Below, in pieces: positions 1 to 64,000 of a stretch of DNA of 64,000 nucleotides. How positions within the stretch are numbered: the first letter of the stretch is position 1; each line of letters starts with the position of its first letter. The notes beneath the pieces were generated by a model. It worked only from the letters and a program-made list of their open reading frames with translations. It did not search any database and was not told the origin of the DNA. A program made the position numbers and the translations under genes. Source of the DNA: an uncultured Bacteroidales bacterium (GTDB lineage: Bacteria > Bacteroidota > Bacteroidia > Bacteroidales > UBA932); assembly GCA_900316045.1 (NCBI GenBank), contig ONBM01000015.1, forward strand, positions 1 to 64,000. The letters are read 5' to 3'.

Positions 1-129
1 GTAAGATATATTATATGATTATCGTTATTTTCCATGTCCATTATTCGTAGAAGCATCGAAAGTTAAGAATAATTCCTCTGAGGCCAGCCATGAAATGTCA
101 TTTTGATAAGATACTAAATCATTTTTGAA

Positions 130-160
130 AACTATTTTTCTTGATGTGTCCGTAAATTTG
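130..160 (+). promoter_or_regulatory. Bacteroidetes-type promoter before the isomerase/SusCD operon
   Basis: A TTG at 131-133 lies 19 bp before TAAATTTG at 153-160, which fits the Bacteroidetes -33/-7 pattern (TTTG, TAnnTTTG). The first gene starts at 193, leaving a leader of roughly 25 nt. Bases 1-129 hold no gene that I can see. Confidence 0.55.
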
Positions 161-192
161 TAAATAAAAAAACACTAAAACACAACTTGATT

Positions 193-1617
193 ATGGGAAT
201 TTCTTATGCCAGCGTAGGACTTGTCGGTTGCGGCCTTGATGCATACTGGTCGCAATTCGCAGGATTGAGAGACACCCTGCTCGATTATCAGGATGTTATT
301 CGCAAGCACATGGAACGCCCAGGCTTGAATGTCATTGATGCAGGTCTGGTTGATGATGTGCCGAAATCCAGGAATATAGCTGCGTCGCTTAAGGAAGCCG
401 GCATAGGACTCCTTGTCATTTATGTAGCGACATATTCCTTGTCGTCAACACTCATGCCCCTTGTTAAGGGTATAGGAGCGCCTGTGCTGCTATTGAATGT
501 CCAGCCTTCTGAAAACATTGATTATGAATATCTGAACAGTCTTCCGGACAAGGCCGAAATGACGGGACTGTGGCTATCGTACTGCCAAGCCTGCTCCATC
601 CCGGAGTTCTCGTGCGTCCTGAACAGGGCTGGGATTCCGTACAGGATCGTTACAGGGCACTTGTCAGATGAGAGGGTATGGAAAGAGCTGGATGAATGGA
701 TCTGCGCCTCATATGCCGTCACTTCGCTGCGTCACTCTAATTTCGGACTGCTCGGCCATTATTACTGCGGAATGATGGATGTTTACACTGATCTCAGAGC
801 TGTGTCTTCCGTATTTGGCACGCATGTCGAAATAATCGAAATGTGTGAGTTGAAGGCGTTGAGGGATGCGGTGGCCGAAGATGAGGTCCGGACTAAGATA
901 GAGGAATTCAGCGAGGCTTTTGATGTGTCCCCTGCTTGCACGAGCCATGACCTTGAAAAGGCAGCCATGACCTCAGTTGCCATGGATCGGATGGTAAGCG
1001 GCCATAGCCTTGATGCCTTCGCTTATTATTATGAGGGGCATGAGGGAAACGAATATGAGGACATCGTTGCGTCGATGATTGCAGGCTGCACTCTACTGAC
1101 AGGGAGAGGAATGCCGACTGCCGGAGAGTGCGAGGTCAAGAATGCGCATGCCATGAAGATAATGTCCTTGCTTGGCGCAGGAGGCTCTTTTTCTGAATTC
1201 TATGCGATGGATTTCAAAGATGACGTCGTTCTGCTTGGTCACGACGGACCGGCTCATTTCAATATGGCTGAAGGCCGCGTCGGACTAGTTCCCCTTCCCG
1301 TGTTTCATGGGAAACCTGGTAAAGGACTCTCTATTCAAATGACTGTGAAGTATGGCCCGGTGACGCTTCTGTCGGTATGCGAAGGAAAGGATGGGATATT
1401 CTTCCTGGCAGCGGAAGGAGAGTCGGTTCCTGGTCCTACGCTCCAGATCGGCAATACCAACAGCCGGTACCGTTTTTCATGCCATGCGGGAGAGTTCGTT
1501 GAGAGATGGAGCCTCAACGGCCCTTCGCACCATTGTGCGATCGGCGTTGGACATATTGCATCAGAATTGGAGAAAGTGGCTTTCTTGCTGGGAATCCCTT
1601 TCGTCAAGATTTCATGA
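193..1617 (+). CDS. L-fucose/L-arabinose isomerase-family protein
   Basis: Predicted cytosolic sugar isomerase of 474 residues. It resembles the Bacteroidetes L-fucose/L-arabinose isomerase-type proteins, which interconvert aldoses and ketoses. Supporting motifs are GHYYCGMMDVYTDL in the middle, YYEGHEGNEYED, AGECEVKNAHAMK, and LGHDGPAHF with a histidine-rich GPSHHCAIGVGH near the C-terminus; the Glu and His residues are plausible metal ligands. An upstream TTG at 187 is in frame, but the ATG at 193 is the better start. It is the first gene of the operon with susC, susD and a GH106-like enzyme. The exact substrate (arabinose, fucose, rhamnose or other) cannot be set from the sequence. A sugar isomerase inside a SusCD operon suggests the released sugar is processed directly. 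Confidence 0.75.
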   Translation: MGISYASVGLVGCGLDAYWSQFAGLRDTLLDYQDVIRKHMERPGLNVIDAGLVDDVPKSRNIAASLKEAGIGLLVIYVATYSLSSTLMPLVKGIGAPVLLLNVQPSENIDYEYLNSLPDKAEMTGLWLSYCQACSIPEFSCVLNRAGIPYRIVTGHLSDERVWKELDEWICASYAVTSLRHSNFGLLGHYYCGMMDVYTDLRAVSSVFGTHVEIIEMCELKALRDAVAEDEVRTKIEEFSEAFDVSPACTSHDLEKAAMTSVAMDRMVSGHSLDAFAYYYEGHEGNEYEDIVASMIAGCTLLTGRGMPTAGECEVKNAHAMKIMSLLGAGGSFSEFYAMDFKDDVVLLGHDGPAHFNMAEGRVGLVPLPVFHGKPGKGLSIQMTVKYGPVTLLSVCEGKDGIFFLAAEGESVPGPTLQIGNTNSRYRFSCHAGEFVERWSLNGPSHHCAIGVGHIASELEKVAFLLGIPFVKIS

Positions 1618-1708
1618 TAAAGTATTAATGTCTTTATTTACTATTAATAATTATTATTGTATGTTTTACTACAGATCATTATCAAATTGGAGAAAGCATC
1701 AGGCATTC

Positions 1709-4700
1709 ATGAAACGATGCTTATCTATTTTGGCGGTAGGTCTGATGCCTGTGATTTTCGTCCAAGCGAAGGAAAACTGTTCCGAGGCAGTTTATGCCCA
1801 GTCACAGCAGCAGCGCACCGTAACCGTCAAAGGAACTGTAACCGATGCCGATGGACAACCTGCCATCGGAGCTAACGTTCTTGTGAAGGGAACGAGCATC
1901 GGCACGATGACGGACACAAACGGAAGCTTTTCGTTCGAGGCTCCGGCAGATGCCGTGCTTGAAGTATCTTACATCGGATTCGAGAGTCAGGAAATCTCCT
2001 TGAACGGGAGGACTAACCTGAACATAGTCCTTCAAGTGAACAAGAGAGCCCTTGACGAGGTTGTCGTCGTGGCATACGGTACCCAGAAAGCAAGGGCGGT
2101 CACGGGCTCCATGAGTAAAATGGATGCTGAGACCTTGAAAGACCAGCCAGTGTCCCAGATTGGAGAGAAGCTTCAGGGAAAATTCGCCGGCGTGCAGGTC
2201 AATCAAGCGAATGGAGAGCCTAACGGAGGCCTGACCATACGAATCAGGGGAGCGGCGTCAGTCAATGGTGGTAACGCCCCTCTTATCGTGATTGACGGAT
2301 TCCCTTCAAGCACCGGACTGGAGTCGATCAGCCCTGAGGAGATAGAAACCATCACCGTGCTGAAAGATGCTGCTGCATCTTCTCTCTATGGATCAAGGGC
2401 TGCGAACGGGGTCATTCTGGTTACGACGAAGACGGCTAAGCAAAACCAGGGAAAGCCGAAAATCGAATTCAGCGCATATTACGGAGTGGAAATCGTCCCT
2501 CAGCAGGGGCGGCCAGATGTTATGAATGCGCAAGAGTTCGCCCAGTTCAAGAAAGAATATTACGAAGATGCAGCTAAATACGAAGGTTACACGGGTGGCG
2601 TGCCAGAGTGCTATGCGCATCCTGAGCTGTTGAAAGAAGGAACCGATTGGCTAGATGTTTTATTACGGAATGCTTCGAACCAGAATTATAATCTGAATTT
2701 ATCAGCCGGAACTGACAAGCTCAGGAGCTCGGTAAACGTGAATTATAATAATAAAGAAGGTGTCGTGCTGGAGACTTTCTCCGATCGTTTCGCCGTGCGG
2801 TCCAATAATTCCTACGTGGCCAACGATCACCTGACTTTCGGGCTGAACCTTTCCGGCTCTTATACAAAAGGTCAGCTGACCGGCGGATTTGGAAACGGTC
2901 GCGTAGTCATGATGTCTTCTATACTCATGGATCCTCAGCTGAAATACAAAAATGATGATGGTACTTATCCGATTTCATATTCCCAGCCAGGGATGTTCGC
3001 AAACCCTAACTTCTATCTGGTCCTCAAGCAGACGAAGACCCCTTCGAAGACGTTGAGGGGCACCGTCAATGCTTACGTAGACGTGAATATAATCGAAGGT
3101 CTGAAATACCGTCTGAGCGCCAATGCCGACCTTACCAGCAATTCAGGCTCGCTATGGGTTCCTTCCACTGCAAACGGAGGCATGTTCAGCGCTCCTCCGC
3201 AGCCTGCCTACGGAAGGTATTCAACTTCCAATAACCGCAACTGGCTTGTCGAAAATACGTTAACCTATCACAAGACGCTCTGGGACGACCACAATTTCGA
3301 CGTGTTGCTTGGTTACACTGCGCAAAAGAGCAAATCGGAGAATGCAAGGATAGATGCGAACCAGTACCCGGACGATGAGATTTCATGGTTTGGAGCTGCA
3401 ATCAACAGGGTTGGCAATTCCGATGCAAACGGGTGGGGGACATGGTCTCTGATCTCGTATCTCGGAAGGTTCAATTACGACTATAAAGGAAAGTACCTGC
3501 TTCAGGTTTCCTATCGACGGGATGGATGCTCACGTTTCGGCTCCGATGCAAGATGGGCTGATTTTCCTTCCGTGTCGTTTGGCTGGATCGTTTCTGACGA
3601 GAGTTTCATGAAGTCTCTGGACAAACTCAGCTACCTGAAAATTCGTGGAAGCTATGGCACCGTGGGCAACTACAACATCGGTAACTACACTTCATTAAAT
3701 TCAATAGGCTCCTATAACTATGTGTTTAACGGTGCCATTACGTCGGGAAGAGCGATCTCTGCGATCGGAAACAGCAATCTGACGTGGGAGAAGACGAATC
3801 AGTGGGATCTAGGCATGGACATCGGATTCTTCAACGACAGGATATTCCTGGTCTATGATTTCTATCGCAAGCAGACGAAGGGACTTCTCTATCAGATAGA
3901 CATCCCTTATTCTACAGGATTCTCTTCAGTGCCTTCAAACATAGGCAAATTCCGTTTCTGGGGTCATGAAATCAGTCTCGAAACCAAGAACTTGGTCGGC
4001 AAGTTCCGCTGGAACACTCAGATAAACGTTTCCATCGACAGGAACAGAGCCATCCAGCTTGGAACGAATAATACTCCTATCGGAGGTTATTACAACCAGG
4101 GGGATTACAACCGCACGGTAGTCGGACGTCACCTCGGCGAATTCTACGGCTACATCTACGATGGAGTGTTCATGACTCAGGAAGAATACGAAAAGGGACC
4201 TAAGCATTACTCTTCCATGGTCGGAACCGTCAGGATGAAAGATCTCAATGACGATAACATCATCGACGAGAAGGACCGCACCTTCATCGGAGATCCGAAT
4301 CCGGATTTCACGTTCGGTATAACGAACACCTTCTCATGGAAGAATTTCGATGCCAGCCTGCTTCTAACCGGCTCGGTCGGAAACGACATCCTGGATGCAG
4401 GGTATGAATCTTATGAGAACATAGACGGATGCTTCAACGTGTTCAAATATGTCAAGGATCGCTGGCGTTCCGAGGACAACCCTGGCAAGGGCATCGTTCC
4501 AAGGACCAGAGCCGGCACCACGGAGCTCTTCCGATATAACAACTCAAGATGGGTCGATGACGGTTCGTATCTGCGCGTGAAGAATCTCACCATCGGCTAC
4601 ACTGTCCCTCTGAAGTCTGCTGACTTTATCAGCGGGCTGAGGGTGTACTTCAGCGCACAGAACCTGCTGACGATAACAGGCTATCATGGAATGAACCCTG

Positions 4701-4801
4701 AAATCAGCAGTTATGGATACGACGGACTCAGGCAAGGCGTGGATTATACGGCATACCCTGTCGCCAGAGTCTATTCGTTCGGACTTAATCTCAACTTCTA
4801 A
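1709..4801 (+). CDS. SusC-type TonB-dependent outer-membrane glycan transporter
   Basis: About 1030 residues, usual for SusC/RagA proteins, which import oligosaccharides across the outer membrane with TonB energy. The N-terminus MKRCLSILAVGLMPVIF is a clear signal peptide. A carboxypeptidase-regulatory-like domain follows (VKGTVTDADGQPAIGANV), then the TonB-box-like DEVVVVAYGT near residue 115, the plug with RIRGAASVNGGNAPLIVIDG, and a long C-terminal beta barrel ending in an aromatic strand (SFGLNLNF). The frame is open further upstream and another ATG exists at 1628, but the signal peptide supports 1709. Its TAA shares one base with the susD ATG, so the pair is translationally coupled. There is no separate promoter between the isomerase gene and susC that I can see. 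Confidence 0.93.
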   Translation: MKRCLSILAVGLMPVIFVQAKENCSEAVYAQSQQQRTVTVKGTVTDADGQPAIGANVLVKGTSIGTMTDTNGSFSFEAPADAVLEVSYIGFESQEISLNGRTNLNIVLQVNKRALDEVVVVAYGTQKARAVTGSMSKMDAETLKDQPVSQIGEKLQGKFAGVQVNQANGEPNGGLTIRIRGAASVNGGNAPLIVIDGFPSSTGLESISPEEIETITVLKDAAASSLYGSRAANGVILVTTKTAKQNQGKPKIEFSAYYGVEIVPQQGRPDVMNAQEFAQFKKEYYEDAAKYEGYTGGVPECYAHPELLKEGTDWLDVLLRNASNQNYNLNLSAGTDKLRSSVNVNYNNKEGVVLETFSDRFAVRSNNSYVANDHLTFGLNLSGSYTKGQLTGGFGNGRVVMMSSILMDPQLKYKNDDGTYPISYSQPGMFANPNFYLVLKQTKTPSKTLRGTVNAYVDVNIIEGLKYRLSANADLTSNSGSLWVPSTANGGMFSAPPQPAYGRYSTSNNRNWLVENTLTYHKTLWDDHNFDVLLGYTAQKSKSENARIDANQYPDDEISWFGAAINRVGNSDANGWGTWSLISYLGRFNYDYKGKYLLQVSYRRDGCSRFGSDARWADFPSVSFGWIVSDESFMKSLDKLSYLKIRGSYGTVGNYNIGNYTSLNSIGSYNYVFNGAITSGRAISAIGNSNLTWEKTNQWDLGMDIGFFNDRIFLVYDFYRKQTKGLLYQIDIPYSTGFSSVPSNIGKFRFWGHEISLETKNLVGKFRWNTQINVSIDRNRAIQLGTNNTPIGGYYNQGDYNRTVVGRHLGEFYGYIYDGVFMTQEEYEKGPKHYSSMVGTVRMKDLNDDNIIDEKDRTFIGDPNPDFTFGITNTFSWKNFDASLLLTGSVGNDILDAGYESYENIDGCFNVFKYVKDRWRSEDNPGKGIVPRTRAGTTELFRYNNSRWVDDGSYLRVKNLTIGYTVPLKSADFISGLRVYFSAQNLLTITGYHGMNPEISSYGYDGLRQGVDYTAYPVARVYSFGLNLNF

Positions 4802-6357
4802 TGAGGAATATCATGAAAAAAATAGTAATCGCAATGTGTGTGGCTGCTGCCAGCCTAGGCGCTGTTTCATGCAGCAACTCTTTTCTGGAGCAGACTCCTG
4901 AGACAGGACTGACATCCGATACTTTCTATAAGACCGTATCTCACATGCAGCAAGCCCTGATTGCTTGCTACCCTGGAGTGCGCACGGTGGCTCAGGAAGG
5001 AATATTCATGGATGAAATGCGCTCTGACAATGCTTTCTACACCCGGTATTCTCCTGACAGAGGAGCCTATCTGGGGACAGAGACCTTGGCGCTTTTCTTG
5101 GAGACTGGTGCATCCAACAGCTGGGATCATATTTGGAACCATTATCGCGAGGTTTACAGATATGTCTGCAGGACGAATGTCCTCATCGACAGGATTGAAT
5201 CTTCCGATTTGTCCGAGGACGAAACAAATGGCATCAAGGCAGAGGCTTTGTTCCTAAGGGCATTTTATTATTTCGATTTAGTCCAGCATTGGGGAAGAGT
5301 CCCGCTAGTGCTGCACTTGTTCGGCAATGTCAATGATGCTTTCGTTGCAAAAGCCACGTTGGATGAGCTGTACGGCCAGATGCTTTCTGACATCAACGAG
5401 GCGATAAGCCTTGGCTTGCCTATTGCGACCACTTTCCCTCAGAATGGACATGCGACTATGGGGGCGGCAAAGATGCTCAGGGCATATATTAATATGTCTA
5501 AGCCATCCCCGGATTATCCGACTGCGGAAAAAGACCTGATTGACATAACCAAGATGAACTACAAGCTTCTGGATGACTATTCCTCGATTTTCTTGAAAAC
5601 CAACAAGAATAATCAGGAATCCATATTCGAAGCTCAGTTCACCGAGGACGGGAGCACCGATCAGTATTCGACATTCCCTTGGAACCTGATTCCTAGGTGC
5701 AGCAATAATGAAGTGCTCATGGGCATAGCCGGAGGAAACTATACCGGTGGTGGCGGCGGCTGGTGCGTGCCTACCCAGGAGATGATTGATTCCTATGAAA
5801 AGGGAGACTTGCGTCTGGATGCTTCCATCAGTGTTGCGGAAGGGCATATTAATCAGAGCGAGCAATTCACCTTCACGGAGATGAAATCCGTCATCGGATA
5901 TGTGAAACCGGCGGACAAGGATTTCCATTACATGGTTAAGAAATATTATCACCCGCCTTATGCATATTCTATGAGGGCAGACGATAATTTCCCTGTTTAT
6001 CGTTATTCAGGAGCCCTGCTGTTGCTTTCGGAGTGCTTGGTAAAGGAGAATAAGAGCAGCGAGGCTCTGCCGTATATCAATCAGGTGAGAGCCAGGGCCG
6101 GGCTACAGCCATTGGAGAGCGTCACCATCGAGAACGTCATGGATGAAATGCGTCACGAACTGGCGTTTGAAAATCACCGCTGGCAGGATCTGGTCAGGAA
6201 TGACATGGCTATCCCTGTGATGACCGAATTCGGCAAGACAATGAAGTCTCTATATGGCTGGATTCTTCCTGAAGCATTCAACGTAACAGAAGCCAGGCTA
6301 GTCTATCCTATCCCTCAGCATGAATATGATTTCAATAAGCTATTGACTGATGAATAA
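4801..6357 (+). CDS. SusD/RagB-family surface glycan-binding lipoprotein
   Basis: A 518-residue SusD-like protein. It caps the SusC barrel and binds glycan at the cell surface. The N-terminus carries a lipoprotein signal with lipobox-like GAVSC, followed by the typical NSFLEQTPE segment. Family helices are visible (LRAFYYFDLVQHWGRVPL; NQVRARAGLQPL; MRHELAFENHRWQDLVR). The ATG at 4801 overlaps the susC stop; a second ATG at 4813 (MKKIVIAMC) gives a more compact signal peptide and is an alternative start. The 3' end overlaps the next gene by 8 bp, so the susC-susD-hydrolase trio is likely one translational unit. Glycan specificity is not readable from the sequence. Confidence 0.93.
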   Translation: MRNIMKKIVIAMCVAAASLGAVSCSNSFLEQTPETGLTSDTFYKTVSHMQQALIACYPGVRTVAQEGIFMDEMRSDNAFYTRYSPDRGAYLGTETLALFLETGASNSWDHIWNHYREVYRYVCRTNVLIDRIESSDLSEDETNGIKAEALFLRAFYYFDLVQHWGRVPLVLHLFGNVNDAFVAKATLDELYGQMLSDINEAISLGLPIATTFPQNGHATMGAAKMLRAYINMSKPSPDYPTAEKDLIDITKMNYKLLDDYSSIFLKTNKNNQESIFEAQFTEDGSTDQYSTFPWNLIPRCSNNEVLMGIAGGNYTGGGGGWCVPTQEMIDSYEKGDLRLDASISVAEGHINQSEQFTFTEMKSVIGYVKPADKDFHYMVKKYYHPPYAYSMRADDNFPVYRYSGALLLLSECLVKENKSSEALPYINQVRARAGLQPLESVTIENVMDEMRHELAFENHRWQDLVRNDMAIPVMTEFGKTMKSLYGWILPEAFNVTEARLVYPIPQHEYDFNKLLTDE

Positions 6358-9300
6358 GCAGTCATACCTTAAATTGATGAGCATGGCGGCCATCCTCGGT
6401 TGTGTTCTCTGCGGTTGTAAAGGGGGCGGCAGAGAGCAGGCCGGGGACGGCTTTGCTTCCATCGCAGAGTCTTTCAAGAATCCGCCATCGGAGTATCGCA
6501 CCTTCCCGTTTGCCGTATGGAATGATAAAATGAGCGAGGAGGGCATAGATAGACAGCTTGAAGATATGAAGGCTCAGGGATGCGGGGGAGTTATCATTCA
6601 TCCTCGCCCGGGTTTGATTACCGAGTACCTTTCTGACGAATGGTTTTCTCTCTACAAGCATGCTGTGTCAAAGGCCGAGAGCCTCGGGATGGAAATCTGG
6701 ATTTACGACGAGAATTCCTATCCGAGCGGATTCGCAGGCGGTCATGTGCCTGCCCGGATGCCGGAATCCTATGATCTGGGGGAAGGCTTGGCATTGACGA
6801 AAACCGATATCCTGCCTCCGGATGCTGATTCCTGCTTCATTTGCCTTAAGAAAGAAGGTGATAGTTGGGAAGACATAACCGCAGACCTGTCCTTATTCAA
6901 AGGCAGTCCGGGGGAGTATTATCTCTATAGGAAAACCTATGAGCGAAAATCCGACTGGTATGGAGGATTCTCTTACGTAGACCTTATGAAGCCAGGGGTA
7001 ACCGATAAGTTCCTTGAGATAACCATGAGCGGATACGAGAAGACATTTCCGGATGAATTCGGAAAGACGATCAAGGGGGTTTTCTCCGACGAGCCTAACA
7101 TAGCTACGCCCGGAGGCATACGCTGGACTCCCGGACTCTTTGCCGAATTCCAGAAAAGGTGGGGGTATGACCTAAAGCCTCTGCTGCCTCTTCTTCAGGA
7201 AGAGACTGGCGACTGGAAGCGAGTACGGCATAATTACATGCAGACGCTTCTGGATTTGTTCATCGAGAACTGGTCGAAGCCTTTCAGCGCTTATTGCACA
7301 AGGCATGGTCTCAAATGGACGGGACATTACTGGGAGCATGATTGGCCAAACATGAACCAGGGTCCGGACAACATGGCTATGTACGCATGGCACCAGATGC
7401 CGGGAATTGACATGCTGTTCAATCAATTCAACGAGGAAAACCCACAGGCTCAGTTCGGGAATGTGCGTTCCGTGAAGGAGCTGCGCAGCGTTGCCAACCA
7501 GATGGGATATTCTCGCACGTTGAGCGAGACATACGGAGGCGGAGGCTGGGATGAGACTTTCAAAGATTTCAAGCGTCTGGGAGACTGGGAATATGTTCTT
7601 GGCGTGAATTTCATGAACCAGCATCTGTCGCATGCAACCCTTTCCGGAGCCAGGAAATACGATTATCCTCCGGTGTTCTCCTATCATTCTCCTTGGTGGG
7701 AAGATTATGGGGGAATCAACGACTATTTCGGGAGGCTTTCATTGGTGCTCAGCAAAGGAACGCAGAAAAATAATCTATTGATACTGGAGCCGAATTCTAC
7801 GATCTGGAGCTATTTCTCCCACTCAGGAAGCGACCCGAAACTGTTCGAAATCGGGAAATCTTTCCAGGATTTCGTGACCATGCTTGAGAAAAATCAAGTT
7901 GAGTATGATCTGGGTTCGGAAAACATAATCAAGGATCATGGGTCTGTCGAAGACGGCCTTCTTGTTGTGGGAGATGCTGCCTACTCCACGGTTGTGCTTC
8001 CTCCGATGATGGAGAATCTCAACAAACCTGTCTTCGATCTGCTTGTTGAATTTTTGAAGGAGGGCGGAAATCTGCTGGCGTTCTCTTCTCCGAGCCTGAT
8101 TGACGGCGCTCCAAATGATAAGCTCGCAGAGGTGATGAGCAATTTCGCTGTCATCCCTGGTCTTGACGAAGAAGTCATTCGGGACAAATTCAATGATTTC
8201 ATGCCTGTCCTGTCATTCTCCGGAGGCGATCTGTACCATCAGAGGCGAGAGTACTCTGATGGCGAGCTGATCTTCCTCGTCAATTCTTCTATGGAAGAGC
8301 CGGTGAAAGGCAGTTTGGAGCTGAGTGGAAAATCGGTTGTCCGCATGGATGCTTTGACAGGAGAAATATATTCCTATGATGCCGTTAGCGGACAAGGGGG
8401 CACTCTCAAAGCCGATTTCGATCTTGAGCCAGCCGGAAGCCTAGTCTTATTCTTCTCTAAGCGAAATCTGAAATATCCTCAGGCGCCTGCAATAGCAGGG
8501 CATGAAAAGGTTCCGGCTAATTCGGGCGTGGTTGTCAAGAGGTTGAGGGATAATGTGCTGAACGTGGATTTCTGCGACTTGACCGTGAAAGGCAAGGCTT
8601 ACAAGAATCTGTATTTCGCTTCCGCAGCAGACATAGCTTTCAAGGAGCATGGCTTCGCCAACGGCAACCCTTGGAACACTTCCGTTCAATATAAGCGGAA
8701 CATACTCGACAGAGACACTTTCAGCGACGGAGGATTCAAGGTTACATACAGGTTCACGATCAACGAAGATTTCGATTATTCCGGATTCAAGCTGGTTTCG
8801 GAAAAGCCTGAGATATTTTCTGTTTCTGTGAATGGCAATCCTGTTAAACCTGCTGATGGGGAATGGTGGCTTGACCGTTCTTTCGGGGTTTATCACATCG
8901 GGAATGTCGTGCATAAGGGGATAAATGTCGTCGGGGTTAGCGTCAGCCCAATGAGCGTTTTCGCAGAGATTGAGCCAATTTACATATTGGGAGATTTTTC
9001 AGTGAGCCCGGAAAAACTGGGATGGAGCATTTCCGCTCCGGTTGGAAATATGGGACTGGGCAGTTGGAAAACCCAGGGGCAGCCTTTCTATTCTTGGGAT
9101 GTCTCATATGTAAAGGAATATGTCATCGATGACCTTACTAGGCCTTACTCCATCAGCCTCAATAAATGGAACGGAACCGTGGCTGAAGTGTTCGTAAATG
9201 GAGAGAAGGCAGGCTCCATCGGATTCGATCCTTTCAGGCTGGACATCTCCAAGTTCCTGAAGAAGGGGGTTAACGAGATTGACGTAAGGGTCGTAGGCAG

Positions 9301-9451
9301 CCATGCTAACCTTCTGGGACCTTTCTATTCGACTTCAACTCACGGCCTGGCATCACCTTGGCACTGGAAGAATGTCAAGAATGACATTCCGGGCAACGAC
9401 TACCGCATGTACGATTACGGCCTTATGGAAGACTACGACTTGGAAAAATAA
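6350..9451 (+). CDS. GH106-like glycoside hydrolase lipoprotein (putative alpha-L-rhamnosidase)
   Basis: A 1033-residue secreted enzyme. A signal peptide ends in a lipobox (VLCGC), so it is probably anchored to a membrane by lipid. The N-terminal half looks like a TIM-barrel hydrolase: FPFAVWNDKMSEEGIDRQLEDM, then GGVIIHPRPG, YDENSYPSGFAGG, FSDEPNI near residue 246 and SETYGGGGWD near residue 392. These Glu/Asp positions are the likely catalytic acids by analogy with the GH106/alpha-L-rhamnosidase group. The C-terminal third has beta-sandwich, galactose-binding-like character (SLNKWNGTVAEVFVNGEKAG). It overlaps susD by 8 bp. The broad hydrolase assignment is good; the rhamnosidase specificity is only moderately supported and a related family is possible. 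Confidence 0.7.
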   Translation: MNKQSYLKLMSMAAILGCVLCGCKGGGREQAGDGFASIAESFKNPPSEYRTFPFAVWNDKMSEEGIDRQLEDMKAQGCGGVIIHPRPGLITEYLSDEWFSLYKHAVSKAESLGMEIWIYDENSYPSGFAGGHVPARMPESYDLGEGLALTKTDILPPDADSCFICLKKEGDSWEDITADLSLFKGSPGEYYLYRKTYERKSDWYGGFSYVDLMKPGVTDKFLEITMSGYEKTFPDEFGKTIKGVFSDEPNIATPGGIRWTPGLFAEFQKRWGYDLKPLLPLLQEETGDWKRVRHNYMQTLLDLFIENWSKPFSAYCTRHGLKWTGHYWEHDWPNMNQGPDNMAMYAWHQMPGIDMLFNQFNEENPQAQFGNVRSVKELRSVANQMGYSRTLSETYGGGGWDETFKDFKRLGDWEYVLGVNFMNQHLSHATLSGARKYDYPPVFSYHSPWWEDYGGINDYFGRLSLVLSKGTQKNNLLILEPNSTIWSYFSHSGSDPKLFEIGKSFQDFVTMLEKNQVEYDLGSENIIKDHGSVEDGLLVVGDAAYSTVVLPPMMENLNKPVFDLLVEFLKEGGNLLAFSSPSLIDGAPNDKLAEVMSNFAVIPGLDEEVIRDKFNDFMPVLSFSGGDLYHQRREYSDGELIFLVNSSMEEPVKGSLELSGKSVVRMDALTGEIYSYDAVSGQGGTLKADFDLEPAGSLVLFFSKRNLKYPQAPAIAGHEKVPANSGVVVKRLRDNVLNVDFCDLTVKGKAYKNLYFASAADIAFKEHGFANGNPWNTSVQYKRNILDRDTFSDGGFKVTYRFTINEDFDYSGFKLVSEKPEIFSVSVNGNPVKPADGEWWLDRSFGVYHIGNVVHKGINVVGVSVSPMSVFAEIEPIYILGDFSVSPEKLGWSISAPVGNMGLGSWKTQGQPFYSWDVSYVKEYVIDDLTRPYSISLNKWNGTVAEVFVNGEKAGSIGFDPFRLDISKFLKKGVNEIDVRVVGSHANLLGPFYSTSTHGLASPWHWKNVKNDIPGNDYRMYDYGLMEDYDLEK

Positions 9452-9478
9452 CTTGTGTACTTTCATCTCTATTGAATT

Positions 9479-9513
9479 GAGGGCATGCTGCTTGTGACGG
9501 CATGCCCTCTTTT
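9479..9513 (+). terminator. Rho-independent terminator after the SusCD operon
   Basis: A perfect 10-bp stem, GAGGGCATGC (9479-9488) with GCATGCCCTC (9500-9509), around an 11-nt loop and followed by TTTT. It ends the 0.2-9.5 kb operon. Confidence 0.85.
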
Positions 9514-10068
9514 GTTCCCCCAGCACGAATGTACTCTAACGGGTGAAAGTCCACAACCCACCCTGATAGTGGGACGGTTACAGCCAAAGGCGGGGTGTCC
9601 CTATCGAGGGGAATCTGAAGGAAGCCAGCGGCTAACGGTTGACCCGATGAACAAGAACTTGGTATAAGGCTGGAAGGCAGGGGCAATGCTGCAAATGAAG
9701 TATATGCCCGGAAATTATCCGAACTGCTGACAGTAAACCAAGCGGGTATAAACGGGAAAGAGTACGTCCATAACTGGGGAGGTCTCGCAGACGAGACTTC
9801 GGAAAAAAGAAGTCGAGCAGTAACAACGAACTGCGGGAGGTCATCCGAGCTATTGGAAGGTGTCGAACGGATGGAGCGGAGGGGACACCCGTTTGTGCGC
9901 TATGCGGACGACAGCCTATACTTCAGCAAGAGCAGACGAAGGGCAGAGAGTGTGTGCGAGGGTTCACGTAGTTCATTGAGAAGAAACTTCCCTTGAAGGT
10001 GAGCCGAGAGAAGACGGAAGTGGGCTATGCGCAGGGGATGAAATTCCTCGGCAACTCATTCTATAAGA

Positions 10069-10164
10069 CAGGAGAAGGCTGAAGGTTGCGGGCGCATCCC
10101 TGCGCCGCCGCGCCCGTCCCGTTCGTCTTCCCCAGGAGAAGGCTGAAGGTTGCGGGCGCATCCC
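10069..10164 (+). repeat. 32-bp direct repeat with 64-bp offset inside the intron remnant
   Basis: The 32 bases at 10069-10100 recur exactly at 10133-10164, separated by a 32-nt GC-rich linker. Relative to the expected maturase sequence, the first copy plus linker is a 64-bp insertion. Confidence 0.8.
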
Positions 10165-10383
10165 ATGAGCATCGCCAAGCTGAAAGCAAAATTGAAATTG
10201 CTGGCAGGCCGAAGCGACGGAATGGGATACGAGCGGCGCAAACAGATACTGCATCAGGCGATGCTGGGCTGGGTCAACTACTTCAAGCTGGCGGATATGA
10301 AGAAGTAGCTTGAGACAATAGACCAGTTGCTCCGCAGGCGAATAAGAATGGGTATCTGGAAAGCGTGGAAGCGACCGCGTACA

Positions 10384-10484
10384 CGGGTTAAGAACCTTAT
10401 CATGTGTGGCATAAAGCCGTCAAGACGGACTCCGTGCAGGCTAAGACCGGGTTAAGAACCTTATCATGTGTGGCATAATGCCGT
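10384..10484 (+). repeat. 37-bp direct repeat with 64-bp offset inside the intron remnant
   Basis: The bases at 10384-10420 recur at 10448-10484 with one mismatch. The offset is again exactly 64 bp, as in the repeat at 10069. The second copy fits the maturase reading (LIMCGIMPYWAHIYGNSS). Confidence 0.8.
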
Positions 10485-11013
10485 ATTGGGCGCATATCTA
10501 TGGAAACAGCAGCATGGGATATTAGGCCAATGCGGAAGGCATTATGCACCACGCCGCAGGAAACGACAAACTCCCCCGAGCCGGTTATCCATGCCTTATG
10601 GACTGCTCTGTTTCTTCCAGGATCCGTGACGCACTCGGGGGCGTTCATCCAAAGGCACTCACGTACTCACGATTATATTCTTAAACACAATATTTTCGTC
10701 TTGGTCTATCAAAAGACAAATGCGTCTCTGCTTTGATGGGATTCAAGCGTAGGTTGGAACGTCATTTTACGAATTGCGGTCGTTTCGGAGTCTTGTCCAA
10801 TTTCAGCTACGAATTGTTTGCAATTGCGGGACTGCGCCAGATGAGAACAGAAACCGCCGATGTCCATCGCAACGCCATCTCGCCCCAGCCAGTTTCGATT
10901 ACACTCTCACGAGTCCGTTTAGACTATATATTTCGGGATTATCTACAAGGTACTCACTAGACTAGCCGCAATATTTTCATTATGAATATATTACATTTGC
11001 GGCCAAGAGTATG

Positions 11014-11089
11014 CTGTCAAAAAATCGCAAGGTACTTTCGAAATGCCCTTTCTGCGCACATCTGCTGATGGTTTCAAAAGTATCCTGTC
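11014..11089 (+). repeat. Orphan copy of the ~77-bp element that flanks a HUH transposase elsewhere
   Basis: It begins CTGTCAAAAAATCGCAAGG and ends TTTCAAAAGTATCCTGT. The same two ends, in the same order, occur at 29492-29567, and in reverse at 30670-30747, on either side of the transposase gene at 29653-30519. No transposase lies near this copy. A TACATTTG box lies just upstream at 10992-10999. Confidence 0.6.
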
Positions 11090-11110
11090 GTGAACTTTTC
11101 GTCCACCCCC

Positions 11111-11437
11111 AGACACGGGCAGGAGGAGCGCGCGCATGTGTCCACTCACGGACATGGGCAGGAGGGGCGCGCATGTGTCCACTCATAGACATCCAGTCAA
11201 CCCCTGACCGGGATAAGACCTGGGAAGACAACCAAAAACAGGGATAACGACGAAAGTCAACCTTTACCAGTAATAACCTTAAACCAGAGTCAACTTCTAT
11301 CAGGGATAGACTCAAGTCCGAGGCAACCTAAATCCGGAAATGACACGGGCAGGAGGAGCGCGCACATGTGTCCACTCATAGACATGGGCAGGAGGAGCGC
11401 ACATGTGTCCACACACGGGCATGGGCAGGAGGAGGTG
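11111..11437 (+). repeat. Clustered ~40-bp GC-rich repeats
   Basis: At least five related units built from a GACAYGGGCAGGAGGRGCGC core and a CATGTGTCCACTCA core occur at 11111-11191 and 11341-11437. The stretch between them (about 11192-11340) is not repeated. Open frames across this area are by-products of the repeats. The surrounding stretch 10685-11013 shows no gene that I can recognise. Confidence 0.65.
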
Positions 11438-11687
11438 CCAGAAGTCAGCAAGTTATTGCGCAGCGATGACGTAGATGACATTGGGAGGGACCGTAGCGAA
11501 CGCAGTGAGAGGAGCCTTATGTAGTAGCCATCGCTGACGCTGCCTTGGCTTCGGCTCATGTGGAAAAGCATGTGTTCATGAACGTCATTCCGTGTCTCCT
11601 GTATTTTCCGGGAAGAATGTGGGCAATGCGATGCGCAAGCGATTATGTCGGGGTATGCCTGACCGTGTCGGTGTGCCTGACCGATAG

Positions 11688-11803
11688 GGTAGGCAAGGGG
11701 TGCTGCTCATGTGCTTGATAATCAATATGTTCGTTCGTGCCAATTGCTTACCCTGCCTTTTTTAAATATGTGTGAGCAACGCCCCTATTGATAATCAATT
11801 ATT
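11688..11803. repeat. Imperfect inverted repeat with two TTGATAATCAA dyads
   Basis: AGGGGTGCTGCTCA (11696-11709) is mirrored by TGAGCAACGCCCCT (11773-11786), 12 of 14 matching. The palindrome TTGATAATCAA occurs at 11715-11725 and 11788-11798. It could be a small non-autonomous element. The next 100 bp (11826-11915) is a run of short GC-rich repeats with a GTGCCTGTGCGG-like core and no gene. Confidence 0.45.
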
Positions 11804-12046
11804 TACGAGGATGTTTTGCTCACCCCCTTGAGCCTGCGGTGCCTGTGCGGTGCCAGTGGAGCATGTGGAGCCTGCGGTGCCTGTGGTGCCTGTGCGGGGT
11901 CAGTGCGGAATGTTTTATCTGCAGTATTTTCTGTACTGCAGCGCACATATCGCTGTTAAACATGTCCCGTCGGCATAGCCATGAAGCTGGTTAAGCAGCA
12001 CCAGCGTAGCCGCCGGAGGATCAGTCCGTGAAATCAGCAGACAAGG

Positions 12047-12231
12047 GTATTGTTCATTGCAACGCCGTGAAATGGGGGGCTCATAGTCACGGCCTTCAAG
12101 GACGACAAGATGCGTATTATTCATTGCAACGCCGTGAAATGGGGGGCTCATACGCCGTGAAATGGGGGGCTCATAGTCACGGCCTTCAAGGACGACAAGA
12201 TGCGTATTATTCATTGCAACGCCGTGAAATG
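12047..12231 (+). repeat. 67-bp tandem repeat array downstream of the GH78 gene
   Basis: Units start at 12047, 12114 and 12204. The unit is 67 bp and contains GCCGTGAAATGGGG and GTCACGGCCTTCAAGGACG. The second unit holds an extra 23-bp partial copy (CGCCGTGAAATGGGGGGCTC plus three bases), which explains its 90-bp length. The third copy is truncated. No coding meaning is apparent. Confidence 0.75.
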
Positions 12232-12270
12232 GGCTTTGCACCTGCTCCCTTTTCATTGATGGATTTTCCG

Positions 12271-15030
12271 TCATTTATCTTCCATGGTGAACAGGTATTC
12301 ACCGGAGCCGATGGCGATTGAAGTCCTGCGTGGAGAAGCTGATGTTCTCACATCGCTTTCTTCCGTGATCCTTACGCCAAAGTCGAAAATCTTGGAAGGA
12401 TCAGTTTCTGGTACTATTGCCGTGGCTGTGCAGTTGGATGGGATGGAAACCCTCAGCGAATATTTTCCATCATCTTTCTTCCATTCGCATCTTATCGTGC
12501 CGTATGGAGATTCGTACGAGGTTTTCGCATGGGTGATGTCTCCCGTGATTTGCGGGTCGATGATAATGTGCTTGAATCCCACCGAAGATTCGCTTTGCCG
12601 TATGCCGCCCAGCCCGCTGAACAGCCATTCCATCAGGTGTCCTAGCATGAAGTGATTGTTGGAGACGAAACCGTAAGCTTGCCAGGATTCGGTAAGGGAA
12701 GTTGCCCCGTGAGCAAGCTGCCACCCGTATCCCGGGACATCGTATCTGCTGTTCATGTCGTATATGACGTCTGAGCGACCTCCGGATTCCAGTGCCTGGA
12801 GTACGTAGCGATAGCCCACGTCGCCTGCCGTGAGAGAGTTTCCTCTGGATTCAATGTCTCTGACCAGATTCCTCAATATGTCATCTTCATATTCTTTGTC
12901 AATCAATCCGACGTAAAGCGGCATGGCGTTGGCAGTCTGGCTGTCTCGGTCAATCACGAGCTTGTCCTTGTCGAAATATTTTAGATTGAAAGATTCCTTG
13001 ATCTCTTTGGCAAGCTTTGAGTATTTCTCCTCAGCGTCTTTCTCTCCAACCAGGGATGCAATCCTGGACAGGATCGAAACATCGTAGTAGTAAATCGAAG
13101 TCGCAGTCACTCCGTTTGAGGTAAGCTGGGAACGGCCAGGGGAGTCCGGCCCTATGTCGAACCAGTCGCCCAGCCCGTAGGAAATTATGTTCCCGTCGGC
13201 TTTTGACGAGAGATACTCGACATATCGCCTCATGGCAGGAAAGTATTGGCGGAGAAGATTCTCGTCCCCGTAGAACCGATATGCGTACCATGCGGAGATG
13301 ATGAATGCGCTTCCCCATTCCGGAGTGTCTTCGAAGCCTTCCACGAAGCGGACGTATTCCGGTGCTATGGTCGGGATGCAGCCATCGTCTCTCTGAGAGA
13401 CCGACATGTCATGCATTATCTTCTCGTACATTTGCGAGAGATTGTACCTGTATTGAAGGGAATATTGCATCAGATGAGCTTGTTCCAGCCATCCGAGTTT
13501 TTCTCTATGAGGGCAGTCCGTCAGGACGCTGGCCATGTTGCTCCTCATCGCCCAGTCTATCAGTTCGTAAATCTGATTGAAAAGCGGCTTTGAGCAGCTG
13601 AACGTTCCTGCTTCAGGGGCGGAGTTGCAGGTGTGGATTCCGCACAGGGAAATGATCTCTGGCAGCCCAGACGAATTATCTTCTCCGGACGGGACGGCTC
13701 CCTCAACCTGCACGTAGCGGAATCCGTAATATGAAAATTGAGGCTGCCAAGTCGCTATTCCTCTCCCGTCAGTCGTGTATTTGAAATAGTATGGCTGGCC
13801 GGAAGCGCTCTGGTTCACCGTGCTGTCCGGGTTCAGAAGCTCGGCTGGACGCAATATTATCTCCCCGGCCTTGTCTGACTTCACGCAAATTCGCACAATC
13901 CCTGATGCGTTCTGGCCCAGGTCATAGAGCCAGCCGCTTTTGTTGCGGTATTTCCTTACGACAGGAATCACGGAATGGAAGGTCAGGGGCGTGGACCTGG
14001 AAGATATCAGCTTTCCGGGATATTCGGTTGGCAGGGCATGGCTCCAACTCTCGTCATTGAAGCCTTTACCCTTCCAGCCGGCTATTTCTTTCCTTGAATC
14101 ATAATCCTCCCCTCCGTAGATGCTGGAGAATGTGATAGGGCTTGGAGCAGCTCGCCAGTCCTCATCCGATATGACGTTCTCGACTGTGCCGTCGGAATAT
14201 TCAATCCTCAGAAGCATTTTCATCTTTGGGGCTCCAAGGGATAGAGTCAGCTTGAAATAACGTTCGTTGGGAATATTATAGAAGCCGTTTCCCAGCATCA
14301 TGCCGAGCACATTCTCGCCAGGGGAGAGCATCTTCGTCACGTCGAACGTGACATAGAGCGCCTCTTTGCTGAAGAGGGTCCAGCCAGGGTCGAGGAAATG
14401 GTTTCCGGTTTTCTTGCCATTCAGGAAAAAATCGAACTGTCCAAGACCGGCTACGAACGCATCTGCGTGTTTCACGTTTTTCTTGACCTGGAAAGATCTC
14501 CGGAACTGAGGAAGCTGGTAAAACCCGTTCTTTTTATCTCCGAGCATCTTTTGTGCTGTCCCTAAGCCATGATAGCCAGGGAATATATGTTCTTCAGGCC
14601 TGTCGTTCTCCAAGGCAATCCATTTCGCTCCTTGCCAGTCGCTTTCGGAAAGGATGCCCATTGAGAATCGCTGAATTTCGCTCCATTGCGAAGCCCTGCC
14701 CTTCTCGTCCCATGCGCGAACCTTCCATTCGTAATGCCCGAAAGATTTGAGCGTCTGTCCTGAGTAGGGAATCAGGACAGAATTCCCGGAGTTGACTTTC
14801 CCGCTGTCCCATATCACCTTCCCGGCTTCGTAAGCCATGATCTGATAGGCGGACTGGACATATCCCCGTTCGGGACGGTTGCACTTCCAGCTGAATCTTG
14901 GCGCAGTGGTCTCAACGCCAGCTGGATTAGCCTCGAATTCGCAAGTCAGTCCATATAATGAGAAAGAGGTGGCTGCGATTGCCTGGGAAGAAAAGAAAAT
15001 AGCTGTGATTATCAGGCAGATGTGTTTCAT
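12271..15030 (-). CDS. GH78-family alpha-L-rhamnosidase
   Basis: A 919-residue exported enzyme that should release terminal alpha-L-rhamnose from glycans. The signal peptide MKHICLIITAIFFSSQAIA is followed by the family N-terminal domain (LTCEFEANPAGVETTAPRFSW; a fibronectin-like segment with YEWKVRAWDEKGRASQWS), a beta-sandwich with LGQFDFFLNGKKTG, then the six-hairpin catalytic domain. The GH78 signature is present in the variant TDCPHREKLGWLEQAHLM near residue 504; its acidic residues are the expected catalytic region. The C-terminal segment GWQLAHGATSLTESW and the beta domain are also typical. It is the last gene of the operon after the ArnT-like and GH27 genes, 15 bp behind GH27. No hairpin terminator is seen before the repeats at 12.2 kb. 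Confidence 0.88.
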   Translation of the reverse strand: MKHICLIITAIFFSSQAIAATSFSLYGLTCEFEANPAGVETTAPRFSWKCNRPERGYVQSAYQIMAYEAGKVIWDSGKVNSGNSVLIPYSGQTLKSFGHYEWKVRAWDEKGRASQWSEIQRFSMGILSESDWQGAKWIALENDRPEEHIFPGYHGLGTAQKMLGDKKNGFYQLPQFRRSFQVKKNVKHADAFVAGLGQFDFFLNGKKTGNHFLDPGWTLFSKEALYVTFDVTKMLSPGENVLGMMLGNGFYNIPNERYFKLTLSLGAPKMKMLLRIEYSDGTVENVISDEDWRAAPSPITFSSIYGGEDYDSRKEIAGWKGKGFNDESWSHALPTEYPGKLISSRSTPLTFHSVIPVVRKYRNKSGWLYDLGQNASGIVRICVKSDKAGEIILRPAELLNPDSTVNQSASGQPYYFKYTTDGRGIATWQPQFSYYGFRYVQVEGAVPSGEDNSSGLPEIISLCGIHTCNSAPEAGTFSCSKPLFNQIYELIDWAMRSNMASVLTDCPHREKLGWLEQAHLMQYSLQYRYNLSQMYEKIMHDMSVSQRDDGCIPTIAPEYVRFVEGFEDTPEWGSAFIISAWYAYRFYGDENLLRQYFPAMRRYVEYLSSKADGNIISYGLGDWFDIGPDSPGRSQLTSNGVTATSIYYYDVSILSRIASLVGEKDAEEKYSKLAKEIKESFNLKYFDKDKLVIDRDSQTANAMPLYVGLIDKEYEDDILRNLVRDIESRGNSLTAGDVGYRYVLQALESGGRSDVIYDMNSRYDVPGYGWQLAHGATSLTESWQAYGFVSNNHFMLGHLMEWLFSGLGGIRQSESSVGFKHIIIDPQITGDITHAKTSYESPYGTIRCEWKKDDGKYSLRVSIPSNCTATAIVPETDPSKIFDFGVRITEESDVRTSASPRRTSIAIGSGEYLFTMEDK

Positions 15031-15045
15031 GTGGCGGTCGGTTAT

Positions 15046-16275
15046 TTATCTCCTTCCTTTTGATTTCACCGTGGTCGGGGTGAGTCGGGTCATCAGCACT
15101 CCGTGGGAAGGAATCGTTGCGATGACATTGCGGTCGGTTTTCCCGATGTCCTTATGCTCCCAGAGGTCGCGGACATCGTACAGGCCTCCCTCAAGCTCTG
15201 GAATATCCATCATGTTGTAATTGAGGTTCCACTCTTTCTCCGACCTGTTGAAGAAGCACACAGCCCATTCGTCACCTGAAAGTTTCTTGACCCATATCTG
15301 CTTGTCTCCCATCTCTACGGAGACGTGGGCCTGAACGCCCAGCGAATCCTGGTCAACTGCTATGGCCTCTTTATTCGTGAGAATTGAATGAATCTCATCA
15401 GGCATCGACCGGAGGTCGTTGCCTGACATCAGAGGGGCGGCCAGCATGCACCACATAGCGAAATGAGCCACGTTCTCATCGTAAGTGAGATCCCCGTTGC
15501 CGACTTCCAGCATGTCAGGATCGTTCCAGTGCCCCGGGCCGGCGAAAGGATAGAGATCTCTGTTGAGGTCGATTATGTCCAATACTCCTAGCCGGCCATC
15601 TTTCTTGTCGCCCTTAATCCAGAATTCTCCTATGTCTCCTGTAGTCCTCCAGAGGTGACCTATTCCTTCTGCCCATTCCCAAGGCTTTGTCGATCCCCAT
15701 TCGCAAATGCTGAACACGATCGGCCTGCCGGCTGCCTTAAGAGCCTCGCGCATAGTGTGATAGGCATTCCATGAATTCGCCCTGTTCTTGTAGCAAAAAT
15801 CGTATTTAAGATAGTCAACCCCGCTCCGGGCATAGAAAAGCGCATCCTGGAACTCGTGTCCCTGGCTTCCGGGACGTCCTGCGCAGGTCTTGTCTCCGAC
15901 GCAGGAGTAAATGCCGAATTTCAAGCCTTTAGAGTGGATATAATCGGCGACATGCTTGATTCCGTGGGGAAATCTTTCAGGGTCGCAGACAATCCATCCG
16001 TCAGCATCCCTGTCAACTTGCCAGCAATCATCCACAACGATATATTCATAGCCAACGTCTTTCATTCCAGAAGAGACCATGGCATCTGCCATGCCCATGA
16101 GCATTTCCTCGCTGACATTGCAGTGGAAGCAGTTCCAGCTATTCCAGCCCATTGGCGGAGTAAGTGCTTGATTGAGAAATTCCTCTTGCGTTAGCGGGGT
16201 GGCTTTTTCTGCCTTCTGAGCTAATGCGGGCAGCATCATTAGAACGGCTGTCAAGATGCATAAAATTCGTTTCAT
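15046..16275 (-). CDS. GH27 alpha-galactosidase
   Basis: A 409-residue secreted alpha-galactosidase of family GH27, expected to remove terminal alpha-galactose. The signal peptide MKRILCILTAVLMMLPALA sets the start at 16275; an open extension of 26 codons upstream overlaps the previous gene and lacks a signal. Family motifs are TPPMGWNSWNCF, EYIVVDDCWQ, LKFGIYSCVGDKTCAGRPGS, YLKYDFC with the nucleophile Asp near residue 158, RTTGDI with the likely acid/base Asp near 212, and GHWNDPDMLEVGNG. It lies between the ArnT-like gene (35 bp upstream) and GH78 (15 bp downstream), so it probably acts with the rhamnosidase on the same glycan. Confidence 0.93.
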   Translation of the reverse strand: MKRILCILTAVLMMLPALAQKAEKATPLTQEEFLNQALTPPMGWNSWNCFHCNVSEEMLMGMADAMVSSGMKDVGYEYIVVDDCWQVDRDADGWIVCDPERFPHGIKHVADYIHSKGLKFGIYSCVGDKTCAGRPGSQGHEFQDALFYARSGVDYLKYDFCYKNRANSWNAYHTMREALKAAGRPIVFSICEWGSTKPWEWAEGIGHLWRTTGDIGEFWIKGDKKDGRLGVLDIIDLNRDLYPFAGPGHWNDPDMLEVGNGDLTYDENVAHFAMWCMLAAPLMSGNDLRSMPDEIHSILTNKEAIAVDQDSLGVQAHVSVEMGDKQIWVKKLSGDEWAVCFFNRSEKEWNLNYNMMDIPELEGGLYDVRDLWEHKDIGKTDRNVIATIPSHGVLMTRLTPTTVKSKGRR

Positions 16276-16310
16276 GATGTTATTATATTTTAATGGTTGA
16301 ACTGTGAGTC

Positions 16311-17939
16311 TTATTGTTCTTTTTTCAGCGCCACCAGCCAGTAGGTACCGCAAGACTTGTGAGGCATTGAGGAAACATATTCCTCGATGCCTTTTACTTT
16401 TCTGAAGCGGTTGGAGTCTGTGATTAAGTATTCAGCCGTGATTTTTCCCTCGCCGAGGTCTTTCTGGAAGCCTTCCAGGTCTTTTCCGTAATCCTTGACC
16501 GTGCGGCCTAGATACACGTCCATGTTCTCTGCGCTTCGTATGTTCACGGCAACGACTTCTGCCCCATCAGGAATCATTTTCGCAAAATTGCCGAATCCAG
16601 CATAATCGTTGATTTTCGGCATCAGGAATGACACCGTGAAGGCGAAAAGCAGGATTGTCACCCCTTGTGCGATGACCGGCTTTTCCCAGCCGCTGCGGAA
16701 GGTAAGGATTAATGAATATATCGACCCTGCCGCCAGAATAATCAGCCCGATCACGATGAGAGGGGAGGTGGCGAATGGATATGAAGATGTCATATTCTTG
16801 ACTATATAATATTCTTTGAATATGGTTAATGCCAGCGCCCCTGCGATGCCGACTATGGCTAACAGAACCATCGGAACGGCCAGGCTCCATTTCATCCAGC
16901 TGCGCCAGCCGAAGCGATCTTTGATGAATATGAACAAGTATGCCATCAGAGGATATATCGGAAGCATGTAGATGGCCAGTTTTCCGCTGAATGCCGTCAG
17001 CATCACGAAAGTCGCGACTATTCCGGTCAGGAAGAATGTCTCCAGCTCGCTACGGCTCTTTTCTTTGTTGGAGAAGGAAGCGATCAAGGCTCCTGCGAGC
17101 AGCAGGCACCATGGGGCGATGCTGTACCATATTGTTATGAAATAGTAATATATCGGAGCTTTGTGATGGAACGAGTTCACCGCCCGCCCGAATGTCTGAT
17201 GGAACAGCAGGTCGCTCAGGTAGGATTTTCCACCATCGGCGTAAACCCCTGCGAACCACAGCAGACACAGCCCTGCGATTATTCCCCAGGTCTTCCAGCC
17301 TAGATATTTCCCAATCGTGCGTCCTTTGCGGACAATCAGCAGAAAGCATATTATCGTTATCGGCGGCATTAGCAGGCCTACTGGACCTTTAGTGAAAACA
17401 GCCAGGAAAATCCATATCGGCAGCAGTAAGCTCTGTTTCTTGAATGAACCGATTCCGGAATGCATCATCCAGAACGATCGTAGCGCCAGTATTATGAACA
17501 GGCACATCAGCATGTCCATGCGGACGAAAATAGAACAACCCAGGAACAGGAAACAGGTGAGCAGCATGAGTGCGGCGCCGGCTCGCTCCATAGGCTTCTG
17601 CAGGAGGCCGGCAGATTTGCGTAGCCAGTCATCTGCTGCCCAGATGATCAGGTAGGCAGGAATCAGCGAGAACAATGCAAGAAACGGCATGCAGCTGTTT
17701 CCGAACAGGATCCTGCCCAGCATGACAATCCAGAGGTAAAGCGGCGGCTTGTCGGCGTAGGGCGCTCCGTGGTTCGTGAAAGCGAAGAACTGGCCATTAT
17801 CAATGGCTTCGTCCGCTATGCTTAGGTATTTAAGCTCGTTGTCCGGCGAGAAATCTCGCAGGAACATTACAGGCAGCAGGCACAGAGTGGCCAGAATGAA
17901 TACGGCACCTAGAGGATTGTCGTGCAGGAATCTTTTCAT
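16311..17939 (-). CDS. ArnT/PMT-type membrane glycosyltransferase (GT83-like)
   Basis: A 542-residue polytopic inner-membrane protein of the ArnT / dolichyl-phosphate-mannosyltransferase type, which moves a sugar from a polyprenyl-phosphate donor to lipid A, protein or another acceptor. It has the N-terminal acidic motif (DFSPDNELKYLSIADE), then NHGAPYADKPPLYLWIVM, and about a dozen hydrophobic segments before a soluble C-terminal part (AVNIRSAENMDVYLGRTVKD). It starts the operon with GH27 and GH78. Its role next to catabolic hydrolases is unclear; co-transcription may be by position only. Confidence 0.85.
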   Translation of the reverse strand: MKRFLHDNPLGAVFILATLCLLPVMFLRDFSPDNELKYLSIADEAIDNGQFFAFTNHGAPYADKPPLYLWIVMLGRILFGNSCMPFLALFSLIPAYLIIWAADDWLRKSAGLLQKPMERAGAALMLLTCFLFLGCSIFVRMDMLMCLFIILALRSFWMMHSGIGSFKKQSLLLPIWIFLAVFTKGPVGLLMPPITIICFLLIVRKGRTIGKYLGWKTWGIIAGLCLLWFAGVYADGGKSYLSDLLFHQTFGRAVNSFHHKAPIYYYFITIWYSIAPWCLLLAGALIASFSNKEKSRSELETFFLTGIVATFVMLTAFSGKLAIYMLPIYPLMAYLFIFIKDRFGWRSWMKWSLAVPMVLLAIVGIAGALALTIFKEYYIVKNMTSSYPFATSPLIVIGLIILAAGSIYSLILTFRSGWEKPVIAQGVTILLFAFTVSFLMPKINDYAGFGNFAKMIPDGAEVVAVNIRSAENMDVYLGRTVKDYGKDLEGFQKDLGEGKITAEYLITDSNRFRKVKGIEEYVSSMPHKSCGTYWLVALKKEQ

Positions 17940-17943
17940 GCAT

Positions 17944-17974
17944 CAAATTTAGCATCTTTTGAGTCCTTTCCCAA
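17944..17974 (-). promoter_or_regulatory. Promoter almost touching the ArnT-like start codon
   Basis: On the minus strand TTG (17974-17972) lies 20 bp before TAAATTTG (17951-17944), and only four bases separate that box from the ATG. Transcription would begin at or very near the start codon. Confidence 0.55.
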
Positions 17975-17998
17975 GATTTTCATGAATATATAAAATTC

Positions 17999-18022
17999 AA
18001 AGCCCGCTTCGCAGCGGGCTTT
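17999..18022 (-). terminator. Terminator after trmD
   Basis: A perfect 10-bp stem AAAGCCCGCT/AGCGGGCTTT around TCGC, followed on the minus strand by a T-rich stretch. It lies 136 bp downstream of trmD and shields the ArnT operon. Confidence 0.85.
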
Positions 18023-18158
18023 AATGGTTAGTTAGTAGTGTATTTACCTTTTCTTATGAAAGAAGGTTGATTGTAGTTAGAGTGTTAAATCATTTCAATT
18101 GCAAATGTAACGAAAAAATCGTTTCAAGCAAGGATTTTCTCGAAAAAATTTAAACGTT

Positions 18159-18869
18159 TTATCTTAGAGAACCCTTTTTGAATTGATTATTAATGCTTTC
18201 CAGAAGTTCGGGCCTTCTCTCTCTTGTCCGTTGCATGGCCTGTTCTTCCTGCCAGTCTCTGATAAGTTTCGGATTGCCGCTCAGAAGCACTTCCGGGACT
18301 TTCCAGCCCTTGTAATCTGCGGGTCTCGTGTAGACAGGAGGGGATAGCAGGCCATCTTGAAAACTGTCGCTCAGGGCAGATGTCTCATCCGTAAGCGCTC
18401 CGGGAAGCAGCCTGACGATGGAATCGGCTAACAGAGCAGCAGGAATTTCACCTCCGCTGACCACGTAATCCCCGACGGAGATTTCCCGTGTTATGAGGTG
18501 TTCCCTTATCCTTTCGTCTATTCCTTTATAATGGCCGCAAAGAAGCATTATGTTATTAAGAAGAGACAACTCGTTAGAAATGCCCTGATTAAGAAGCTCC
18601 CCGTCTGGAGACAGATAGATTATCTCGTCGTAATCTCGTTCCGACCTCAACTCATTTATCATCCTCTCCACTGGTTCCACCATCATCACCATGCCGGCAT
18701 CTCCGCCATAGGAATAGTCGTCCACCGTCGCCCGAGAGCCGATTCCATATTTCCTGATATTGTGGACGTGGATTTCGACCAAGCCCTTCTTGATGGCTCG
18801 TCCCACTATCGAATATTTCAAAGGGCTTTCCAGTAGTTCTGGAACGACCGAAAGAATATCAATCCTCAT
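18159..18869 (-). CDS. trmD: tRNA (guanine-N1)-methyltransferase TrmD
   Basis: A 236-residue SPOUT methyltransferase that methylates G37 of tRNAs using SAM. The family motifs are all here: MRIDILSVVPELLESPL, YSYGGDAGMVMMVEPV, LLCGHYKGIDERI, the knot segment REISVGDYVVSGGE, and PPVYTRPADYKGWKVPEVLLSGN. Length is standard. A TAATTTTG box lies about 16 nt before the ATG on the minus strand. It stands alone and ends in the hairpin at 17999. Confidence 0.97.
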   Translation of the reverse strand: MRIDILSVVPELLESPLKYSIVGRAIKKGLVEIHVHNIRKYGIGSRATVDDYSYGGDAGMVMMVEPVERMINELRSERDYDEIIYLSPDGELLNQGISNELSLLNNIMLLCGHYKGIDERIREHLITREISVGDYVVSGGEIPAALLADSIVRLLPGALTDETSALSDSFQDGLLSPPVYTRPADYKGWKVPEVLLSGNPKLIRDWQEEQAMQRTRERRPELLESINNQFKKGSLR

Positions 18870-18917
18870 ATTTTATATTCATTTTCGCAAAATTAGAGAA
18901 TTTAACTGAAAATTAAG

Positions 18918-18925
18918 TATATTTG
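18918..18925 (+). promoter_or_regulatory. -7 box for the DUF349/yidC operon
   Basis: TATATTTG at 18918-18925 lies 51 bp before the DUF349 gene; a clear -33 partner is not seen. Confidence 0.45.
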
Positions 18926-18976
18926 TAAGTTGCAAATTGAATCGCAGCTTTTTAGAAACTCAAAAAACATTGCCTT

Positions 18977-20860
18977 ATGAGTGAGGAAATAATCCCTGGT
19001 GCAGAAAATACTCCAGATGTGGGAAAAAATGAAGAGGTTGAAAAGGATCAATCAACATTGAATGATGTAGTTGAGAACATCAATGAATCCGTCGTTCCTG
19101 ATGCTGAAGAGGAGACTCCTCAAGAGCAGACTGTAGATCTGGGAAGCCTGACTCTGGCGGAACTGTCGGAGCGTTTCGACAAACTCTCCCAAGCCGAGGA
19201 CAGAATGAAGAGAAATAAGGAAGCAGAGGCCATTAAATCAGCTTTCTATCGTCGTCTGTCGAAGGAAAAAGCCGATGCCGGCCTTGGCTCGAAAGTAGAT
19301 GAGCCATCTTCAAGGGAAGATGTCATAGAGGAAGTCGGCCCACAGACGCAAGAGGAGAAAGAAAATCCGTTTGCGGCCATCGAAACTGCTTTCAAGGGCG
19401 TTTATGCTAATTATAAGAAGGAGCGCGCTGAATACAACCGCCAGCAAGACGAGCAGAGAGAGCAGAATTACGAGAAGAAGATGGCTGTCATCGAGGAGCT
19501 GAAGGCTCTTGTAGAGAAGCAGGAGGATGTGAATACGACATTCCCGGCGTTCCGCGAACTGCAGAACAAATGGCGGGAGATTGGTCCGGTGCCAGCTTCC
19601 AAGTACATAGACTTGAACAACAATTACCAGTTCTACGTAGAGAAATTCTACGATATGGTAAAGATAAACAGGGATCTACGAGACCTGGATTTTAAGAAAA
19701 ATCTTGAGGCGAAGACTCGTTTCTGCGAGCAGGCCGAGAAACTGGCGGAGGACGAGAATGTAGTCGAGGCATTCCATGAACTTCAGAAACTGCACGAACA
19801 GTGGAAAGAATTCGGCCCTGTGGCTAAGGAATTCCGCGAATCTATCTGGGATCGTTTCAAAGCTGCTACTTCTATCATAAATAAGAAATATCAGGCTTAT
19901 TTTGAGGGGCAGAAAGAAAAGCAAGTTGAGAATCTGGCTCAGAAAACTCAGCTCTGCGAGCTGGTAGAGGCTATAGCTGATAAAGAGGATATTAAATCCT
20001 CCAGCGAATGGAACTCTCTGACTACGCAGATAGAAGATATTCAGAAACAATGGAGAACCATTGGCTTCGCCACGAAGAAAGAGAATCAGAAAATTTACGA
20101 TCGTTTCCGCGCAGCTTGCGATAAGTTTTTCAATAGGAAGAGAGAGTATTATATGCAGTTCAAGGCCGATATGACCGAGAACGTGAATAAGAAGCTTGCT
20201 CTCATCGAGCAGGCAGAGGCATTGAAGGACAACAAGGACTGGAAGAAAACCACTCAGGACTTCATCAATCTGCAAAAGCAGTGGAAAGAAATCGGTACCG
20301 TGCCTCGCAAAAAGTCTGAGCAGCTTTGGAAGAGATTCCGCGCAGCTTGCGATGCCTTCTTCAATGAGAGAGATAAGAATGTAAGCCCGGAAAACGATTA
20401 CTACGGTAATCTCAAGGCTAAGAAAGCCATCATTGAAGAAATCAATGCTTACGAGCCTAACGAAGATGCAGACGTAAATGTTCAGGCTGCGAAAGATTTC
20501 TCTGATCGCTGGCAGTCTGTCGGTTACGTGCCTTTCAAGGAAAAAGATAGCATTCAGAAAGCGTTTGCTGACGCTATGCAGGCTAAGTTCCCAGGTTTTC
20601 AGGCAAGGCCGTCACGCGGAGGCGGGCGTGGGGATTACCGAAGGCCTATGTCCGAGAAAGAGCGTCTTGTGCAGCAATATAATAAGCTGCAGCAGGATAT
20701 CGTCACATTCGAAAATAACATTGGTTTCTTCTCCGAGTCAAAGAACTCGGCCCCGCTGATTAAACAGATGCAGGATAAGATTGAAGCATCCAAAGCTGAG
20801 TTGAGTGAGCTTGAGGCTAAGATTAGGAAAGTGGAAGAGAGCGAAGATCAGAATCAGTAA
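18977..20860 (+). CDS. DUF349-repeat cytoplasmic protein
   Basis: A 627-residue, charged, coiled-coil-rich protein without signal peptide. After an acidic N-terminal ~120 residues it shows repeated DUF349 units, each about 70-75 residues, with the pattern FxELQxxWxEIGPVPxx and LWxRFRAACDxFFxxR. I see roughly five copies (for instance LQNKWREIGPVPASKY, LHEQWKEFGPVAKEF, IQKQWRTIGFATKKE, LQKQWKEIGTVPRKK, FSDRWQSVGYVPFKE). The C-terminus is a predicted coiled coil. The function of DUF349 proteins is not firmly known. Its TAA shares a base with the ATG of yidC, so the two are coupled. Confidence 0.9.
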   Translation: MSEEIIPGAENTPDVGKNEEVEKDQSTLNDVVENINESVVPDAEEETPQEQTVDLGSLTLAELSERFDKLSQAEDRMKRNKEAEAIKSAFYRRLSKEKADAGLGSKVDEPSSREDVIEEVGPQTQEEKENPFAAIETAFKGVYANYKKERAEYNRQQDEQREQNYEKKMAVIEELKALVEKQEDVNTTFPAFRELQNKWREIGPVPASKYIDLNNNYQFYVEKFYDMVKINRDLRDLDFKKNLEAKTRFCEQAEKLAEDENVVEAFHELQKLHEQWKEFGPVAKEFRESIWDRFKAATSIINKKYQAYFEGQKEKQVENLAQKTQLCELVEAIADKEDIKSSSEWNSLTTQIEDIQKQWRTIGFATKKENQKIYDRFRAACDKFFNRKREYYMQFKADMTENVNKKLALIEQAEALKDNKDWKKTTQDFINLQKQWKEIGTVPRKKSEQLWKRFRAACDAFFNERDKNVSPENDYYGNLKAKKAIIEEINAYEPNEDADVNVQAAKDFSDRWQSVGYVPFKEKDSIQKAFADAMQAKFPGFQARPSRGGGRGDYRRPMSEKERLVQQYNKLQQDIVTFENNIGFFSESKNSAPLIKQMQDKIEASKAELSELEAKIRKVEESEDQNQ

Positions 20861-22737
20861 TGGATAAGAATTCTATTATCGGAATAATCCTCATGGGGTT
20901 GGTCCTCTTCGGGTTCACCTTCTATGAGAACAAGCAATATCAGAAAAGAGCGGCTTATCAGGCCCAGCTGGATTCGATAGCCTACGTTGAACAATTGAAG
21001 GCTGACTCGATTGCTGCTGCGAATGCGGCAGTCATTGATTCAGCCAAGACAGGCTCACCTGTTATGGACACCGTCGTTCGCCAGCGCATATTCAAGGATT
21101 CGCTTCTGGATGCTTCTCATCAGGCAGAAGGCTCCTTGTACACGTTGCAGAATGACAAGATGGAAATCGCCTTTACCACGAAAGGCGGTCAGCCGTATTC
21201 AGTAAGACTTAAAGATTACAGGAATTACGACAGCACTGACCTGTACATATTCAAGCCTGGAGAAAGCCATTTAGGCATTCAGGTCTACGCTGGCGAGAAT
21301 ATCAATACATCTGACTTCAATTTCGCCCTTGCCGAGCAGACGGACACTTCCATTGCGATGAGGCTGATGTTTGAGGGCGGAGCTTACATTGAGCAGAGGT
21401 ATTCTATAAGCCAAGGCTCCTATGTGGTTAACGACAGGCTTTCATTCATAGGGATGGACAAGGTCATTCCAAGAAATGTCACTAACATAGACATTGATTA
21501 TTTCATGACCTTGCCACGAATGGAGAAAGGCTATAAGAATGAGGTTCAATACTCGAAGCTTGACTATTATTTCAATGGCGAAAAGAAGCCGGAGGAGATG
21601 GGCAAAGGCAGGAATGCCGAAAAGAGGGTGGACAACAGAATCGGCTGGTTTGCTTTCCAGCAGCAGTTTTTCTCTGCAATCATGAGGGCCCCGGAGGAAT
21701 TCTCTTCTGCAGATTTCGACATCAATTTCTTCCCTGAGGATGACGCTGATCGAAATCTGATGACTTGCGATGCCAGGCTGAGGGCTGATTTCATTCCCGG
21801 GAACAGCGAGACGGTCATTCCGTTCGAGTTCTATTTTGGGCCTAACCATTTCAGGACTCTGAAATCGTATGACCAAAAGTATGAAAAGATAATACCTCTG
21901 GGCGGCTGGCTGGTAGGCTGGTTCACGAAATACGTGATTATCCCGCTGTTCGATTTCCTGCATAAGTTCATTAGCAACTTCGGGCTCATCATTCTGCTCA
22001 TGACCATATTCATAAAGATCGTGGTCCTTCCTTTTGCTTTCAAGTCGTATTCCTCTTCTGCCAAGATGGAAGCCATCAAGCCGGAGATTGACAAACTGAA
22101 TGAGAAATATCCTAAGCAGGAAGATGCCATGAAGAAGCAGCAGGCTCAGATGGATCTGTACAAACGGGCCGGAATAAGCCCGATGGGCGGCTGCCTCCCT
22201 ATGCTGTTGCAGTTCCCGATCCTGTGGGCCATGTTCAGGTTCTTCCCAGCTTCCATCGAGCTTCGACAGCAGAGTTTCCTATGGGCAGATGACCTTAGCG
22301 CATACGATTCCATCTTGGATTTCGGAACAAGGATACCATTGTTGGGAGACCATCTGTCGCTGTTCGCATTGCTGATGGCAGTCTCCATGTTCTTTTATTC
22401 GAAGATAACGACGAAGAGTCAGCCTGGAGGCAATGATCCGAATATGGCGGCGATGAAGTTCATGAGCGTGTGGATGATGCCGATCATGATGTTCTTCATT
22501 TGCAACAGCCTGTCGGCTGGCCTTAGCTATTATTACCTGATTTCTAATTTGATTACCATGCTTGAAACTTGGGTTATCAAGAAGTGGTTCGTGCATCCTG
22601 AGGAAATCAGGGCGAAGCTGGCTGCTACTGAAGGGAAGGCCAGGCCAAAGAGCAAATGGCAGCAGAGGCTGGAGGAGGCTCAGAAGATGCAGCGCAAGAT
22701 GCTGGAGGAGCAAGAGAAAAAGCGAGGGCGCAGATAA
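20860..22737 (+). CDS. yidC: Membrane protein insertase YidC
   Basis: A 625-residue YidC/Oxa1 insertase for inner-membrane proteins. The N-terminal anchor (IIGIILMGLVLFGFTFY) is followed by a large periplasmic beta domain to about residue 345, then the conserved five-helix core: FGLIILLMTIFIKIVVLPF, KRAGISPMGGCLPMLLQFPILWAMFRF, and LSYYYLISNLITMLETW. A basic C-terminal tail (QRKMLEEQEKKRGRR) fits ribosome contact. Length is normal for Bacteroidetes. It starts in the stop of the DUF349 gene and is followed after 5 bp by the yggS-like gene. Confidence 0.97.
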   Translation: MDKNSIIGIILMGLVLFGFTFYENKQYQKRAAYQAQLDSIAYVEQLKADSIAAANAAVIDSAKTGSPVMDTVVRQRIFKDSLLDASHQAEGSLYTLQNDKMEIAFTTKGGQPYSVRLKDYRNYDSTDLYIFKPGESHLGIQVYAGENINTSDFNFALAEQTDTSIAMRLMFEGGAYIEQRYSISQGSYVVNDRLSFIGMDKVIPRNVTNIDIDYFMTLPRMEKGYKNEVQYSKLDYYFNGEKKPEEMGKGRNAEKRVDNRIGWFAFQQQFFSAIMRAPEEFSSADFDINFFPEDDADRNLMTCDARLRADFIPGNSETVIPFEFYFGPNHFRTLKSYDQKYEKIIPLGGWLVGWFTKYVIIPLFDFLHKFISNFGLIILLMTIFIKIVVLPFAFKSYSSSAKMEAIKPEIDKLNEKYPKQEDAMKKQQAQMDLYKRAGISPMGGCLPMLLQFPILWAMFRFFPASIELRQQSFLWADDLSAYDSILDFGTRIPLLGDHLSLFALLMAVSMFFYSKITTKSQPGGNDPNMAAMKFMSVWMMPIMMFFICNSLSAGLSYYYLISNLITMLETWVIKKWFVHPEEIRAKLAATEGKARPKSKWQQRLEEAQKMQRKMLEEQEKKRGRR

Positions 22738-22742
22738 AGAAT

Positions 22743-23393
22743 ATGATAGAAGAAAATTTAAAGAATATCCTTTCGGAGCTGCCATCAGGAGTAAAACTGG
22801 TGGCAGTCTCTAAATTTCATCCTTTCGAGGCCATCCTTATGGCGTATCAGGCTGGGCAGAAAGTCTTTGGAGAGAATCGTCCGCAGGAGTTCTACAGGAA
22901 GGTCCTTCAGCTGCCACAGGACATAGAGTGGCATTTCATCGGACATCTTCAGACCAACAAGCTTAAGCTCGTCCTGCCATATGCTTCTCTGGTCGAATCC
23001 ATAGATTCTTTCGAGCTTCTGGATGCCGTCCAGCGCTGGGGCGTGGCTCATGACAAGGTGATTGACGCTCTTCTGGAATTGCACCTTGGTGCTGAGGCGA
23101 CTAAAGGCGGTTTCACTGAGACTGAGATAGAGCAGGTGCTTTCTAATACATACTCTCACGTGCGTTTCCATGGCCTGATGGGCATGGCGACCAACACCGA
23201 TGACGAGTCTGTCATTCGAGCCGATTTCAAACGCATTCAGGATTTTAAGTTGCATCTGAATGCCGAGCATCCTGAGCTGTCGGATTTCACCGAGCTCTCC
23301 ATCGGCATGTCTCACGACTGGAAGATTGCCCTGGAGTACGGCGCCACCATCGTCCGCATCGGCACAGCCATCTTCGGCCCGCGGCAGTACTAA
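22743..23393 (+). CDS. YggS/PLPBP-family pyridoxal phosphate homeostasis protein
   Basis: A 216-residue PLP-binding protein of the YggS/PROSC family, involved in vitamin B6 and amino-acid balance. Motifs include LVAVSKFHP with the PLP lysine, FGENRPQEF, WHFIGHLQTNK, LHLGAEATKGGF, GLMGMATNT, LSIGMSHDWKIALEYGATIVRIGTAIFG. An in-frame extension upstream lies inside yidC; the ATG at 22743, five bases after the yidC stop, gives the normal start (MIEENLKNIL). Its 3' end overlaps the convergent methyltransferase gene by 4 bp. Confidence 0.93.
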   Translation: MIEENLKNILSELPSGVKLVAVSKFHPFEAILMAYQAGQKVFGENRPQEFYRKVLQLPQDIEWHFIGHLQTNKLKLVLPYASLVESIDSFELLDAVQRWGVAHDKVIDALLELHLGAEATKGGFTETEIEQVLSNTYSHVRFHGLMGMATNTDDESVIRADFKRIQDFKLHLNAEHPELSDFTELSIGMSHDWKIALEYGATIVRIGTAIFGPRQY

Positions 23394-24766
23394 ATCCTAT
23401 CGCAGACTATCAGGTAGTTTCCGGCGGCGTGCTGCAATTCTATCCGGGCGCCGAAGATCATGGCATCGTCTCCGGAAGCGACGCCGAGGCGGGTGCGGAG
23501 TTCGTCGCTGGAAAGCGGGATGTTCTTGGCGGAAACCTCACTGCGAGGATATTTCTTGCCGACGGTCTTGGCAGAGGCTTTGTCGAAATGGAGCAGCTCT
23601 TTTACCATGAATATTTTGCCGAAGGGTTCGAGGGCTTTTGATTTCTCGGATATCTCGGAATCGTTCAAAGGACATGGAAAAGTGCATAAATTCGTGAATT
23701 TTCCAAGTTTGACAAGTCCGAGCCGATTGCAGAAAGCGTTCACGGCACCAGCCTTAGTTAGCGATTTCCCAGGCTCGAAAATCACTCTCATATAGGTTGA
23801 GTCTGGCAGCGTAGCCTTCGACTTGGAAATCTCTTCCTGGCTGAAATTCAACATGTTGCCATCCTCTGCGCAAACGTATTCCATCTCGCCATTCCACTCT
23901 CTGTCCATCCATATCAGCAGTTCCTTGCACTCTCCGCCATTTGACACGACATGAATCTCCCTGATCCAATTGCCGTTCCAGCCTGTATTGAAGGTCTTTT
24001 CCGAATATTCCTCATAGCAATGGTTCAAACGCTCGGTGGTCAGGCTGATGTCAGCCATGGGGGAGAGCTTCAAAAGAATGTTCCTCGAATATGAGAACAA
24101 GGCTGGCAGCAGTTTCAGCACGTCCGGCTGGCAGTCCTCTATCATATAAAATTTGTTGCCGTTAGAACCTCGCCTGGACGGGTCTAAGAATATGATGTCT
24201 GGATGCATAGTCTCGGATTGCTCCAAGCCCAAGTTGCCGGTGTCATAATGACTTGAGCGAAGAATGTCGGGTAGAGACTTGGCGGTGAGTTCGGTGCAGG
24301 ATATTCGTATATTCTCGATGCCTAGGACATTGAAGTTGTGCCTAGCCGCCTCTGCCAGGACTGGATTCATGTCATTGTACAGCACCTCGCCAGCAACTTT
24401 CGAGAAGGCTGCCGCATCTATCCCCAGCCCGCCGGTGAGGTCGGCTAGAACGGACTCCCCGCCAGGCAAGGTAGTATATTCACGGATAATCTTCTCCACC
24501 AGCTTGGCCTTGTAAGTGGCTGTTGCAGAAGAACTGCACTGCTCTGCACACAGCGCCGTCGGGTAGATTAGGTCCGTCCGTTCCCACCAATCCGGCACCT
24601 TCTTCCGTAGTTTTTTCCTCGCCTCGATTGTGTTTACTGCCACATCCTTGCTGGAAAGTTTCCCAAGCTTGATGCCCTCTGGCGCAGGCCATTTCTTCAT
24701 GGACAGCATCAGCGACGCAGTGTCCGAATCAGCATGTTCTATTATGAATTTCTCGAAATCCGTCAT
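23390..24766 (-). CDS. Class I SAM-dependent methyltransferase, THUMP-like domain type
   Basis: A 458-residue cytosolic protein. The SAM-binding motif is LADLTGGLGIDAAAFSKV with the acidic loop YNDMNP, and the catalytic-type motif is IIFLDPSRRG. The C-terminal part resembles the THUMP-like domain found with such RNA methyltransferases in Bacteroidetes. The target RNA is unknown. The start at 24766 (MTDFEKFIIEH) is favoured over an open 18-codon extension, because a TATTTTTG box sits only four bases upstream of this ATG on the minus strand, suggesting leaderless transcription. It converges with the yggS-like gene with a 4-bp overlap. Confidence 0.8.
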   Translation of the reverse strand: MTDFEKFIIEHADSDTASLMLSMKKWPAPEGIKLGKLSSKDVAVNTIEARKKLRKKVPDWWERTDLIYPTALCAEQCSSSATATYKAKLVEKIIREYTTLPGGESVLADLTGGLGIDAAAFSKVAGEVLYNDMNPVLAEAARHNFNVLGIENIRISCTELTAKSLPDILRSSHYDTGNLGLEQSETMHPDIIFLDPSRRGSNGNKFYMIEDCQPDVLKLLPALFSYSRNILLKLSPMADISLTTERLNHCYEEYSEKTFNTGWNGNWIREIHVVSNGGECKELLIWMDREWNGEMEYVCAEDGNMLNFSQEEISKSKATLPDSTYMRVIFEPGKSLTKAGAVNAFCNRLGLVKLGKFTNLCTFPCPLNDSEISEKSKALEPFGKIFMVKELLHFDKASAKTVGKKYPRSEVSAKNIPLSSDELRTRLGVASGDDAMIFGARIELQHAAGNYLIVCDRI

Positions 24767-24979
24767 GCAGCAAAAATACGAATTATTGATAAATGTCAAG
24801 CCCAAAATTAGCATCTCCATTTTATTTGGATTTTACTGGGAAACGAACTATTATTTTGTGTTATATCGTTTTATTCCTTATTTTTGAAAGGTAATCCTTC
24901 CGGGGATATAATGCTATTTAGTGGATGTTTGTTTGCAGTTTTGTTTGAACCATTATGGAGAAGGCCCTCCTTAAGAGGT

Positions 24980-24997
24980 GTTTCGCATTAGCGAAAC
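24980..24997. promoter_or_regulatory. Perfect dyad before the small gene pair
   Basis: GTTTCGC (24980-24986) and GCGAAAC (24991-24997) form a 7-bp stem with an ATTA loop. No T-run follows. It ends 24 bp before the ATG at 25022, and a TATTTTTG box lies near 24878. It may be an operator or leader hairpin. Confidence 0.5.
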
Positions 24998-25021
24998 TTG
25001 AGTTATTCTATTATTCTGGAA

Positions 25022-25309
25022 ATGAAATCAATAAATGTAAAAATCCCTAAATTGGGAATCAATGCTAATGTGAAATGCACAGCACTTGTTTACCTTCTTA
25101 TTACTTCAGTTGATGACAGTCGGGCGGAGCTCTTTTTCTCGAAAGTCGAGAATAATGCCAGAGACATGATAATTCCTCCTACTCTCTTGGCATCCGGAGC
25201 TGAAATCGATATTGATGTGGCAGGAGAAGAAGACGAGATGGATATCAAGGAGGAAACAGCATATCTAACTGAATTGGAGGGGTATCTGCAAAGTAAAGGA
25301 CTTATATGA
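25022..25309 (+). CDS. Small protein of unknown function, first of a pair
   Basis: A 95-residue soluble protein (MKSINVKIPKLGINANVK...). I do not recognise the family. The middle contains a hydrophobic strand (CTALVYLLITSV) and the second half is strongly acidic (AGEEDEMDIKEE). A TTG at 24998 is in frame but overlaps the dyad; the ATG at 25022 is preferred. The TGA overlaps the next ATG (ATGA), so both are translationally coupled. Such tight small pairs can be toxin-antitoxin or immunity modules, but nothing in the sequence proves it. Confidence 0.65.
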   Translation: MKSINVKIPKLGINANVKCTALVYLLITSVDDSRAELFFSKVENNARDMIIPPTLLASGAEIDIDVAGEEDEMDIKEETAYLTELEGYLQSKGLI

Positions 25310-25587
25310 ATATTCTGAAAGTAACTCATAATGGAAAGGCATATTATGGTGAGCTTCCGCACAGTTCGATCATAATATCAAACAAAGAAGAAGGTGAACT
25401 GCGCATCGTATTCGGGGGCACTGATGAACGTTCGCAGCAGGTAGAATGGTTGTTATCGGGTCTATCGATTGGTGACAGGCTGAAAATCCAGATTGTGGAA
25501 GACAATGGCGAAAGGTCTGAGCCCCTGGATCTTGACAGTGTGTACCTTGCCGAATACAACTCTCTGAAGAAGAAATTGGGGAAGTGA
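25306..25587 (+). CDS. Small protein of unknown function, second of a pair
   Basis: A 93-residue soluble protein (MNILKVTHNGKAYYGELPHS...), mixed beta-rich composition, ending in a basic helix (EYNSLKKKLGK). It overlaps its partner at 25022 by 4 bp. No signal peptide, membrane helix or known motif is seen. The 128 bp after it contain no gene; they hold the upstream region of the phosphoglucomutase. Confidence 0.65.
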   Translation: MNILKVTHNGKAYYGELPHSSIIISNKEEGELRIVFGGTDERSQQVEWLLSGLSIGDRLKIQIVEDNGERSEPLDLDSVYLAEYNSLKKKLGK

Positions 25588-25715
25588 TACGAAATTAACG
25601 ATGTAGTCCCTTTGACGTATTCACCGAAAAGCCGCCTCGGAGTGCGAATTCCCGCTTTCATGGCGTAATATTCCCTGAATTATGAGTATATTTATATGCT
25701 AAAAAAACAGAATCT

Positions 25716-27380
25716 ATGGCACAGGATTACATCGAAGCTGCAAACAGGTGGCTTACAGGAGATTTCGACCCGGAAACCAAAGGCAAGATCATAGAACTAA
25801 GAAATAACGATCCTGCTGGTTTCGAGGACGCTTTTTATAAAAATCTTGAATTCGGAACAGGAGGACTGCGCGGGCTGATGGGCGTAGGCACCAACAGGAT
25901 GAATAAATATACCGTCGGCATGGCGACTCAAGGTCTTGCGAACTATATTTTGAAGAAATGCGTAGGCGACGACCTTAGAGTGTGCATTTCCTACGACAGC
26001 AGAAACAATTCCAAGGAATTCGCCAAGATTGCCTCGGACGTTTTCAGCGCGAACGGACTGCACGTCTTCATATTCGACAACATTCGCCCTACGCCAGAGC
26101 TCAGCTATTCCATCCGCAAGATGGGGGCGGTCGCAGGAGTGATGGTGACGGCCTCGCACAATCCAAAGGAGTATAACGGATACAAGGTCTATTGGTCGGA
26201 CGGAGCGCAGATCGTGCCGCCTGTCGATGGGGAAATCATCGATGAAGTCTCAAAGGTGAACGACCCGTCGCTGGTGAAGTTTGAGAGGGGAGAGCATTGC
26301 GGCGAGGTTGAGCTGATGGGTAAAGAAATGGATGAGGCGTATCTTCATGACATTCTCTCGCTCACCCTCAGTCCGGAGTCTCGAGCGCGTCATTCGGACA
26401 TCAAAATCGTTTATACGCCGCTTCATGGCACTGGGGTTCGCATAGTTCCTGAGTGCCTGAAGAGGCTCGGATTCACGAATGTCTACCATGTTTACGATCA
26501 GGACATCAGCGATGGCAATTTTCCTACCGTCGTGTCTCCGAATCCGGAGGAGCCGGCGGCAATGAAGATGGCCTTGGATGTTGCCGAGGAGAAGAAAGCC
26601 GACATAGTCATGGCTACGGACCCGGACGCTGATCGCCTGGGCATAGCGGTTCGCGACAACGATGGCAACATGGTGCAGTTCAATGGCAATCAGACTGCTT
26701 CGATGCTGACATATTATATTCTGACCCGCTGGAAGGAGCTTGGCAAGCTGGATTCAACTAAATATATTGTCAAGACGATTGTCACGACCCAGCTCATTGC
26801 CGAGATCGCTGAAAGCTTCGGAGTCAGGTGTTACGATGTATTGACCGGCTTCAAATGGATAGAGGAAATCGTGCACAAAAACGAGGGCAAAGGATATTTC
26901 ATCTGCGGAGGCGAGGAAAGCTATGGTTTCAACGTGGGAGAGTTCGTTCGCGATAAGGATGCTCCTGTGGCTTGCTCGATGGTTGCGGATTGCGCCGCAT
27001 GGGCTGCAGACCAGGGGCTGACACTGTATCAGCTGATGCAGAAGATTTACAAGGAATATGGCTATCGCAAGGAGTCGATGGTCTACATCGTTCGTAAGGG
27101 GAAGTCCGGGGCTGAGGAGATAGCTGGCATGATGGACGACATGAGACAGAATCCTCCGAAGGAGATTGCTGGAATCAGGGTTTCCAAAGTCATTGATTAT
27201 GAATGTCCCGACAAGACCGGCCTGCCTAAGTCCAACGTGCTTCAGTTCTTCAATGCGGAAGGGGATGTCGTGACCGTCCGCCCATCAGGCACAGAGCCGA
27301 AAATCAAATTCTATTTTGGTGCCAAAGGGGAATCCGCCGACGCAAAGCTCAAGCAGCTAGCCGACCAGTTCGTGAAATAA
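25716..27380 (+). CDS. Phosphoglucomutase/phosphomannomutase-family phospho-sugar mutase
   Basis: A 554-residue alpha-D-phosphohexomutase that interconverts sugar 1- and 6-phosphates in the cytosol. The phosphoserine loop TASHNP is near residue 144, the metal-binding loop DPDADR near 301, the sugar loop GGEESYGF near 399 and the phosphate-binding RPSGTEPKIKFY near 522. Length and order match the bacterial phosphoglucomutase/phosphomannomutase group. Monocistronic, closed by a strong terminator. A TATATTTA box lies just upstream. Confidence 0.95.
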   Translation: MAQDYIEAANRWLTGDFDPETKGKIIELRNNDPAGFEDAFYKNLEFGTGGLRGLMGVGTNRMNKYTVGMATQGLANYILKKCVGDDLRVCISYDSRNNSKEFAKIASDVFSANGLHVFIFDNIRPTPELSYSIRKMGAVAGVMVTASHNPKEYNGYKVYWSDGAQIVPPVDGEIIDEVSKVNDPSLVKFERGEHCGEVELMGKEMDEAYLHDILSLTLSPESRARHSDIKIVYTPLHGTGVRIVPECLKRLGFTNVYHVYDQDISDGNFPTVVSPNPEEPAAMKMALDVAEEKKADIVMATDPDADRLGIAVRDNDGNMVQFNGNQTASMLTYYILTRWKELGKLDSTKYIVKTIVTTQLIAEIAESFGVRCYDVLTGFKWIEEIVHKNEGKGYFICGGEESYGFNVGEFVRDKDAPVACSMVADCAAWAADQGLTLYQLMQKIYKEYGYRKESMVYIVRKGKSGAEEIAGMMDDMRQNPPKEIAGIRVSKVIDYECPDKTGLPKSNVLQFFNAEGDVVTVRPSGTEPKIKFYFGAKGESADAKLKQLADQFVK

Positions 27381-27410
27381 AAAAAGCCGGTCATTCGACC
27401 GGCCTTTTTT
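27381..27410 (+). terminator. Terminator of the phosphoglucomutase gene
   Basis: GCCGGTC (27386-27392), loop ATTC, GACCGGC (27397-27403), with an A-run before and a T-run after. The symmetry would also allow termination of the tRNA-Thr transcript from the other side. Confidence 0.9.
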
Positions 27411-27418
27411 ATGGCTTG

Positions 27419-27491
27419 AGCCACTCATCAGATTCGAACTGACGACCTGCGCGTTACGAATGCGCTGCTCTACCGACTGAGCTAAAGTGGC
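27419..27491 (-). tRNA. tRNA-Thr (anticodon CGT)
   Basis: On the minus strand a 73-nt cloverleaf starts GCCACTTTAGCTCAG and includes GGTAGAGCA in the D arm, the anticodon loop TTCGTAA, and the T arm with GTTCGAATC. The acceptor stem pairs GCCACTT with GAGTGGC. No CCA is encoded, as is common in Bacteroidetes. Confidence 0.93.
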
Positions 27492-27579
27492 TTTTGAACA
27501 TTTCTCTGGTAAATGAGCATGCAAATATAATCAATTTTCTTTAGTTAAGGCTATATTTGCAAACGAAAAATTTATTAAT

Positions 27580-29049
27580 ATGAAATATGATGTCGTGATA
27601 ATTGGCGGCGGCGCATCTGGCCTGCTCGCAGCCCATGGGGCGAAAACCGCTTCTCCTGATGCCAAGGTGGTTATTTTGGAAAAGATGCCTCGCCCGGGAA
27701 GGAAGATTCTGTTCACGGGAAAGGGGCGCTGCAACTTCACGAATGTCAAGGATTGGAACGATTTCTCGACCCATATTCGCACGAACCCGAATTTCGTTAA
27801 GCCTTCCTATTACAATTTCACGCCTGACGACATGATAGATTTACTGGAGAGCAATGGTCTCGAGACGGTAGTGGAGAGGGGAGACAGGGCTTTCCCGTAT
27901 TCTCATAGGGCATCGGATGTTGTGGATACGCTTGTGCAACTGGTACTGAAAGATGGAGTGATGCTGCTCTCTGACCGTGAGGTAAAGGATGTCCTGAAAT
28001 TCGATGGCGGTTTCTCTGTACTTACATCAAGCGGGGAGCAATTCGATGCATCCAAACTTATAATATCAACCGGAGGCCTGTCATATCCGGGAACAGGATC
28101 GACAGGTGACGGTTACATGTTCGCAAAAAAGCTAGGACACAGCGTAACCCCAACTTTTCCTTCTCTCACTGCTCTTGTCCCTAGAGGATACAAGATCATT
28201 GAAAAACCAGATATGGAGATGCGCGGACACATTGACAGGGGACTGCCGATGACAGCCGCAGGGCAGGATCTCATGGGGGCGAAGCTTAAGAATATATCGC
28301 TGACTGTCTTCGTTGACGGTCAGCAGCAAGAGTCTGAGTTCGGAGACGTGGACTTCACTGATGGCGGCATAGAAGGGCCGATTGGTTTCCAGGTCAGCAG
28401 GCATTGCGTAAAGGCGATGATGAATGGGAGTAAGGTTTCCGTGTCATTGGACCTCAAGGCAGGAGTACCGCTTGAAGAACTCTCGGAGCGTATTCACTCT
28501 CTGTGGGCGGAAATTGAGAACGATCCGCGCTCAAAGGGATGGAAGGATGGCAGAGGATTGAATGGCAAAGAGATGTACAGGATATTGCTCGGAAAATTAA
28601 TGCCTTGGGAACTCATTCCTGGATTCCAGGCCTGGAATCCGTCGATATTGAGTTTCACGCAAAACGATACTCGTGCTTGCGGATCTCGCTCACGGGCATC
28701 TTATTTTTATCAGGCAAGACACAAGGGTGCTTTTCAGTCTCGGGATGGCAGAAGGCAGTCCAAATATCAGAAGCGTTCCTACAGCGTAGATCTTGACCTG
28801 CTTGCCAAGTGCCTGAAAGATTGGAAATTTGACATTGATGGCTACGTGGGGTATGAGCGCTGTGTCATTACTGCAGGTGGCGTTTCAACCGATGAGGTGT
28901 TTCCAAAGACAATGGAATCCAAGATTGCGCCTGGCCTGTACCTTTGTGGTGAAGTACTCGATATGGATTGCGACACCGGCGGCTACAATCTCCAATGCGC
29001 ATTCTCCACAGGCTACCTCGCCGGCCAGTCCGCCGCAAAAGCATTGTGA
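27580..29049 (+). CDS. HI0933-like (BaiN/RdsA-type) NAD(P)/FAD-dependent oxidoreductase
   Basis: A 489-residue cytosolic flavoprotein. The N-terminal Rossmann motif VVIIGGGASGLLAAHGA binds FAD. Family motifs follow: EKMPRPGRKILFTGKGRCNFTN, GGLSYPGTGSTGDGYMFAKKLGH, and the C-terminal GLYLCGEVLDMDCDTGGYNLQCAF. Family members reduce bile-acid intermediates or flavin-linked substrates; the actual substrate here is unknown. A TATATTTG box at 27551-27558 gives a short leader. The last codons and stop (GCATTGTGA) match the repeat unit that begins right after the gene, so the 71-bp array appears to have arisen from, or spread into, the gene end. Confidence 0.88.
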   Translation: MKYDVVIIGGGASGLLAAHGAKTASPDAKVVILEKMPRPGRKILFTGKGRCNFTNVKDWNDFSTHIRTNPNFVKPSYYNFTPDDMIDLLESNGLETVVERGDRAFPYSHRASDVVDTLVQLVLKDGVMLLSDREVKDVLKFDGGFSVLTSSGEQFDASKLIISTGGLSYPGTGSTGDGYMFAKKLGHSVTPTFPSLTALVPRGYKIIEKPDMEMRGHIDRGLPMTAAGQDLMGAKLKNISLTVFVDGQQQESEFGDVDFTDGGIEGPIGFQVSRHCVKAMMNGSKVSVSLDLKAGVPLEELSERIHSLWAEIENDPRSKGWKDGRGLNGKEMYRILLGKLMPWELIPGFQAWNPSILSFTQNDTRACGSRSRASYFYQARHKGAFQSRDGRRQSKYQKRSYSVDLDLLAKCLKDWKFDIDGYVGYERCVITAGGVSTDEVFPKTMESKIAPGLYLCGEVLDMDCDTGGYNLQCAFSTGYLAGQSAAKAL

Positions 29050-29050
29050 T

Positions 29051-29428
29051 CCATCGCGACCCTCCTCCGCAGGCTGCGACAAGGACAACATTGATGACCT
29101 TCCTACCCAACGCATTGTAACCCATCGCGACCCTCCTCCGCAGGCTGCGGCAAGGACAACATTGATGGCCTTCCTACCCAACGCTTTGTAACCCATCACG
29201 ACCCTCCTCCGCAGGCTGCGGCAAGGACAACATTGATTGCCTTCCTACCCAACGCATTGTAACCCATCACGACCCTCCTCCGCAGGCTGCGGCAAGGACA
29301 ACATTGATGGCCTTCCTACCCAACGCAGTGTAACCCATCACGACCCTCCTCCGCAGGCTGCGACAAGGACAACATTGATGGCCTTCCTACCCAACGCATT
29401 GTAACCCATCACGACCCTCCTCCGCAGG
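29051..29428 (+). repeat. 71-bp tandem repeat array
   Basis: Five full units start at 29051, 29122, 29193, 29264 and 29335, with a partial sixth at 29406. Each has CCCTCCTCCGCAGGCTGCGG (hairpin CCGCAG-G-CTGCGG in most copies) and an AACATTGATGGCCTTCC segment. Units differ by a few substitutions. There are no unique spacers, so it is not CRISPR. It lies between the HI0933-like gene and the HUH transposase gene. Confidence 0.9.
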
Positions 29429-29491
29429 GTACTTTCGGGTCCTTTTGTAACTTTCTCTCTGTAAATAAGTTGCCGAAGATAGGATGCGTAT

Positions 29492-29567
29492 CTTGTCAAA
29501 TTTTTACAAGGTACTTTTTTAATACGTCTCAGACTGCGACTTGTTCATGCTTTCTAAAGTATCCTGT
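29492..29567 (+). repeat. Left copy of the ~77-bp transposase-flanking element
   Basis: It starts CTTGTCAAATTTTTACAAGG (a hairpin-forming end) and ends CTTTCTAAAGTATCCTGT. It is the inverted counterpart of 30670-30747, and the transposase gene lies between them. Confidence 0.7.
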
Positions 29568-29642
29568 ATTGCGGATACGACCAGTTTCTATCCTGTATTG
29601 CGGATACGACCAGCTTCTATCCTGTATTTCGGATACGACCAG
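29560..29642 (+). repeat. Three 29-bp tandem repeats with a hairpin core
   Basis: Units start at 29560, 29589 and 29618 and read TATCCTGTATTGCGGATACG then ACCAGTTTC, with small changes. Each can fold on TATCC/GGATA. The array starts from the end of the ~77-bp element and ends 10 bp from the transposase stop codon. Confidence 0.8.
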
Positions 29643-29652
29643 CGCCTGCGAA

Positions 29653-30519
29653 TCACTTCCAGCCGCCGAACCGCTTGACGGTTTCAGAATCCAGTCCACA
29701 AATCCGACAGATTTGTTTTACGTCGGAGCCATATTTGTTTCTCAGAAGCCGGGCAAAAATACGCCTCATTGTCACGTCCATCTCGTCAAAGCCTTTTACT
29801 CCGTAATATTCAAAATCTTTATTCAGCTTCTCCATAAGCGTAGTATCATCGTACATCGCACGATTTTCGTTCATCTCATATCTGGCACTTTCTTGTTCCA
29901 CTTTCCAATTGCTAAGTTGCAAAAAAAACTCCACCGGGCTTGCGAATAGTTCTTCAACTTTCCGGCAATTGACGTAGGATTCTGGCAGAATGTAGCCGTT
30001 TGCGACCAAGTATTCGCTTGGCAAATCTACACAGGTTGACAAGTCGGACTTGATTTGTTTTCTGCTCATTTCCTCAATACGATACGGCTTTGCATCGAAA
30101 TTATTCCTGCGGAAATACAGCCGGCAGGTATTCCAAGGGTAAGTGTATGGGTCACAAATTCTTGCCTTAAGGCAATTCCGCAGAATGTATGCTACTTCTG
30201 TCTTGAACATTTCAGGGCTGGTGATCTCTACAAGAACAGGTTTGAGTCTGCGAAGAGGATGCGATGAGTTCTGGATGCATTTGCCGAGCCTTGTTTTCAA
30301 CTTGCAGAAGAATCGGATGGCTTCGGCTTTTTTCCCGGAAAGGAGAAAATGAAAATGATTGTTCATTAGAGTAAAGCAGAAGATAATGATGTTCATTCCC
30401 TGCAATGCTATTGGAATGCTATTCATGCCTTGCCTGAAATCTTCAACGGTTTTGAAGATCAGATTATCTGGCAGTTCATCCGAACAAAGATGCCAATATT
30501 TCCTAGATTCGTTTTCCAT
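29653..30519 (-). CDS. HUH (Y1) REP-associated-type transposase, copy 1
   Basis: A 288-residue IS200-like/RAYT-type single-strand DNA transposase. The HUH-type motif is NNHFHFLL with His55 and His57, and the catalytic Tyr is likely Tyr111 in VAYILRNCLKA. A C-terminal extension ends in a helix-turn-helix-like segment (LLRNKYGSDVKQICRICG) and the final RFGGWK. The start at 30519 (MENESRKYWHLC) aligns with the paralogue at 35793-36692; an open extension to 30558 is less likely. The gene is intact. It is bordered by inverted copies of a ~77-bp element and two tandem arrays, as expected for a transposase acting on palindromic repeats. Confidence 0.85.
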   Translation of the reverse strand: MENESRKYWHLCSDELPDNLIFKTVEDFRQGMNSIPIALQGMNIIIFCFTLMNNHFHFLLSGKKAEAIRFFCKLKTRLGKCIQNSSHPLRRLKPVLVEITSPEMFKTEVAYILRNCLKARICDPYTYPWNTCRLYFRRNNFDAKPYRIEEMSRKQIKSDLSTCVDLPSEYLVANGYILPESYVNCRKVEELFASPVEFFLQLSNWKVEQESARYEMNENRAMYDDTTLMEKLNKDFEYYGVKGFDEMDVTMRRIFARLLRNKYGSDVKQICRICGLDSETVKRFGGWK

Positions 30520-30669
30520 AGCCGGTGAATTATCATGGTGATTTCTTTCCCAACGCAAACTTACACAAAATGAGCATGTCGTATAAACATTTTCATAAAA
30601 TTTGATTCATTTTTTTCTGTTTTTTTAAGAAATTTCTGTTTTTATCAGTGCCCAATGAATTTTGCTGTT

Positions 30670-30747
30670 GACAGGATACTTTTGAAAGTGAGGCTGGAAC
30701 GTTGCTGGAGGCATATTCTAAAAGTACCTTGTCAAATTTTTGCAAGG
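30670..30747 (-). repeat. Right, inverted copy of the ~77-bp transposase-flanking element
   Basis: Reads, on the plus strand, ACAGGATACTTTTGAAAG and then AAAAGTACCTTG with the hairpin ACCTTG...CAAGGT (30725-30748). It is the reverse complement arrangement of 29492-29567 and 11014-11089. Confidence 0.7.
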
Positions 30748-30825
30748 TGCTATTTACTCTTTTTTGTAATATATTAATAATTAGCGAATTAGTTCCGAAC
30801 GAGAAAGTATCGTGCAGCTAAGTGC

Positions 30826-32529
30826 TTAGAAAGGTCCGGAGCCGAGCATTTCGTAGTCCTGGGAAGCCGAGGCGAGCGTATCCAGCGAGGCTGGGATGGA
30901 GCCTTCTTTTGAGATGTTGTCACTTGAGGCTGGGATGGCGCCTTCACCTGGGATGTTACCTGCGGCTGGGATGGAGCCTTCTTTTGAGATGTTGTCACTT
31001 GAGTCTGGGATGGCGCCTTCACCTGGGATGTTACCTGCGGCTGGGATGGAGCCTTCTTTTGGGATGTTGTCACTTGAGGCTGGGATGGCGCCTTCACCTG
31101 GGATGTTACCTGCGGCTGGGATGGTGATGGATGCTGGGGCGTACCATGCGGCGAACTGGCCGTCAGAGAGACCGCGCTGAGGCATGTCGAATATTATGAA
31201 TATGCCGCCGGGGCGTTTCACGAGCCATGCATCCTGCAGCGGCTGGCGGTAGCGGATGCGGACTTTGTAGCGGCGAACCTCTCCATTACGCATTTCGAGA
31301 TCGGTGCGGATCCAATGAATATTCTCCGGAGCAATGCGTATGCAGCTACGAGACAATCCTTTGTGCCGATGGCCTTCACCTACGTAAATTATGTTGCGTT
31401 CTATGTCTGTCGCTATCACGAATAGCGAGTCCTTGTGCCCGCCGATGTTCAGTCCCTTTCTCTGCCCGATGGTATAAAACTGCGCCCCATCGTGCCTGCC
31501 TACGACCTTCCCCCATGGATTGTCCACATATCGGGTTTTCTTCACGTGATGCTTTCCGCTACGATAGGTTTCTGTCTCAAAAGTCAGGGAATCGTAACTG
31601 ATCGGCTGCGAGAGCCGCATCAAGGTTTCATCGGAAAGTGCAGCAATCTTATCGGCGGAATATTCATTTGCCCTGCCCTTTACGTCCAAACGCACATTGT
31701 TGAAAGCTGCCCCGCCAGAATCCTCGGAAGAATATTCAGTTGTCATGAGCGGTTCCCCAGGCTCGGCAAGCAGCGATGCCAAAGTGTCGTGGCTGAACTT
31801 ATACTGCTCATTGTCAGAGTAGAAAGAATCGTAGACCTCCACTACATCTCCTTCACGAGGCAGAAGCTTCTGCTTCAGGAAAGTTGGCAGGTCCACTTTG
31901 CCGACGAAACATATTCCCTGAGAGTCTTTCTTGTCTGCCGACGGCAGGTCAGCTTCGTGCGCAAGACGTCGAACCTCTGGCTTCGTCAGGCCTCCTATAG
32001 GGAAAAGCGCAGTCGAAAGCTGTTCCTGGCTGAGCTGGCAGAGGAAATAGCTCTGATCCTTGTTCGGATCAATTCCTTCGAGCAACCTGGATTGTGGGAT
32101 GCCGTCAATGACGACAGGCCTGCCAGAAGCATCCAGCAGTGGAGCCTTGCGGCAATAGTGTCCCGTCGCAACCATGTCAGCACCCATTTTGCGAGCAGTC
32201 TCCCAGAAAGCATCGAACTTGATTTCCCTGTTGCAAAGCACGTCAGGGTTAGGAGTGCGTCCGGCGTGATATTCATTGAACATATACTCCACCACCTTTG
32301 CCCTGTATTCCTTGGAAAGGTCCACGAAATAGAAAGGAATGCCGATTTTCCGTGCCACCAGCTCTGCCACGTATCTATCCTCCTCCCATTCGCAGTCCCC
32401 GTGCAGAGTGGCGTCCGCATCGTGCCAGTTCTGCATGAACATGGCGAATACGTCGTACCCTTGCTGCTTCAGCAGCAGGGCAGCAACGCTGGAGTCCACG
32501 CCTCCTGACAGTCCTACGCATATTTTCAT
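30826..32529 (-). CDS. mnmA: tRNA 2-thiouridylase MnmA with insertion and repeat-built C-terminal tail
   Basis: It thiolates U34 of Lys, Glu and Gln tRNAs. The PP-loop GLSGGVDSSVAALLL, catalytic Cys99 (DVLCNREIKF) and Cys207 (DSQGICFVG), KDQSYFLCQL and FYTIGQRKGLNIGGH are all present. The protein is 567 residues, against about 360-380 usually. About 105 extra residues (232-338) separate two normally adjacent blocks. The canonical end QRGLSDGQFAAWY is followed by ~104 residues made of three 25-residue repeats (IPAAGNIPGEGAIPASSDN plus IxKEGS) and a short end. On the minus strand a TAACTTTG box (32544-32537) lies seven bases before the ATG. The catalytic core looks functional. Confidence 0.93.
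   Translation of the reverse strand: MKICVGLSGGVDSSVAALLLKQQGYDVFAMFMQNWHDADATLHGDCEWEEDRYVAELVARKIGIPFYFVDLSKEYRAKVVEYMFNEYHAGRTPNPDVLCNREIKFDAFWETARKMGADMVATGHYCRKAPLLDASGRPVVIDGIPQSRLLEGIDPNKDQSYFLCQLSQEQLSTALFPIGGLTKPEVRRLAHEADLPSADKKDSQGICFVGKVDLPTFLKQKLLPREGDVVEVYDSFYSDNEQYKFSHDTLASLLAEPGEPLMTTEYSSEDSGGAAFNNVRLDVKGRANEYSADKIAALSDETLMRLSQPISYDSLTFETETYRSGKHHVKKTRYVDNPWGKVVGRHDGAQFYTIGQRKGLNIGGHKDSLFVIATDIERNIIYVGEGHRHKGLSRSCIRIAPENIHWIRTDLEMRNGEVRRYKVRIRYRQPLQDAWLVKRPGGIFIIFDMPQRGLSDGQFAAWYAPASITIPAAGNIPGEGAIPASSDNIPKEGSIPAAGNIPGEGAIPDSSDNISKEGSIPAAGNIPGEGAIPASSDNISKEGSIPASLDTLASASQDYEMLGSGPF
30895..31119 (-). repeat. 75-bp tandem repeat inside the 3' end of mnmA
   Basis: Three units start at 30895, 30970 and 31045, and a fourth begins and decays at 31120. 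The period (75 bp) is a multiple of three, so the reading frame stays open and yields 25-residue repeats. The units are nearly identical, which points to recent expansion. Confidence 0.92.
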
Positions 32530-32609
32530 GATGCGGCAAAGTTAGTCAATTGCCAAATTTTGTACAATTTTTGCTATCTTGCATTTCACTTTTATCAACA
32601 TAATTGAAT

Positions 32610-33095
32610 ATGAAGACGCTCAATCTGGAAATAAATTACACTGAATATTCTTCATTAGACGAAATGTCAGCGGAAGACCAGGAATTGGTACGCGCAGCGG
32701 TCGAGGCTCAGAAAACATCATACGCACCATATTCAAAATTCAATGTCGGAGCTGCCGTACGTCTCGATGACGGCACAATCGTGAAAGGCTCCAATCAAGA
32801 AAATTCCGCTTATCCCTCCGGCCTCTGCGCCGAGCGTACCGCAATGTTTTCTGCGAACGCGACTTATCCGGGAAGAGCGATGGTCGGGATTGCCATAGCA
32901 GGAGGCTTTGAAGGCGGCATAGACAATGCTCCTTGCTCGCCTTGTGGGGCCTGTCGGCAGGTAATGGCAGAGTATCAGACCCTTGGAAAAAGGAATATGG
33001 CTGTGATCATGGTCGGAGCCTCTAAGATTTGGAAATTCGAGAAAGTTGAAGATATCCTTCCTTTCATATTCGGCAGCTTCAACGAGAAGAAGTGA
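32610..33095 (+). CDS. cdd: Cytidine deaminase
   Basis: A 161-residue zinc enzyme that deaminates cytidine and deoxycytidine in pyrimidine salvage. The zinc and catalytic motifs are CAERTAMF (Cys and Glu) and PCGACRQVM (two Cys); NVGAAVRLDDG and GSNQENSAYPSGL are typical. A TTG at 32604 is in frame, but the ATG at 32610 is the better start. A TATCTTGC box lies about 30 bp upstream, divergent from mnmA. Confidence 0.96.
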   Translation: MKTLNLEINYTEYSSLDEMSAEDQELVRAAVEAQKTSYAPYSKFNVGAAVRLDDGTIVKGSNQENSAYPSGLCAERTAMFSANATYPGRAMVGIAIAGGFEGGIDNAPCSPCGACRQVMAEYQTLGKRNMAVIMVGASKIWKFEKVEDILPFIFGSFNEKK

Positions 33096-33150
33096 GCCAT
33101 CTCCGGCAAGGGACGAATTCCCGGAAAACCTGGTATATTTTCCGGGATAC

Positions 33151-33181
33151 TTGGCATAATGACATAAAAAGACTATATTTG
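33151..33181 (+). promoter_or_regulatory. Promoter of the SRP RNA gene
   Basis: TTG at 33151-33153 and TATATTTG at 33174-33181 with a 20-bp spacer. The RNA begins a few bases downstream. Confidence 0.7.
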
Positions 33182-33185
33182 CAGC

Positions 33186-33289
33186 GGGGAAAGTCGTACA
33201 CGACCAGCTCCCTCTGAATCCCCCCAGGGCTGGAAGGCAGCAAGGGTAAGAGGTTGTAGCGGTGCGATGTGCTAAGCTTTCCCTTTTTT
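33186..33289 (+). ncRNA. ffs: Small signal recognition particle RNA (4.5S-type)
   Basis: About 100 nt. The conserved domain IV is visible as CCAGGGCTGGAAGGCAGCA and AGGGTAAG, including the GGAAGGCAGCA loop region that binds Ffh. The 5' GGGGAAAG (33186-33193) pairs with CTTTCCC (33277-33283), closing a long hairpin, and a T6 run follows as a terminator. The own promoter lies just upstream. The next 166 bp up to 33456 hold no gene that I can see. Confidence 0.93.
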
Positions 33290-33455
33290 CGTATCCATTG
33301 TGGAATACCTTGCCTGGCAGAGTCCTACGCTTCGCCACATTTTGCATATTTCGCCACAAATATCCTTTTTTAGCAAATGCCAATTGGCTTATCATTGCCT
33401 GGGCTAGCGTATTATTTATAAATTTGCCCTCGCAAAAATTAAATCTGCTTTTTTT

Positions 33456-35084
33456 ATGAAAGATTTTAAAGAAATTTTCGAAAGCCATTACACCTGGATC
33501 GAGGGATTCATGCGCAATGTCAGGCGTTATGGCGAGAGAAATGCCATGGTCGACCCGGATCAAGACAAGACATGGACTTACGAAGAACTTAACAGTGACT
33601 GCAACAAGCTTTGCAACGCCCTGCTTCATGACGGAGTTACGAAAGGTGATGTCGTGATGACCCAGCTTATGAACTGCCCCGAGTTCGTATTCGCCTATGT
33701 CGCATGCCATAAAATCCATGCTGTAGGCAGTCCGGTTAGCTTCAGGCTCAGCCCTGGAGAACTTGCCCAGAACCTATTGGATGCGCATCCGAAGGTGTTG
33801 GTCTTCGATGCTGGAAAGAAGAACGATGTTCTTGAAGCAATGAAAATTGCGAATTTCAAGCCTTTCAGATTAATAATAGTCGGAGGCGAGGGCGAAGGAG
33901 ACATAGTCTCTTATAATGAATATGTCAGAGCGTTCCCAAGGGAGGAGCCTCCGTTCACGTGCGAGTACAATATCTATGACGAGACGACACGGCTATATAC
34001 TTCCGGCACGACTGGACGACCTAAAGGCGTGCCGCTAACCAGCATAAATGAGGTTCTTTCCAGCCACGACGTGATGATTCATTTCCCGATGAGTTACAGG
34101 GATGTCACCATGAACACAACGCCATGGTTCCATAGGGGAGGCTTGCATTGCGCGGGCCCTTGCCCTACTTTCTATGCTGGAGCCTCTCTCGTCGTCATGA
34201 GAAAATTCGACCCTGAAATCACGCTGAAATACACAGCCAAATACAAGATTACATTCTTGATAGGAGTGCCTACCGTTCTTGAAAATCTTGCGGACGAGCA
34301 AGAGAAGAAGGGTTACGACCTGAGCACTCTGAAAGGAATCGTTACCATGGGCAGTCCGCTGGAGCGTTCTGCTTGCATTCGTTATCAGCAAGTGCTGACT
34401 CCGAACATATTCAATGGGTATGGCACTACCGAGACCTTCTGGAACACATTCCTGAGGCCGTTCGACCTTCCCGAGAATGCCGGAACGGCTGGCGCTTCTT
34501 GCATCGATGATGACGTGAGAGTTGTTAAGGTGTACGAAGACAGACGCGCCGAGCCGGATGATCTGGCTCGGCAGGATGGGAGGGAAGTCGGCGAAGTCAT
34601 CATTTCTTCGCCTGCGAAATCCCCTTACCAGTACAGCAATAATCCTGTTGAGACGGCAAGTAAATATTACAAGGACTTCATTTACACTGGCGACTTGGCT
34701 ACCTGGGACGATAAGTCTTTCATAACCATCATAGGCAGAAAGGATGACATGATCATATCTTCTGGGGAGAACATCTATCCTACTCAGATAGAGGAGATTC
34801 TCAATGGATTTCATAAGGTGAAGGACTGCATAGTGACCGCCGTTCCAGACAAGATGCGTGGTCAGGTGGTCACTGCGTACGTAGTCAAGGCAGACGAGTC
34901 GCTGACGGTCGAAGAGTTGGACCAGGATTTCAAGGACAGTCCTGACATAGCTAATTTCAAGCGCCCGCGTTACTACAGGTTCGTCTCTCAGCTGCCTTAC
35001 ACCGCCACAGGAAAGAAGCTTCACGTGAAGATGAAGGAGATAGCGGAAGATGATCTGAGGAACGGCCTGCTGCTCGTTGTCTGA
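33456..35084 (+). CDS. AMP-binding acyl-CoA synthetase/ligase
   Basis: A 542-residue member of the adenylate-forming (ANL) superfamily, probably activating a carboxylic acid to its CoA thioester via an acyl-AMP. Motifs: P-loop-like LYTSGTTGRPKGVP, TTPWFHRGG, NGYGTTETFWNTF, YTGDLATWDD, GRKDDMIISSGENIYPTQIEE, and the C-terminal lysine motif TATGKKLHVKM. The substrate, for example a short or branched acid or an aromatic acid, cannot be set from the sequence. Cytosolic, single gene; the transcript may read into the small membrane protein gene. Confidence 0.85.
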   Translation: MKDFKEIFESHYTWIEGFMRNVRRYGERNAMVDPDQDKTWTYEELNSDCNKLCNALLHDGVTKGDVVMTQLMNCPEFVFAYVACHKIHAVGSPVSFRLSPGELAQNLLDAHPKVLVFDAGKKNDVLEAMKIANFKPFRLIIVGGEGEGDIVSYNEYVRAFPREEPPFTCEYNIYDETTRLYTSGTTGRPKGVPLTSINEVLSSHDVMIHFPMSYRDVTMNTTPWFHRGGLHCAGPCPTFYAGASLVVMRKFDPEITLKYTAKYKITFLIGVPTVLENLADEQEKKGYDLSTLKGIVTMGSPLERSACIRYQQVLTPNIFNGYGTTETFWNTFLRPFDLPENAGTAGASCIDDDVRVVKVYEDRRAEPDDLARQDGREVGEVIISSPAKSPYQYSNNPVETASKYYKDFIYTGDLATWDDKSFITIIGRKDDMIISSGENIYPTQIEEILNGFHKVKDCIVTAVPDKMRGQVVTAYVVKADESLTVEELDQDFKDSPDIANFKRPRYYRFVSQLPYTATGKKLHVKMKEIAEDDLRNGLLLVV

Positions 35085-35220
35085 GATACGGAATTCTCCT
35101 GCCACTGAGGCGGAATATTCATATTGCAGCCGAGGCCAGCCCCCTCGGCTGTTTCATGCCTAGTCGCCGGTCCTGCCTCACGCTCCGCTGTGTCATTCAC
35201 TGTAATCGTAGGAAATTTGC

Positions 35221-35228
35221 TAACTTTG
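35221..35228 (+). promoter_or_regulatory. -7 box before the membrane protein gene at 35252
   Basis: TAACTTTG at 35221-35228, 23 bp before the ATG at 35252. Confidence 0.45.
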
Positions 35229-35251
35229 ATGATGGAAAACCGATTTGCGAT

Positions 35252-35770
35252 ATGATTCACAAGAATGTTCAGATGATGGATGCCGGATGTGTCCTGTTTC
35301 AGACGGAGAAGCCTTACGGAATTGTCCTGGGAGGTGTTAAGCGTGAGATGGAGAAGTTCGGCAAGGTTCTGAGGAAAACGGAATTTAATCCAGAAGACTT
35401 GCCAGAAACCACTGGCGACTGCGATTTGTTCTTGGATTGGTCTGCCTGGCATCGTCTGCGCTGCATTGCATGTAAGGTGGAAGACGCCGGAATAGTGGGC
35501 AAGACGGATGAAGGGGAGGAAATCCACCGTTATGCAGCCACATTCAAAGAAGGCAATGCCAACGCTCCGATTCGTAAAATATTCGCTTGGGGACTTGCCA
35601 TTCTGCTACTCCTCGTCAGCATATTCATAAAATTCCCAATGCCAAGGCCCTTAGCCATAATTATCGCCATAGTACTTGGCATCGGCGTAGTCATCCTGCT
35701 CCTTCGCCCCAGCCAAAAAGCCCAGAGAGCAATCCGAACCCTCTGCAGCATCATAGCACAAGCCAAGTGA
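35252..35770 (+). CDS. Hypothetical protein with two C-terminal membrane helices
   Basis: About 172 residues of unrecognised family. The N-terminal ~110 residues are soluble (MIHKNVQMMDAGCVLFQ; TGDCDLFLDWSAWHRLRCIACKV), followed by two hydrophobic segments, FAWGLAILLLLVSIFIKF and LAIIIAIVLGIGVVILLL, and a short basic tail. The frame is open to 35156, but the promoter box at 35221 and the ATG at 35252 support the shorter form. Its stop is 22 bp from the 3' end of the convergent transposase gene. Confidence 0.6.
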   Translation: MIHKNVQMMDAGCVLFQTEKPYGIVLGGVKREMEKFGKVLRKTEFNPEDLPETTGDCDLFLDWSAWHRLRCIACKVEDAGIVGKTDEGEEIHRYAATFKEGNANAPIRKIFAWGLAILLLLVSIFIKFPMPRPLAIIIAIVLGIGVVILLLRPSQKAQRAIRTLCSIIAQAK

Positions 35771-35792
35771 CCACGCCGCCCCTCGGCCTACT

Positions 35793-36692
35793 TCACATCC
35801 ACCCTCCGAAACGCCGGACAGTCGCTTCGTCTAAACCTATCAGCCTGCATACCTGTTTCACGTTCGAGCCATAAGCATTCCTCAGTATCGGCACGAATAT
35901 TCTTTTCATGGTATCGTCCATGTCATTGAAACCAGAAACACTATATTCCTTAAACTTGGGTTGAAGTTTTTCAAGCAATACAGTATCTTCGTACATGGCT
36001 TTGTCGACTGGCCCTCTATCCTGTTCTATTGATTTTTTCTCGGATGCCCATTCAAGCTGGGCCGCTTTCTGTTCGCTTTTCCAATCTTTCAGATACCAGA
36101 AAAGATTCAGTGCAGATCCGAACAAATGCTCAACGGTAGCTACTTGCACATAAGATTCTGGCCGGATTATTCCATTCGCAATTAGGTAGCCATCAGGGAG
36201 ATGCACCCTGGTCGACAATACATTCCGGATTTCCCAGCCGTTCATGTCTCCTATTCTTCTAAATGTGAACTTATTGATGCAATGTTTGAAATATATTCCT
36301 CCGGTGCTCCAAGGATAATTATAAGGATCATTCATCTTTGCGGCAACGCAGTTCCTCAAAATATATGCGACTTCATTTCTGAACATTTGTTCGTCTGTGA
36401 CTTCTATCAGCTTGAAATTTAAGCCTTTCAGTGGCGACTGAATTCTATGCTTTTTCGACAAGTGAGCAGCAAGACGTCTTTTGAATTTCGTGAAGAATTC
36501 TGTTGCTGCGTCAACCGTGCCACTTATCAAAAGATGTACATGATTATTCATCAGGATGAAGCAGTAGATGCAGATACCTGTCTCTTGCAGTGCGATAGGG
36601 ATGCTATTCATGCCGAACTTATAGTCATCCAACGTTTTGAAAATAATTTTGTTAGGAAGCTCCTGAGAGCATAAGTGCCAAATGTCTTTCAT
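35793..36692 (-). CDS. HUH (Y1) REP-associated-type transposase, copy 2
   Basis: A 299-residue paralogue of the transposase at 29653-30519. It has NNHVHLLI with His51 and His53, the probable catalytic Tyr110 in VAYILRNCVAA, and the same C-terminal block (ILRNAYGSNVKQVCRLIG and final RFGGWM). The start at 36692 (MKDIWHLCSQELP) aligns with copy 1; an extension to 36746 is open but not shared. It differs clearly from copy 1 throughout, so the two are old paralogues rather than a recent copy. Beside it lies a different inverted-repeat array (36812-37040), suggesting each protein has its own repeat family. Confidence 0.85.
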   Translation of the reverse strand: MKDIWHLCSQELPNKIIFKTLDDYKFGMNSIPIALQETGICIYCFILMNNHVHLLISGTVDAATEFFTKFKRRLAAHLSKKHRIQSPLKGLNFKLIEVTDEQMFRNEVAYILRNCVAAKMNDPYNYPWSTGGIYFKHCINKFTFRRIGDMNGWEIRNVLSTRVHLPDGYLIANGIIRPESYVQVATVEHLFGSALNLFWYLKDWKSEQKAAQLEWASEKKSIEQDRGPVDKAMYEDTVLLEKLQPKFKEYSVSGFNDMDDTMKRIFVPILRNAYGSNVKQVCRLIGLDEATVRRFGGWM

Positions 36693-36811
36693 AGTTAGCG
36701 TGTTTAATGTTGTGTCTAAGTTATTGAAAATGTTTTTTGCATGCAATAAAATTTTACGGTTTTTCAGGTTCTCTCGGGGTAACTGGGGAGTCTGCGATGG
36801 TAGCTGTCTAC

Positions 36812-37040
36812 GAGCGTGCGGTCATGGCTCCTGTGACGTTGATAACGAATATATTACAGAGGGTCGCTTCACGCTCGTATCGTCAGGCAGTTGAGCGTGC
36901 GGTCATGGCTCCTGTGACGTTGATAATGAATATATTGCTGAGGGGGTGCCTCACGCTCGTATCGTCAGACAGTGGAGCGTGAGGTCGTGGCTCCTGTGGC
37001 GTTGATAATGAATATGTTTCTGAGGGTCGTCTCACGCTCG
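36812..37040. repeat. ~81-bp inverted-repeat-bounded array
   Basis: Three units start at 36812, 36893 and 36975. Each begins GAGCGTG and ends about 65 bp later in CACGCTC, so each unit is a potential long hairpin; a GTATCGTCAGRCAGT linker joins units. Inside is GGCTCCTGTGACGTTGATAA. The array lies 120 bp upstream of transposase copy 2 and 15 bp from the nqrF terminator. Confidence 0.85.
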
Positions 37041-37055
37041 TCCGGAAATGATACG

Positions 37056-37087
37056 AAAAATCCCCGGCCAGGGAAGGCCGAGGATTG
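37056..37087 (-). terminator. Terminator of the nqr operon
   Basis: On the minus strand AATCC-T-CGGCC, loop TTCCCT, GGCCG-G-GGATT, then TTT. It ends 21 bp after the nqrF stop. Confidence 0.8.
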
Positions 37088-37107
37088 TTACGACACTCGT
37101 ATGAGCA

Positions 37108-38376
37108 TTACGAGAAGTTATCGTAGAGAATGCTCTCTGGTGGAACTCCCAAGCTGTCAAGCAGATTGTTCACCGAGGCAACCATCATAGGAGGACCGCA
37201 CATGAAGTATTTGATGTCTTCAGGTGCCTCGTGGTTCTTGAGATAGGTCTCGTACATGACATTGTGCACGAAACCTGCCGTGTATTTGACGCCGGCTGCA
37301 TCTGCTGCTGGATCAGGACGGTCAAGAGCCAGATGGAAGTGGAAGTTAGGATACTCCTTTTCGATTTCCGCATAGTCTTCGAGGTAGAAAGCCTCGACAA
37401 GGCTACGAGCGCCATAGAAGAAGTTCACTGTCCTCTTGGTGTGCAAAGTCTTGAACAGATGCATGATGTGGCTGCGAAGAGGAGCCATGCCTGCGCCACC
37501 GCCCACGAAGATATATTCCATGTCCTCAGGATCATTCTTTGGCAGCAGGAATTCTCCGAACGGACCGGAAATCCACACCTTGTCGCCAGGCTTGCGCGTG
37601 AACACATAGGATGAAGCAACTCCTGGAGGAACAGGCAGCATCTTGAACACGCCCTTAGGCTGGCTCCTGTCGAACGGAGGAGTAGCGATGCGGACATTCA
37701 GCTTTATGATGTCGCCCTCAGCAGGATAAGAGGCCATTGAATATGCCCTGACGGTTGGCACGGTGTTCTTAGCTTTGATGCCAAAGAATCCGTATTTCTC
37801 CCAGTCTTTCCTGTAAGTGTCATCTACGTCAATGTCCTTGAAGTCGATGTCGTAAGCCGGTATGTCGATCTGGATGTACTCTCCGGACTTGAAATCCAGG
37901 TGCTCTCCAGCAGGAAGTTTTACGGTGAACTCCTTGATGAAGGTAGCCACGTTCTTGTTGGAAATCACCTCGCATTCGAGTTTCTTTACGCTGAGCGTTG
38001 ACTCAGGAACCTGTATCTTTAGGTTGTCTTTGATTTTAACCTGGCAGCCCAGGCGATAGCCGGATTTGATTTGCTTGCGGTTGAAGAAACCTACCTCGGT
38101 AGGGAGAATGGTTCCGCCACCCTCAATCACTTGTATCTTACATTGCCCGCAGTTGGCCTTGCCGCCGCATGCGGAAGGCAGGAAGATTTTCTGGCTTGCC
38201 AGAGTGTGCATTACGTCCCCGCCCTGAGGCACGTCCAAGATTTTCTTGCCGTCATTGATGTCTATTTTCACCGTGCCTTCCGGAGTCAGCTTCGCCTTAA
38301 CGAAGAGAAGCAGGATTACCAGAATCAACGTCACCAGCGTGATAGTGAATATTGATGAAATTAATGTTGAAAACAT
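37108..38376 (-). CDS. nqrF: Na+-translocating NADH:quinone oxidoreductase subunit F
   Basis: The 422-residue NADH-oxidising subunit. An N-terminal membrane helix (ITLVTLILVILLLF) is followed by a 2Fe-2S ferredoxin domain with CGGKANCGQC and a further Cys near LGC, then the FAD domain (RAYSMASYPAEG) and the NADH domain (FVGGGAGMAPLRSH; YFMCGPPMM). It takes electrons from NADH into the complex. Last gene of nqrABCDEF, 15 bp after nqrE, with a terminator at 37056. Confidence 0.97.
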   Translation of the reverse strand: MFSTLISSIFTITLVTLILVILLLFVKAKLTPEGTVKIDINDGKKILDVPQGGDVMHTLASQKIFLPSACGGKANCGQCKIQVIEGGGTILPTEVGFFNRKQIKSGYRLGCQVKIKDNLKIQVPESTLSVKKLECEVISNKNVATFIKEFTVKLPAGEHLDFKSGEYIQIDIPAYDIDFKDIDVDDTYRKDWEKYGFFGIKAKNTVPTVRAYSMASYPAEGDIIKLNVRIATPPFDRSQPKGVFKMLPVPPGVASSYVFTRKPGDKVWISGPFGEFLLPKNDPEDMEYIFVGGGAGMAPLRSHIMHLFKTLHTKRTVNFFYGARSLVEAFYLEDYAEIEKEYPNFHFHLALDRPDPAADAAGVKYTAGFVHNVMYETYLKNHEAPEDIKYFMCGPPMMVASVNNLLDSLGVPPESILYDNFS

Positions 38377-38391
38377 AGTTCTGCCTCCTGT

Positions 38392-39006
38392 TTAAAGTGA
38401 AATGCCCATGAAGGTCATGAATGCCATGGCCATCAGGCCTACCGTTATGAACGTTATGCCGATGCCCTTAAGCGCCGGGGGAACGTTCGAATATTGCATC
38501 TTCTCCCTGATCGCAGCCAGCGTGACGATTGCGAGGAACCAGCCTATTCCGGATCCAAGCGCATAAACGGCTGACTCTCCGACATTGACGAAGTCTTTGT
38601 TCTGCATGAACAGAGAACCACCCAGGATGGCGCAGTTCACTGCTATCAGAGGAAGATATATTCCCAGGGATGCATACAGCGCAGGAGCGAATTTCTCAAC
38701 TACCATCTCCACCAACTGAGTTATGGCAGCGATGACCGCTATGAATATTATGAAGCTCAGGAAGCTGAGATCCACGTCCTTGAAGCTGTCGCCCAGCCAT
38801 GAAAGAGCCCCTGGCAGGAGGACGTATCTGTTCAGCAGGTAGTTTATAGGCAAGGTCACGAATAGCACGAAAATAACGGCCAGACCGAGACCGGACGCTG
38901 TCTTCACATTTTTGGATACCGCCAGGTATGAACACATACCCAGGAAGTAGGCAAAAATCATGTTGTCAACGAAGATTGACTTTATGAATAAGTTTAAATA
39001 TTCCAT
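38392..39006 (-). CDS. nqrE: Na+-NQR subunit E
   Basis: A 204-residue integral membrane subunit with six hydrophobic segments. Conserved NQR-E features are [32 protein letters not shown], and [12 protein letters not shown], whose Cys helps hold the intramembrane iron centre shared with NqrD. It lies 19 bp after nqrD. Confidence 0.97.
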
Positions 39007-39025
39007 ATTCGGTTTCTGTCTTTAG

Positions 39026-39646
39026 TTATTTCTCTTGGAGATCTTTTTGTATGCCTCTCTGTATCCAGATGATGCAGCCAATGAGGATCAGCGCCATAGG
39101 AGGGAGGATGACCAGCCCGTTGTTCATGTAGCCGGCAGCGTAGAATGACTCAGGAATGATTCTGAGGCCGAACAAAGTGCCGGAACCGAAGAGCTCGCGG
39201 AAGAAAGACACTACTACTAATATGAGTCCGTAGCCTACGCCGTTTGCCAAGCCGTCCAAGAGCGAAGGAATCGGCTTGTTTCCAAGCGCGAAAGCCTCGA
39301 TGCGTCCCATGACGATGCAGTTCGTAATAATGAGTCCGATGTATACAGACAGTTGTTTATCTATGCCGTAAGCGTATGCTTTCAGAATCTGATCCACGAG
39401 AATGACCATGAGGGCCACCACGACCAGCTGAACGATGATTCTCACGCGGTTTGGAATAGTGTTCCTCAGGAGTGAGAGCACGAAGCTCGACAGACCGGTC
39501 ACGATGGTTACTGAGAGAGCCATCACGAGGGCTCCCTTCATTTCTACCGTAACGGCTAGAGAGGAGCAGATGCCGAGCACCAGCACGGTGATCGGATTAC
39601 CCTTGAAAATAGGGTTCAAAATTGTTTCTTTAAGATTTGCATTCAT
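39026..39646 (-). CDS. nqrD: Na+-NQR subunit D
   Basis: A 206-residue membrane subunit homologous to NqrE. Motifs include NPITVLVLGICSSLAVT and ITNCIVMGRIEAFA with the conserved cysteines for the membrane iron centre. It lies 14 bp downstream of nqrC. Confidence 0.97.
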   Translation of the reverse strand: MNANLKETILNPIFKGNPITVLVLGICSSLAVTVEMKGALVMALSVTIVTGLSSFVLSLLRNTIPNRVRIIVQLVVVALMVILVDQILKAYAYGIDKQLSVYIGLIITNCIVMGRIEAFALGNKPIPSLLDGLANGVGYGLILVVVSFFRELFGSGTLFGLRIIPESFYAAGYMNNGLVILPPMALILIGCIIWIQRGIQKDLQEK

Positions 39647-39660
39647 ATTCCCATTCTCCT

Positions 39661-40482
39661 CTATTTATTGTCAGCCGTGTCTGCAGGGGCAGCCGTCGCA
39701 TCGACAGGCTGAGCAGATGTCATAGCTGGTGCGGATCCGTTATTGGAAAGGTAAGGCTTATATGCAGCAAGCCATGTGTCTATTGCTGCAGAGAGACCCT
39801 TGGAAGTCATAGTGGCGCCTGTAATTGCGTCTATGGCATTCTGCTGATCTTTAGGCGCGCCGCCCTTCACTATCGAGAATATAGGACTGGCGTTGTAATC
39901 TGCAGCCTTTCCTACGAATTCAGCCCTGAAGCTAGGATCGTCCTTGATCTTCGCTCCAAGCCCTGGAGTCTCGCTCGCATGGTCGAAGTAGGCGCCAACG
40001 AAAGTCTTGTCGTCCTGGCTGAATGCGAGATAGCCCCAGATCGGTCCCCAGAGGCCTGCTCCGTAGCAAGGCACCACGGTTACGTCCTTCCCGTCTTTCG
40101 TGAATATGTAGACAGGGAGTTCAACGTCCTTCTTTCCACGGATATTATTGTCCTGAGCCTTCAGGTTGTCGATCAATTCTATCTTATCGACATCAGTTCT
40201 GAGGTCACGGATTTTCTGCCCTTGGGCATTGATGGCGAAAGCAGATTTGATATTCTTTGAATATGCTTCCAGAACTTTATCATTCCCCATCGAAGAGCAT
40301 TCATCCTTGGTATAGAATTGTGCGGCGGTGAGCATCTGGCTGATGGTCTCTGCCTTGGCATTCGCATCCTGCTTAGGCTTCATAGCCATGGATGCGTAAG
40401 CCAGTATCGCAGCCACCAGCACCACGATGATCGTCGAATATATTACTGTGTAAGCGTTTCCGTTCGTATTCATATTCATCAA
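39661..40482 (-). CDS. nqrC: Na+-NQR subunit C
   Basis: A 273-residue subunit with one N-terminal membrane helix (YTVIYSTIIVVLVAAILAY) and a periplasmic FMN domain. The covalent FMN site is the Thr of TGATMTSKG near residue 225. The C-terminus carries a low-complexity Ala/Thr/Asp-rich tail of about 30 residues, slightly longer than the classical protein. Alternative start at the second Met. It starts three bases after the nqrB stop. Confidence 0.95.
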   Translation of the reverse strand: MMNMNTNGNAYTVIYSTIIVVLVAAILAYASMAMKPKQDANAKAETISQMLTAAQFYTKDECSSMGNDKVLEAYSKNIKSAFAINAQGQKIRDLRTDVDKIELIDNLKAQDNNIRGKKDVELPVYIFTKDGKDVTVVPCYGAGLWGPIWGYLAFSQDDKTFVGAYFDHASETPGLGAKIKDDPSFRAEFVGKAADYNASPIFSIVKGGAPKDQQNAIDAITGATMTSKGLSAAIDTWLAAYKPYLSNNGSAPAMTSAQPVDATAAPADTADNK

Positions 40483-40485
40483 TTT

Positions 40486-41637
40486 TTAAGCGAGTTTAGC
40501 CTTTTTTGCTCTTCTGCTGATAGCTGCGCTAGTCACGCAATAGTCGATGAGAGGAGCGAACGTGTTCATGAGAAGTATGCTGAGCATCATGCCTTCTGCG
40601 TAGCCTGGGTTGAACAGCCTCACGGTCACGCATAGAGCGCCTACGAGGAATCCGAAGATCCACTTGCCGGTCTCGGTCTGGGCGGATGTCACAGGGTCGG
40701 TGGCCATGAAGACGGTTCCGAAGAGGAATCCGCCCATGATGAGCTGAGTCCATGCCGGCACGGCGGTGGCGCCGCTAACGTTGCCAAGCCAACCGACGAA
40801 GAGAGCGCCTATGACAGATGACAGCATGATTTTCCAGCTTCCTATGCCGGTCCAGAGCAGAATCACGGCACCGAGCAGGATGGCAATCACAGAGGTCTCG
40901 CCAACGGAGCCCGGGATGGTTCCCAAGAACATATCCATGTAAGAGAAGTGATCCGTGAGAGGGGTGACGGCATCCTTGCATTCGCCAAGGAATGAAAGCG
41001 GAGTCGCTCCAGACACGGCGTCCGGAAGCGCCTCTCCATGCCTGAGGGCAATCCAGCACATTGAACCTGACATCTTGCTCGGGTAAGAGAAGAACAGGAA
41101 CGCACGTGCCAGCAAGGCCGGATTCAAGAAATTCATTCCGGTGCCTCCGAAGACCTCCTTGCCGAATATGACTGCGAAAGCGACTGCGATCGCGAGCATC
41201 CAGAGAGGAACGTCCACGGGAACGATGAGAGGAATCAGCATTCCGCTCACCAGATAGCCCTCGCTTACTTCTTCGCCGCGTATCTGGGCGAACATGAATT
41301 CTATTCCCAGGCCGACGATGTAGGAAACAAGGTAGAGAGGTAGCACTTTCAGGAAACCGAAGCCGAACTGACGCCAGAAGCCCCAGTCGGTTCCCATAAC
41401 CAGATTATGCTCATGTCCTACATTCCACATGCCGAACAATGCGCAAGGGACTAGGGCAATTACTACTATGATCAATATCCTTTTCAGGTCGATGGAGTCT
41501 CTCACGTGAGAGCCTCTCTTTGTAACAGTGCCAGGTACCCTGAGGAAAGTGTCAAAGGCATCCACTGTAGAATGCAGCCATCCCAATTTTCCGCCTTTCT
41601 CGAAAAGGCCCGGCTGCTTAGTATTGTTCTCTTCCAT
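40486..41637 (-). CDS. nqrB: Na+-NQR subunit B
   Basis: A 383-residue polytopic subunit containing much of the sodium path. The covalent FMN Thr is in DAVSGATPLSF. Other family segments: GGTGMNFLNPALLARAFLFFSYP, MATDPVTSAQTETGKWIFGF, and EGMMLSILLMNTFAPLIDY. It is 12 bp downstream of nqrA. Confidence 0.97.
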   Translation of the reverse strand: MEENNTKQPGLFEKGGKLGWLHSTVDAFDTFLRVPGTVTKRGSHVRDSIDLKRILIIVVIALVPCALFGMWNVGHEHNLVMGTDWGFWRQFGFGFLKVLPLYLVSYIVGLGIEFMFAQIRGEEVSEGYLVSGMLIPLIVPVDVPLWMLAIAVAFAVIFGKEVFGGTGMNFLNPALLARAFLFFSYPSKMSGSMCWIALRHGEALPDAVSGATPLSFLGECKDAVTPLTDHFSYMDMFLGTIPGSVGETSVIAILLGAVILLWTGIGSWKIMLSSVIGALFVGWLGNVSGATAVPAWTQLIMGGFLFGTVFMATDPVTSAQTETGKWIFGFLVGALCVTVRLFNPGYAEGMMLSILLMNTFAPLIDYCVTSAAISRRAKKAKLA

Positions 41638-41649
41638 AATGAGTTCCTT

Positions 41650-42996
41650 TTAAGCCATTTCCTTTATCATGAGATCGATGCCTTTGCTGATGATTTCCTG
41701 TATGTCGTTCTTCGAAGGATCGACGAACTCGCACAGTGCAAGATCTTCTGGCAGAACCTCGTATATTCCGAATTTCTCCATTTTATCGATGTCGCCGGCC
41801 AAGCAGGCTTTTATAAGATATATCGGGAATATGTCCATCGGGAGCACTTTCTCGTAGACATCCGACATCAGGAAGGCTCGTACCCCTCCGTGAGTGTTTG
41901 TATCCATCGAATATCTCTTCTTCGGGGACAGCCATGAGAAGTAAGACTTCGTGGAGCTGTACTGGTTGAATCTGAAAGGCTTCGCCCATCCGAGAACCTC
42001 TCTCTCCCTGCCTTCGTCCAGGAGCGTTACCTGAGTGTCGAAGAAGTCGGTGTAGCCATCCTCGCCAACATTCTCTCCCGTGAGAGGATCCCCGCTCACG
42101 AAGCGGATTTCCTGCTTGGAAGCATCGTAGAAGTCGGCAAGAGCCTTAATAGGCATTCCTGGCAGGGCTTCAACGTACGCCGGATTGATGGCGGCAGGCC
42201 CTGTGACGGCGATTTTCCTGCGCAAGTCAAGCTTGCCGGTCCTCAGCAGCTTTCCGAACGCCGCGAGAAGCACAGGGGAGATGGTCCACACTGTCTCGCC
42301 TTTCTGGATAGGGGAGATGTGGCTGATCTGCACCCCAACGTTGCCGGCAGGGTGCTTGTCGCCTTTCACGGTCCATATCGTAGCATCTTTCAGCTTAGCG
42401 AAAGCGGAATCGGCGGAATTCACGCAGATGTTCACCTTCGCGATTTTCGATAGGGCTGACACGGCATCCTGGATGTCTTCGGCTTCGCCTTTCAGAATGA
42501 ATTCTGTGTCGGCACACAAAGGGGCGGTGCTGAAAGCGGAAACGAAAATAGCCTTAGGAGTAACAGCCGGATTAGCAATCACGCCGTAAGGCCTTTGAAT
42601 TAGCGAAAGCCAGAGACCGCTCTTCAGGAGGGTTTCCTTGACCCCTTCCGCATTCAGCGCAGAAGGATCCTTCACGCCGAAGTCAATGGAGTCGTTGGAA
42701 CCATCCGATTTGATGAGAACGGCAAGAAGTTTTCTCTTGTCACCCCTTACGATCTGCTGGACAGTCCCGCTGAGCGGAGAAGTGAGAAGAATATTCAGAT
42801 TCTTCTTGTCTTCCAGCAGTGGAGAGCCCGCGGAGACTTTGTCTCCCTCCTTGACCAGAAGCCTAGGAGAGAAGCCCTTGAAGTCGGTAGGCTTGACTGC
42901 CGCAACGTCTTGCGCGATCGTTTTCTTTGTCTCAAGGGCAGCCGTTCCTGCGATAGGAATGTTCAGGCCCTTTTTCAAATCGATGTTGTTTGACAT
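41650..42996 (-). CDS. nqrA: Na+-NQR subunit A
   Basis: The 448-residue peripheral subunit, first in the operon. It has the N-terminal KKGLNIPIAG, the biotinyl-lipoyl-like segment (FSPRLLVKEGDKVSAGSPL), and the C-terminal family block GEEL-like region with YEVLPEDLALCEFVDPSKNDIQ. A TACCTTCG sequence on the minus strand about 45 bp upstream is a possible -7 box shared in the intergenic region with the divergent helicase gene. Confidence 0.96.
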   Translation of the reverse strand: MSNNIDLKKGLNIPIAGTAALETKKTIAQDVAAVKPTDFKGFSPRLLVKEGDKVSAGSPLLEDKKNLNILLTSPLSGTVQQIVRGDKRKLLAVLIKSDGSNDSIDFGVKDPSALNAEGVKETLLKSGLWLSLIQRPYGVIANPAVTPKAIFVSAFSTAPLCADTEFILKGEAEDIQDAVSALSKIAKVNICVNSADSAFAKLKDATIWTVKGDKHPAGNVGVQISHISPIQKGETVWTISPVLLAAFGKLLRTGKLDLRRKIAVTGPAAINPAYVEALPGMPIKALADFYDASKQEIRFVSGDPLTGENVGEDGYTDFFDTQVTLLDEGREREVLGWAKPFRFNQYSSTKSYFSWLSPKKRYSMDTNTHGGVRAFLMSDVYEKVLPMDIFPIYLIKACLAGDIDKMEKFGIYEVLPEDLALCEFVDPSKNDIQEIISKGIDLMIKEMA

Positions 42997-43056
42997 TATG
43001 TTTTAATTAGTTAAAAAGAATTTCCAAAATCCGGTGCGAAGGTACGCATTTTTTAC

Positions 43057-43064
43057 TAATTTTG
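43057..43064 (+). promoter_or_regulatory. -7 box very close to the helicase ATG
   Basis: TAATTTTG at 43057-43064; the ATG follows only nine bases later at 43074, so the mRNA leader would be absent or a few bases. No clear -33 box. Confidence 0.45.
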
Positions 43065-43073
43065 TGGCATATT

Positions 43074-45560
43074 ATGGATAAAGAAAACGCGATTTTTGAG
43101 GGGCTGAACGCGGAGCAGAGAGATGCGGTCAGCAGCATTGACGGACCGGTGCTGATTGTTGCTGGCGCAGGATCCGGGAAGACTAGGGTTTTGACCAGCC
43201 GGATCGCATTGATCTTGGGCAGGGGAGTGGATCCTTCCAGAATCATGGCGCTGACTTTCACGAAGAAAGCCGCGAACGAGATGAAGGAGAGGATTGCCAT
43301 GATGGTAGGGAAAAGAAATGCATGGAAGCTCTGCATGGGCACGTTCCATTCCATATTCATAAGATTCCTAAGAGAATATTCTTCTTTCCTGGGCTATCCT
43401 GCGAATTTCACCATTTACGACACATCTGACTCCATTAGCGCAATAAAAGCCTGCCTGAAGGCATTGGGACTGGATGATAAAGTCTACAAGCCTAGGGATG
43501 TTCTCTCACGGATATCCCTTGCCAAGAACAATTTATTCACTGCGGCATCATACAGTGCCAACGCGAAGGCTTTGGAAGACGATGCCAGGTCCAGGAAGCC
43601 AAGAATATGCGACATTTATAATATGTATTCAGAGAAGTGCAAACTCTCAGGAGTCATGGACTTCGATGACATATTGTTGAATATGAATATATTGCTTCGG
43701 CATAACGCAGAAGCGAAGGAGTCCATTTCCTCCAGGTTCGACTACATCCTTGTCGATGAGTATCAGGACACGAACTTCGCCCAATACCTCATCTTGAAGC
43801 AACTGACCGAGAAGCATAAAAATATCTGCGTCGTGGGGGATGACTCTCAGTCAATTTACGCATTCCGAGGCGCCAAGATCGAGAATATATTGAATTTCAA
43901 GAAAGACTATCCGGAGTGCAAGATTTTCCGCTTGGAAAAGAATTATCGTTCTACAGCGAATATTGTCAATGCAGCTAATTCATTGATAGCCAAGAATGAG
44001 AATAGGATTCCGAAAAACTGCGTCTCTGTTGGCGAGGCAGGGGATAAGATTAGCATACTGGACAATTTCTCCGAGCAAGAAGAAGCCCTGAGCATAGCCT
44101 CTGAGATTATCTCGCGGATGGAAACCGAGCATGCGGCCTACCAGGATTTCGCAATATTATATAGGACTAATTCCCAGTCAAGAGCCCTTGAGGAAGCCCT
44201 TCGCAGGCGTAACCTCCCTTATATGATATATTCGGGAAACTCTTTCTACGACAGAGCAGAGGTGAAGGACATGATGGCCTACTTCAAGCTGGTGATGAAC
44301 GTTCATGACAATGAATCTTTCAAAAGGGCCGTGAACATGCCGGCGAGGGGAATTGGAGAGACTTCCATCGCTAACTTGGAGAATATGTCCAGGGCACTTG
44401 GGGTTTCGATGTTTAAGGCTGCATATTCTGAAAATTTCGCCGAATACGGCTTGAAGGCACCTGCAGTGGCCAGGATTCGCTCTTTCTGCGAGATGATCAA
44501 TAAATATGCTTCCGTGGCAGAAAAAGCCAACGCTGATGAAGTTGCGTCGGGACTCTCGAAAGATAGCGGCCTTTACGCATTTTATAAGAGCGACCAAAGC
44601 GTGGAAGGGCAGTCGAGGGCAGGCAACATCGAAGAACTGCTGAACAGCGTCACCCAGTTCATAGAGGAAAGACAGAATGAATATCTCGAAGAACTTGCTG
44701 CTGACAGTGATTCGGTAAACCCTGATGCAGTGCAGTACCCGGTAGTTACGCTTGGAGAATATCTGGAGAACGTCTCATTGCTTACGGGCGTTGATTCCTC
44801 CGATGAAGAGGATTCGCATAATAAGATAGCTTTGATGACGGTTCATTCGGCAAAAGGACTTGAATTCCCTTACGTATTCGTAGCAGGCCTTGAAGAAAAT
44901 TTGTTCCCGTCTGGTGGCATGCTGGCTTCGCCACGAGATATTGAAGAAGAACGAAGGCTCTTTTACGTGGCGATCACCAGGGCGAAAAAGAAAGTCTGGC
45001 TTTCATTTGCTCAGACCAGAATGCGTAACGGCCGTCATGAATCCAATTCTCCGAGCCGTTTCATAGGGGAGATAGACCCGCAATATATTTCTAACCCTTT
45101 AAGCGAAAATGATTTCCGTGAGCCAGAATATGATGATTTTCCGAAGTTTAGAGGATTCGGTTCTTGGGGTGGCTCCTCAGGGGGATATGAAAGACGTTCT
45201 TCATCAGGGAGTTATGGTAAACCTTCCGGACGTCCGTCTTCGGGGAGTTACGGGCAGTCCGGACCAGTGGAATATATTCATTCGCCTAAGCCGAGGGCAT
45301 CTGCACCTGCATCTCCTAGCACTTTCGTAAGGAAGGTTCCGTTGCCGCCGAAGGCTGATGACCAGCTATTCAAGGCGCTGACTCCAGAAGAACTGATGTC
45401 CCGCATCAAGGTTGGACAGTACATAGAGCATAATCGTTTTGGCAAAGGTAAGGTTCAGGAAGTGTCTGGAAGTTATCCAGACATGAAAACCAAGATCTCT
45501 TTCGACAAGTACGGAGACAAAATTCTGCTTTTGAAGTATGCGAAGATGAAAATTCTGTAG
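43074..45560 (+). CDS. UvrD/PcrA-type superfamily 1 DNA helicase
   Basis: An 828-residue 3'-5' DNA helicase of the UvrD/Rep/PcrA family, acting in repair and replication-fork upkeep. Walker A is AGAGSGKTRVLTSR; then LTFTKKAANEMKER, VDEYQDTNFAQY (Walker B), GDDSQSIYAFRGA, RLEKNYRST, LMTVHSAKGLEFPYVFVAG and VAITRAKKKVWLSFAQTR. A Gly/Ser-rich linker (~715-760) precedes a C-terminal domain with GQYIEHNRFGKGKV as in PcrA. The TTG at 43062 is in frame, but the ATG at 43074 is the natural start. Divergent from nqrA. Confidence 0.95.
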   Translation: MDKENAIFEGLNAEQRDAVSSIDGPVLIVAGAGSGKTRVLTSRIALILGRGVDPSRIMALTFTKKAANEMKERIAMMVGKRNAWKLCMGTFHSIFIRFLREYSSFLGYPANFTIYDTSDSISAIKACLKALGLDDKVYKPRDVLSRISLAKNNLFTAASYSANAKALEDDARSRKPRICDIYNMYSEKCKLSGVMDFDDILLNMNILLRHNAEAKESISSRFDYILVDEYQDTNFAQYLILKQLTEKHKNICVVGDDSQSIYAFRGAKIENILNFKKDYPECKIFRLEKNYRSTANIVNAANSLIAKNENRIPKNCVSVGEAGDKISILDNFSEQEEALSIASEIISRMETEHAAYQDFAILYRTNSQSRALEEALRRRNLPYMIYSGNSFYDRAEVKDMMAYFKLVMNVHDNESFKRAVNMPARGIGETSIANLENMSRALGVSMFKAAYSENFAEYGLKAPAVARIRSFCEMINKYASVAEKANADEVASGLSKDSGLYAFYKSDQSVEGQSRAGNIEELLNSVTQFIEERQNEYLEELAADSDSVNPDAVQYPVVTLGEYLENVSLLTGVDSSDEEDSHNKIALMTVHSAKGLEFPYVFVAGLEENLFPSGGMLASPRDIEEERRLFYVAITRAKKKVWLSFAQTRMRNGRHESNSPSRFIGEIDPQYISNPLSENDFREPEYDDFPKFRGFGSWGGSSGGYERRSSSGSYGKPSGRPSSGSYGQSGPVEYIHSPKPRASAPASPSTFVRKVPLPPKADDQLFKALTPEELMSRIKVGQYIEHNRFGKGKVQEVSGSYPDMKTKISFDKYGDKILLLKYAKMKIL

Positions 45561-45634
45561 TGATTCTTCTCATAAAAACAGAAATTTTCGCAAAGAATTT
45601 GTTTTATTAAAATAAAAATGTAACTTTGATACGA

Positions 45635-45703
45635 AGTTTTTCATAGTTTAAGTTTAGGTTAAGTGGCGGGGAGAACGCAGCGATGCGATCTCCTCGTTTT
45701 TTT
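45635..45703 (+). ncRNA. Candidate small RNA or transcription attenuator
   Basis: A good promoter (TTTG 45598-45601, 19-bp spacer, TAACTTTG 45621-45628) is followed within 40 bp by an intrinsic terminator: GGGGAGA / TCTCCTC (45668-45694) with an inner CGCA-GCGA-TGCG hairpin and a T7 run (45696-45702). The predicted RNA is about 65-70 nt with a U/A-rich 5' part. It may be a free small RNA, or an attenuated leader for the surface-protein operon that starts at 45859. The rest of the interval (45704-45858) holds repeated AAAAACAGAAA motifs. Confidence 0.5.
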
Positions 45704-45737
45704 ATGTGCCCTGTGGCCCTTTCTAAGAGCATATTCA

Positions 45738-45788
45738 ATTATAAAAACAGAAATTTTTATTTCTTTATATCAATTTTCTGTTTTTAGA
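45738..45788. repeat. Inverted AAAAACAGAAA motif pair
   Basis: ATAAAAACAGAAATTT starting near 45740 is mirrored by ATTTTCTGTTTTTAG ending near 45787, so this stretch can fold. The same motif occurs at 45571 and, reversed, at 30629-30645. All copies lie between genes. Confidence 0.5.
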
Positions 45789-45858
45789 AATCATTTTCAT
45801 GCCTAATGCATAGTTTTGCTGTCGGTTGGCACGGTGCCACCAGTAAAATTTATCCTCT

Positions 45859-46962
45859 ATGAAAAACATGAGATTTTTAGAGAAATGCCTGTTACTTCTT
45901 GGCATTCTGTTTTTTACTTTAATCGCATTTTCCTGTAATAAGTCTCCCATCGAGAAAAGCAAAGGCAGGCTTGAATGGAATTTCGCTCAGGCAGTCGGAA
46001 CCAGGGCTGTCTTGGCACTCCCTGACACAGACGATTTCATTCTTGAAGTCACTGATGCGAAAGGTAATAGCTTGTATAAAGGCAAATATGGGGATTCTCC
46101 TTCTTCCATGACGGTCGATCCTGGAAGCTACACCTTGAGAGTCAAATCTATTGAATTCTCCAAGCCTGAATTTGACGCGCCTCAGTTTGGGGATGAACAG
46201 GTAGCCGTGGTGAATGCCGGAGCCGTAACTAATGTTATGCTAAATTGCACGCAGCTGAATTCTGGCCTTAGGCTGCTATTCAGTGCAGAAGTGCCGGAAA
46301 AATATTCAGGAGGCGCGGTCTCCCTAGCCTCGTCAGATGGCACCCTGAATTATGAATATGCCGAGAAGCGCACGGCATTCTTTAAGCCAGGCTCAGTGTC
46401 GGCAGTCCTTAAACACGGCTCCAGCACAGTTCCTCTCATGACTAGAAATCTGGAGGCTGCCGAAATGCTGACTGTAAGCATCTCGTGCCCGTCTGGCGGT
46501 GGCGAGAATCCAGGAAGATCGGGGGCTGACATTTCAATCAGCATAGACACCAGTCGCATCTGGAGCTCCGAGGACTTAGTGATAGGCGAGGGCGATTCCG
46601 GGGCAGGGTCTTCGGCGGCAACTGCTTACAGCGTCACGCAGGCCAGGAACCACATAGGCGAGAAAGAGGTTTGGGTAACAGGCTACATAGTAGGTGGAGA
46701 CCTTTCGTCGAAGGATGATGGCATTTCCTTCGAAGCGCCATTCGAGTCGAAGACGAACATAGCCATAGCATCACGATCTTCAGTGAGGGCAAAGAATTCG
46801 TGCCTCTCGGTTCAGCTTAGCAAGGCAAAGATTCGCGAAGAACTCAATCTGGTTGATAACCCAAGTCTTCTAGGAAAGAAAATATGCTTAAAAGGCAATA
46901 TCGTGGAGGCCTATTTCGGAATATGTGGCATCCAGTCTGTGTCTGAATATGTTATCAAATAA
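45859..46962 (+). CDS. DUF4493-type surface lipoprotein with C-terminal OB-like domain
   Basis: A 367-residue lipoprotein (signal peptide MKNMRFLEKCLLLLGILFF, lipobox-like IAFSC). The first half has the DUF4493 pattern known from Bacteroidales surface proteins (DDFILEVTDAKGNSLYKGKYGD; VDPGSYTLRV). The second half, from about residue 250, resembles the OB-like DUF6359 domain (AYSVTQARNHIGEKEVWVTGYIVGG; GKKICLKGNIVEAYFGICGIQSV). Function is unknown. It heads a three-gene operon with an OmpA-family barrel and a collagen-like lipoprotein, which suggests a shared surface structure. Confidence 0.8.
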   Translation: MKNMRFLEKCLLLLGILFFTLIAFSCNKSPIEKSKGRLEWNFAQAVGTRAVLALPDTDDFILEVTDAKGNSLYKGKYGDSPSSMTVDPGSYTLRVKSIEFSKPEFDAPQFGDEQVAVVNAGAVTNVMLNCTQLNSGLRLLFSAEVPEKYSGGAVSLASSDGTLNYEYAEKRTAFFKPGSVSAVLKHGSSTVPLMTRNLEAAEMLTVSISCPSGGGENPGRSGADISISIDTSRIWSSEDLVIGEGDSGAGSSAATAYSVTQARNHIGEKEVWVTGYIVGGDLSSKDDGISFEAPFESKTNIAIASRSSVRAKNSCLSVQLSKAKIREELNLVDNPSLLGKKICLKGNIVEAYFGICGIQSVSEYVIK

Positions 46963-46968
46963 TAAAGT

Positions 46969-48138
46969 ATGAAAAACAAATTCATTTTAACGCTAATCCC
47001 TCTTCTGCTTCTTCCAATCGGGGGATATTCGCAAGAGAGAAAATCAGAGTGGGAAATAGGGGCTGGCGGCTCCGTGATTAACATGACCAGGACTATGGTC
47101 TCCGATTTCCATCAGACTAAAGGTGGGGACTATGTCTTCAACCTCGAAGACAAGCATCTGTACGGCGGTACAGAAATCTATGTGGCCAAAAGCTTGTCGC
47201 AGCGATGGTATCTGGACCTTCAAGGCACGCTTGGATTTGCTAAGTTTTTCGATGGCGGAGAGAAAAAACAGGGCTATTCTTTCATGGCCGGACCTGGAAT
47301 TCAATTTCGACCACTCGTCAAAAGCCAATGGATAGTCCCTTACGTCAGGGCTGGAATGAGTGCCTATCACAAGACATTCAAGACTAAATATTTCGGCACT
47401 TTCGACCAAGACGTGACCGGAGAGGGCCAGTGGCGTTCCGAGGATGCTTGGAATAAGGGTTACACGGTCGATCACGACACGTTCTTCCCGGTTTCCATCG
47501 GAGCTGGAATAATAGGTTGGCTTGGAAACAGGGTAGGTGTAAGGATTCAGGGGCAATTTCTGAAGCCGTTAATAAAGGATGGGCCAAATTTCGTCGAGTT
47601 CACTGCAGGCCTGCAATTCCGCATTGGCGGCAACGACAAGAAGAAAGCATCTGCCGATGCTTACGTGGCCTCGCATCTTTCAGATTACGATGATCTCTAT
47701 AGATCAAGATTTCCAAAAGAAATAGTTGAGAAAGAAGTAGTAAGGGAAGTGCCTGTGGAAAAGGAAGTAATCAAATACGTTAAATCAGAAGACAGGTTGT
47801 TGAAGCTGATTGATAATCTTCATTTCGATTTCGACAAATATTCATTGACACCTGAATCAGAGGCTATTTTGGACGAGATTGCGGATGTCCTCAATGGAGA
47901 AAAAGATTCTAGGTTCTTGGTATCTGGCTACACCGATGCGAAAGGATCCAAGACTTACAATGAGAAGCTGTCGCTTGACAGGGCAAAGACTGTCCGCGAT
48001 GGCCTTGTGAAAAGGGGCGTTCCTGAAGACAGGCTTATCGTGAAAGGTTTTGGAAAGCGCATAGCGATGACCCCGGCATCGTCTTCGGATGAAGGAAGAA
48101 GAATGGATAGAAAAGTGTTGATAGAAAGAATATATTAA
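46969..48138 (+). CDS. OmpA-family outer-membrane protein
   Basis: A 389-residue protein with signal peptide (MKNKFILTLIPLLLLPIGGYSQ), an N-terminal beta-barrel domain of about 200 residues (alternating aromatic strands such as RWYLDLQGTLGFAKFF), a charged linker (EKEVVREVPVEKEVIKYV) and a C-terminal OmpA peptidoglycan-binding domain (IDNLHFDFDKYSLTPESEAIL; VSGYTDAKGSKTYNEKLSLDRA; DEGRRMDRKVLIER). It probably links the surface structure made with its two neighbours to the cell wall. It starts 6 bp after the DUF4493 gene and ends 3 bp before the collagen-like gene. Confidence 0.92.
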   Translation: MKNKFILTLIPLLLLPIGGYSQERKSEWEIGAGGSVINMTRTMVSDFHQTKGGDYVFNLEDKHLYGGTEIYVAKSLSQRWYLDLQGTLGFAKFFDGGEKKQGYSFMAGPGIQFRPLVKSQWIVPYVRAGMSAYHKTFKTKYFGTFDQDVTGEGQWRSEDAWNKGYTVDHDTFFPVSIGAGIIGWLGNRVGVRIQGQFLKPLIKDGPNFVEFTAGLQFRIGGNDKKKASADAYVASHLSDYDDLYRSRFPKEIVEKEVVREVPVEKEVIKYVKSEDRLLKLIDNLHFDFDKYSLTPESEAILDEIADVLNGEKDSRFLVSGYTDAKGSKTYNEKLSLDRAKTVRDGLVKRGVPEDRLIVKGFGKRIAMTPASSSDEGRRMDRKVLIERIY

Positions 48139-48141
48139 ACT

Positions 48142-50691
48142 ATGAGACAATTAATCAAAACATTCATTGTTATTCTCGGCGCAGTCGCAATGATTGCCTG
48201 CACCGACGTTGAAATGCAGCTGCCGAAGGGGCCTCAGGGCGAAAGAGGCGCTGAAGGACTTTCTGCTTACGAAGTCTGGGTGAAGGCCGTGAAGGACGGC
48301 ACCATTAAGGACTGGACTGGGTCTACAGAGATCAATGACTATTTCATCTACCTGAAAGGGAAGGATGGGAAGGACGGAGCCGACGGCAAAGACGGTGCAG
48401 ATGGAAAGTCTGCTTACGAGGTCTGGGTGGAAATGGTTCAGAACCATGAACTTGAAGACCCGAAGAATCCAGGCACGTTATGGCCGGACGATAAGACTTC
48501 TAAACGAGATTTCTACGACTTCTTGACTGGTCGTGATGGCGATGACGGTAACACGCCTTACATTGGTGAGAACGGCAACTGGTGGATTGTGGTAGATGGG
48601 GTTCCTACAGACCTGAATGTGCCAGCGAGAGGGAAAGACGGAGTCAACGGCAAAGACGGTAAAGACGGAGTCAATGGCAAAGACGGCAAAGACGGTAAAG
48701 ACGGTAAGGACGGAGCCGACGGCAAAGATGGTGTTGACGGCAAAGACGGTAAAGATGGAGCAGATGGTAAAGACGGTGCCGATGGAAGCATTCCTTACAT
48801 TGGGGATAATGGCAACTGGTGGATCGTAGCGGACGGAATTCCAAAGGATTTGGGCGTTCCTGCGAAAGGCCAGGATGGCAAAGACGGAGCCGACGGCAAA
48901 AATGGCGTCGATGGAAAAGATGGCAAAGACGGAGCCAACGGGAAAGATGGCATCAATGGCAAAGATGGCAAGGACGGAGCCAACGGGAAAGATGGCATCA
49001 ATGGCAAAGATGGCAAGGACGGAGCCGACGGGAAAGATGGCATCAATGGCAAAGATGGCAAGGACGGAGCCGACGGCAAAGATGGCATCAATGGAAAAGA
49101 TGGCAAGGACGGCAAGAATGGCAAGTCTGCTTACGAGCTGTGGAAAGACGAGGTGCTGTCTGCTGAAGGACTTGAAGATCCGAAGAATCCTGGCAATAAA
49201 TGGGACAAGACAAAGACTTCGCTTCAAGATTTCTGGGAATATCTCAGAGGCTCCGATGGAAAGGACGGGAAAGATGGACTGATCAAGACCGAATTCATTT
49301 ATGTTGACTATGATAAGTCTAAGTACAATGTAGTGCCAGTAAAATCTTTGAAGAGAATCAACGGAAGCGACACGACTTATGAATATGTCAATCCGCTTTC
49401 AGGAGGGGTTGCTTACCTCGTAAGTGGCCCGGGACCGGTGATCATCCCGAACGCAAAGATAAAAGCTATGGACGAGAAAGGCGTTTCATACGAATGGAAA
49501 TCGGACGAGAGCGGTTATATTTATGTAGATTGCGACGAACTGCCGGAGTGGGCTGACGATGGACGGCATGGTGGCAGGCTGCTCAGCATAAAATCTTTGT
49601 CTTTCGGAGAGAAGAGCATTGATGAAGCTTCCTTGATAGCAGATAACACTTTCATTCCTTATCGTGTTTCACTGATTGCTAAATTGACCACGCCCTCCTT
49701 TAATGATTATAACAGCGTGAGGATCAATTGGGCGGCGAAACGAGTTTACGAAGGCATGCAGCAGGATTGGCCAGCGCAGAACTATTACTATAACATAAGC
49801 GAGAGCGATCTCAAAGATCTAAGCGTTCAAAAGGTCAACCTTAGCTTGCCTGTCCCGGAAGGATATGCGGTATGCTCAGATTCCATAGATATGTCCTCGG
49901 CTGTAATCCTGCATTCTCCGTTAGTCTCTAGGCACATAAGTTACGATAAAGATGGTTATCCGGCATTCCCTACTTATGCATACGTGGTTGTCGGAGATGG
50001 CAAGAATCCTTCAACCGTCAAAGTACATGAGAATGTCTTCAAGAATACGGGAACTGCGACTAATCCGAATCTGACGGTGAAATACCAAGCCGATTATGGA
50101 TGCAGGACCTCCTCATTCGATAACGGTAGGGACATGGTGATCGCGCCAGAACTCTGCGAATTTGGCCAGTTAGACACTACGCGGTCTCGGTACGTTGTCA
50201 AGATTGGCGAAACGATTTTGTTCTTGATGTTCGACACTAAGACTTTCGGTCACATCTATTCCTCCGAGGTCTACGATGTGCCAGAGTCGGAGCGCACTAG
50301 GAGCGATCTAGGAAAGCTGTATGCTTTCCGTCGGTACGAGAATCTTGCCGACTTCACCGAGAGACTGAAGATAAATTATGAAGTCACTGGACGGATAGGC
50401 GTTATTGGCTATCTAAATGAAATACTGATAAGTAACAGTGCCGACTATGGGTTAAAGAATTTCAATGAGACAAAAGACAGCGTACAATTCGAGATAAAGA
50501 ATGCCTATGATAAATTCACGGTTAATTACTACAATTTGTACGCACGAACGATAAGGGGAGGGTTCCTGTTTCCTTTGTTCGATTCCGCACGAGGAAAATT
50601 CAGCTATCATATGGGCGACAGCACTGCCACTATTACGATAGAAAAGAAGAAGTTCACTATCCCCGCGGAAGTGCAGGAATATATTAAATAA
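48142..50691 (+). CDS. Collagen-like repeat surface lipoprotein
   Basis: An 849-residue lipoprotein (lipobox-like AMIAC). Residues ~70-390 hold long Gly-X-Y collagen-like stretches, mostly GKDGKDGADGKDG and GINGKDGKDGAN units, interrupted by repeated globular modules: SAYEVWVE...DPKNPGTLW (three versions) and PYIGENGNWWIVVDGVPTDL (two versions). The C-terminal ~440 residues are non-repetitive and predicted to be beta-rich. Collagen-like triple helices are known in bacterial surface adhesins. The repeat DNA (about 48350-49130) is 18- and 36-bp periodic and likely to vary in copy number. Likely a stalked surface filament or adhesin; function inferred. Confidence 0.85.
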   Translation: MRQLIKTFIVILGAVAMIACTDVEMQLPKGPQGERGAEGLSAYEVWVKAVKDGTIKDWTGSTEINDYFIYLKGKDGKDGADGKDGADGKSAYEVWVEMVQNHELEDPKNPGTLWPDDKTSKRDFYDFLTGRDGDDGNTPYIGENGNWWIVVDGVPTDLNVPARGKDGVNGKDGKDGVNGKDGKDGKDGKDGADGKDGVDGKDGKDGADGKDGADGSIPYIGDNGNWWIVADGIPKDLGVPAKGQDGKDGADGKNGVDGKDGKDGANGKDGINGKDGKDGANGKDGINGKDGKDGADGKDGINGKDGKDGADGKDGINGKDGKDGKNGKSAYELWKDEVLSAEGLEDPKNPGNKWDKTKTSLQDFWEYLRGSDGKDGKDGLIKTEFIYVDYDKSKYNVVPVKSLKRINGSDTTYEYVNPLSGGVAYLVSGPGPVIIPNAKIKAMDEKGVSYEWKSDESGYIYVDCDELPEWADDGRHGGRLLSIKSLSFGEKSIDEASLIADNTFIPYRVSLIAKLTTPSFNDYNSVRINWAAKRVYEGMQQDWPAQNYYYNISESDLKDLSVQKVNLSLPVPEGYAVCSDSIDMSSAVILHSPLVSRHISYDKDGYPAFPTYAYVVVGDGKNPSTVKVHENVFKNTGTATNPNLTVKYQADYGCRTSSFDNGRDMVIAPELCEFGQLDTTRSRYVVKIGETILFLMFDTKTFGHIYSSEVYDVPESERTRSDLGKLYAFRRYENLADFTERLKINYEVTGRIGVIGYLNEILISNSADYGLKNFNETKDSVQFEIKNAYDKFTVNYYNLYARTIRGGFLFPLFDSARGKFSYHMGDSTATITIEKKKFTIPAEVQEYIK

Positions 50692-50706
50692 GCTGGCCTA
50701 CATAAA

Positions 50707-50739
50707 TTTGACATGGTCTTCAAAATATTATTATCTTTG
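50707..50739 (+). promoter_or_regulatory. Promoter of the uxaC-exuT operon
   Basis: TTTG (50707-50710), 21-bp spacer, TATCTTTG (50732-50739); start codon at 50763. Good match to the Bacteroidetes consensus. Confidence 0.7.
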
Positions 50740-50762
50740 AATAATTAATACCACAGAAGACC

Positions 50763-52163
50763 ATGTCATTCATCAATCAGGATTTTTTGCTTTCAAATGA
50801 TTTTGCGAAACGGCTTTACCATGATTTCGCTGAAAGACAGCCGATTATCGACTATCACTGCCATCTTGTGCCAGGGATGATCGCTCAGGACTATAAGTTC
50901 AAGGATATCACGGAGTTGTGGCTGGGCGGCGACCATTATAAATGGAGGGCTATGAGGGCTAACGGAGTGAGTGAGGATTACATCACCGGAGACCGTTCCT
51001 CTTGGGAAAAATTCGAAAAATGGGCCGAAACTGTTCCTGCGTTGATGGGAAACCCTCTTTATGTATGGACTCATTTGGAGCTTGCCAGGGTTTTTGGAAT
51101 ATATAAAATTCTGAAACCTGAAACTGCGAAAGAAATTTTTGACGAGTGCAACGAAAAATTACAGTCTCCTGAATATTCTGGCCAGAATCTTATCAAAAAA
51201 TTCAATGTCGAGGTGGTCTGCACGACAGATGACCCTGCTGATACTCTTGAATGGCACAGATATCTCTCCGAGCATCCTTTCGGCGTAAAGGTGCTTCCTG
51301 CTTGGAGGCCGGACAAGGCTATGGGGATTGATAATCCTGATGCTTTCAACGAATATCTGAGACAGCTCGGAGAGGCCGCAGACATAGATATCCATTCATA
51401 TTCGACTCTCTTGGAGGCGTTGAAGAAACGCCACGATTTTTTTGCTTCCATGGGCTGCCGTCTGTCAGATCACGGGCTCACGGAATTCTACGCCGATGAC
51501 TGCACGCCTGAAAATGCAGATACAATATTAAAGAAAGTGCTTGTCGGGATGTATCCGAATGAAGAAGAAATCCGGAAGTTCCGTAGCGCTCTCCTCTATG
51601 ATCTTGGGGTGATGGACGCAGAGTCTGGCTGGGTGCAGCAGTTCCACGTAGGAGCCATTCGTAACAATAACACCAAGATGTTCCTGAGTCTCGGGCCAGA
51701 TACGGGCTATGATTCCGTGCATGACCGTGAAATCGCCGAAAGCGGGAATCGTTTCTTGGATAAGCTTGCTTCTTCCGGAAAACTTGCGAAAACGATTCTA
51801 TACTGCCTAAACCCTAAAGATAATGAAGTTATGACAACCATGGCATATAACTTCAACGATGGCAGTTGCCCTGGGAAGATGCAGTTTGGCGCAGCGTGGT
51901 GGTTCCTCGATAATGAGCTGGGCATGAGAACGCAGATTGAGACCTTGGCAAACTTGGGGCTCTTAAGCCGTTTCGTAGGCATGCTCACTGATTCAAGGAG
52001 CTTCATCAGCTATCCAAGGCATGAATATTTTCGCAGGATTCTCTGCAGTTACGTCGGTGATCAGGTTCAGACTGGAAGGATGCCTGAAAGCGAGATGAAA
52101 GCGATTGGAAAGATTGTTTCCGACATCTGTTATGGCAATGCCAAAGAATATTTCAAATTCTGA
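50763..52163 (+). CDS. uxaC: Glucuronate/galacturonate isomerase
   Basis: A 466-residue cytosolic isomerase converting D-glucuronate to fructuronate and D-galacturonate to tagaturonate, the first step in hexuronate use. The metal-dependent hydrolase fold shows PIIDYHCHLVPGMIA, VEVVCTTDDPADTLEWH, GCRLSDHG, QFHVGAIRNNNTKMF, and AAWWFLDNELGMRTQIETLA with the family end GMLTDSRSFISYPRHEYFRRILC. It is 3 bp upstream of an exuT-like gene. The later steps (uxaB/uxuA type) are not in this window. Confidence 0.97.
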   Translation: MSFINQDFLLSNDFAKRLYHDFAERQPIIDYHCHLVPGMIAQDYKFKDITELWLGGDHYKWRAMRANGVSEDYITGDRSSWEKFEKWAETVPALMGNPLYVWTHLELARVFGIYKILKPETAKEIFDECNEKLQSPEYSGQNLIKKFNVEVVCTTDDPADTLEWHRYLSEHPFGVKVLPAWRPDKAMGIDNPDAFNEYLRQLGEAADIDIHSYSTLLEALKKRHDFFASMGCRLSDHGLTEFYADDCTPENADTILKKVLVGMYPNEEEIRKFRSALLYDLGVMDAESGWVQQFHVGAIRNNNTKMFLSLGPDTGYDSVHDREIAESGNRFLDKLASSGKLAKTILYCLNPKDNEVMTTMAYNFNDGSCPGKMQFGAAWWFLDNELGMRTQIETLANLGLLSRFVGMLTDSRSFISYPRHEYFRRILCSYVGDQVQTGRMPESEMKAIGKIVSDICYGNAKEYFKF

Positions 52164-52166
52164 TAC

Positions 52167-53597
52167 ATGGGAAATAATAAGATGACTAATTTCCGCTGGG
52201 TAATTTGCGCTATGCTGTTCCTGGCGACGACTGTGAATTATCTGGACAGGCAGGTACTCTCTTTAACTTGGGACGAATTCATCAAGCCAGAATTTCATTG
52301 GGACGAGGTTGATTACGGTAACATAACCGGTGTTTTCGCTATCGTGTATGCCTTTGCGCAGCTCTTTGCGGGTGGAATCGTCGATAAGCTAGGCACAAAG
52401 AAAGGATATGCAGTGGCGATCGGCGTTTGGTCTCTGGGCGCATGCTTGCATGCCTTATGCGGTGTCTTGACAGAATCTTACGTTGGCGCCTCTTCTAGAT
52501 TAGAATTAGTGCAAGCGACTGGCGACATGGCCGTCATGATATCTACGTTCAGCGTTTGGATGTTCATAGTCGCGCGATGTGTCCTGGCGCTAGGCGAAGG
52601 TGGTAACTTCCCATCGGCAATCAAGGCTACTGCTGAATATTTCCCTAAGAAAGACAGGGCTTTCGCAACGTCCATATTCAATTCAGGTTCATCTATAGGG
52701 GCTCTTGTGGCACCGCTGACCGTGCCTGTTCTGGCAGCGAAATTCGGCTGGGAAATGGCTTTCCTGATCATTGGCGCGTTAGGCTTCATCTGGATGGGAT
52801 TATGGATATTCCTCTATAAAAAGCCTTCGGAGAATAAGCATGTAAACGCTGAAGAGCTCGTTTATATAGAACAGGATAAAGAGGCTGATGCCAGATTCGT
52901 GAAGGTGAGCGCTGAAGGGCCTGTGAAAAAAATGTCCATCTGGGAGTGCTTCAAGTACAAGCAGACATGGGCATTCGCTCTCGCCAGGTTCCTGACGGAT
53001 GGCGTTTGGTGGTTCTTCTTATTCTGGACCCCTTCTTATCTGAATACTCAGTTCGGAATCAAGACATCGGACCCATTGGGCATGGCGCTGATTTTTACAT
53101 TGTACCTCATCACGATGCTATCTATTTTTGGCGGCAAGCTCCCGACCATCATCATGGACAAGACGGGGAAAGACCCATATGCCAGCCGCACGCGTGCTAT
53201 GCTGATATTCGCTGTCATTCCTCTCGTAGTGCTTCTGGCTCAGCCGCTAGGCAAAATTTCCCCTTGGCTTCCTGTCCTCTGCATCGGACTTGGCTGCGCA
53301 GCCCATCAGTCTTGGTCTGCTAATCTCTACACTGTCGGAACAGACATGTTCCCGAAGAGAGCATCTGCTACGATTACGGGAATATGCGGAATGGCTGCCG
53401 GAATAAGCTCTTTCATCTTTCAGCAGGTTGCCGGAAGGCTTTTCGTCTACGCAGGAGAAACGAACATGCAGTTTATGGGTTTCACGGGCAAGCCAGCAGG
53501 GTATTTCATAATATTCTGCGTCTGCGCCGTAGCTTACCTGGTTGGCTGGGGTGTCATGAAATCCCTGGCGCCGAGATATGAGCCTATAAGCGAATGA
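52167..53597 (+). CDS. exuT: ExuT-like hexuronate MFS transporter
   Basis: A 476-residue major facilitator protein with about 12 hydrophobic segments. It resembles ExuT (aldohexuronate:proton symport). N-terminal FRWVICAMLFLATTVNYLDRQVLS is the family hallmark; FAQLFAGGIVDKLGTKKGY follows the second helix, and VLALGEGGNFPSAIKATAEYFP lies in the first half. The pairing with uxaC directly supports uronate uptake. Closed by a terminator at 53615. Confidence 0.9.
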   Translation: MGNNKMTNFRWVICAMLFLATTVNYLDRQVLSLTWDEFIKPEFHWDEVDYGNITGVFAIVYAFAQLFAGGIVDKLGTKKGYAVAIGVWSLGACLHALCGVLTESYVGASSRLELVQATGDMAVMISTFSVWMFIVARCVLALGEGGNFPSAIKATAEYFPKKDRAFATSIFNSGSSIGALVAPLTVPVLAAKFGWEMAFLIIGALGFIWMGLWIFLYKKPSENKHVNAEELVYIEQDKEADARFVKVSAEGPVKKMSIWECFKYKQTWAFALARFLTDGVWWFFLFWTPSYLNTQFGIKTSDPLGMALIFTLYLITMLSIFGGKLPTIIMDKTGKDPYASRTRAMLIFAVIPLVVLLAQPLGKISPWLPVLCIGLGCAAHQSWSANLYTVGTDMFPKRASATITGICGMAAGISSFIFQQVAGRLFVYAGETNMQFMGFTGKPAGYFIIFCVCAVAYLVGWGVMKSLAPRYEPISE

Positions 53598-53614
53598 TGA
53601 ATCCTACATAATAT

Positions 53615-53645
53615 AATCAAGGTGGTCTGCAAGGCCACCTTGATT
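53615..53645. terminator. Bidirectional terminator between exuT and the peptidase gene
   Basis: An 11-bp perfect stem AATCAAGGTGG / CCACCTTGATT with a 9-nt loop, placed between the convergent genes. Confidence 0.85.
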
Positions 53646-53657
53646 CGTTTAGATTGT

Positions 53658-55703
53658 CTAAAGATGCTCGTCGAAATAGTCAGTTACCTTATCCATCAGA
53701 TGAACCCTCCATCTCCCTGCTACATTATGTTCCGAGCAGGGGTAAGGGAAATAGTCCAGCTGCACGTTCTTCTCGATGCACTCCTGGACGAAGCTCAGGC
53801 TGTGCTCCCATACCACGGTGTTGTCAATGGCTCCCTGGCAAATGAGCAGTTTGCCTTTCAGGGCCGCAGCCTTATTGATCAGGCTGACTTTCTTGAATCC
53901 TTCAGGGTTCAGGGCTTCTGTGTCCATGTAGCGCTCGCCGTACATGACCTCGTACCATTTCCAGTCTATGACAGGTCCTCCGGCTACTCCGACCTTGAAT
54001 GTCTGCGGGAAGTTAGTCATCAGTGATATGGTCATGTAGCCTCCGTAGCTCCAACCATGAACGCCTATCCTGTCGGAATCCACGAACGGGAGGCTTTTGA
54101 GCATATTGACTCCGACCATCTGGTCGGCCATTTCGCACTGGCCTAATTGGTCGTGAGTTGCCTTCTCGAATTCTGAGCCGCGGTTTTCCGTGCCTCGGTT
54201 ATCCTGAACATAGACGATGTAGCCTTTCTGAGCCATAAGCATCTCCCACATGCGCACATTCCCTAGCCATGCGCCTGTAACCATCTGTGAATGAGGGCCT
54301 CCGTAAACGTAAAGCACAACAGGGTATTTCTTCGAAGCATCGAAGTCTGCGGGCAGGAACAGCCTGTACCAGTTGTCGTACTTCCCATCGGCGCTCTTCA
54401 CAGTCCCGAGCATTGCTTCCCCTGTGCGGTAATCCTTCAGCGGATCTTCAGCAGTCAGGATGTTCCTGACCAGTTTCCCATCCGCCTTGCATAGATTCAC
54501 CACTCTTGGCACATTGAAACTGGAATACGAGTCAATATATTCAGAATATTCATCATTGAAGGAAATAGAGTGCCAGCCTTCCTGGGTGGTAAGGCGCACC
54601 GGCTTCGAAATCTTAGCGCCGCTTACTGCCTTAGCACCTTTCCCAAGCCTCAAGTCAACCCTGAACAGGTGCTGCTCGACAGGGGAAACCTCCGCAGAAG
54701 TGTACCAGACAGACTTACCGTTGTTTCCAGCATATTTCACGTCTGCATCCACGGGAGTCAGCCTGCGCACGCTCCCGAGGGTGTCGCAGAGGTAGAGATT
54801 GCGATAACCATCGCGGTTGTCGGTCCTATAAATGAATGAATATGTTCCCTTGACGAACCAGATGGGATCCAGCGGCTCGGTGTAGCGGGCATTGTCCTCG
54901 GTGAGAATCGTGCGGACGAACGCGCCATCGGATGCCCTGTACATATTGAGCTTGCAGTGGCTCTGGGTGCGGTCCAGAACCTGAATGAATATGTATTTGT
55001 CATCTGGAGACCAGCTGATGTTCGTCAGGTATCTGTCGTATCCGAAGTCGGTGACGCGGCAGTAAACCGTCTTCTGTGACTTGGCATCATATATTCCTAA
55101 ACTTATTTCCTCGCTCTCCATTCCATTCATCGGGTATTTTATGTTCCTCAGCTCTCCTGTCCTGGTCTTGATGTCCAGGAGAGGGAAATTCGTCACCCTG
55201 CTCTCGTCTTTCCGGTAAAAAGCCAGCTTGGAGCCACTTGGAGACCAGAAAATTCCGCCATTGATGCCAAACTCGTTTCGGCTCACCGACTGGCCGTAAG
55301 TGATCTCTTCGTTCTCGCTTTCCGCTACAGGTACCTGCTTGCCGCTAAAAATGAACAGACTCTTTCCGACAGTGTAGGCGAAGGTCTTCTTCTGCGGGCT
55401 CTCTGTAATATTTCTCGCCTCTTTTGGAAAGCCGTCCGGAAGCGTCTCGGCTTCAAATTCGCTGGTAGCACCCGTGGCAGGGTCCATTTTTTTCCATGCC
55501 CCGTCTGAAAACACCCGAATGGAATTGTCATCATCCCATCTTGCGTAATTGTTTAGAGGATAAACATTCCGGCTTATGGTAACGTCTTCCATCGTGAAAT
55601 CCTTACCCTGCGGATTCGCAGGATGCCTGGCGACTACGCCCGTCTGGGCAAACAAGAATTGAGGCGCTAACAAGAGTGCCACAAGAGAGTATTTAGCTTT
55701 CAT
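53658..55703 (-). CDS. Dipeptidyl peptidase IV-type S9 serine peptidase
   Basis: A 681-residue secreted peptidase (signal MKAKYSLVALLLAPQFLFAQ). The N-terminal eight-bladed propeller (DPP4_N) is followed by the alpha/beta hydrolase domain with the nucleophile in HGWSYGGYMT, the acid Asp in ICQGAIDNTV and the His in CSEHNVAG. It should cut Xaa-Pro dipeptides from peptides in the periplasm. Slightly shorter than many family members (~720-740). It begins one base after the stop of the small membrane protein gene, so they are co-transcribed. Confidence 0.93.
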   Translation of the reverse strand: MKAKYSLVALLLAPQFLFAQTGVVARHPANPQGKDFTMEDVTISRNVYPLNNYARWDDDNSIRVFSDGAWKKMDPATGATSEFEAETLPDGFPKEARNITESPQKKTFAYTVGKSLFIFSGKQVPVAESENEEITYGQSVSRNEFGINGGIFWSPSGSKLAFYRKDESRVTNFPLLDIKTRTGELRNIKYPMNGMESEEISLGIYDAKSQKTVYCRVTDFGYDRYLTNISWSPDDKYIFIQVLDRTQSHCKLNMYRASDGAFVRTILTEDNARYTEPLDPIWFVKGTYSFIYRTDNRDGYRNLYLCDTLGSVRRLTPVDADVKYAGNNGKSVWYTSAEVSPVEQHLFRVDLRLGKGAKAVSGAKISKPVRLTTQEGWHSISFNDEYSEYIDSYSSFNVPRVVNLCKADGKLVRNILTAEDPLKDYRTGEAMLGTVKSADGKYDNWYRLFLPADFDASKKYPVVLYVYGGPHSQMVTGAWLGNVRMWEMLMAQKGYIVYVQDNRGTENRGSEFEKATHDQLGQCEMADQMVGVNMLKSLPFVDSDRIGVHGWSYGGYMTISLMTNFPQTFKVGVAGGPVIDWKWYEVMYGERYMDTEALNPEGFKKVSLINKAAALKGKLLICQGAIDNTVVWEHSLSFVQECIEKNVQLDYFPYPCSEHNVAGRWRVHLMDKVTDYFDEHL

Positions 55704-55704
55704 A

Positions 55705-56103
55705 TTACTGAGTTGGTTCTGAAACAGAAATTACTTTATCTACTATGTGCTTCTGCATGCCCCTCCAAGGCAATGCCCCAAGATATTCCTTATAATGAAG
55801 CTCCACCATTTTCCCAGAGCACTGCATCAGGTCTTCAGCCACTACTTTATCGGTTACCGAGAAATCGAATATGTAGGATTCCACCGATGCGCCCATGGTG
55901 CCTTTCTGCGCTCCTCGGAAGCCTGCCTGAATCAGCTTGCCTTCATAAGTCTTGAAAACATAACCTTTGTAAGTGAATTGATTCAGCTCGCCAGCTTTCA
56001 CCCCGTCACCGAAAACAAAATAGAAGCGGATGTAAAAGAATATGGCAAACGCTATCACAAGGAATAGGATTATGCCAGAAATGACTTTCGTTGATGTTTT
56101 CAT
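55705..56103 (-). CDS. Small membrane-anchored protein of unknown function
   Basis: A 132-residue protein with an N-terminal membrane helix (VISGIILFLVIAFAIFFYI) and an extracytoplasmic domain (FTYKGYVFKTYEGKLIQAGF; VELHYKEYLGALPWRG). Similar short proteins are common in Bacteroidales but have no assigned role that I know of. It sits between the CE2-like esterase (7 bp) and the peptidase gene. Confidence 0.7.
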   Translation of the reverse strand: MKTSTKVISGIILFLVIAFAIFFYIRFYFVFGDGVKAGELNQFTYKGYVFKTYEGKLIQAGFRGAQKGTMGASVESYIFDFSVTDKVVAEDLMQCSGKMVELHYKEYLGALPWRGMQKHIVDKVISVSEPTQ

Positions 56104-56110
56104 GGTATGA

Positions 56111-57220
56111 TCATTTTATCTTGTTTTCAGAAATCTCCCATCCCGTGATGGTGGAAATATATGGGATTAATGAATATGCTATCTTAGTGTGCCCGAAGCC
56201 ATTCGGATGCCCGTCAGCACCCATGTCGCCATCGTTGTCATGAATGTCAGGACCTAACTGCAAGATATGAACATTCTTCATTCCGCAGTCGTTCAGCACC
56301 GAGTAAATATATTCATACATCATCTTATCGTGCTTCGGCACCATCATCAGGATAGGGTAGTCCTCTCCGTAGTTGGTCTTTATCTCTTTCAGCAGAGCAA
56401 TATAGTTTTGCTTGAAGCGCCTCTGGCTAGGCTGCATACCTGTAGAAAAGTCATTCGTGCAAAGGTAGACGACCGTAATGTCAGGCTTGATTGCTGATTC
56501 GCCGGCATTCCATTTGGGTTCTTTTTCCTGGTCGAAAGTCTGCAGGTATCGCCTGACCATGTCGTCCCCTGTGAGGTTTCCGTTGTAATTCCTGACTATT
56601 CCCATCCCTGAATGAGCTATTACGACCTGGTCTGCCCCGAAATACCTTGCAACTTTGCAGGCGTACGTCAGGTTCTGATTTTCAGTCTGCGGAGAGAATC
56701 TTTCCTTGTTGGAGGCTTCTGTGCCATATCCGCAGGTATATGAGTCGCCGACATATTCGATTATCCTATCCTTCGGCTCCTCAGCCTGCAAAAATTCCCC
56801 ATCGCACGTGAACTCCGAAATAGTGGTCTTGCCTTGCTCGCCTTCTGTCCTTTTCTGCACCGTGATTGCATGCGTGGCGGCTTTCTTCCCTTTCGGCAGG
56901 CTACATATTACTATAGTCGTGTCCTTTCCCGTGACGGTTATCACCTCGCTTGGCTTCTCGTTCATAGGAGCATCCACCCAGACATTGTAATAATTCTTTT
57001 TCGTGTCGGAAACCTTCATCGAAAGCATGTTACCTTTAATTCTCACTCGAAAATATGTCCCCGTCCAGTCGAAAGAGACCCTGCCGTCTTCTACGAGGGT
57101 CCTGCCAACATAAGTTATTCTGCCGTCGGACGCAGGCACTGTCGTGGCCTTCGAAGCATCTTTTGCGAAAGAAGGAATGAAGAATAGCAGCGCAGCGGCC
57201 GCCAGAAAGAACTTTTTCAT
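56111..57220 (-). CDS. CE2-like SGNH acetyl esterase
   Basis: A 369-residue secreted enzyme (signal MKKFFLAAAALLFFIPSFA). An N-terminal beta domain (SFDWTGTYFRVRIKGNMLSMKVSD) is followed by an SGNH hydrolase domain with the nucleophile Ser in EYVGDSYTCGYGTE, the CTNDFS block and the C-terminal GADGHPNGFGH carrying the catalytic His. This domain order is typical of carbohydrate esterase family 2, which removes acetyl groups from polysaccharides. It is the first gene of the group with the small membrane protein and DPP-IV. A TATCTTTA box lies about 35 bp upstream on the minus strand. Confidence 0.85.
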   Translation of the reverse strand: MKKFFLAAAALLFFIPSFAKDASKATTVPASDGRITYVGRTLVEDGRVSFDWTGTYFRVRIKGNMLSMKVSDTKKNYYNVWVDAPMNEKPSEVITVTGKDTTIVICSLPKGKKAATHAITVQKRTEGEQGKTTISEFTCDGEFLQAEEPKDRIIEYVGDSYTCGYGTEASNKERFSPQTENQNLTYACKVARYFGADQVVIAHSGMGIVRNYNGNLTGDDMVRRYLQTFDQEKEPKWNAGESAIKPDITVVYLCTNDFSTGMQPSQRRFKQNYIALLKEIKTNYGEDYPILMMVPKHDKMMYEYIYSVLNDCGMKNVHILQLGPDIHDNDGDMGADGHPNGFGHTKIAYSLIPYISTITGWEISENKIK

Positions 57221-57267
57221 CGTAAAATCAATTTGGTCTTAAAGATACTCAAGATTTATTAATATAA

Positions 57268-57298
57268 AAAAAGACGACAGCCAACGGACTGTCGCCTC
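57268..57298 (-). terminator. Terminator after rpmE/tRNA-Glu
   Basis: On the minus strand GGCGACAGTC, loop CGTT, GGCTGTCGTC and then a T7 run. It ends the rpmE-tRNA-Glu transcript. Confidence 0.8.
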
Positions 57299-57332
57299 TT
57301 ATTCATTTGGCGCCGTTTCCGGTCGCCGTAGT

Positions 57333-57402
57333 AGTGGGTAGGAGAATCGAACTCCTATTGCGAGATTGAGAATCTCGAGTACTAACCGTTATACGAACCC
57401 AC
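57333..57402 (-). tRNA. tRNA-Glu (anticodon CTC)
   Basis: On the minus strand the gene begins GTGGGTTCGTATAACGG, has the anticodon stem-loop CGAGA-TTCTCAA-TCTCG (anticodon CTC) and the T arm with GTTCGATTC, and ends CTACCCAC. About 70 nt, no encoded CCA. It lies 60 bp downstream of rpmE and may be cut from the same transcript. Confidence 0.9.
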
Positions 57403-57462
57403 CGTAGTCGGAAAGGATTGCAAATATAGGCAAAAATCCTTTCCCTGCAAATTTTTTGAACC

Positions 57463-57717
57463 TTATGCTTTCTTGCGGTCCTTGTATCTCTGGTAGAATT
57501 TATCAACGCGACCGGCAGTGTCAACGAGCTTGACTTTGCCTGTGTAGAATGGGTGAGACGTGTTGGAAATCTCGACCTTCACAACCGGATATTCAACGCC
57601 GTCCACTTCCAGAGTCTCTTTTGTCTGGGCGCAGGAGCGAGTGATGAAAACCGTGTCGTTTGACATATCCTTGAAAGCTACAAGGCGGTAGGTTTCGGGA
57701 TGAAGTCCTTTTTTCAT
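57463..57717 (-). CDS. rpmE: 50S ribosomal protein L31 type B
   Basis: An 84-residue L31 of the zinc-independent type B: MKKGLHPETYRLVAFKDM, FITRSCAQTKET, VEISNTSHPFYTGK and the final FYQRYKDRKK. The CxxC zinc pairs of type A are missing. The promoter region carries a TATATTTG box (57772-57765, minus) and a palindrome right after it. Confidence 0.96.
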   Translation of the reverse strand: MKKGLHPETYRLVAFKDMSNDTVFITRSCAQTKETLEVDGVEYPVVKVEISNTSHPFYTGKVKLVDTAGRVDKFYQRYKDRKKA

Positions 57718-57745
57718 TTCTCTAAAATTTAATTAAAAAGATTCT

Positions 57746-57772
57746 CGCTGAAAATTTCAGCGTGCAAATATA
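57746..57772 (-). promoter_or_regulatory. rpmE promoter with adjoining palindrome
   Basis: TATATTTG (57772-57765 on the minus strand) is followed two bases later by CGCTGAAA-T-TTTCAGCG (57762-57746), a perfect 8-bp dyad at the expected transcription start. It may be a regulatory site or a leader hairpin. Confidence 0.5.
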
Positions 57773-57842
57773 GCCTTTTTCCGTTTATATTCAAATCTTC
57801 TTCAAAAAAATATCTGCATCTTTGGATAACTCTGACAAATGC

Positions 57843-57873
57843 TTGATTTTTGTAACTTTTCATTATATCTTTG
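57843..57873 (+). promoter_or_regulatory. Promoter of the wza-wzc-cpsB genes
   Basis: TTG at 57843-57845, 20-bp spacer, TATCTTTG at 57866-57873; the first gene starts at 57905. Confidence 0.55.
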
Positions 57874-57904
57874 TAAGTTATCAAAGTGTAAACACTAGCA
57901 CGTT

Positions 57905-58723
57905 ATGCAAAAAAAGCTAGCCAAACTAATTATTTTATTATCAGGGGCGCTGATCCTGGCATCCTGCTCGTCGAGGACATATAGGAACATCAATTACTTG
58001 CAGGATGTGACATCTGATTCTACATGGAAGATGACTGCGAACGCAGGCGTCGTGATTCAGCCGAAGGACCAGCTCTCGATCGTGGTCTCCTCCAAGGACC
58101 CGGAACTGGCGGCCTCGTTCAATCTCCCGGTGGCCTCATATCAGGCGGGTTCTGAGATTACTGCTACGAGCTATGGCAACCAGAGACTTCTGGGCTATGT
58201 AGTAGACAACGACGGAGACATTGATTTCCCAATCCTGGGAACCATTCACGTTGCGGGGCTGAACCGCTGGCAACTGTCACGCCTCATCAAGGAAGAGCTG
58301 GAAGACAGGGAACTGCTGAAAGGCGCCGTGGTGACCGTTGAATTCATGAACTTCAGCATTTCCGTCCTCGGGGAGGTGAACAGTCCCGGGTCATACACGG
58401 TTTCCGGCGACAAAATCACCATCCTGCAAGCGCTCAGCCTTGCCAAAGACCTCACGATTTATGGCAAGCGAGACAACATAACCGTCATCAGGGAGCAGAA
58501 CGGCAAGCGAGAGTCGTACAAGATAGACCTCCGCTCCAAGAACCTTTTCGACTCGCCGGCATATTACCTTCAGCAAAACGACGTGGTTTACGTAGAGCCG
58601 AACAAGGTTCGCGCACGCCAGTCCACCCTGAACGAGAACAACGTCAGGTCGGTAGGCTTCTGGACGTCGATAGGCTCGTTCCTGACTTCGGTCGCCAATC
58701 TCATCATCATTTCGACCAGATAA
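57905..58723 (+). CDS. Wza-like polysaccharide export lipoprotein
   Basis: A 272-residue outer-membrane export protein (lipobox-like LILASC). It has the polysaccharide biosynthesis/export domain (VVIQPKDQLSIVVSSKDPELAASF; GYVVDNDGDIDFPILGTIHVAGL) and a SLBB domain (FSISVLGEVNSPGSYTVSGDKITILQALSLA), and a C-terminal hydrophobic stretch (IGSFLTSVANLIIIS). It should form the capsule or exopolysaccharide channel with the Wzc-like kinase downstream (15 bp). Confidence 0.93.
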   Translation: MQKKLAKLIILLSGALILASCSSRTYRNINYLQDVTSDSTWKMTANAGVVIQPKDQLSIVVSSKDPELAASFNLPVASYQAGSEITATSYGNQRLLGYVVDNDGDIDFPILGTIHVAGLNRWQLSRLIKEELEDRELLKGAVVTVEFMNFSISVLGEVNSPGSYTVSGDKITILQALSLAKDLTIYGKRDNITVIREQNGKRESYKIDLRSKNLFDSPAYYLQQNDVVYVEPNKVRARQSTLNENNVRSVGFWTSIGSFLTSVANLIIISTR

Positions 58724-58738
58724 ACAAAATAGCGTAAA

Positions 58739-61219
58739 ATGGCAGGGGAAAGCACTAATCAGCAGCAATATATTCCTGAATCTGACAGGAATTCCAGCAA
58801 CGACGGCTCTTTGCAGCTGTCCGACATATGGGCATTGATAATTGAGAATAAAGTTTGGTTCGCAACATGCATCATTGTCTGCCTCATGCTCGCAGCATTC
58901 TATAAATACAAGACTGCCAGCGTCTATCAGCAGACAGCCAAGATCATCATAGACGAAAGCGCCTCGAACAGCGCCATGCGCGACTTGTCCAATATCAGCG
59001 AAGCGTTCTCAGGCGTGAAGAGCAGCGGAGGAATCAACGTCAATAATGAGATTGAATATATTTCATCCCCTGACTTGATGCAGGTAGTGGTGGAGAGACT
59101 AGGGCTTCAGACCAGATATTACAGCCATCAGCCTTTAAGGATTAGGGAACTTTATAACCAGTCGCCGTTCGCTGTGTCGCTGTCCAACCCTGACAAGCAT
59201 TCATACGTGACCTTCAAGATTACGGGCGCGAGGGACAGCATGTACGTGATTACTGACCTGTGCGTGACAAGCGGCGGGAAAATCGCAAAGGTTCCGGGTT
59301 TCACCATGGCAGAAGGCCATTTCGGTGACACTTTGTCAACGCCGGTTGCTAATATCATGGTGGTTCCGACCGTCAATTACGAGGGCTGGAAGAGCGGTGA
59401 TGTCACTGTTACTTGGACCACGTCCGCTCACGAAGCTTCCATCCTGGGAAATAATCTGAACGTTTCACTATCTGACGCTAAGTCTTCAGTCGTGAATATA
59501 TCCATGAAAGACAACTTCCCTTCTAGGGCATCTGCCGTAATTTCTTCATTGATAGATGCGTACAACGAAGCCTGCATAGACAATCAGAACCGTTCCGCCA
59601 GGAACACCACCCAGTTCATAAATGACAGGCTCGTCGTCATCGAGAAGGAGCTCGGAGGGGTTGAGAACGAGCTGAAGAATTATAAGGAAGAGCACAAGAT
59701 CACCGACATCAGCGCAGTGTCACAATCTTATCTGACTGCTTCGTCAAGCTACCAGGATAAGTCCTTTGAAGTGAACAACCAGCTGTCCATAGCACGGTAC
59801 ATAAAGGAATATCTTACCTCTCCCGCTAACTCCCGCTCTCTGATTCCAGCCAACTCAGGACTGACCAATGAGAGCATCAATAGCCAGATAAAGGAATATA
59901 ACGACCTCTTGCTCAAAAGAGACAGGCTGCTTGGCAGCAGCAGCGTCAAGAACCCTGTGGTCTCTGACATCAACCAGTCCCTTGACGCCATGAAAGCCGC
60001 GATCAATCACTCAGTAGACAATCTGATTGCGACTCTTCAAATGCAGGTCGACAAGCTGAACTCTCAGGAAAGCCTCATTATGTCGAGGATTGCGAACACT
60101 TCCGGACAAGAACTTCAGCTTCTGTCCATCGAAAGACAGCAGAAGGTCAAGGAAGAGCTGTACGTCTATCTTCTTCAGAAACGCGAGGAGAATGAAATTG
60201 CAAGCCTCGTGAACGTTGGCAATACCAGAATCATCATGACCCCTAACGGCTCCTCCTCGCCGGTTTTCCCTAAGAGCATGATCCTTCTTCTCGTTGCCCT
60301 TATGGCCGGCTTCCTGATTCCTCTCGGAGTTCTGCTGGCCATGAACCTCCTGAACACCAAAGTCCATTCCCAGAGCGACTTGCCTTCGCTCCAGGCTCCG
60401 TTCTTGGCATCGATTCCTCTGGTAGGCCAGCCTAATTCATTGCTTAAGAGAATGAGGCCGCGCAAAAACGTTCATGCACCTGCGCACATACTGGTGAAGC
60501 AGGGATCCAGGGACTCGCTCAATGAGGCGTTCAGGGTCCTGAGAACCAATGTGGACATGATGCTTGGCGCACGGAAGTCAGTGATAATGGTGACGTCCTA
60601 CAACCCTAACGCAGGCAAGTCATTCATCTCGCTGAACACCGCAGCGGTGATGGCTCTGAAAGGGAAGAAAGTCTTGCTGATGGATGCCGACCTGCGGAAA
60701 GCTACGCTAGGGAAGTCGCTGAGGTCCAACGAGAACGGCTACGTAAGTTACCTGAACGGACGTAAGGGCAGCTTCACCGAATCCGTTCGCAGCCTTGCGG
60801 AAAACTTGTATTTCCTGCCTGTGGGTGTTCTTCCTCCAAACCCATCGGAGTTGCTGCTGGGCGATAAATTCAAAGGCATGCTCGCCGAACTGAAGAAGGA
60901 GTTTGACTACATCATAATGGATTGCCCTCCGATCGACATAGTGGCCGATGCCTCAATTCTTTCTCCAGAGACAGATTTCACGATTTTCGTGATTCGCGCC
61001 GGGCTGTTTGACAAGCGGGACGTCGGCATGCTGAATGACATGTACAATAGGAAGAGATTCAAAGAAATGGCTATCATCCTGAACGGCGTCGATTTCAGCA
61101 CCGTTTATCAATCTTACGGACACTATGGTTATGGTCATTATGGCTATGGCAACTACGGCTACGGTTATGGCAATGAGGGATCGGGAAATCCTGGAGCCCA
61201 GGAGGACGGCAAAGCCTGA
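58739..61219 (+). CDS. Wzc-like chain-length regulator/tyrosine autokinase
   Basis: An 826-residue inner-membrane protein. Two membrane helices (near VWFATCIIVCLMLAAF and SMILLLVALMAGFLIPLGVLL) frame a large periplasmic Wzz-type region with coiled coil. The cytoplasmic BY-kinase domain has Walker A in SYNPNAGKSF, Walker A' KVLLMDADLRK and Walker B YIIMDCPPID. The C-terminus holds a tyrosine cluster (YGHYGYGHYGYGNYGYGYG) for autophosphorylation. It controls polymer length and export. Its TGA overlaps the ATG of the phosphatase gene by one base. Confidence 0.95.
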   Translation: MAGESTNQQQYIPESDRNSSNDGSLQLSDIWALIIENKVWFATCIIVCLMLAAFYKYKTASVYQQTAKIIIDESASNSAMRDLSNISEAFSGVKSSGGINVNNEIEYISSPDLMQVVVERLGLQTRYYSHQPLRIRELYNQSPFAVSLSNPDKHSYVTFKITGARDSMYVITDLCVTSGGKIAKVPGFTMAEGHFGDTLSTPVANIMVVPTVNYEGWKSGDVTVTWTTSAHEASILGNNLNVSLSDAKSSVVNISMKDNFPSRASAVISSLIDAYNEACIDNQNRSARNTTQFINDRLVVIEKELGGVENELKNYKEEHKITDISAVSQSYLTASSSYQDKSFEVNNQLSIARYIKEYLTSPANSRSLIPANSGLTNESINSQIKEYNDLLLKRDRLLGSSSVKNPVVSDINQSLDAMKAAINHSVDNLIATLQMQVDKLNSQESLIMSRIANTSGQELQLLSIERQQKVKEELYVYLLQKREENEIASLVNVGNTRIIMTPNGSSSPVFPKSMILLLVALMAGFLIPLGVLLAMNLLNTKVHSQSDLPSLQAPFLASIPLVGQPNSLLKRMRPRKNVHAPAHILVKQGSRDSLNEAFRVLRTNVDMMLGARKSVIMVTSYNPNAGKSFISLNTAAVMALKGKKVLLMDADLRKATLGKSLRSNENGYVSYLNGRKGSFTESVRSLAENLYFLPVGVLPPNPSELLLGDKFKGMLAELKKEFDYIIMDCPPIDIVADASILSPETDFTIFVIRAGLFDKRDVGMLNDMYNRKRFKEMAIILNGVDFSTVYQSYGHYGYGHYGYGNYGYGYGNEGSGNPGAQEDGKA

Positions 61220-61929
61220 TGTTCAAGTTCTTCAATAGGCAGAAATCACTTCTGGAAAGTGGAATCCTCAAGGGTTCGCACGACATGCATTCCCACATCC
61301 TGTTCGGAGTGGATGACGGCATCAGGACGAGAGAAGAATCTCTAGCCACTATAGCGTTCATGGAAAAGTGCGGAGTCTCCGTCTTGTGGCTAACTCCTCA
61401 TATCATGGAAGATGTTCCCAATGAAACACGTTCATTGAAAGAACGTTATGCGGAACTAGTAAATTTGTATCCGGGCTCGGTGGAGCTTCACCTTTCTGCC
61501 GAAAACATGCTGGACAATGTCTATAGGAGAAGGCTGGCGGACAGGGACCTTCTTTTGCACGGGGAGGGCAAGATCCTAGTGGAGACTTCCACCTTTGCGC
61601 CGCCATTGGATTTCGACTCCGTAATAGAAGCCACCATGAAAGCAGGCCTGAGGCCGATTCTCGCTCATCCGGAACGGTATATTTACATGAATGACGATGA
61701 TTACGAAAGCCTGCATGAGAGGGGAGTGCTGTTCCAGCTGAACATCCCCTCCATCATCGGCGGCTATGGGGAAGCGGCTCAAGCGAAGGCCCAGCACCTG
61801 CTGGACAGAGGCTACTACTCCATGGCAGGGTCCGACTGCCACCGCCTCCATTTCATCATGAAGCAATATGACGCCAAGGTCCTTAAGACCAAGACGCTCA
61901 GCCAGCTGGAAGCCGTCCTTCATCCATAA
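61219..61929 (+). CDS. CpsB/CapC-type PHP-fold tyrosine phosphatase
   Basis: A 236-residue manganese-dependent phosphatase that should dephosphorylate the Wzc-like kinase. PHP motifs are DMHSHILFGVDDG, LWLTPHIM, ILVETSTF, PILAHPERY and MAGSDCHR. The last 74 bp (61858-61931) recur at 63679-63752, on the far side of the AAA/nuclease cassette. Despite this the gene itself is intact. The normal continuation of a capsule locus (glycosyltransferases) is not visible within the window. Confidence 0.94.
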   Translation: MFKFFNRQKSLLESGILKGSHDMHSHILFGVDDGIRTREESLATIAFMEKCGVSVLWLTPHIMEDVPNETRSLKERYAELVNLYPGSVELHLSAENMLDNVYRRRLADRDLLLHGEGKILVETSTFAPPLDFDSVIEATMKAGLRPILAHPERYIYMNDDDYESLHERGVLFQLNIPSIIGGYGEAAQAKAQHLLDRGYYSMAGSDCHRLHFIMKQYDAKVLKTKTLSQLEAVLHP

Positions 61930-62048
61930 GGTCAAGAATCTAGTACGCCAAAGAACTGAGGAATATTCTTTTTTTTACTAATAGAAATTGCGTTTCGTGT
62001 AAAAAAATCTCAAAAATCGGTGAATGTCTAGTGAATACGCAAAAATAT

Positions 62049-62080
62049 TTTGCGTATTAATAAGTTTATTGATAAATTTG
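62049..62080 (+). promoter_or_regulatory. Promoter of the AAA ATPase gene
   Basis: TTTG (62049-62052), 20-bp spacer, TAAATTTG (62073-62080); the gene starts at 62107. The cassette thus has its own promoter. Confidence 0.65.
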
Positions 62081-62106
62081 CTTGGTGAAAATAAAAAAAC
62101 TAGACA

Positions 62107-63417
62107 ATGCTGACAATCGAGAAAATCATCCTGTCTGGATTCAGGAACCTTGGCCGCAACGAAATCACCCTTCACGATGTGACATCGCTGGTGGCTCCCA
62201 ACAACTATGGAAAGTCAAATCTGTTAGACGCAATTCTGTTCGGAGCTAATTTCATCAGGGCCTCTTCCGAGAAGAAAAACTCTCAGATGAGAAGCCGCAA
62301 CGTCATTCCAATAAACACGCAGCTGGAAGGAGCCCCATTCAGTTACGAACTGCAAGGCATTGTCAAGAGAGATGAGAACCTTGCAAATTTCATCTATGGA
62401 TATTCATTTAAGTGGGAGAGGAATAATAGCGAAGATAGGGGAGCCTGCATATTCGAAGAACACCTGAGGATAAAATCGGACGAGGATCCCAAATATCGAA
62501 ATTACATAGTAAGAGAAGAAAAAGATGCAGCATATTACCTTGCATCCCCTACAGGCAGATGCTCAAAGAAATTGTCGGTAGGAGGGAATGTTCTCGCCAT
62601 CAATAAACTAAGCAATTTCGATGATCTTTTTTATCTTGACATCGTAACAGCGATAAACCAGATTTCTGTTAAGTTCGTCAGCACGATGAGAAATCCGAAT
62701 GAACTGTTTTCAACCATTTCTCCGAATAATGACGTGAACTCACTCACGCTGCAATATCCGAGAACAGGCGAAATAGGATTCTATATCAATTCTCTGAAGG
62801 AACTCGACCATGACAAATATGATCTGCTTCACAATACGATCATGGATCTTCTCCCTGAGATTGAAGATTTCAAACCTGTAAAGGTTATCCTAAAGCACAC
62901 TGGAGGACAAGAGGAGAAGAATCTGCCTTTCCTGATCCCAGACGCATTCTACGACATTCAGGTTAAGGAACGTTATAACAATCAGTATTCCAGTATCAAT
63001 AACCTCTCTGCCGGATGTAAGCGCCTCCTGTACATATTTACTATGGTGATTGCGTCGCAAATCAACAATGTCCAGCTCGTAATGCTCGAGGAACTGGAAA
63101 ACTCTGTGCACCCAAAGCTCCTTCAGGACGTCCTTGTTGTGATAAGCCAGCTGGCAGGAGATACGAAAATTCTTTTGACGAGCCACTCACCATATTTGGT
63201 TAATTATCTTGATGTCAGGAAGATTCAATTCGGCCTTCCTGCGAAATGTGGCATTGCGACTTTCAAGGAAGTGAAGGCATCGAAAGTGTCAAGGCTAGAA
63301 AAGCAAGCCTCTGCCGAAGAAATGTCGTTGGGGGAATATGTCTTCGGCCTTATGCAAGATCTGGAGAATGATGATGAATATATAAAAACATATTTCGATA
63401 CAAGAGATGGCAGGTAG
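62107..63417 (+). CDS. AAA/ABC-type ATPase (OLD/AAA_15-like), probable defence protein
   Basis: A 436-residue soluble ATPase of the SMC-like AAA_15/AAA_21 group. It starts LTIEKIILSGFRNLGRNEIT; Walker A is the unusual APNNYGKSNLL (Ala and Asn in place of the usual Gly-rich start); an ABC-signature-like NLSAGCKRLL, Walker B VMLEELENSVHPK, and the switch His in LLTSHSPYLVNYLD follow. Such ATPases are usually paired with a TOPRIM-type nuclease in phage defence (OLD, PARIS, Gabija-like groups). The partner at 63407 overlaps it by 11 bp and starts like a TOPRIM protein, but is cut short. Complete as far as can be seen. Confidence 0.82.
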   Translation: MLTIEKIILSGFRNLGRNEITLHDVTSLVAPNNYGKSNLLDAILFGANFIRASSEKKNSQMRSRNVIPINTQLEGAPFSYELQGIVKRDENLANFIYGYSFKWERNNSEDRGACIFEEHLRIKSDEDPKYRNYIVREEKDAAYYLASPTGRCSKKLSVGGNVLAINKLSNFDDLFYLDIVTAINQISVKFVSTMRNPNELFSTISPNNDVNSLTLQYPRTGEIGFYINSLKELDHDKYDLLHNTIMDLLPEIEDFKPVKVILKHTGGQEEKNLPFLIPDAFYDIQVKERYNNQYSSINNLSAGCKRLLYIFTMVIASQINNVQLVMLEELENSVHPKLLQDVLVVISQLAGDTKILLTSHSPYLVNYLDVRKIQFGLPAKCGIATFKEVKASKVSRLEKQASAEEMSLGEYVFGLMQDLENDDEYIKTYFDTRDGR

Positions 63418-63637
63418 GGCAAATCAGTCGTTTGTGGTTGTTTTCGTGGAGGGAGAGACTGACTTCCAATTCTTTACAAAGCTACTTAAATATTATGAGC
63501 AGAATAGTTCTTCATCAATCAGGCGATATAAGATTGTCCAGATGAATGGCGTTTCTCATTTCACATCCACGCTGCCAAGCGAACCTTGGACCACCTCGAC
63601 TTCGCCAAAATCAGAAGCAAGAGGAGAATTCGCCTAG
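63407..63637 (+). pseudogene. Truncated TOPRIM-like nuclease partner
   Basis: Only about 50 residues look genuine: SFVVVFVEGETDFQFFTKLL (the VEGETD acidic motif of TOPRIM-like proteins), then KIVQMNGVSHFTS. The reading then runs into a non-matching Pro/Ser/Thr stretch and stops. In another frame, 63567-63677 encodes FHIHAAKRTLDHLDFAKIRS and KRRIRLEALERILNV, which looks like a different protein end. So the gene is likely the product of an internal deletion or fusion, with the catalytic rest missing. Family assignment is tentative. Confidence 0.55.
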
Positions 63638-63678
63638 AAGCTCTAGAAAGAATATTGAATGTAAAAATACAATATTGA

Positions 63679-63752
63679 ATGAAGCAAAATGACGCCAAGG
63701 TGCTTAAGACCAAGACGCTCAGCCAGCTGGAAGCGATTCTTCATCCATAAGG
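63679..63752 (+). repeat. Duplicated 3' end of the cpsB-like gene
   Basis: 74 bases match 61858-61931 with five mismatches, ending with the same HP-stop and AAGG. It has no start of its own gene. It frames the AAA/nuclease cassette as a direct repeat at a constant offset of 1821 bp. A direct repeat AATATTGAATG (about 63647 and 63671) lies just before it. Confidence 0.85.
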
Positions 63753-63827
63753 CCGGGACAGCGGATCCTGTCAAAATGAATTGTCCGTCTTAGTTGAATT
63801 GGAAATGAAACAAGTAAGGCAATTTGG

Positions 63828-64000
63828 TTATTTGGCGGGAATTTGTTTGGTTATTTGGCGATGGATTGCCTCACAAACTTCGGTTGGTTTCGCAAGTGAC
63901 TTATGCAGCCAAACGTCGTGCGTCGAATGCCCTTCGGACGGCGGGTGGAACTCGTTGGGCATTGTCCCGATGGGGAAACGCCTGGATTCATGAATTCGAT
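63828..64000 (-). CDS. Possible partial gene at the window edge, unknown
   Basis: On the minus strand a frame enters the window from the right and stops at 63828: about 57 residues, containing RRFPIGTMPNEFHPPSEGH, then STHDVWLHKSLAKPTEVCEA and IHRQITKQIPAK. I do not recognise it. Codon use is plausible but the piece is short; it could be chance or a decayed gene. The opposite-strand frame at 63781-63993 is less convincing. Confidence 0.25.
   Translation of the reverse strand, partial: RIHESRRFPIGTMPNEFHPPSEGHSTHDVWLHKSLAKPTEVCEAIHRQITKQIPAK

Follow-up and report, generated by a model that had tools for sequence, protein, structure and literature searches.

The RAYT locus

The window is the whole 64,000-nt stretch analysed here, from contig ONBM01000015.1 of an uncultured Bacteroidales bacterium; the genome to which it belongs (G000) is 2.75 Mb in 119 contigs. 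An intact open reading frame at positions 29653–30558 on the minus strand encodes a RAYT, a TnpA_REP-like transposase of the HUH/Y1 type. The ATG at position 30519 is the likely start, which gives a gene at positions 29653–30519 (minus strand) and a long-form protein of 288 aa. Read from this ATG, the catalytic residues fall at H55, H57 and Y111, followed by N115, and the intact Y1-type protein of the preliminary description, with HxH at residues 55/57 and Tyr111, is present in full. The gene lies between two inverted copies of a BIME-like element. The downstream copy is by sequence a full four-arm unit (29424–29567, plus strand), and the upstream copy is in the opposite orientation (30671–30815, minus strand). 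The transposase had been described as framed by a plus copy at 29492–29567 and a minus copy at 30670–30747, and both are found.

The same locus in the MAG JALCSU01 (G061) encodes a transposase that is 95% identical, with elements on both sides. A comparison of the two RAYT genes shows a dN/dS of 0.19 and a dS of 0.085, versus a dN/dS of 0.03–0.07 and a dS of 0.19–0.25 for the neighbouring genes. Judged from these sequences, the RAYT gene is under purifying selection. Its silent divergence is less than half that of the neighbouring genes, i.e., the silent sites are younger than their surroundings, and local recombination could account for this.

The regions next to the two elements also have repeats. 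A 71-bp tandem array (29038–29430) is located between a FAD-dependent gene and the downstream element, and the number of units differs in G061. An ORF for a MnmA-like tRNA thiouridylase (30826–32529, minus strand) adjoins the upstream element. It has an in-frame tandem repeat tail of GNIPGEGAIPASSDNISKEGSIPA units, and its ortholog has a related repeat tail.

Properties of the RAYT protein

The HxH motif, Tyr111, N115 and Y127 are invariant across 46 relatives of the window RAYT. The motifs in the window protein are NHFH and YILRNC, with a HuH-Y spacing of 54. The N of the class 2 signature Y---NP is invariant; the Pro is missing in the window RAYT (YILRNC) and is present in two relatives (L043 and L012). 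An AlphaFold2 model has a pLDDT of 75 with the HUH core well predicted. The best match of this model among solved structures is 4er8 (Foldseek 1.3e-4; Z 11.7 over 144 residues), the structure of E. coli TnpA_REP in complex with a REP hairpin; the next-best fold has a Z of 7.6. A Pfam scan of the protein shows no match at E ≤ 10, below the cut-off of Y1_Tnp (PF01797). The NCBIfam model NF047646 (REP_Tyr_transpos) matches 18 of 26 family members with a best E of 2.3e-12, and together with the TnpA_REP fold match this upholds the earlier identification as a RAYT. The window RAYT itself scores 18.5 bits against a curated cut-off of 80, which represents an annotation criterion and not a biological definition. 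The cut-off is no bar to RAYT membership because short RAYTs already known from Bacteroidota do not reach 80 either. The long-form RAYTs fall under the curated cut-offs, so that they are probably annotated as hypothetical proteins.

The C-terminal extension of about 150 aa is helical in the model, and the last approximately 40 aa may form a helix-turn-helix; a weak HTH_29 match (E 0.039) is found on a paralog. When the C-terminal domain is modelled alone the pLDDT is 78, but its structural matches are weak and none of them provides a convincing fold.

The long form of approximately 290–310 aa has full-length matches only in two genomes of this genus among 149 genomes sampled from the order. 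The other genomes in this set match the RAYT core only (positions 1 to ~180), mostly in ORFs of 180–290 aa, and these are ordinary short RAYTs. In a tree, four short Bacteroidota RAYTs branch apart from the long form; this split is fully supported and carries a long-branch warning. The window protein is a RAYT that is catalytically intact by sequence, selected, vertically held, and of a genus-specific long form.

Structure of the element

Alignment of copies together with their flanks shows a unit of approximately 145–149 bp with four arms of about 11 nt in alternating orientation, of the GCAGGGTACTT / AAGTATCCTGC type. Every arm is a version of GCAGGGTACTT or its complement. The order is A5' arm, ~52 nt, A3' arm, a 9-nt A/T-rich linker, B5' arm, ~39 nt, and B3' arm. 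In the downstream copy (plus strand) arm A5' is GCAGGGTACTT (29424–29434), arm A3' is GTATCTTGT (29488–29496), arm B5' is ACAAGGTACTT (29506–29516) and arm B3' is AAAGTATCCTGT (29556–29567); A3' is the partner of B5' across a 9-nt AT loop. The element had been given as about 77 bp, but that stretch is the right half of the larger unit, and a second arm pair precedes it. The hairpin TTGTCAAATTTTTACAA, which had been taken for an end of the element, is actually the junction between the two arm pairs. A 29-bp unit is present three times in tandem at 29560–29646 (plus strand); it starts with arm B3' and has its own hairpin, GTATCC..GGATAC, inside. There are fewer of these tandem units in G061.

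The length of the unit is nearly constant. It is 149 bp in nearly all of 24 copies from three genomes, cut as used, despite free variation in the interior. The element core, GGTACTT-N39-AAAGTATCC, has seven matches in G000 and all seven are exactly 55 bp, although gaps of 22–52 were permitted; a reversed control pattern has no match in G000. The four arm pairings are largely preserved (82–92% of cells paired), and the A3'–B5' hairpin has a recurrent mid-stem mismatch. Covariation between arms within the element family is weak because most arm positions are invariant or nearly so. Folding as single-stranded DNA is better than that of shuffled sequences in some copies only (z of -1.3 to -3.3). 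The foot of the element hairpin, where the arms read GTAYCCTG, has no conserved GT[AG]G tetranucleotide (GTAG or GTGG), and assignment as a canonical GTAG REP was rejected. The CGTC tag is also absent from the window element, and an Rfam search over the element shows no RNA family.

Copy number, sites and range

Copies were counted by BLAST with the longer unit together with exact-pattern matches. G000 has approximately 16 copies and G061 about 10; G063 (UBA1680) has two, and G062 (UBA7258) has none. The G000 copies are intergenic and are found in unrelated contexts. One of them, at 10945–11088 (plus strand), has an orthologous copy in G061. It had been described at 11014–11089, 18 kb away, as a third copy without a transposase; the copy and the lack of a transposase are as described, but it is no lone orphan, being one of the approximately 16. 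About 1.2 kb from this copy, at 9598–9768 (plus strand), is a match to a group II intron domain (RF02001). One G000 copy has been duplicated along with ~500 bp of its flank. In L109 and L113 (C67:10.6–11.1k and C46) the duplicated sequence upstream of the element is about 340 bp and holds a short ORF fragment.

Sixty further relatives, of which 36 belong to the same genus and 24 to other families of the order, have no 55-bp match in exact-pattern searches for the core. Four single pattern hits in these genomes have other lengths and are at the level expected by chance. The element is not common in relatives that lack the window RAYT: none of the 60 has it, and the two copies in G063 are in a genome where the closest RAYT seen is a 47% relative (L054). 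These two copies are at sites common to G061 and G000 and are consistent with relics. The element is limited to genomes that have a close relative of the window RAYT, G063 being seen with only the 47% relative. The range of the element follows the transposase clade, in agreement with the earlier proposal that the transposase has its own repeat family.

RAYT paralogs and their flanking repeats

G000 has 13 full-length RAYT paralogs and one fragment at a contig end, i.e., approximately 14 enzymes. Pairwise identities are mostly 20–58% where compared, and no paralog exceeds 52% identity to the window RAYT. RAYT family members at E ≤ 1e-3 are found in 32 of the 36 other genomes of the genus, typically about five per genome. 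A second RAYT in the window (35796–36692, minus strand) is 299 aa, 52% identical to the first, and 5 kb from it. It has its own, different repeats of the GAGCGTGAGG type upstream (about 36812–37041). The repeats of most other paralogs are local to their own locus. There are two exceptions: the paralog on C61 (L047) has in its flanks a CGTC-like CCTGAATCAAGTTCAGG palindrome with dispersed copies at over 20 places, and the paralog on C71 has a related array on C87.

The association of RAYTs with flanking repeats is general. Among 42 RAYT loci whose 600-bp flanks are complete, 22 share 20 nt or more of identical sequence between the two flanks, compared with 0.43% of 3000 random placements. Inverted repeats with arms of at least 12 nt are found in 15% of RAYT flanks, a figure slightly inflated by one locus with runs of N, versus 1% of control segments. 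A comparison between loci shows flank sequence matches in 6 of 1035 pairs, which have protein-identity ranks of 1, 2, 3, 5, 8 and 20; the top two are one locus in two genomes, and synteny contributes to these. The flank repeats follow RAYT phylogeny and are common only to close RAYT pairs.

The genus may hold a large, fast-diverging RAYT family in which each member has a private hairpin repeat. This would represent a within-genome radiation of enzyme-repeat pairs, a tentative reading for which the chances are somewhat short of even. If true, it departs from what has been described to date, a domesticated RAYT in single copy, and it suggests a host role that favours diversity.

Comparison with known systems

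RAYT (TnpA_REP) proteins with REP, BIME or REPIN repeats were reportedly described in E. coli and Pseudomonas by Nunvar in 2010, Bertels and Rainey in 2011, and Ton-Hoang in 2012. The window system has the same HUH/Y1 core fold with the Tyr and Asn, a gene that is held in place and flanked by its own inverted repeats, and dispersed intergenic copies with one repeat family per enzyme. It differs in the protein of ~290–310 aa with a C-terminal extension, the Y-motif without the usual Pro (YILRNC), the lack of a GTAG tag, the four-arm unit of ~149 bp, and approximately 14 paralogs in one genome in place of one to a few.

The preliminary description had regarded the system as a likely Bacteroidales counterpart of RAYTs and their repeats. 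Novelty in this respect is not supported: Bacteroidetes RAYTs flanked by atypical hairpins without GTAG have already been published as subclasses 2.4 and 2.6, as has the rule that each RAYT goes with a single repeat family (Quentin et al. 2018, PMC6006769). Proteins of these subclasses are ~180–195 aa with YIH[QN]NP or YIxNNP and a median HuH-Y spacing of 82–88 aa; subclass 2.6, which is group 5 of Bertels, has ~179 aa, NH[LIV]H, YIH[QN]NP and a spacing of ~82 (PMC6006769). The window system is similar to these in being from Bacteroidetes, in the GTAG-less atypical hairpins beside the gene, and in having copies elsewhere in the genome (2.6). It is different in its 288 aa, NHFH, YILRNC, spacing of 54, and lack of the YIHxNP pattern. 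Membership of the window RAYT in subclass 2.6 is ruled out by length, motifs and HuH-Y spacing. Subclass 2.1 (TIRYT) also has a long protein, a HuH-Y spacing of about 60 and flanking inverted repeats, and it has a C-terminal HTH-like extension to which the possible helix-turn-helix of the window RAYT may correspond. But it is ~238 aa and has no REP-like repeats nearby, whereas the repeats here are hairpin-forming, multicopy and paralog-specific. The dispersed CGTC-like palindrome of the C61 paralog is similar to the published CGTC-tagged palindromes (Di Nocera et al. 2013, PMC3733652), but the window element has neither a CGTC nor a GTAG tag.

The window system is of a known enzyme-plus-repeat type, in which it forms a new branch with unusual expansion; it is not a new type of system. 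As far as seen in the literature searched, four features are new: the long form itself, its occurrence in a single genus among the genomes sampled, how many paralogs there are, and a unit of ~149 bp with four arms. RAYTs have been described as single-copy, vertically inherited domesticated transposases with an unknown host function (PMC8049555), and class 2 subclasses have mean copy numbers of 1.0–3.9 per genome (PMC6006769). With up to ~14 divergent RAYTs of the long form in a genome, many of them next to a repeat of their own, the genus provides many independent enzyme-repeat pairs, and their sequences give access to the rules of recognition and to coevolution. A genus with this many RAYTs makes the question of why a RAYT is kept testable.

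Proposed mobility of the element

The reading that we favour, with a probability of about 0.78, is that the window system is a REPtron, i.e., a RAYT single-strand DNA transposase with a cognate BIME-like repeat that it would mobilise in trans. It brings together the cognate association of enzyme and element, selection on an intact enzyme, the near-constant unit length, dispersal without target duplication, and a gene that is fixed in place. Active mobility of the non-autonomous copies is what we infer from these. Points against this reading are that a clean empty site was not found, the weak arm covariation, single-strand folding that beats shuffled sequences in some copies only, the missing GTAG guide tetranucleotide, and the local repeats of most other paralogs. 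In such a mechanism the element would be single-stranded on the lagging strand, and neighbouring arms would fold into mismatched hairpins. Candidates are the A3'–B5' hairpin with its 9-nt AT loop, or the longer A5'–A3' and B5'–B3' pairs. The RAYT would bind the arm hairpins through its HUH core, nick beside them with Tyr111, and copy or excise the element, while the RAYT gene itself would stay put. The C-terminal part, ending in the possible helix-turn-helix, may add a DNA contact.

Inverted copies of an element on either side of a Y1-type gene are also what a complete IS200/IS605-type insertion sequence would show, where a unit of ~1.3 kb moves whole with its gene. This is very improbable. 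The gene is in the same genomic place in G061, its G000 paralogs are at most 52% identical with no identical copies among them, and the element copies outnumber the gene. The ends are inverted copies of one unit and not distinct left and right ends, and no set of sites with near-identical copies of the entire 1.3-kb unit was found. An improbable but somewhat better candidate is a MITE of a DDE transposase, with terminal repeats that flank the RAYT gene by chance. Arms B5' and B3' resemble terminal inverted repeats of ~12 bp, and dispersed intergenic copies of near-constant length would fit. However, the element has four alternating arms and not two, flank repeats track RAYT phylogeny across loci, and a scan of 13 copies shows no target-site duplication at any boundary (a weak 4-mer signal is present in 3 of the 13).

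A more serious alternative, which is still unlikely, is a domesticated RAYT that no longer moves its repeat. The copies would date from long ago or come from segmental duplication and slippage at the locus. The hairpins would now be terminators, mRNA stabilisers or DNA-structure sites. The sites are intergenic, one copy was duplicated along with its flank, and copies are mostly at orthologous sites in the two species: all of the ~10 recognised G061 copies have G000 counterparts. Against this, copies are in unrelated contexts, six in G000 have no recognised counterpart in G061, and the catalytic residues with an omega of 0.19 imply that the enzyme is still selected. As regards the enzyme itself, the domesticated RAYT is compatible with the REPtron reading.

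Empty sites were looked for by comparing the flanks of three G000 copies with those in related genomes, and no clean one was found. At C40:33k the region is rearranged in both G061 and G063. At C96 the left flank is without the element in both relatives, and a contig end truncates the right flank. The two element-free sites in the relatives differ from G000 by more than the element. At the C39/C14 site a 74-bp arm pair is present in G061 and missing in G000. This deletion of a tandem unit is bounded by a short direct repeat, as the domesticated alternative would have it; slippage or excision would each be sufficient to produce it.
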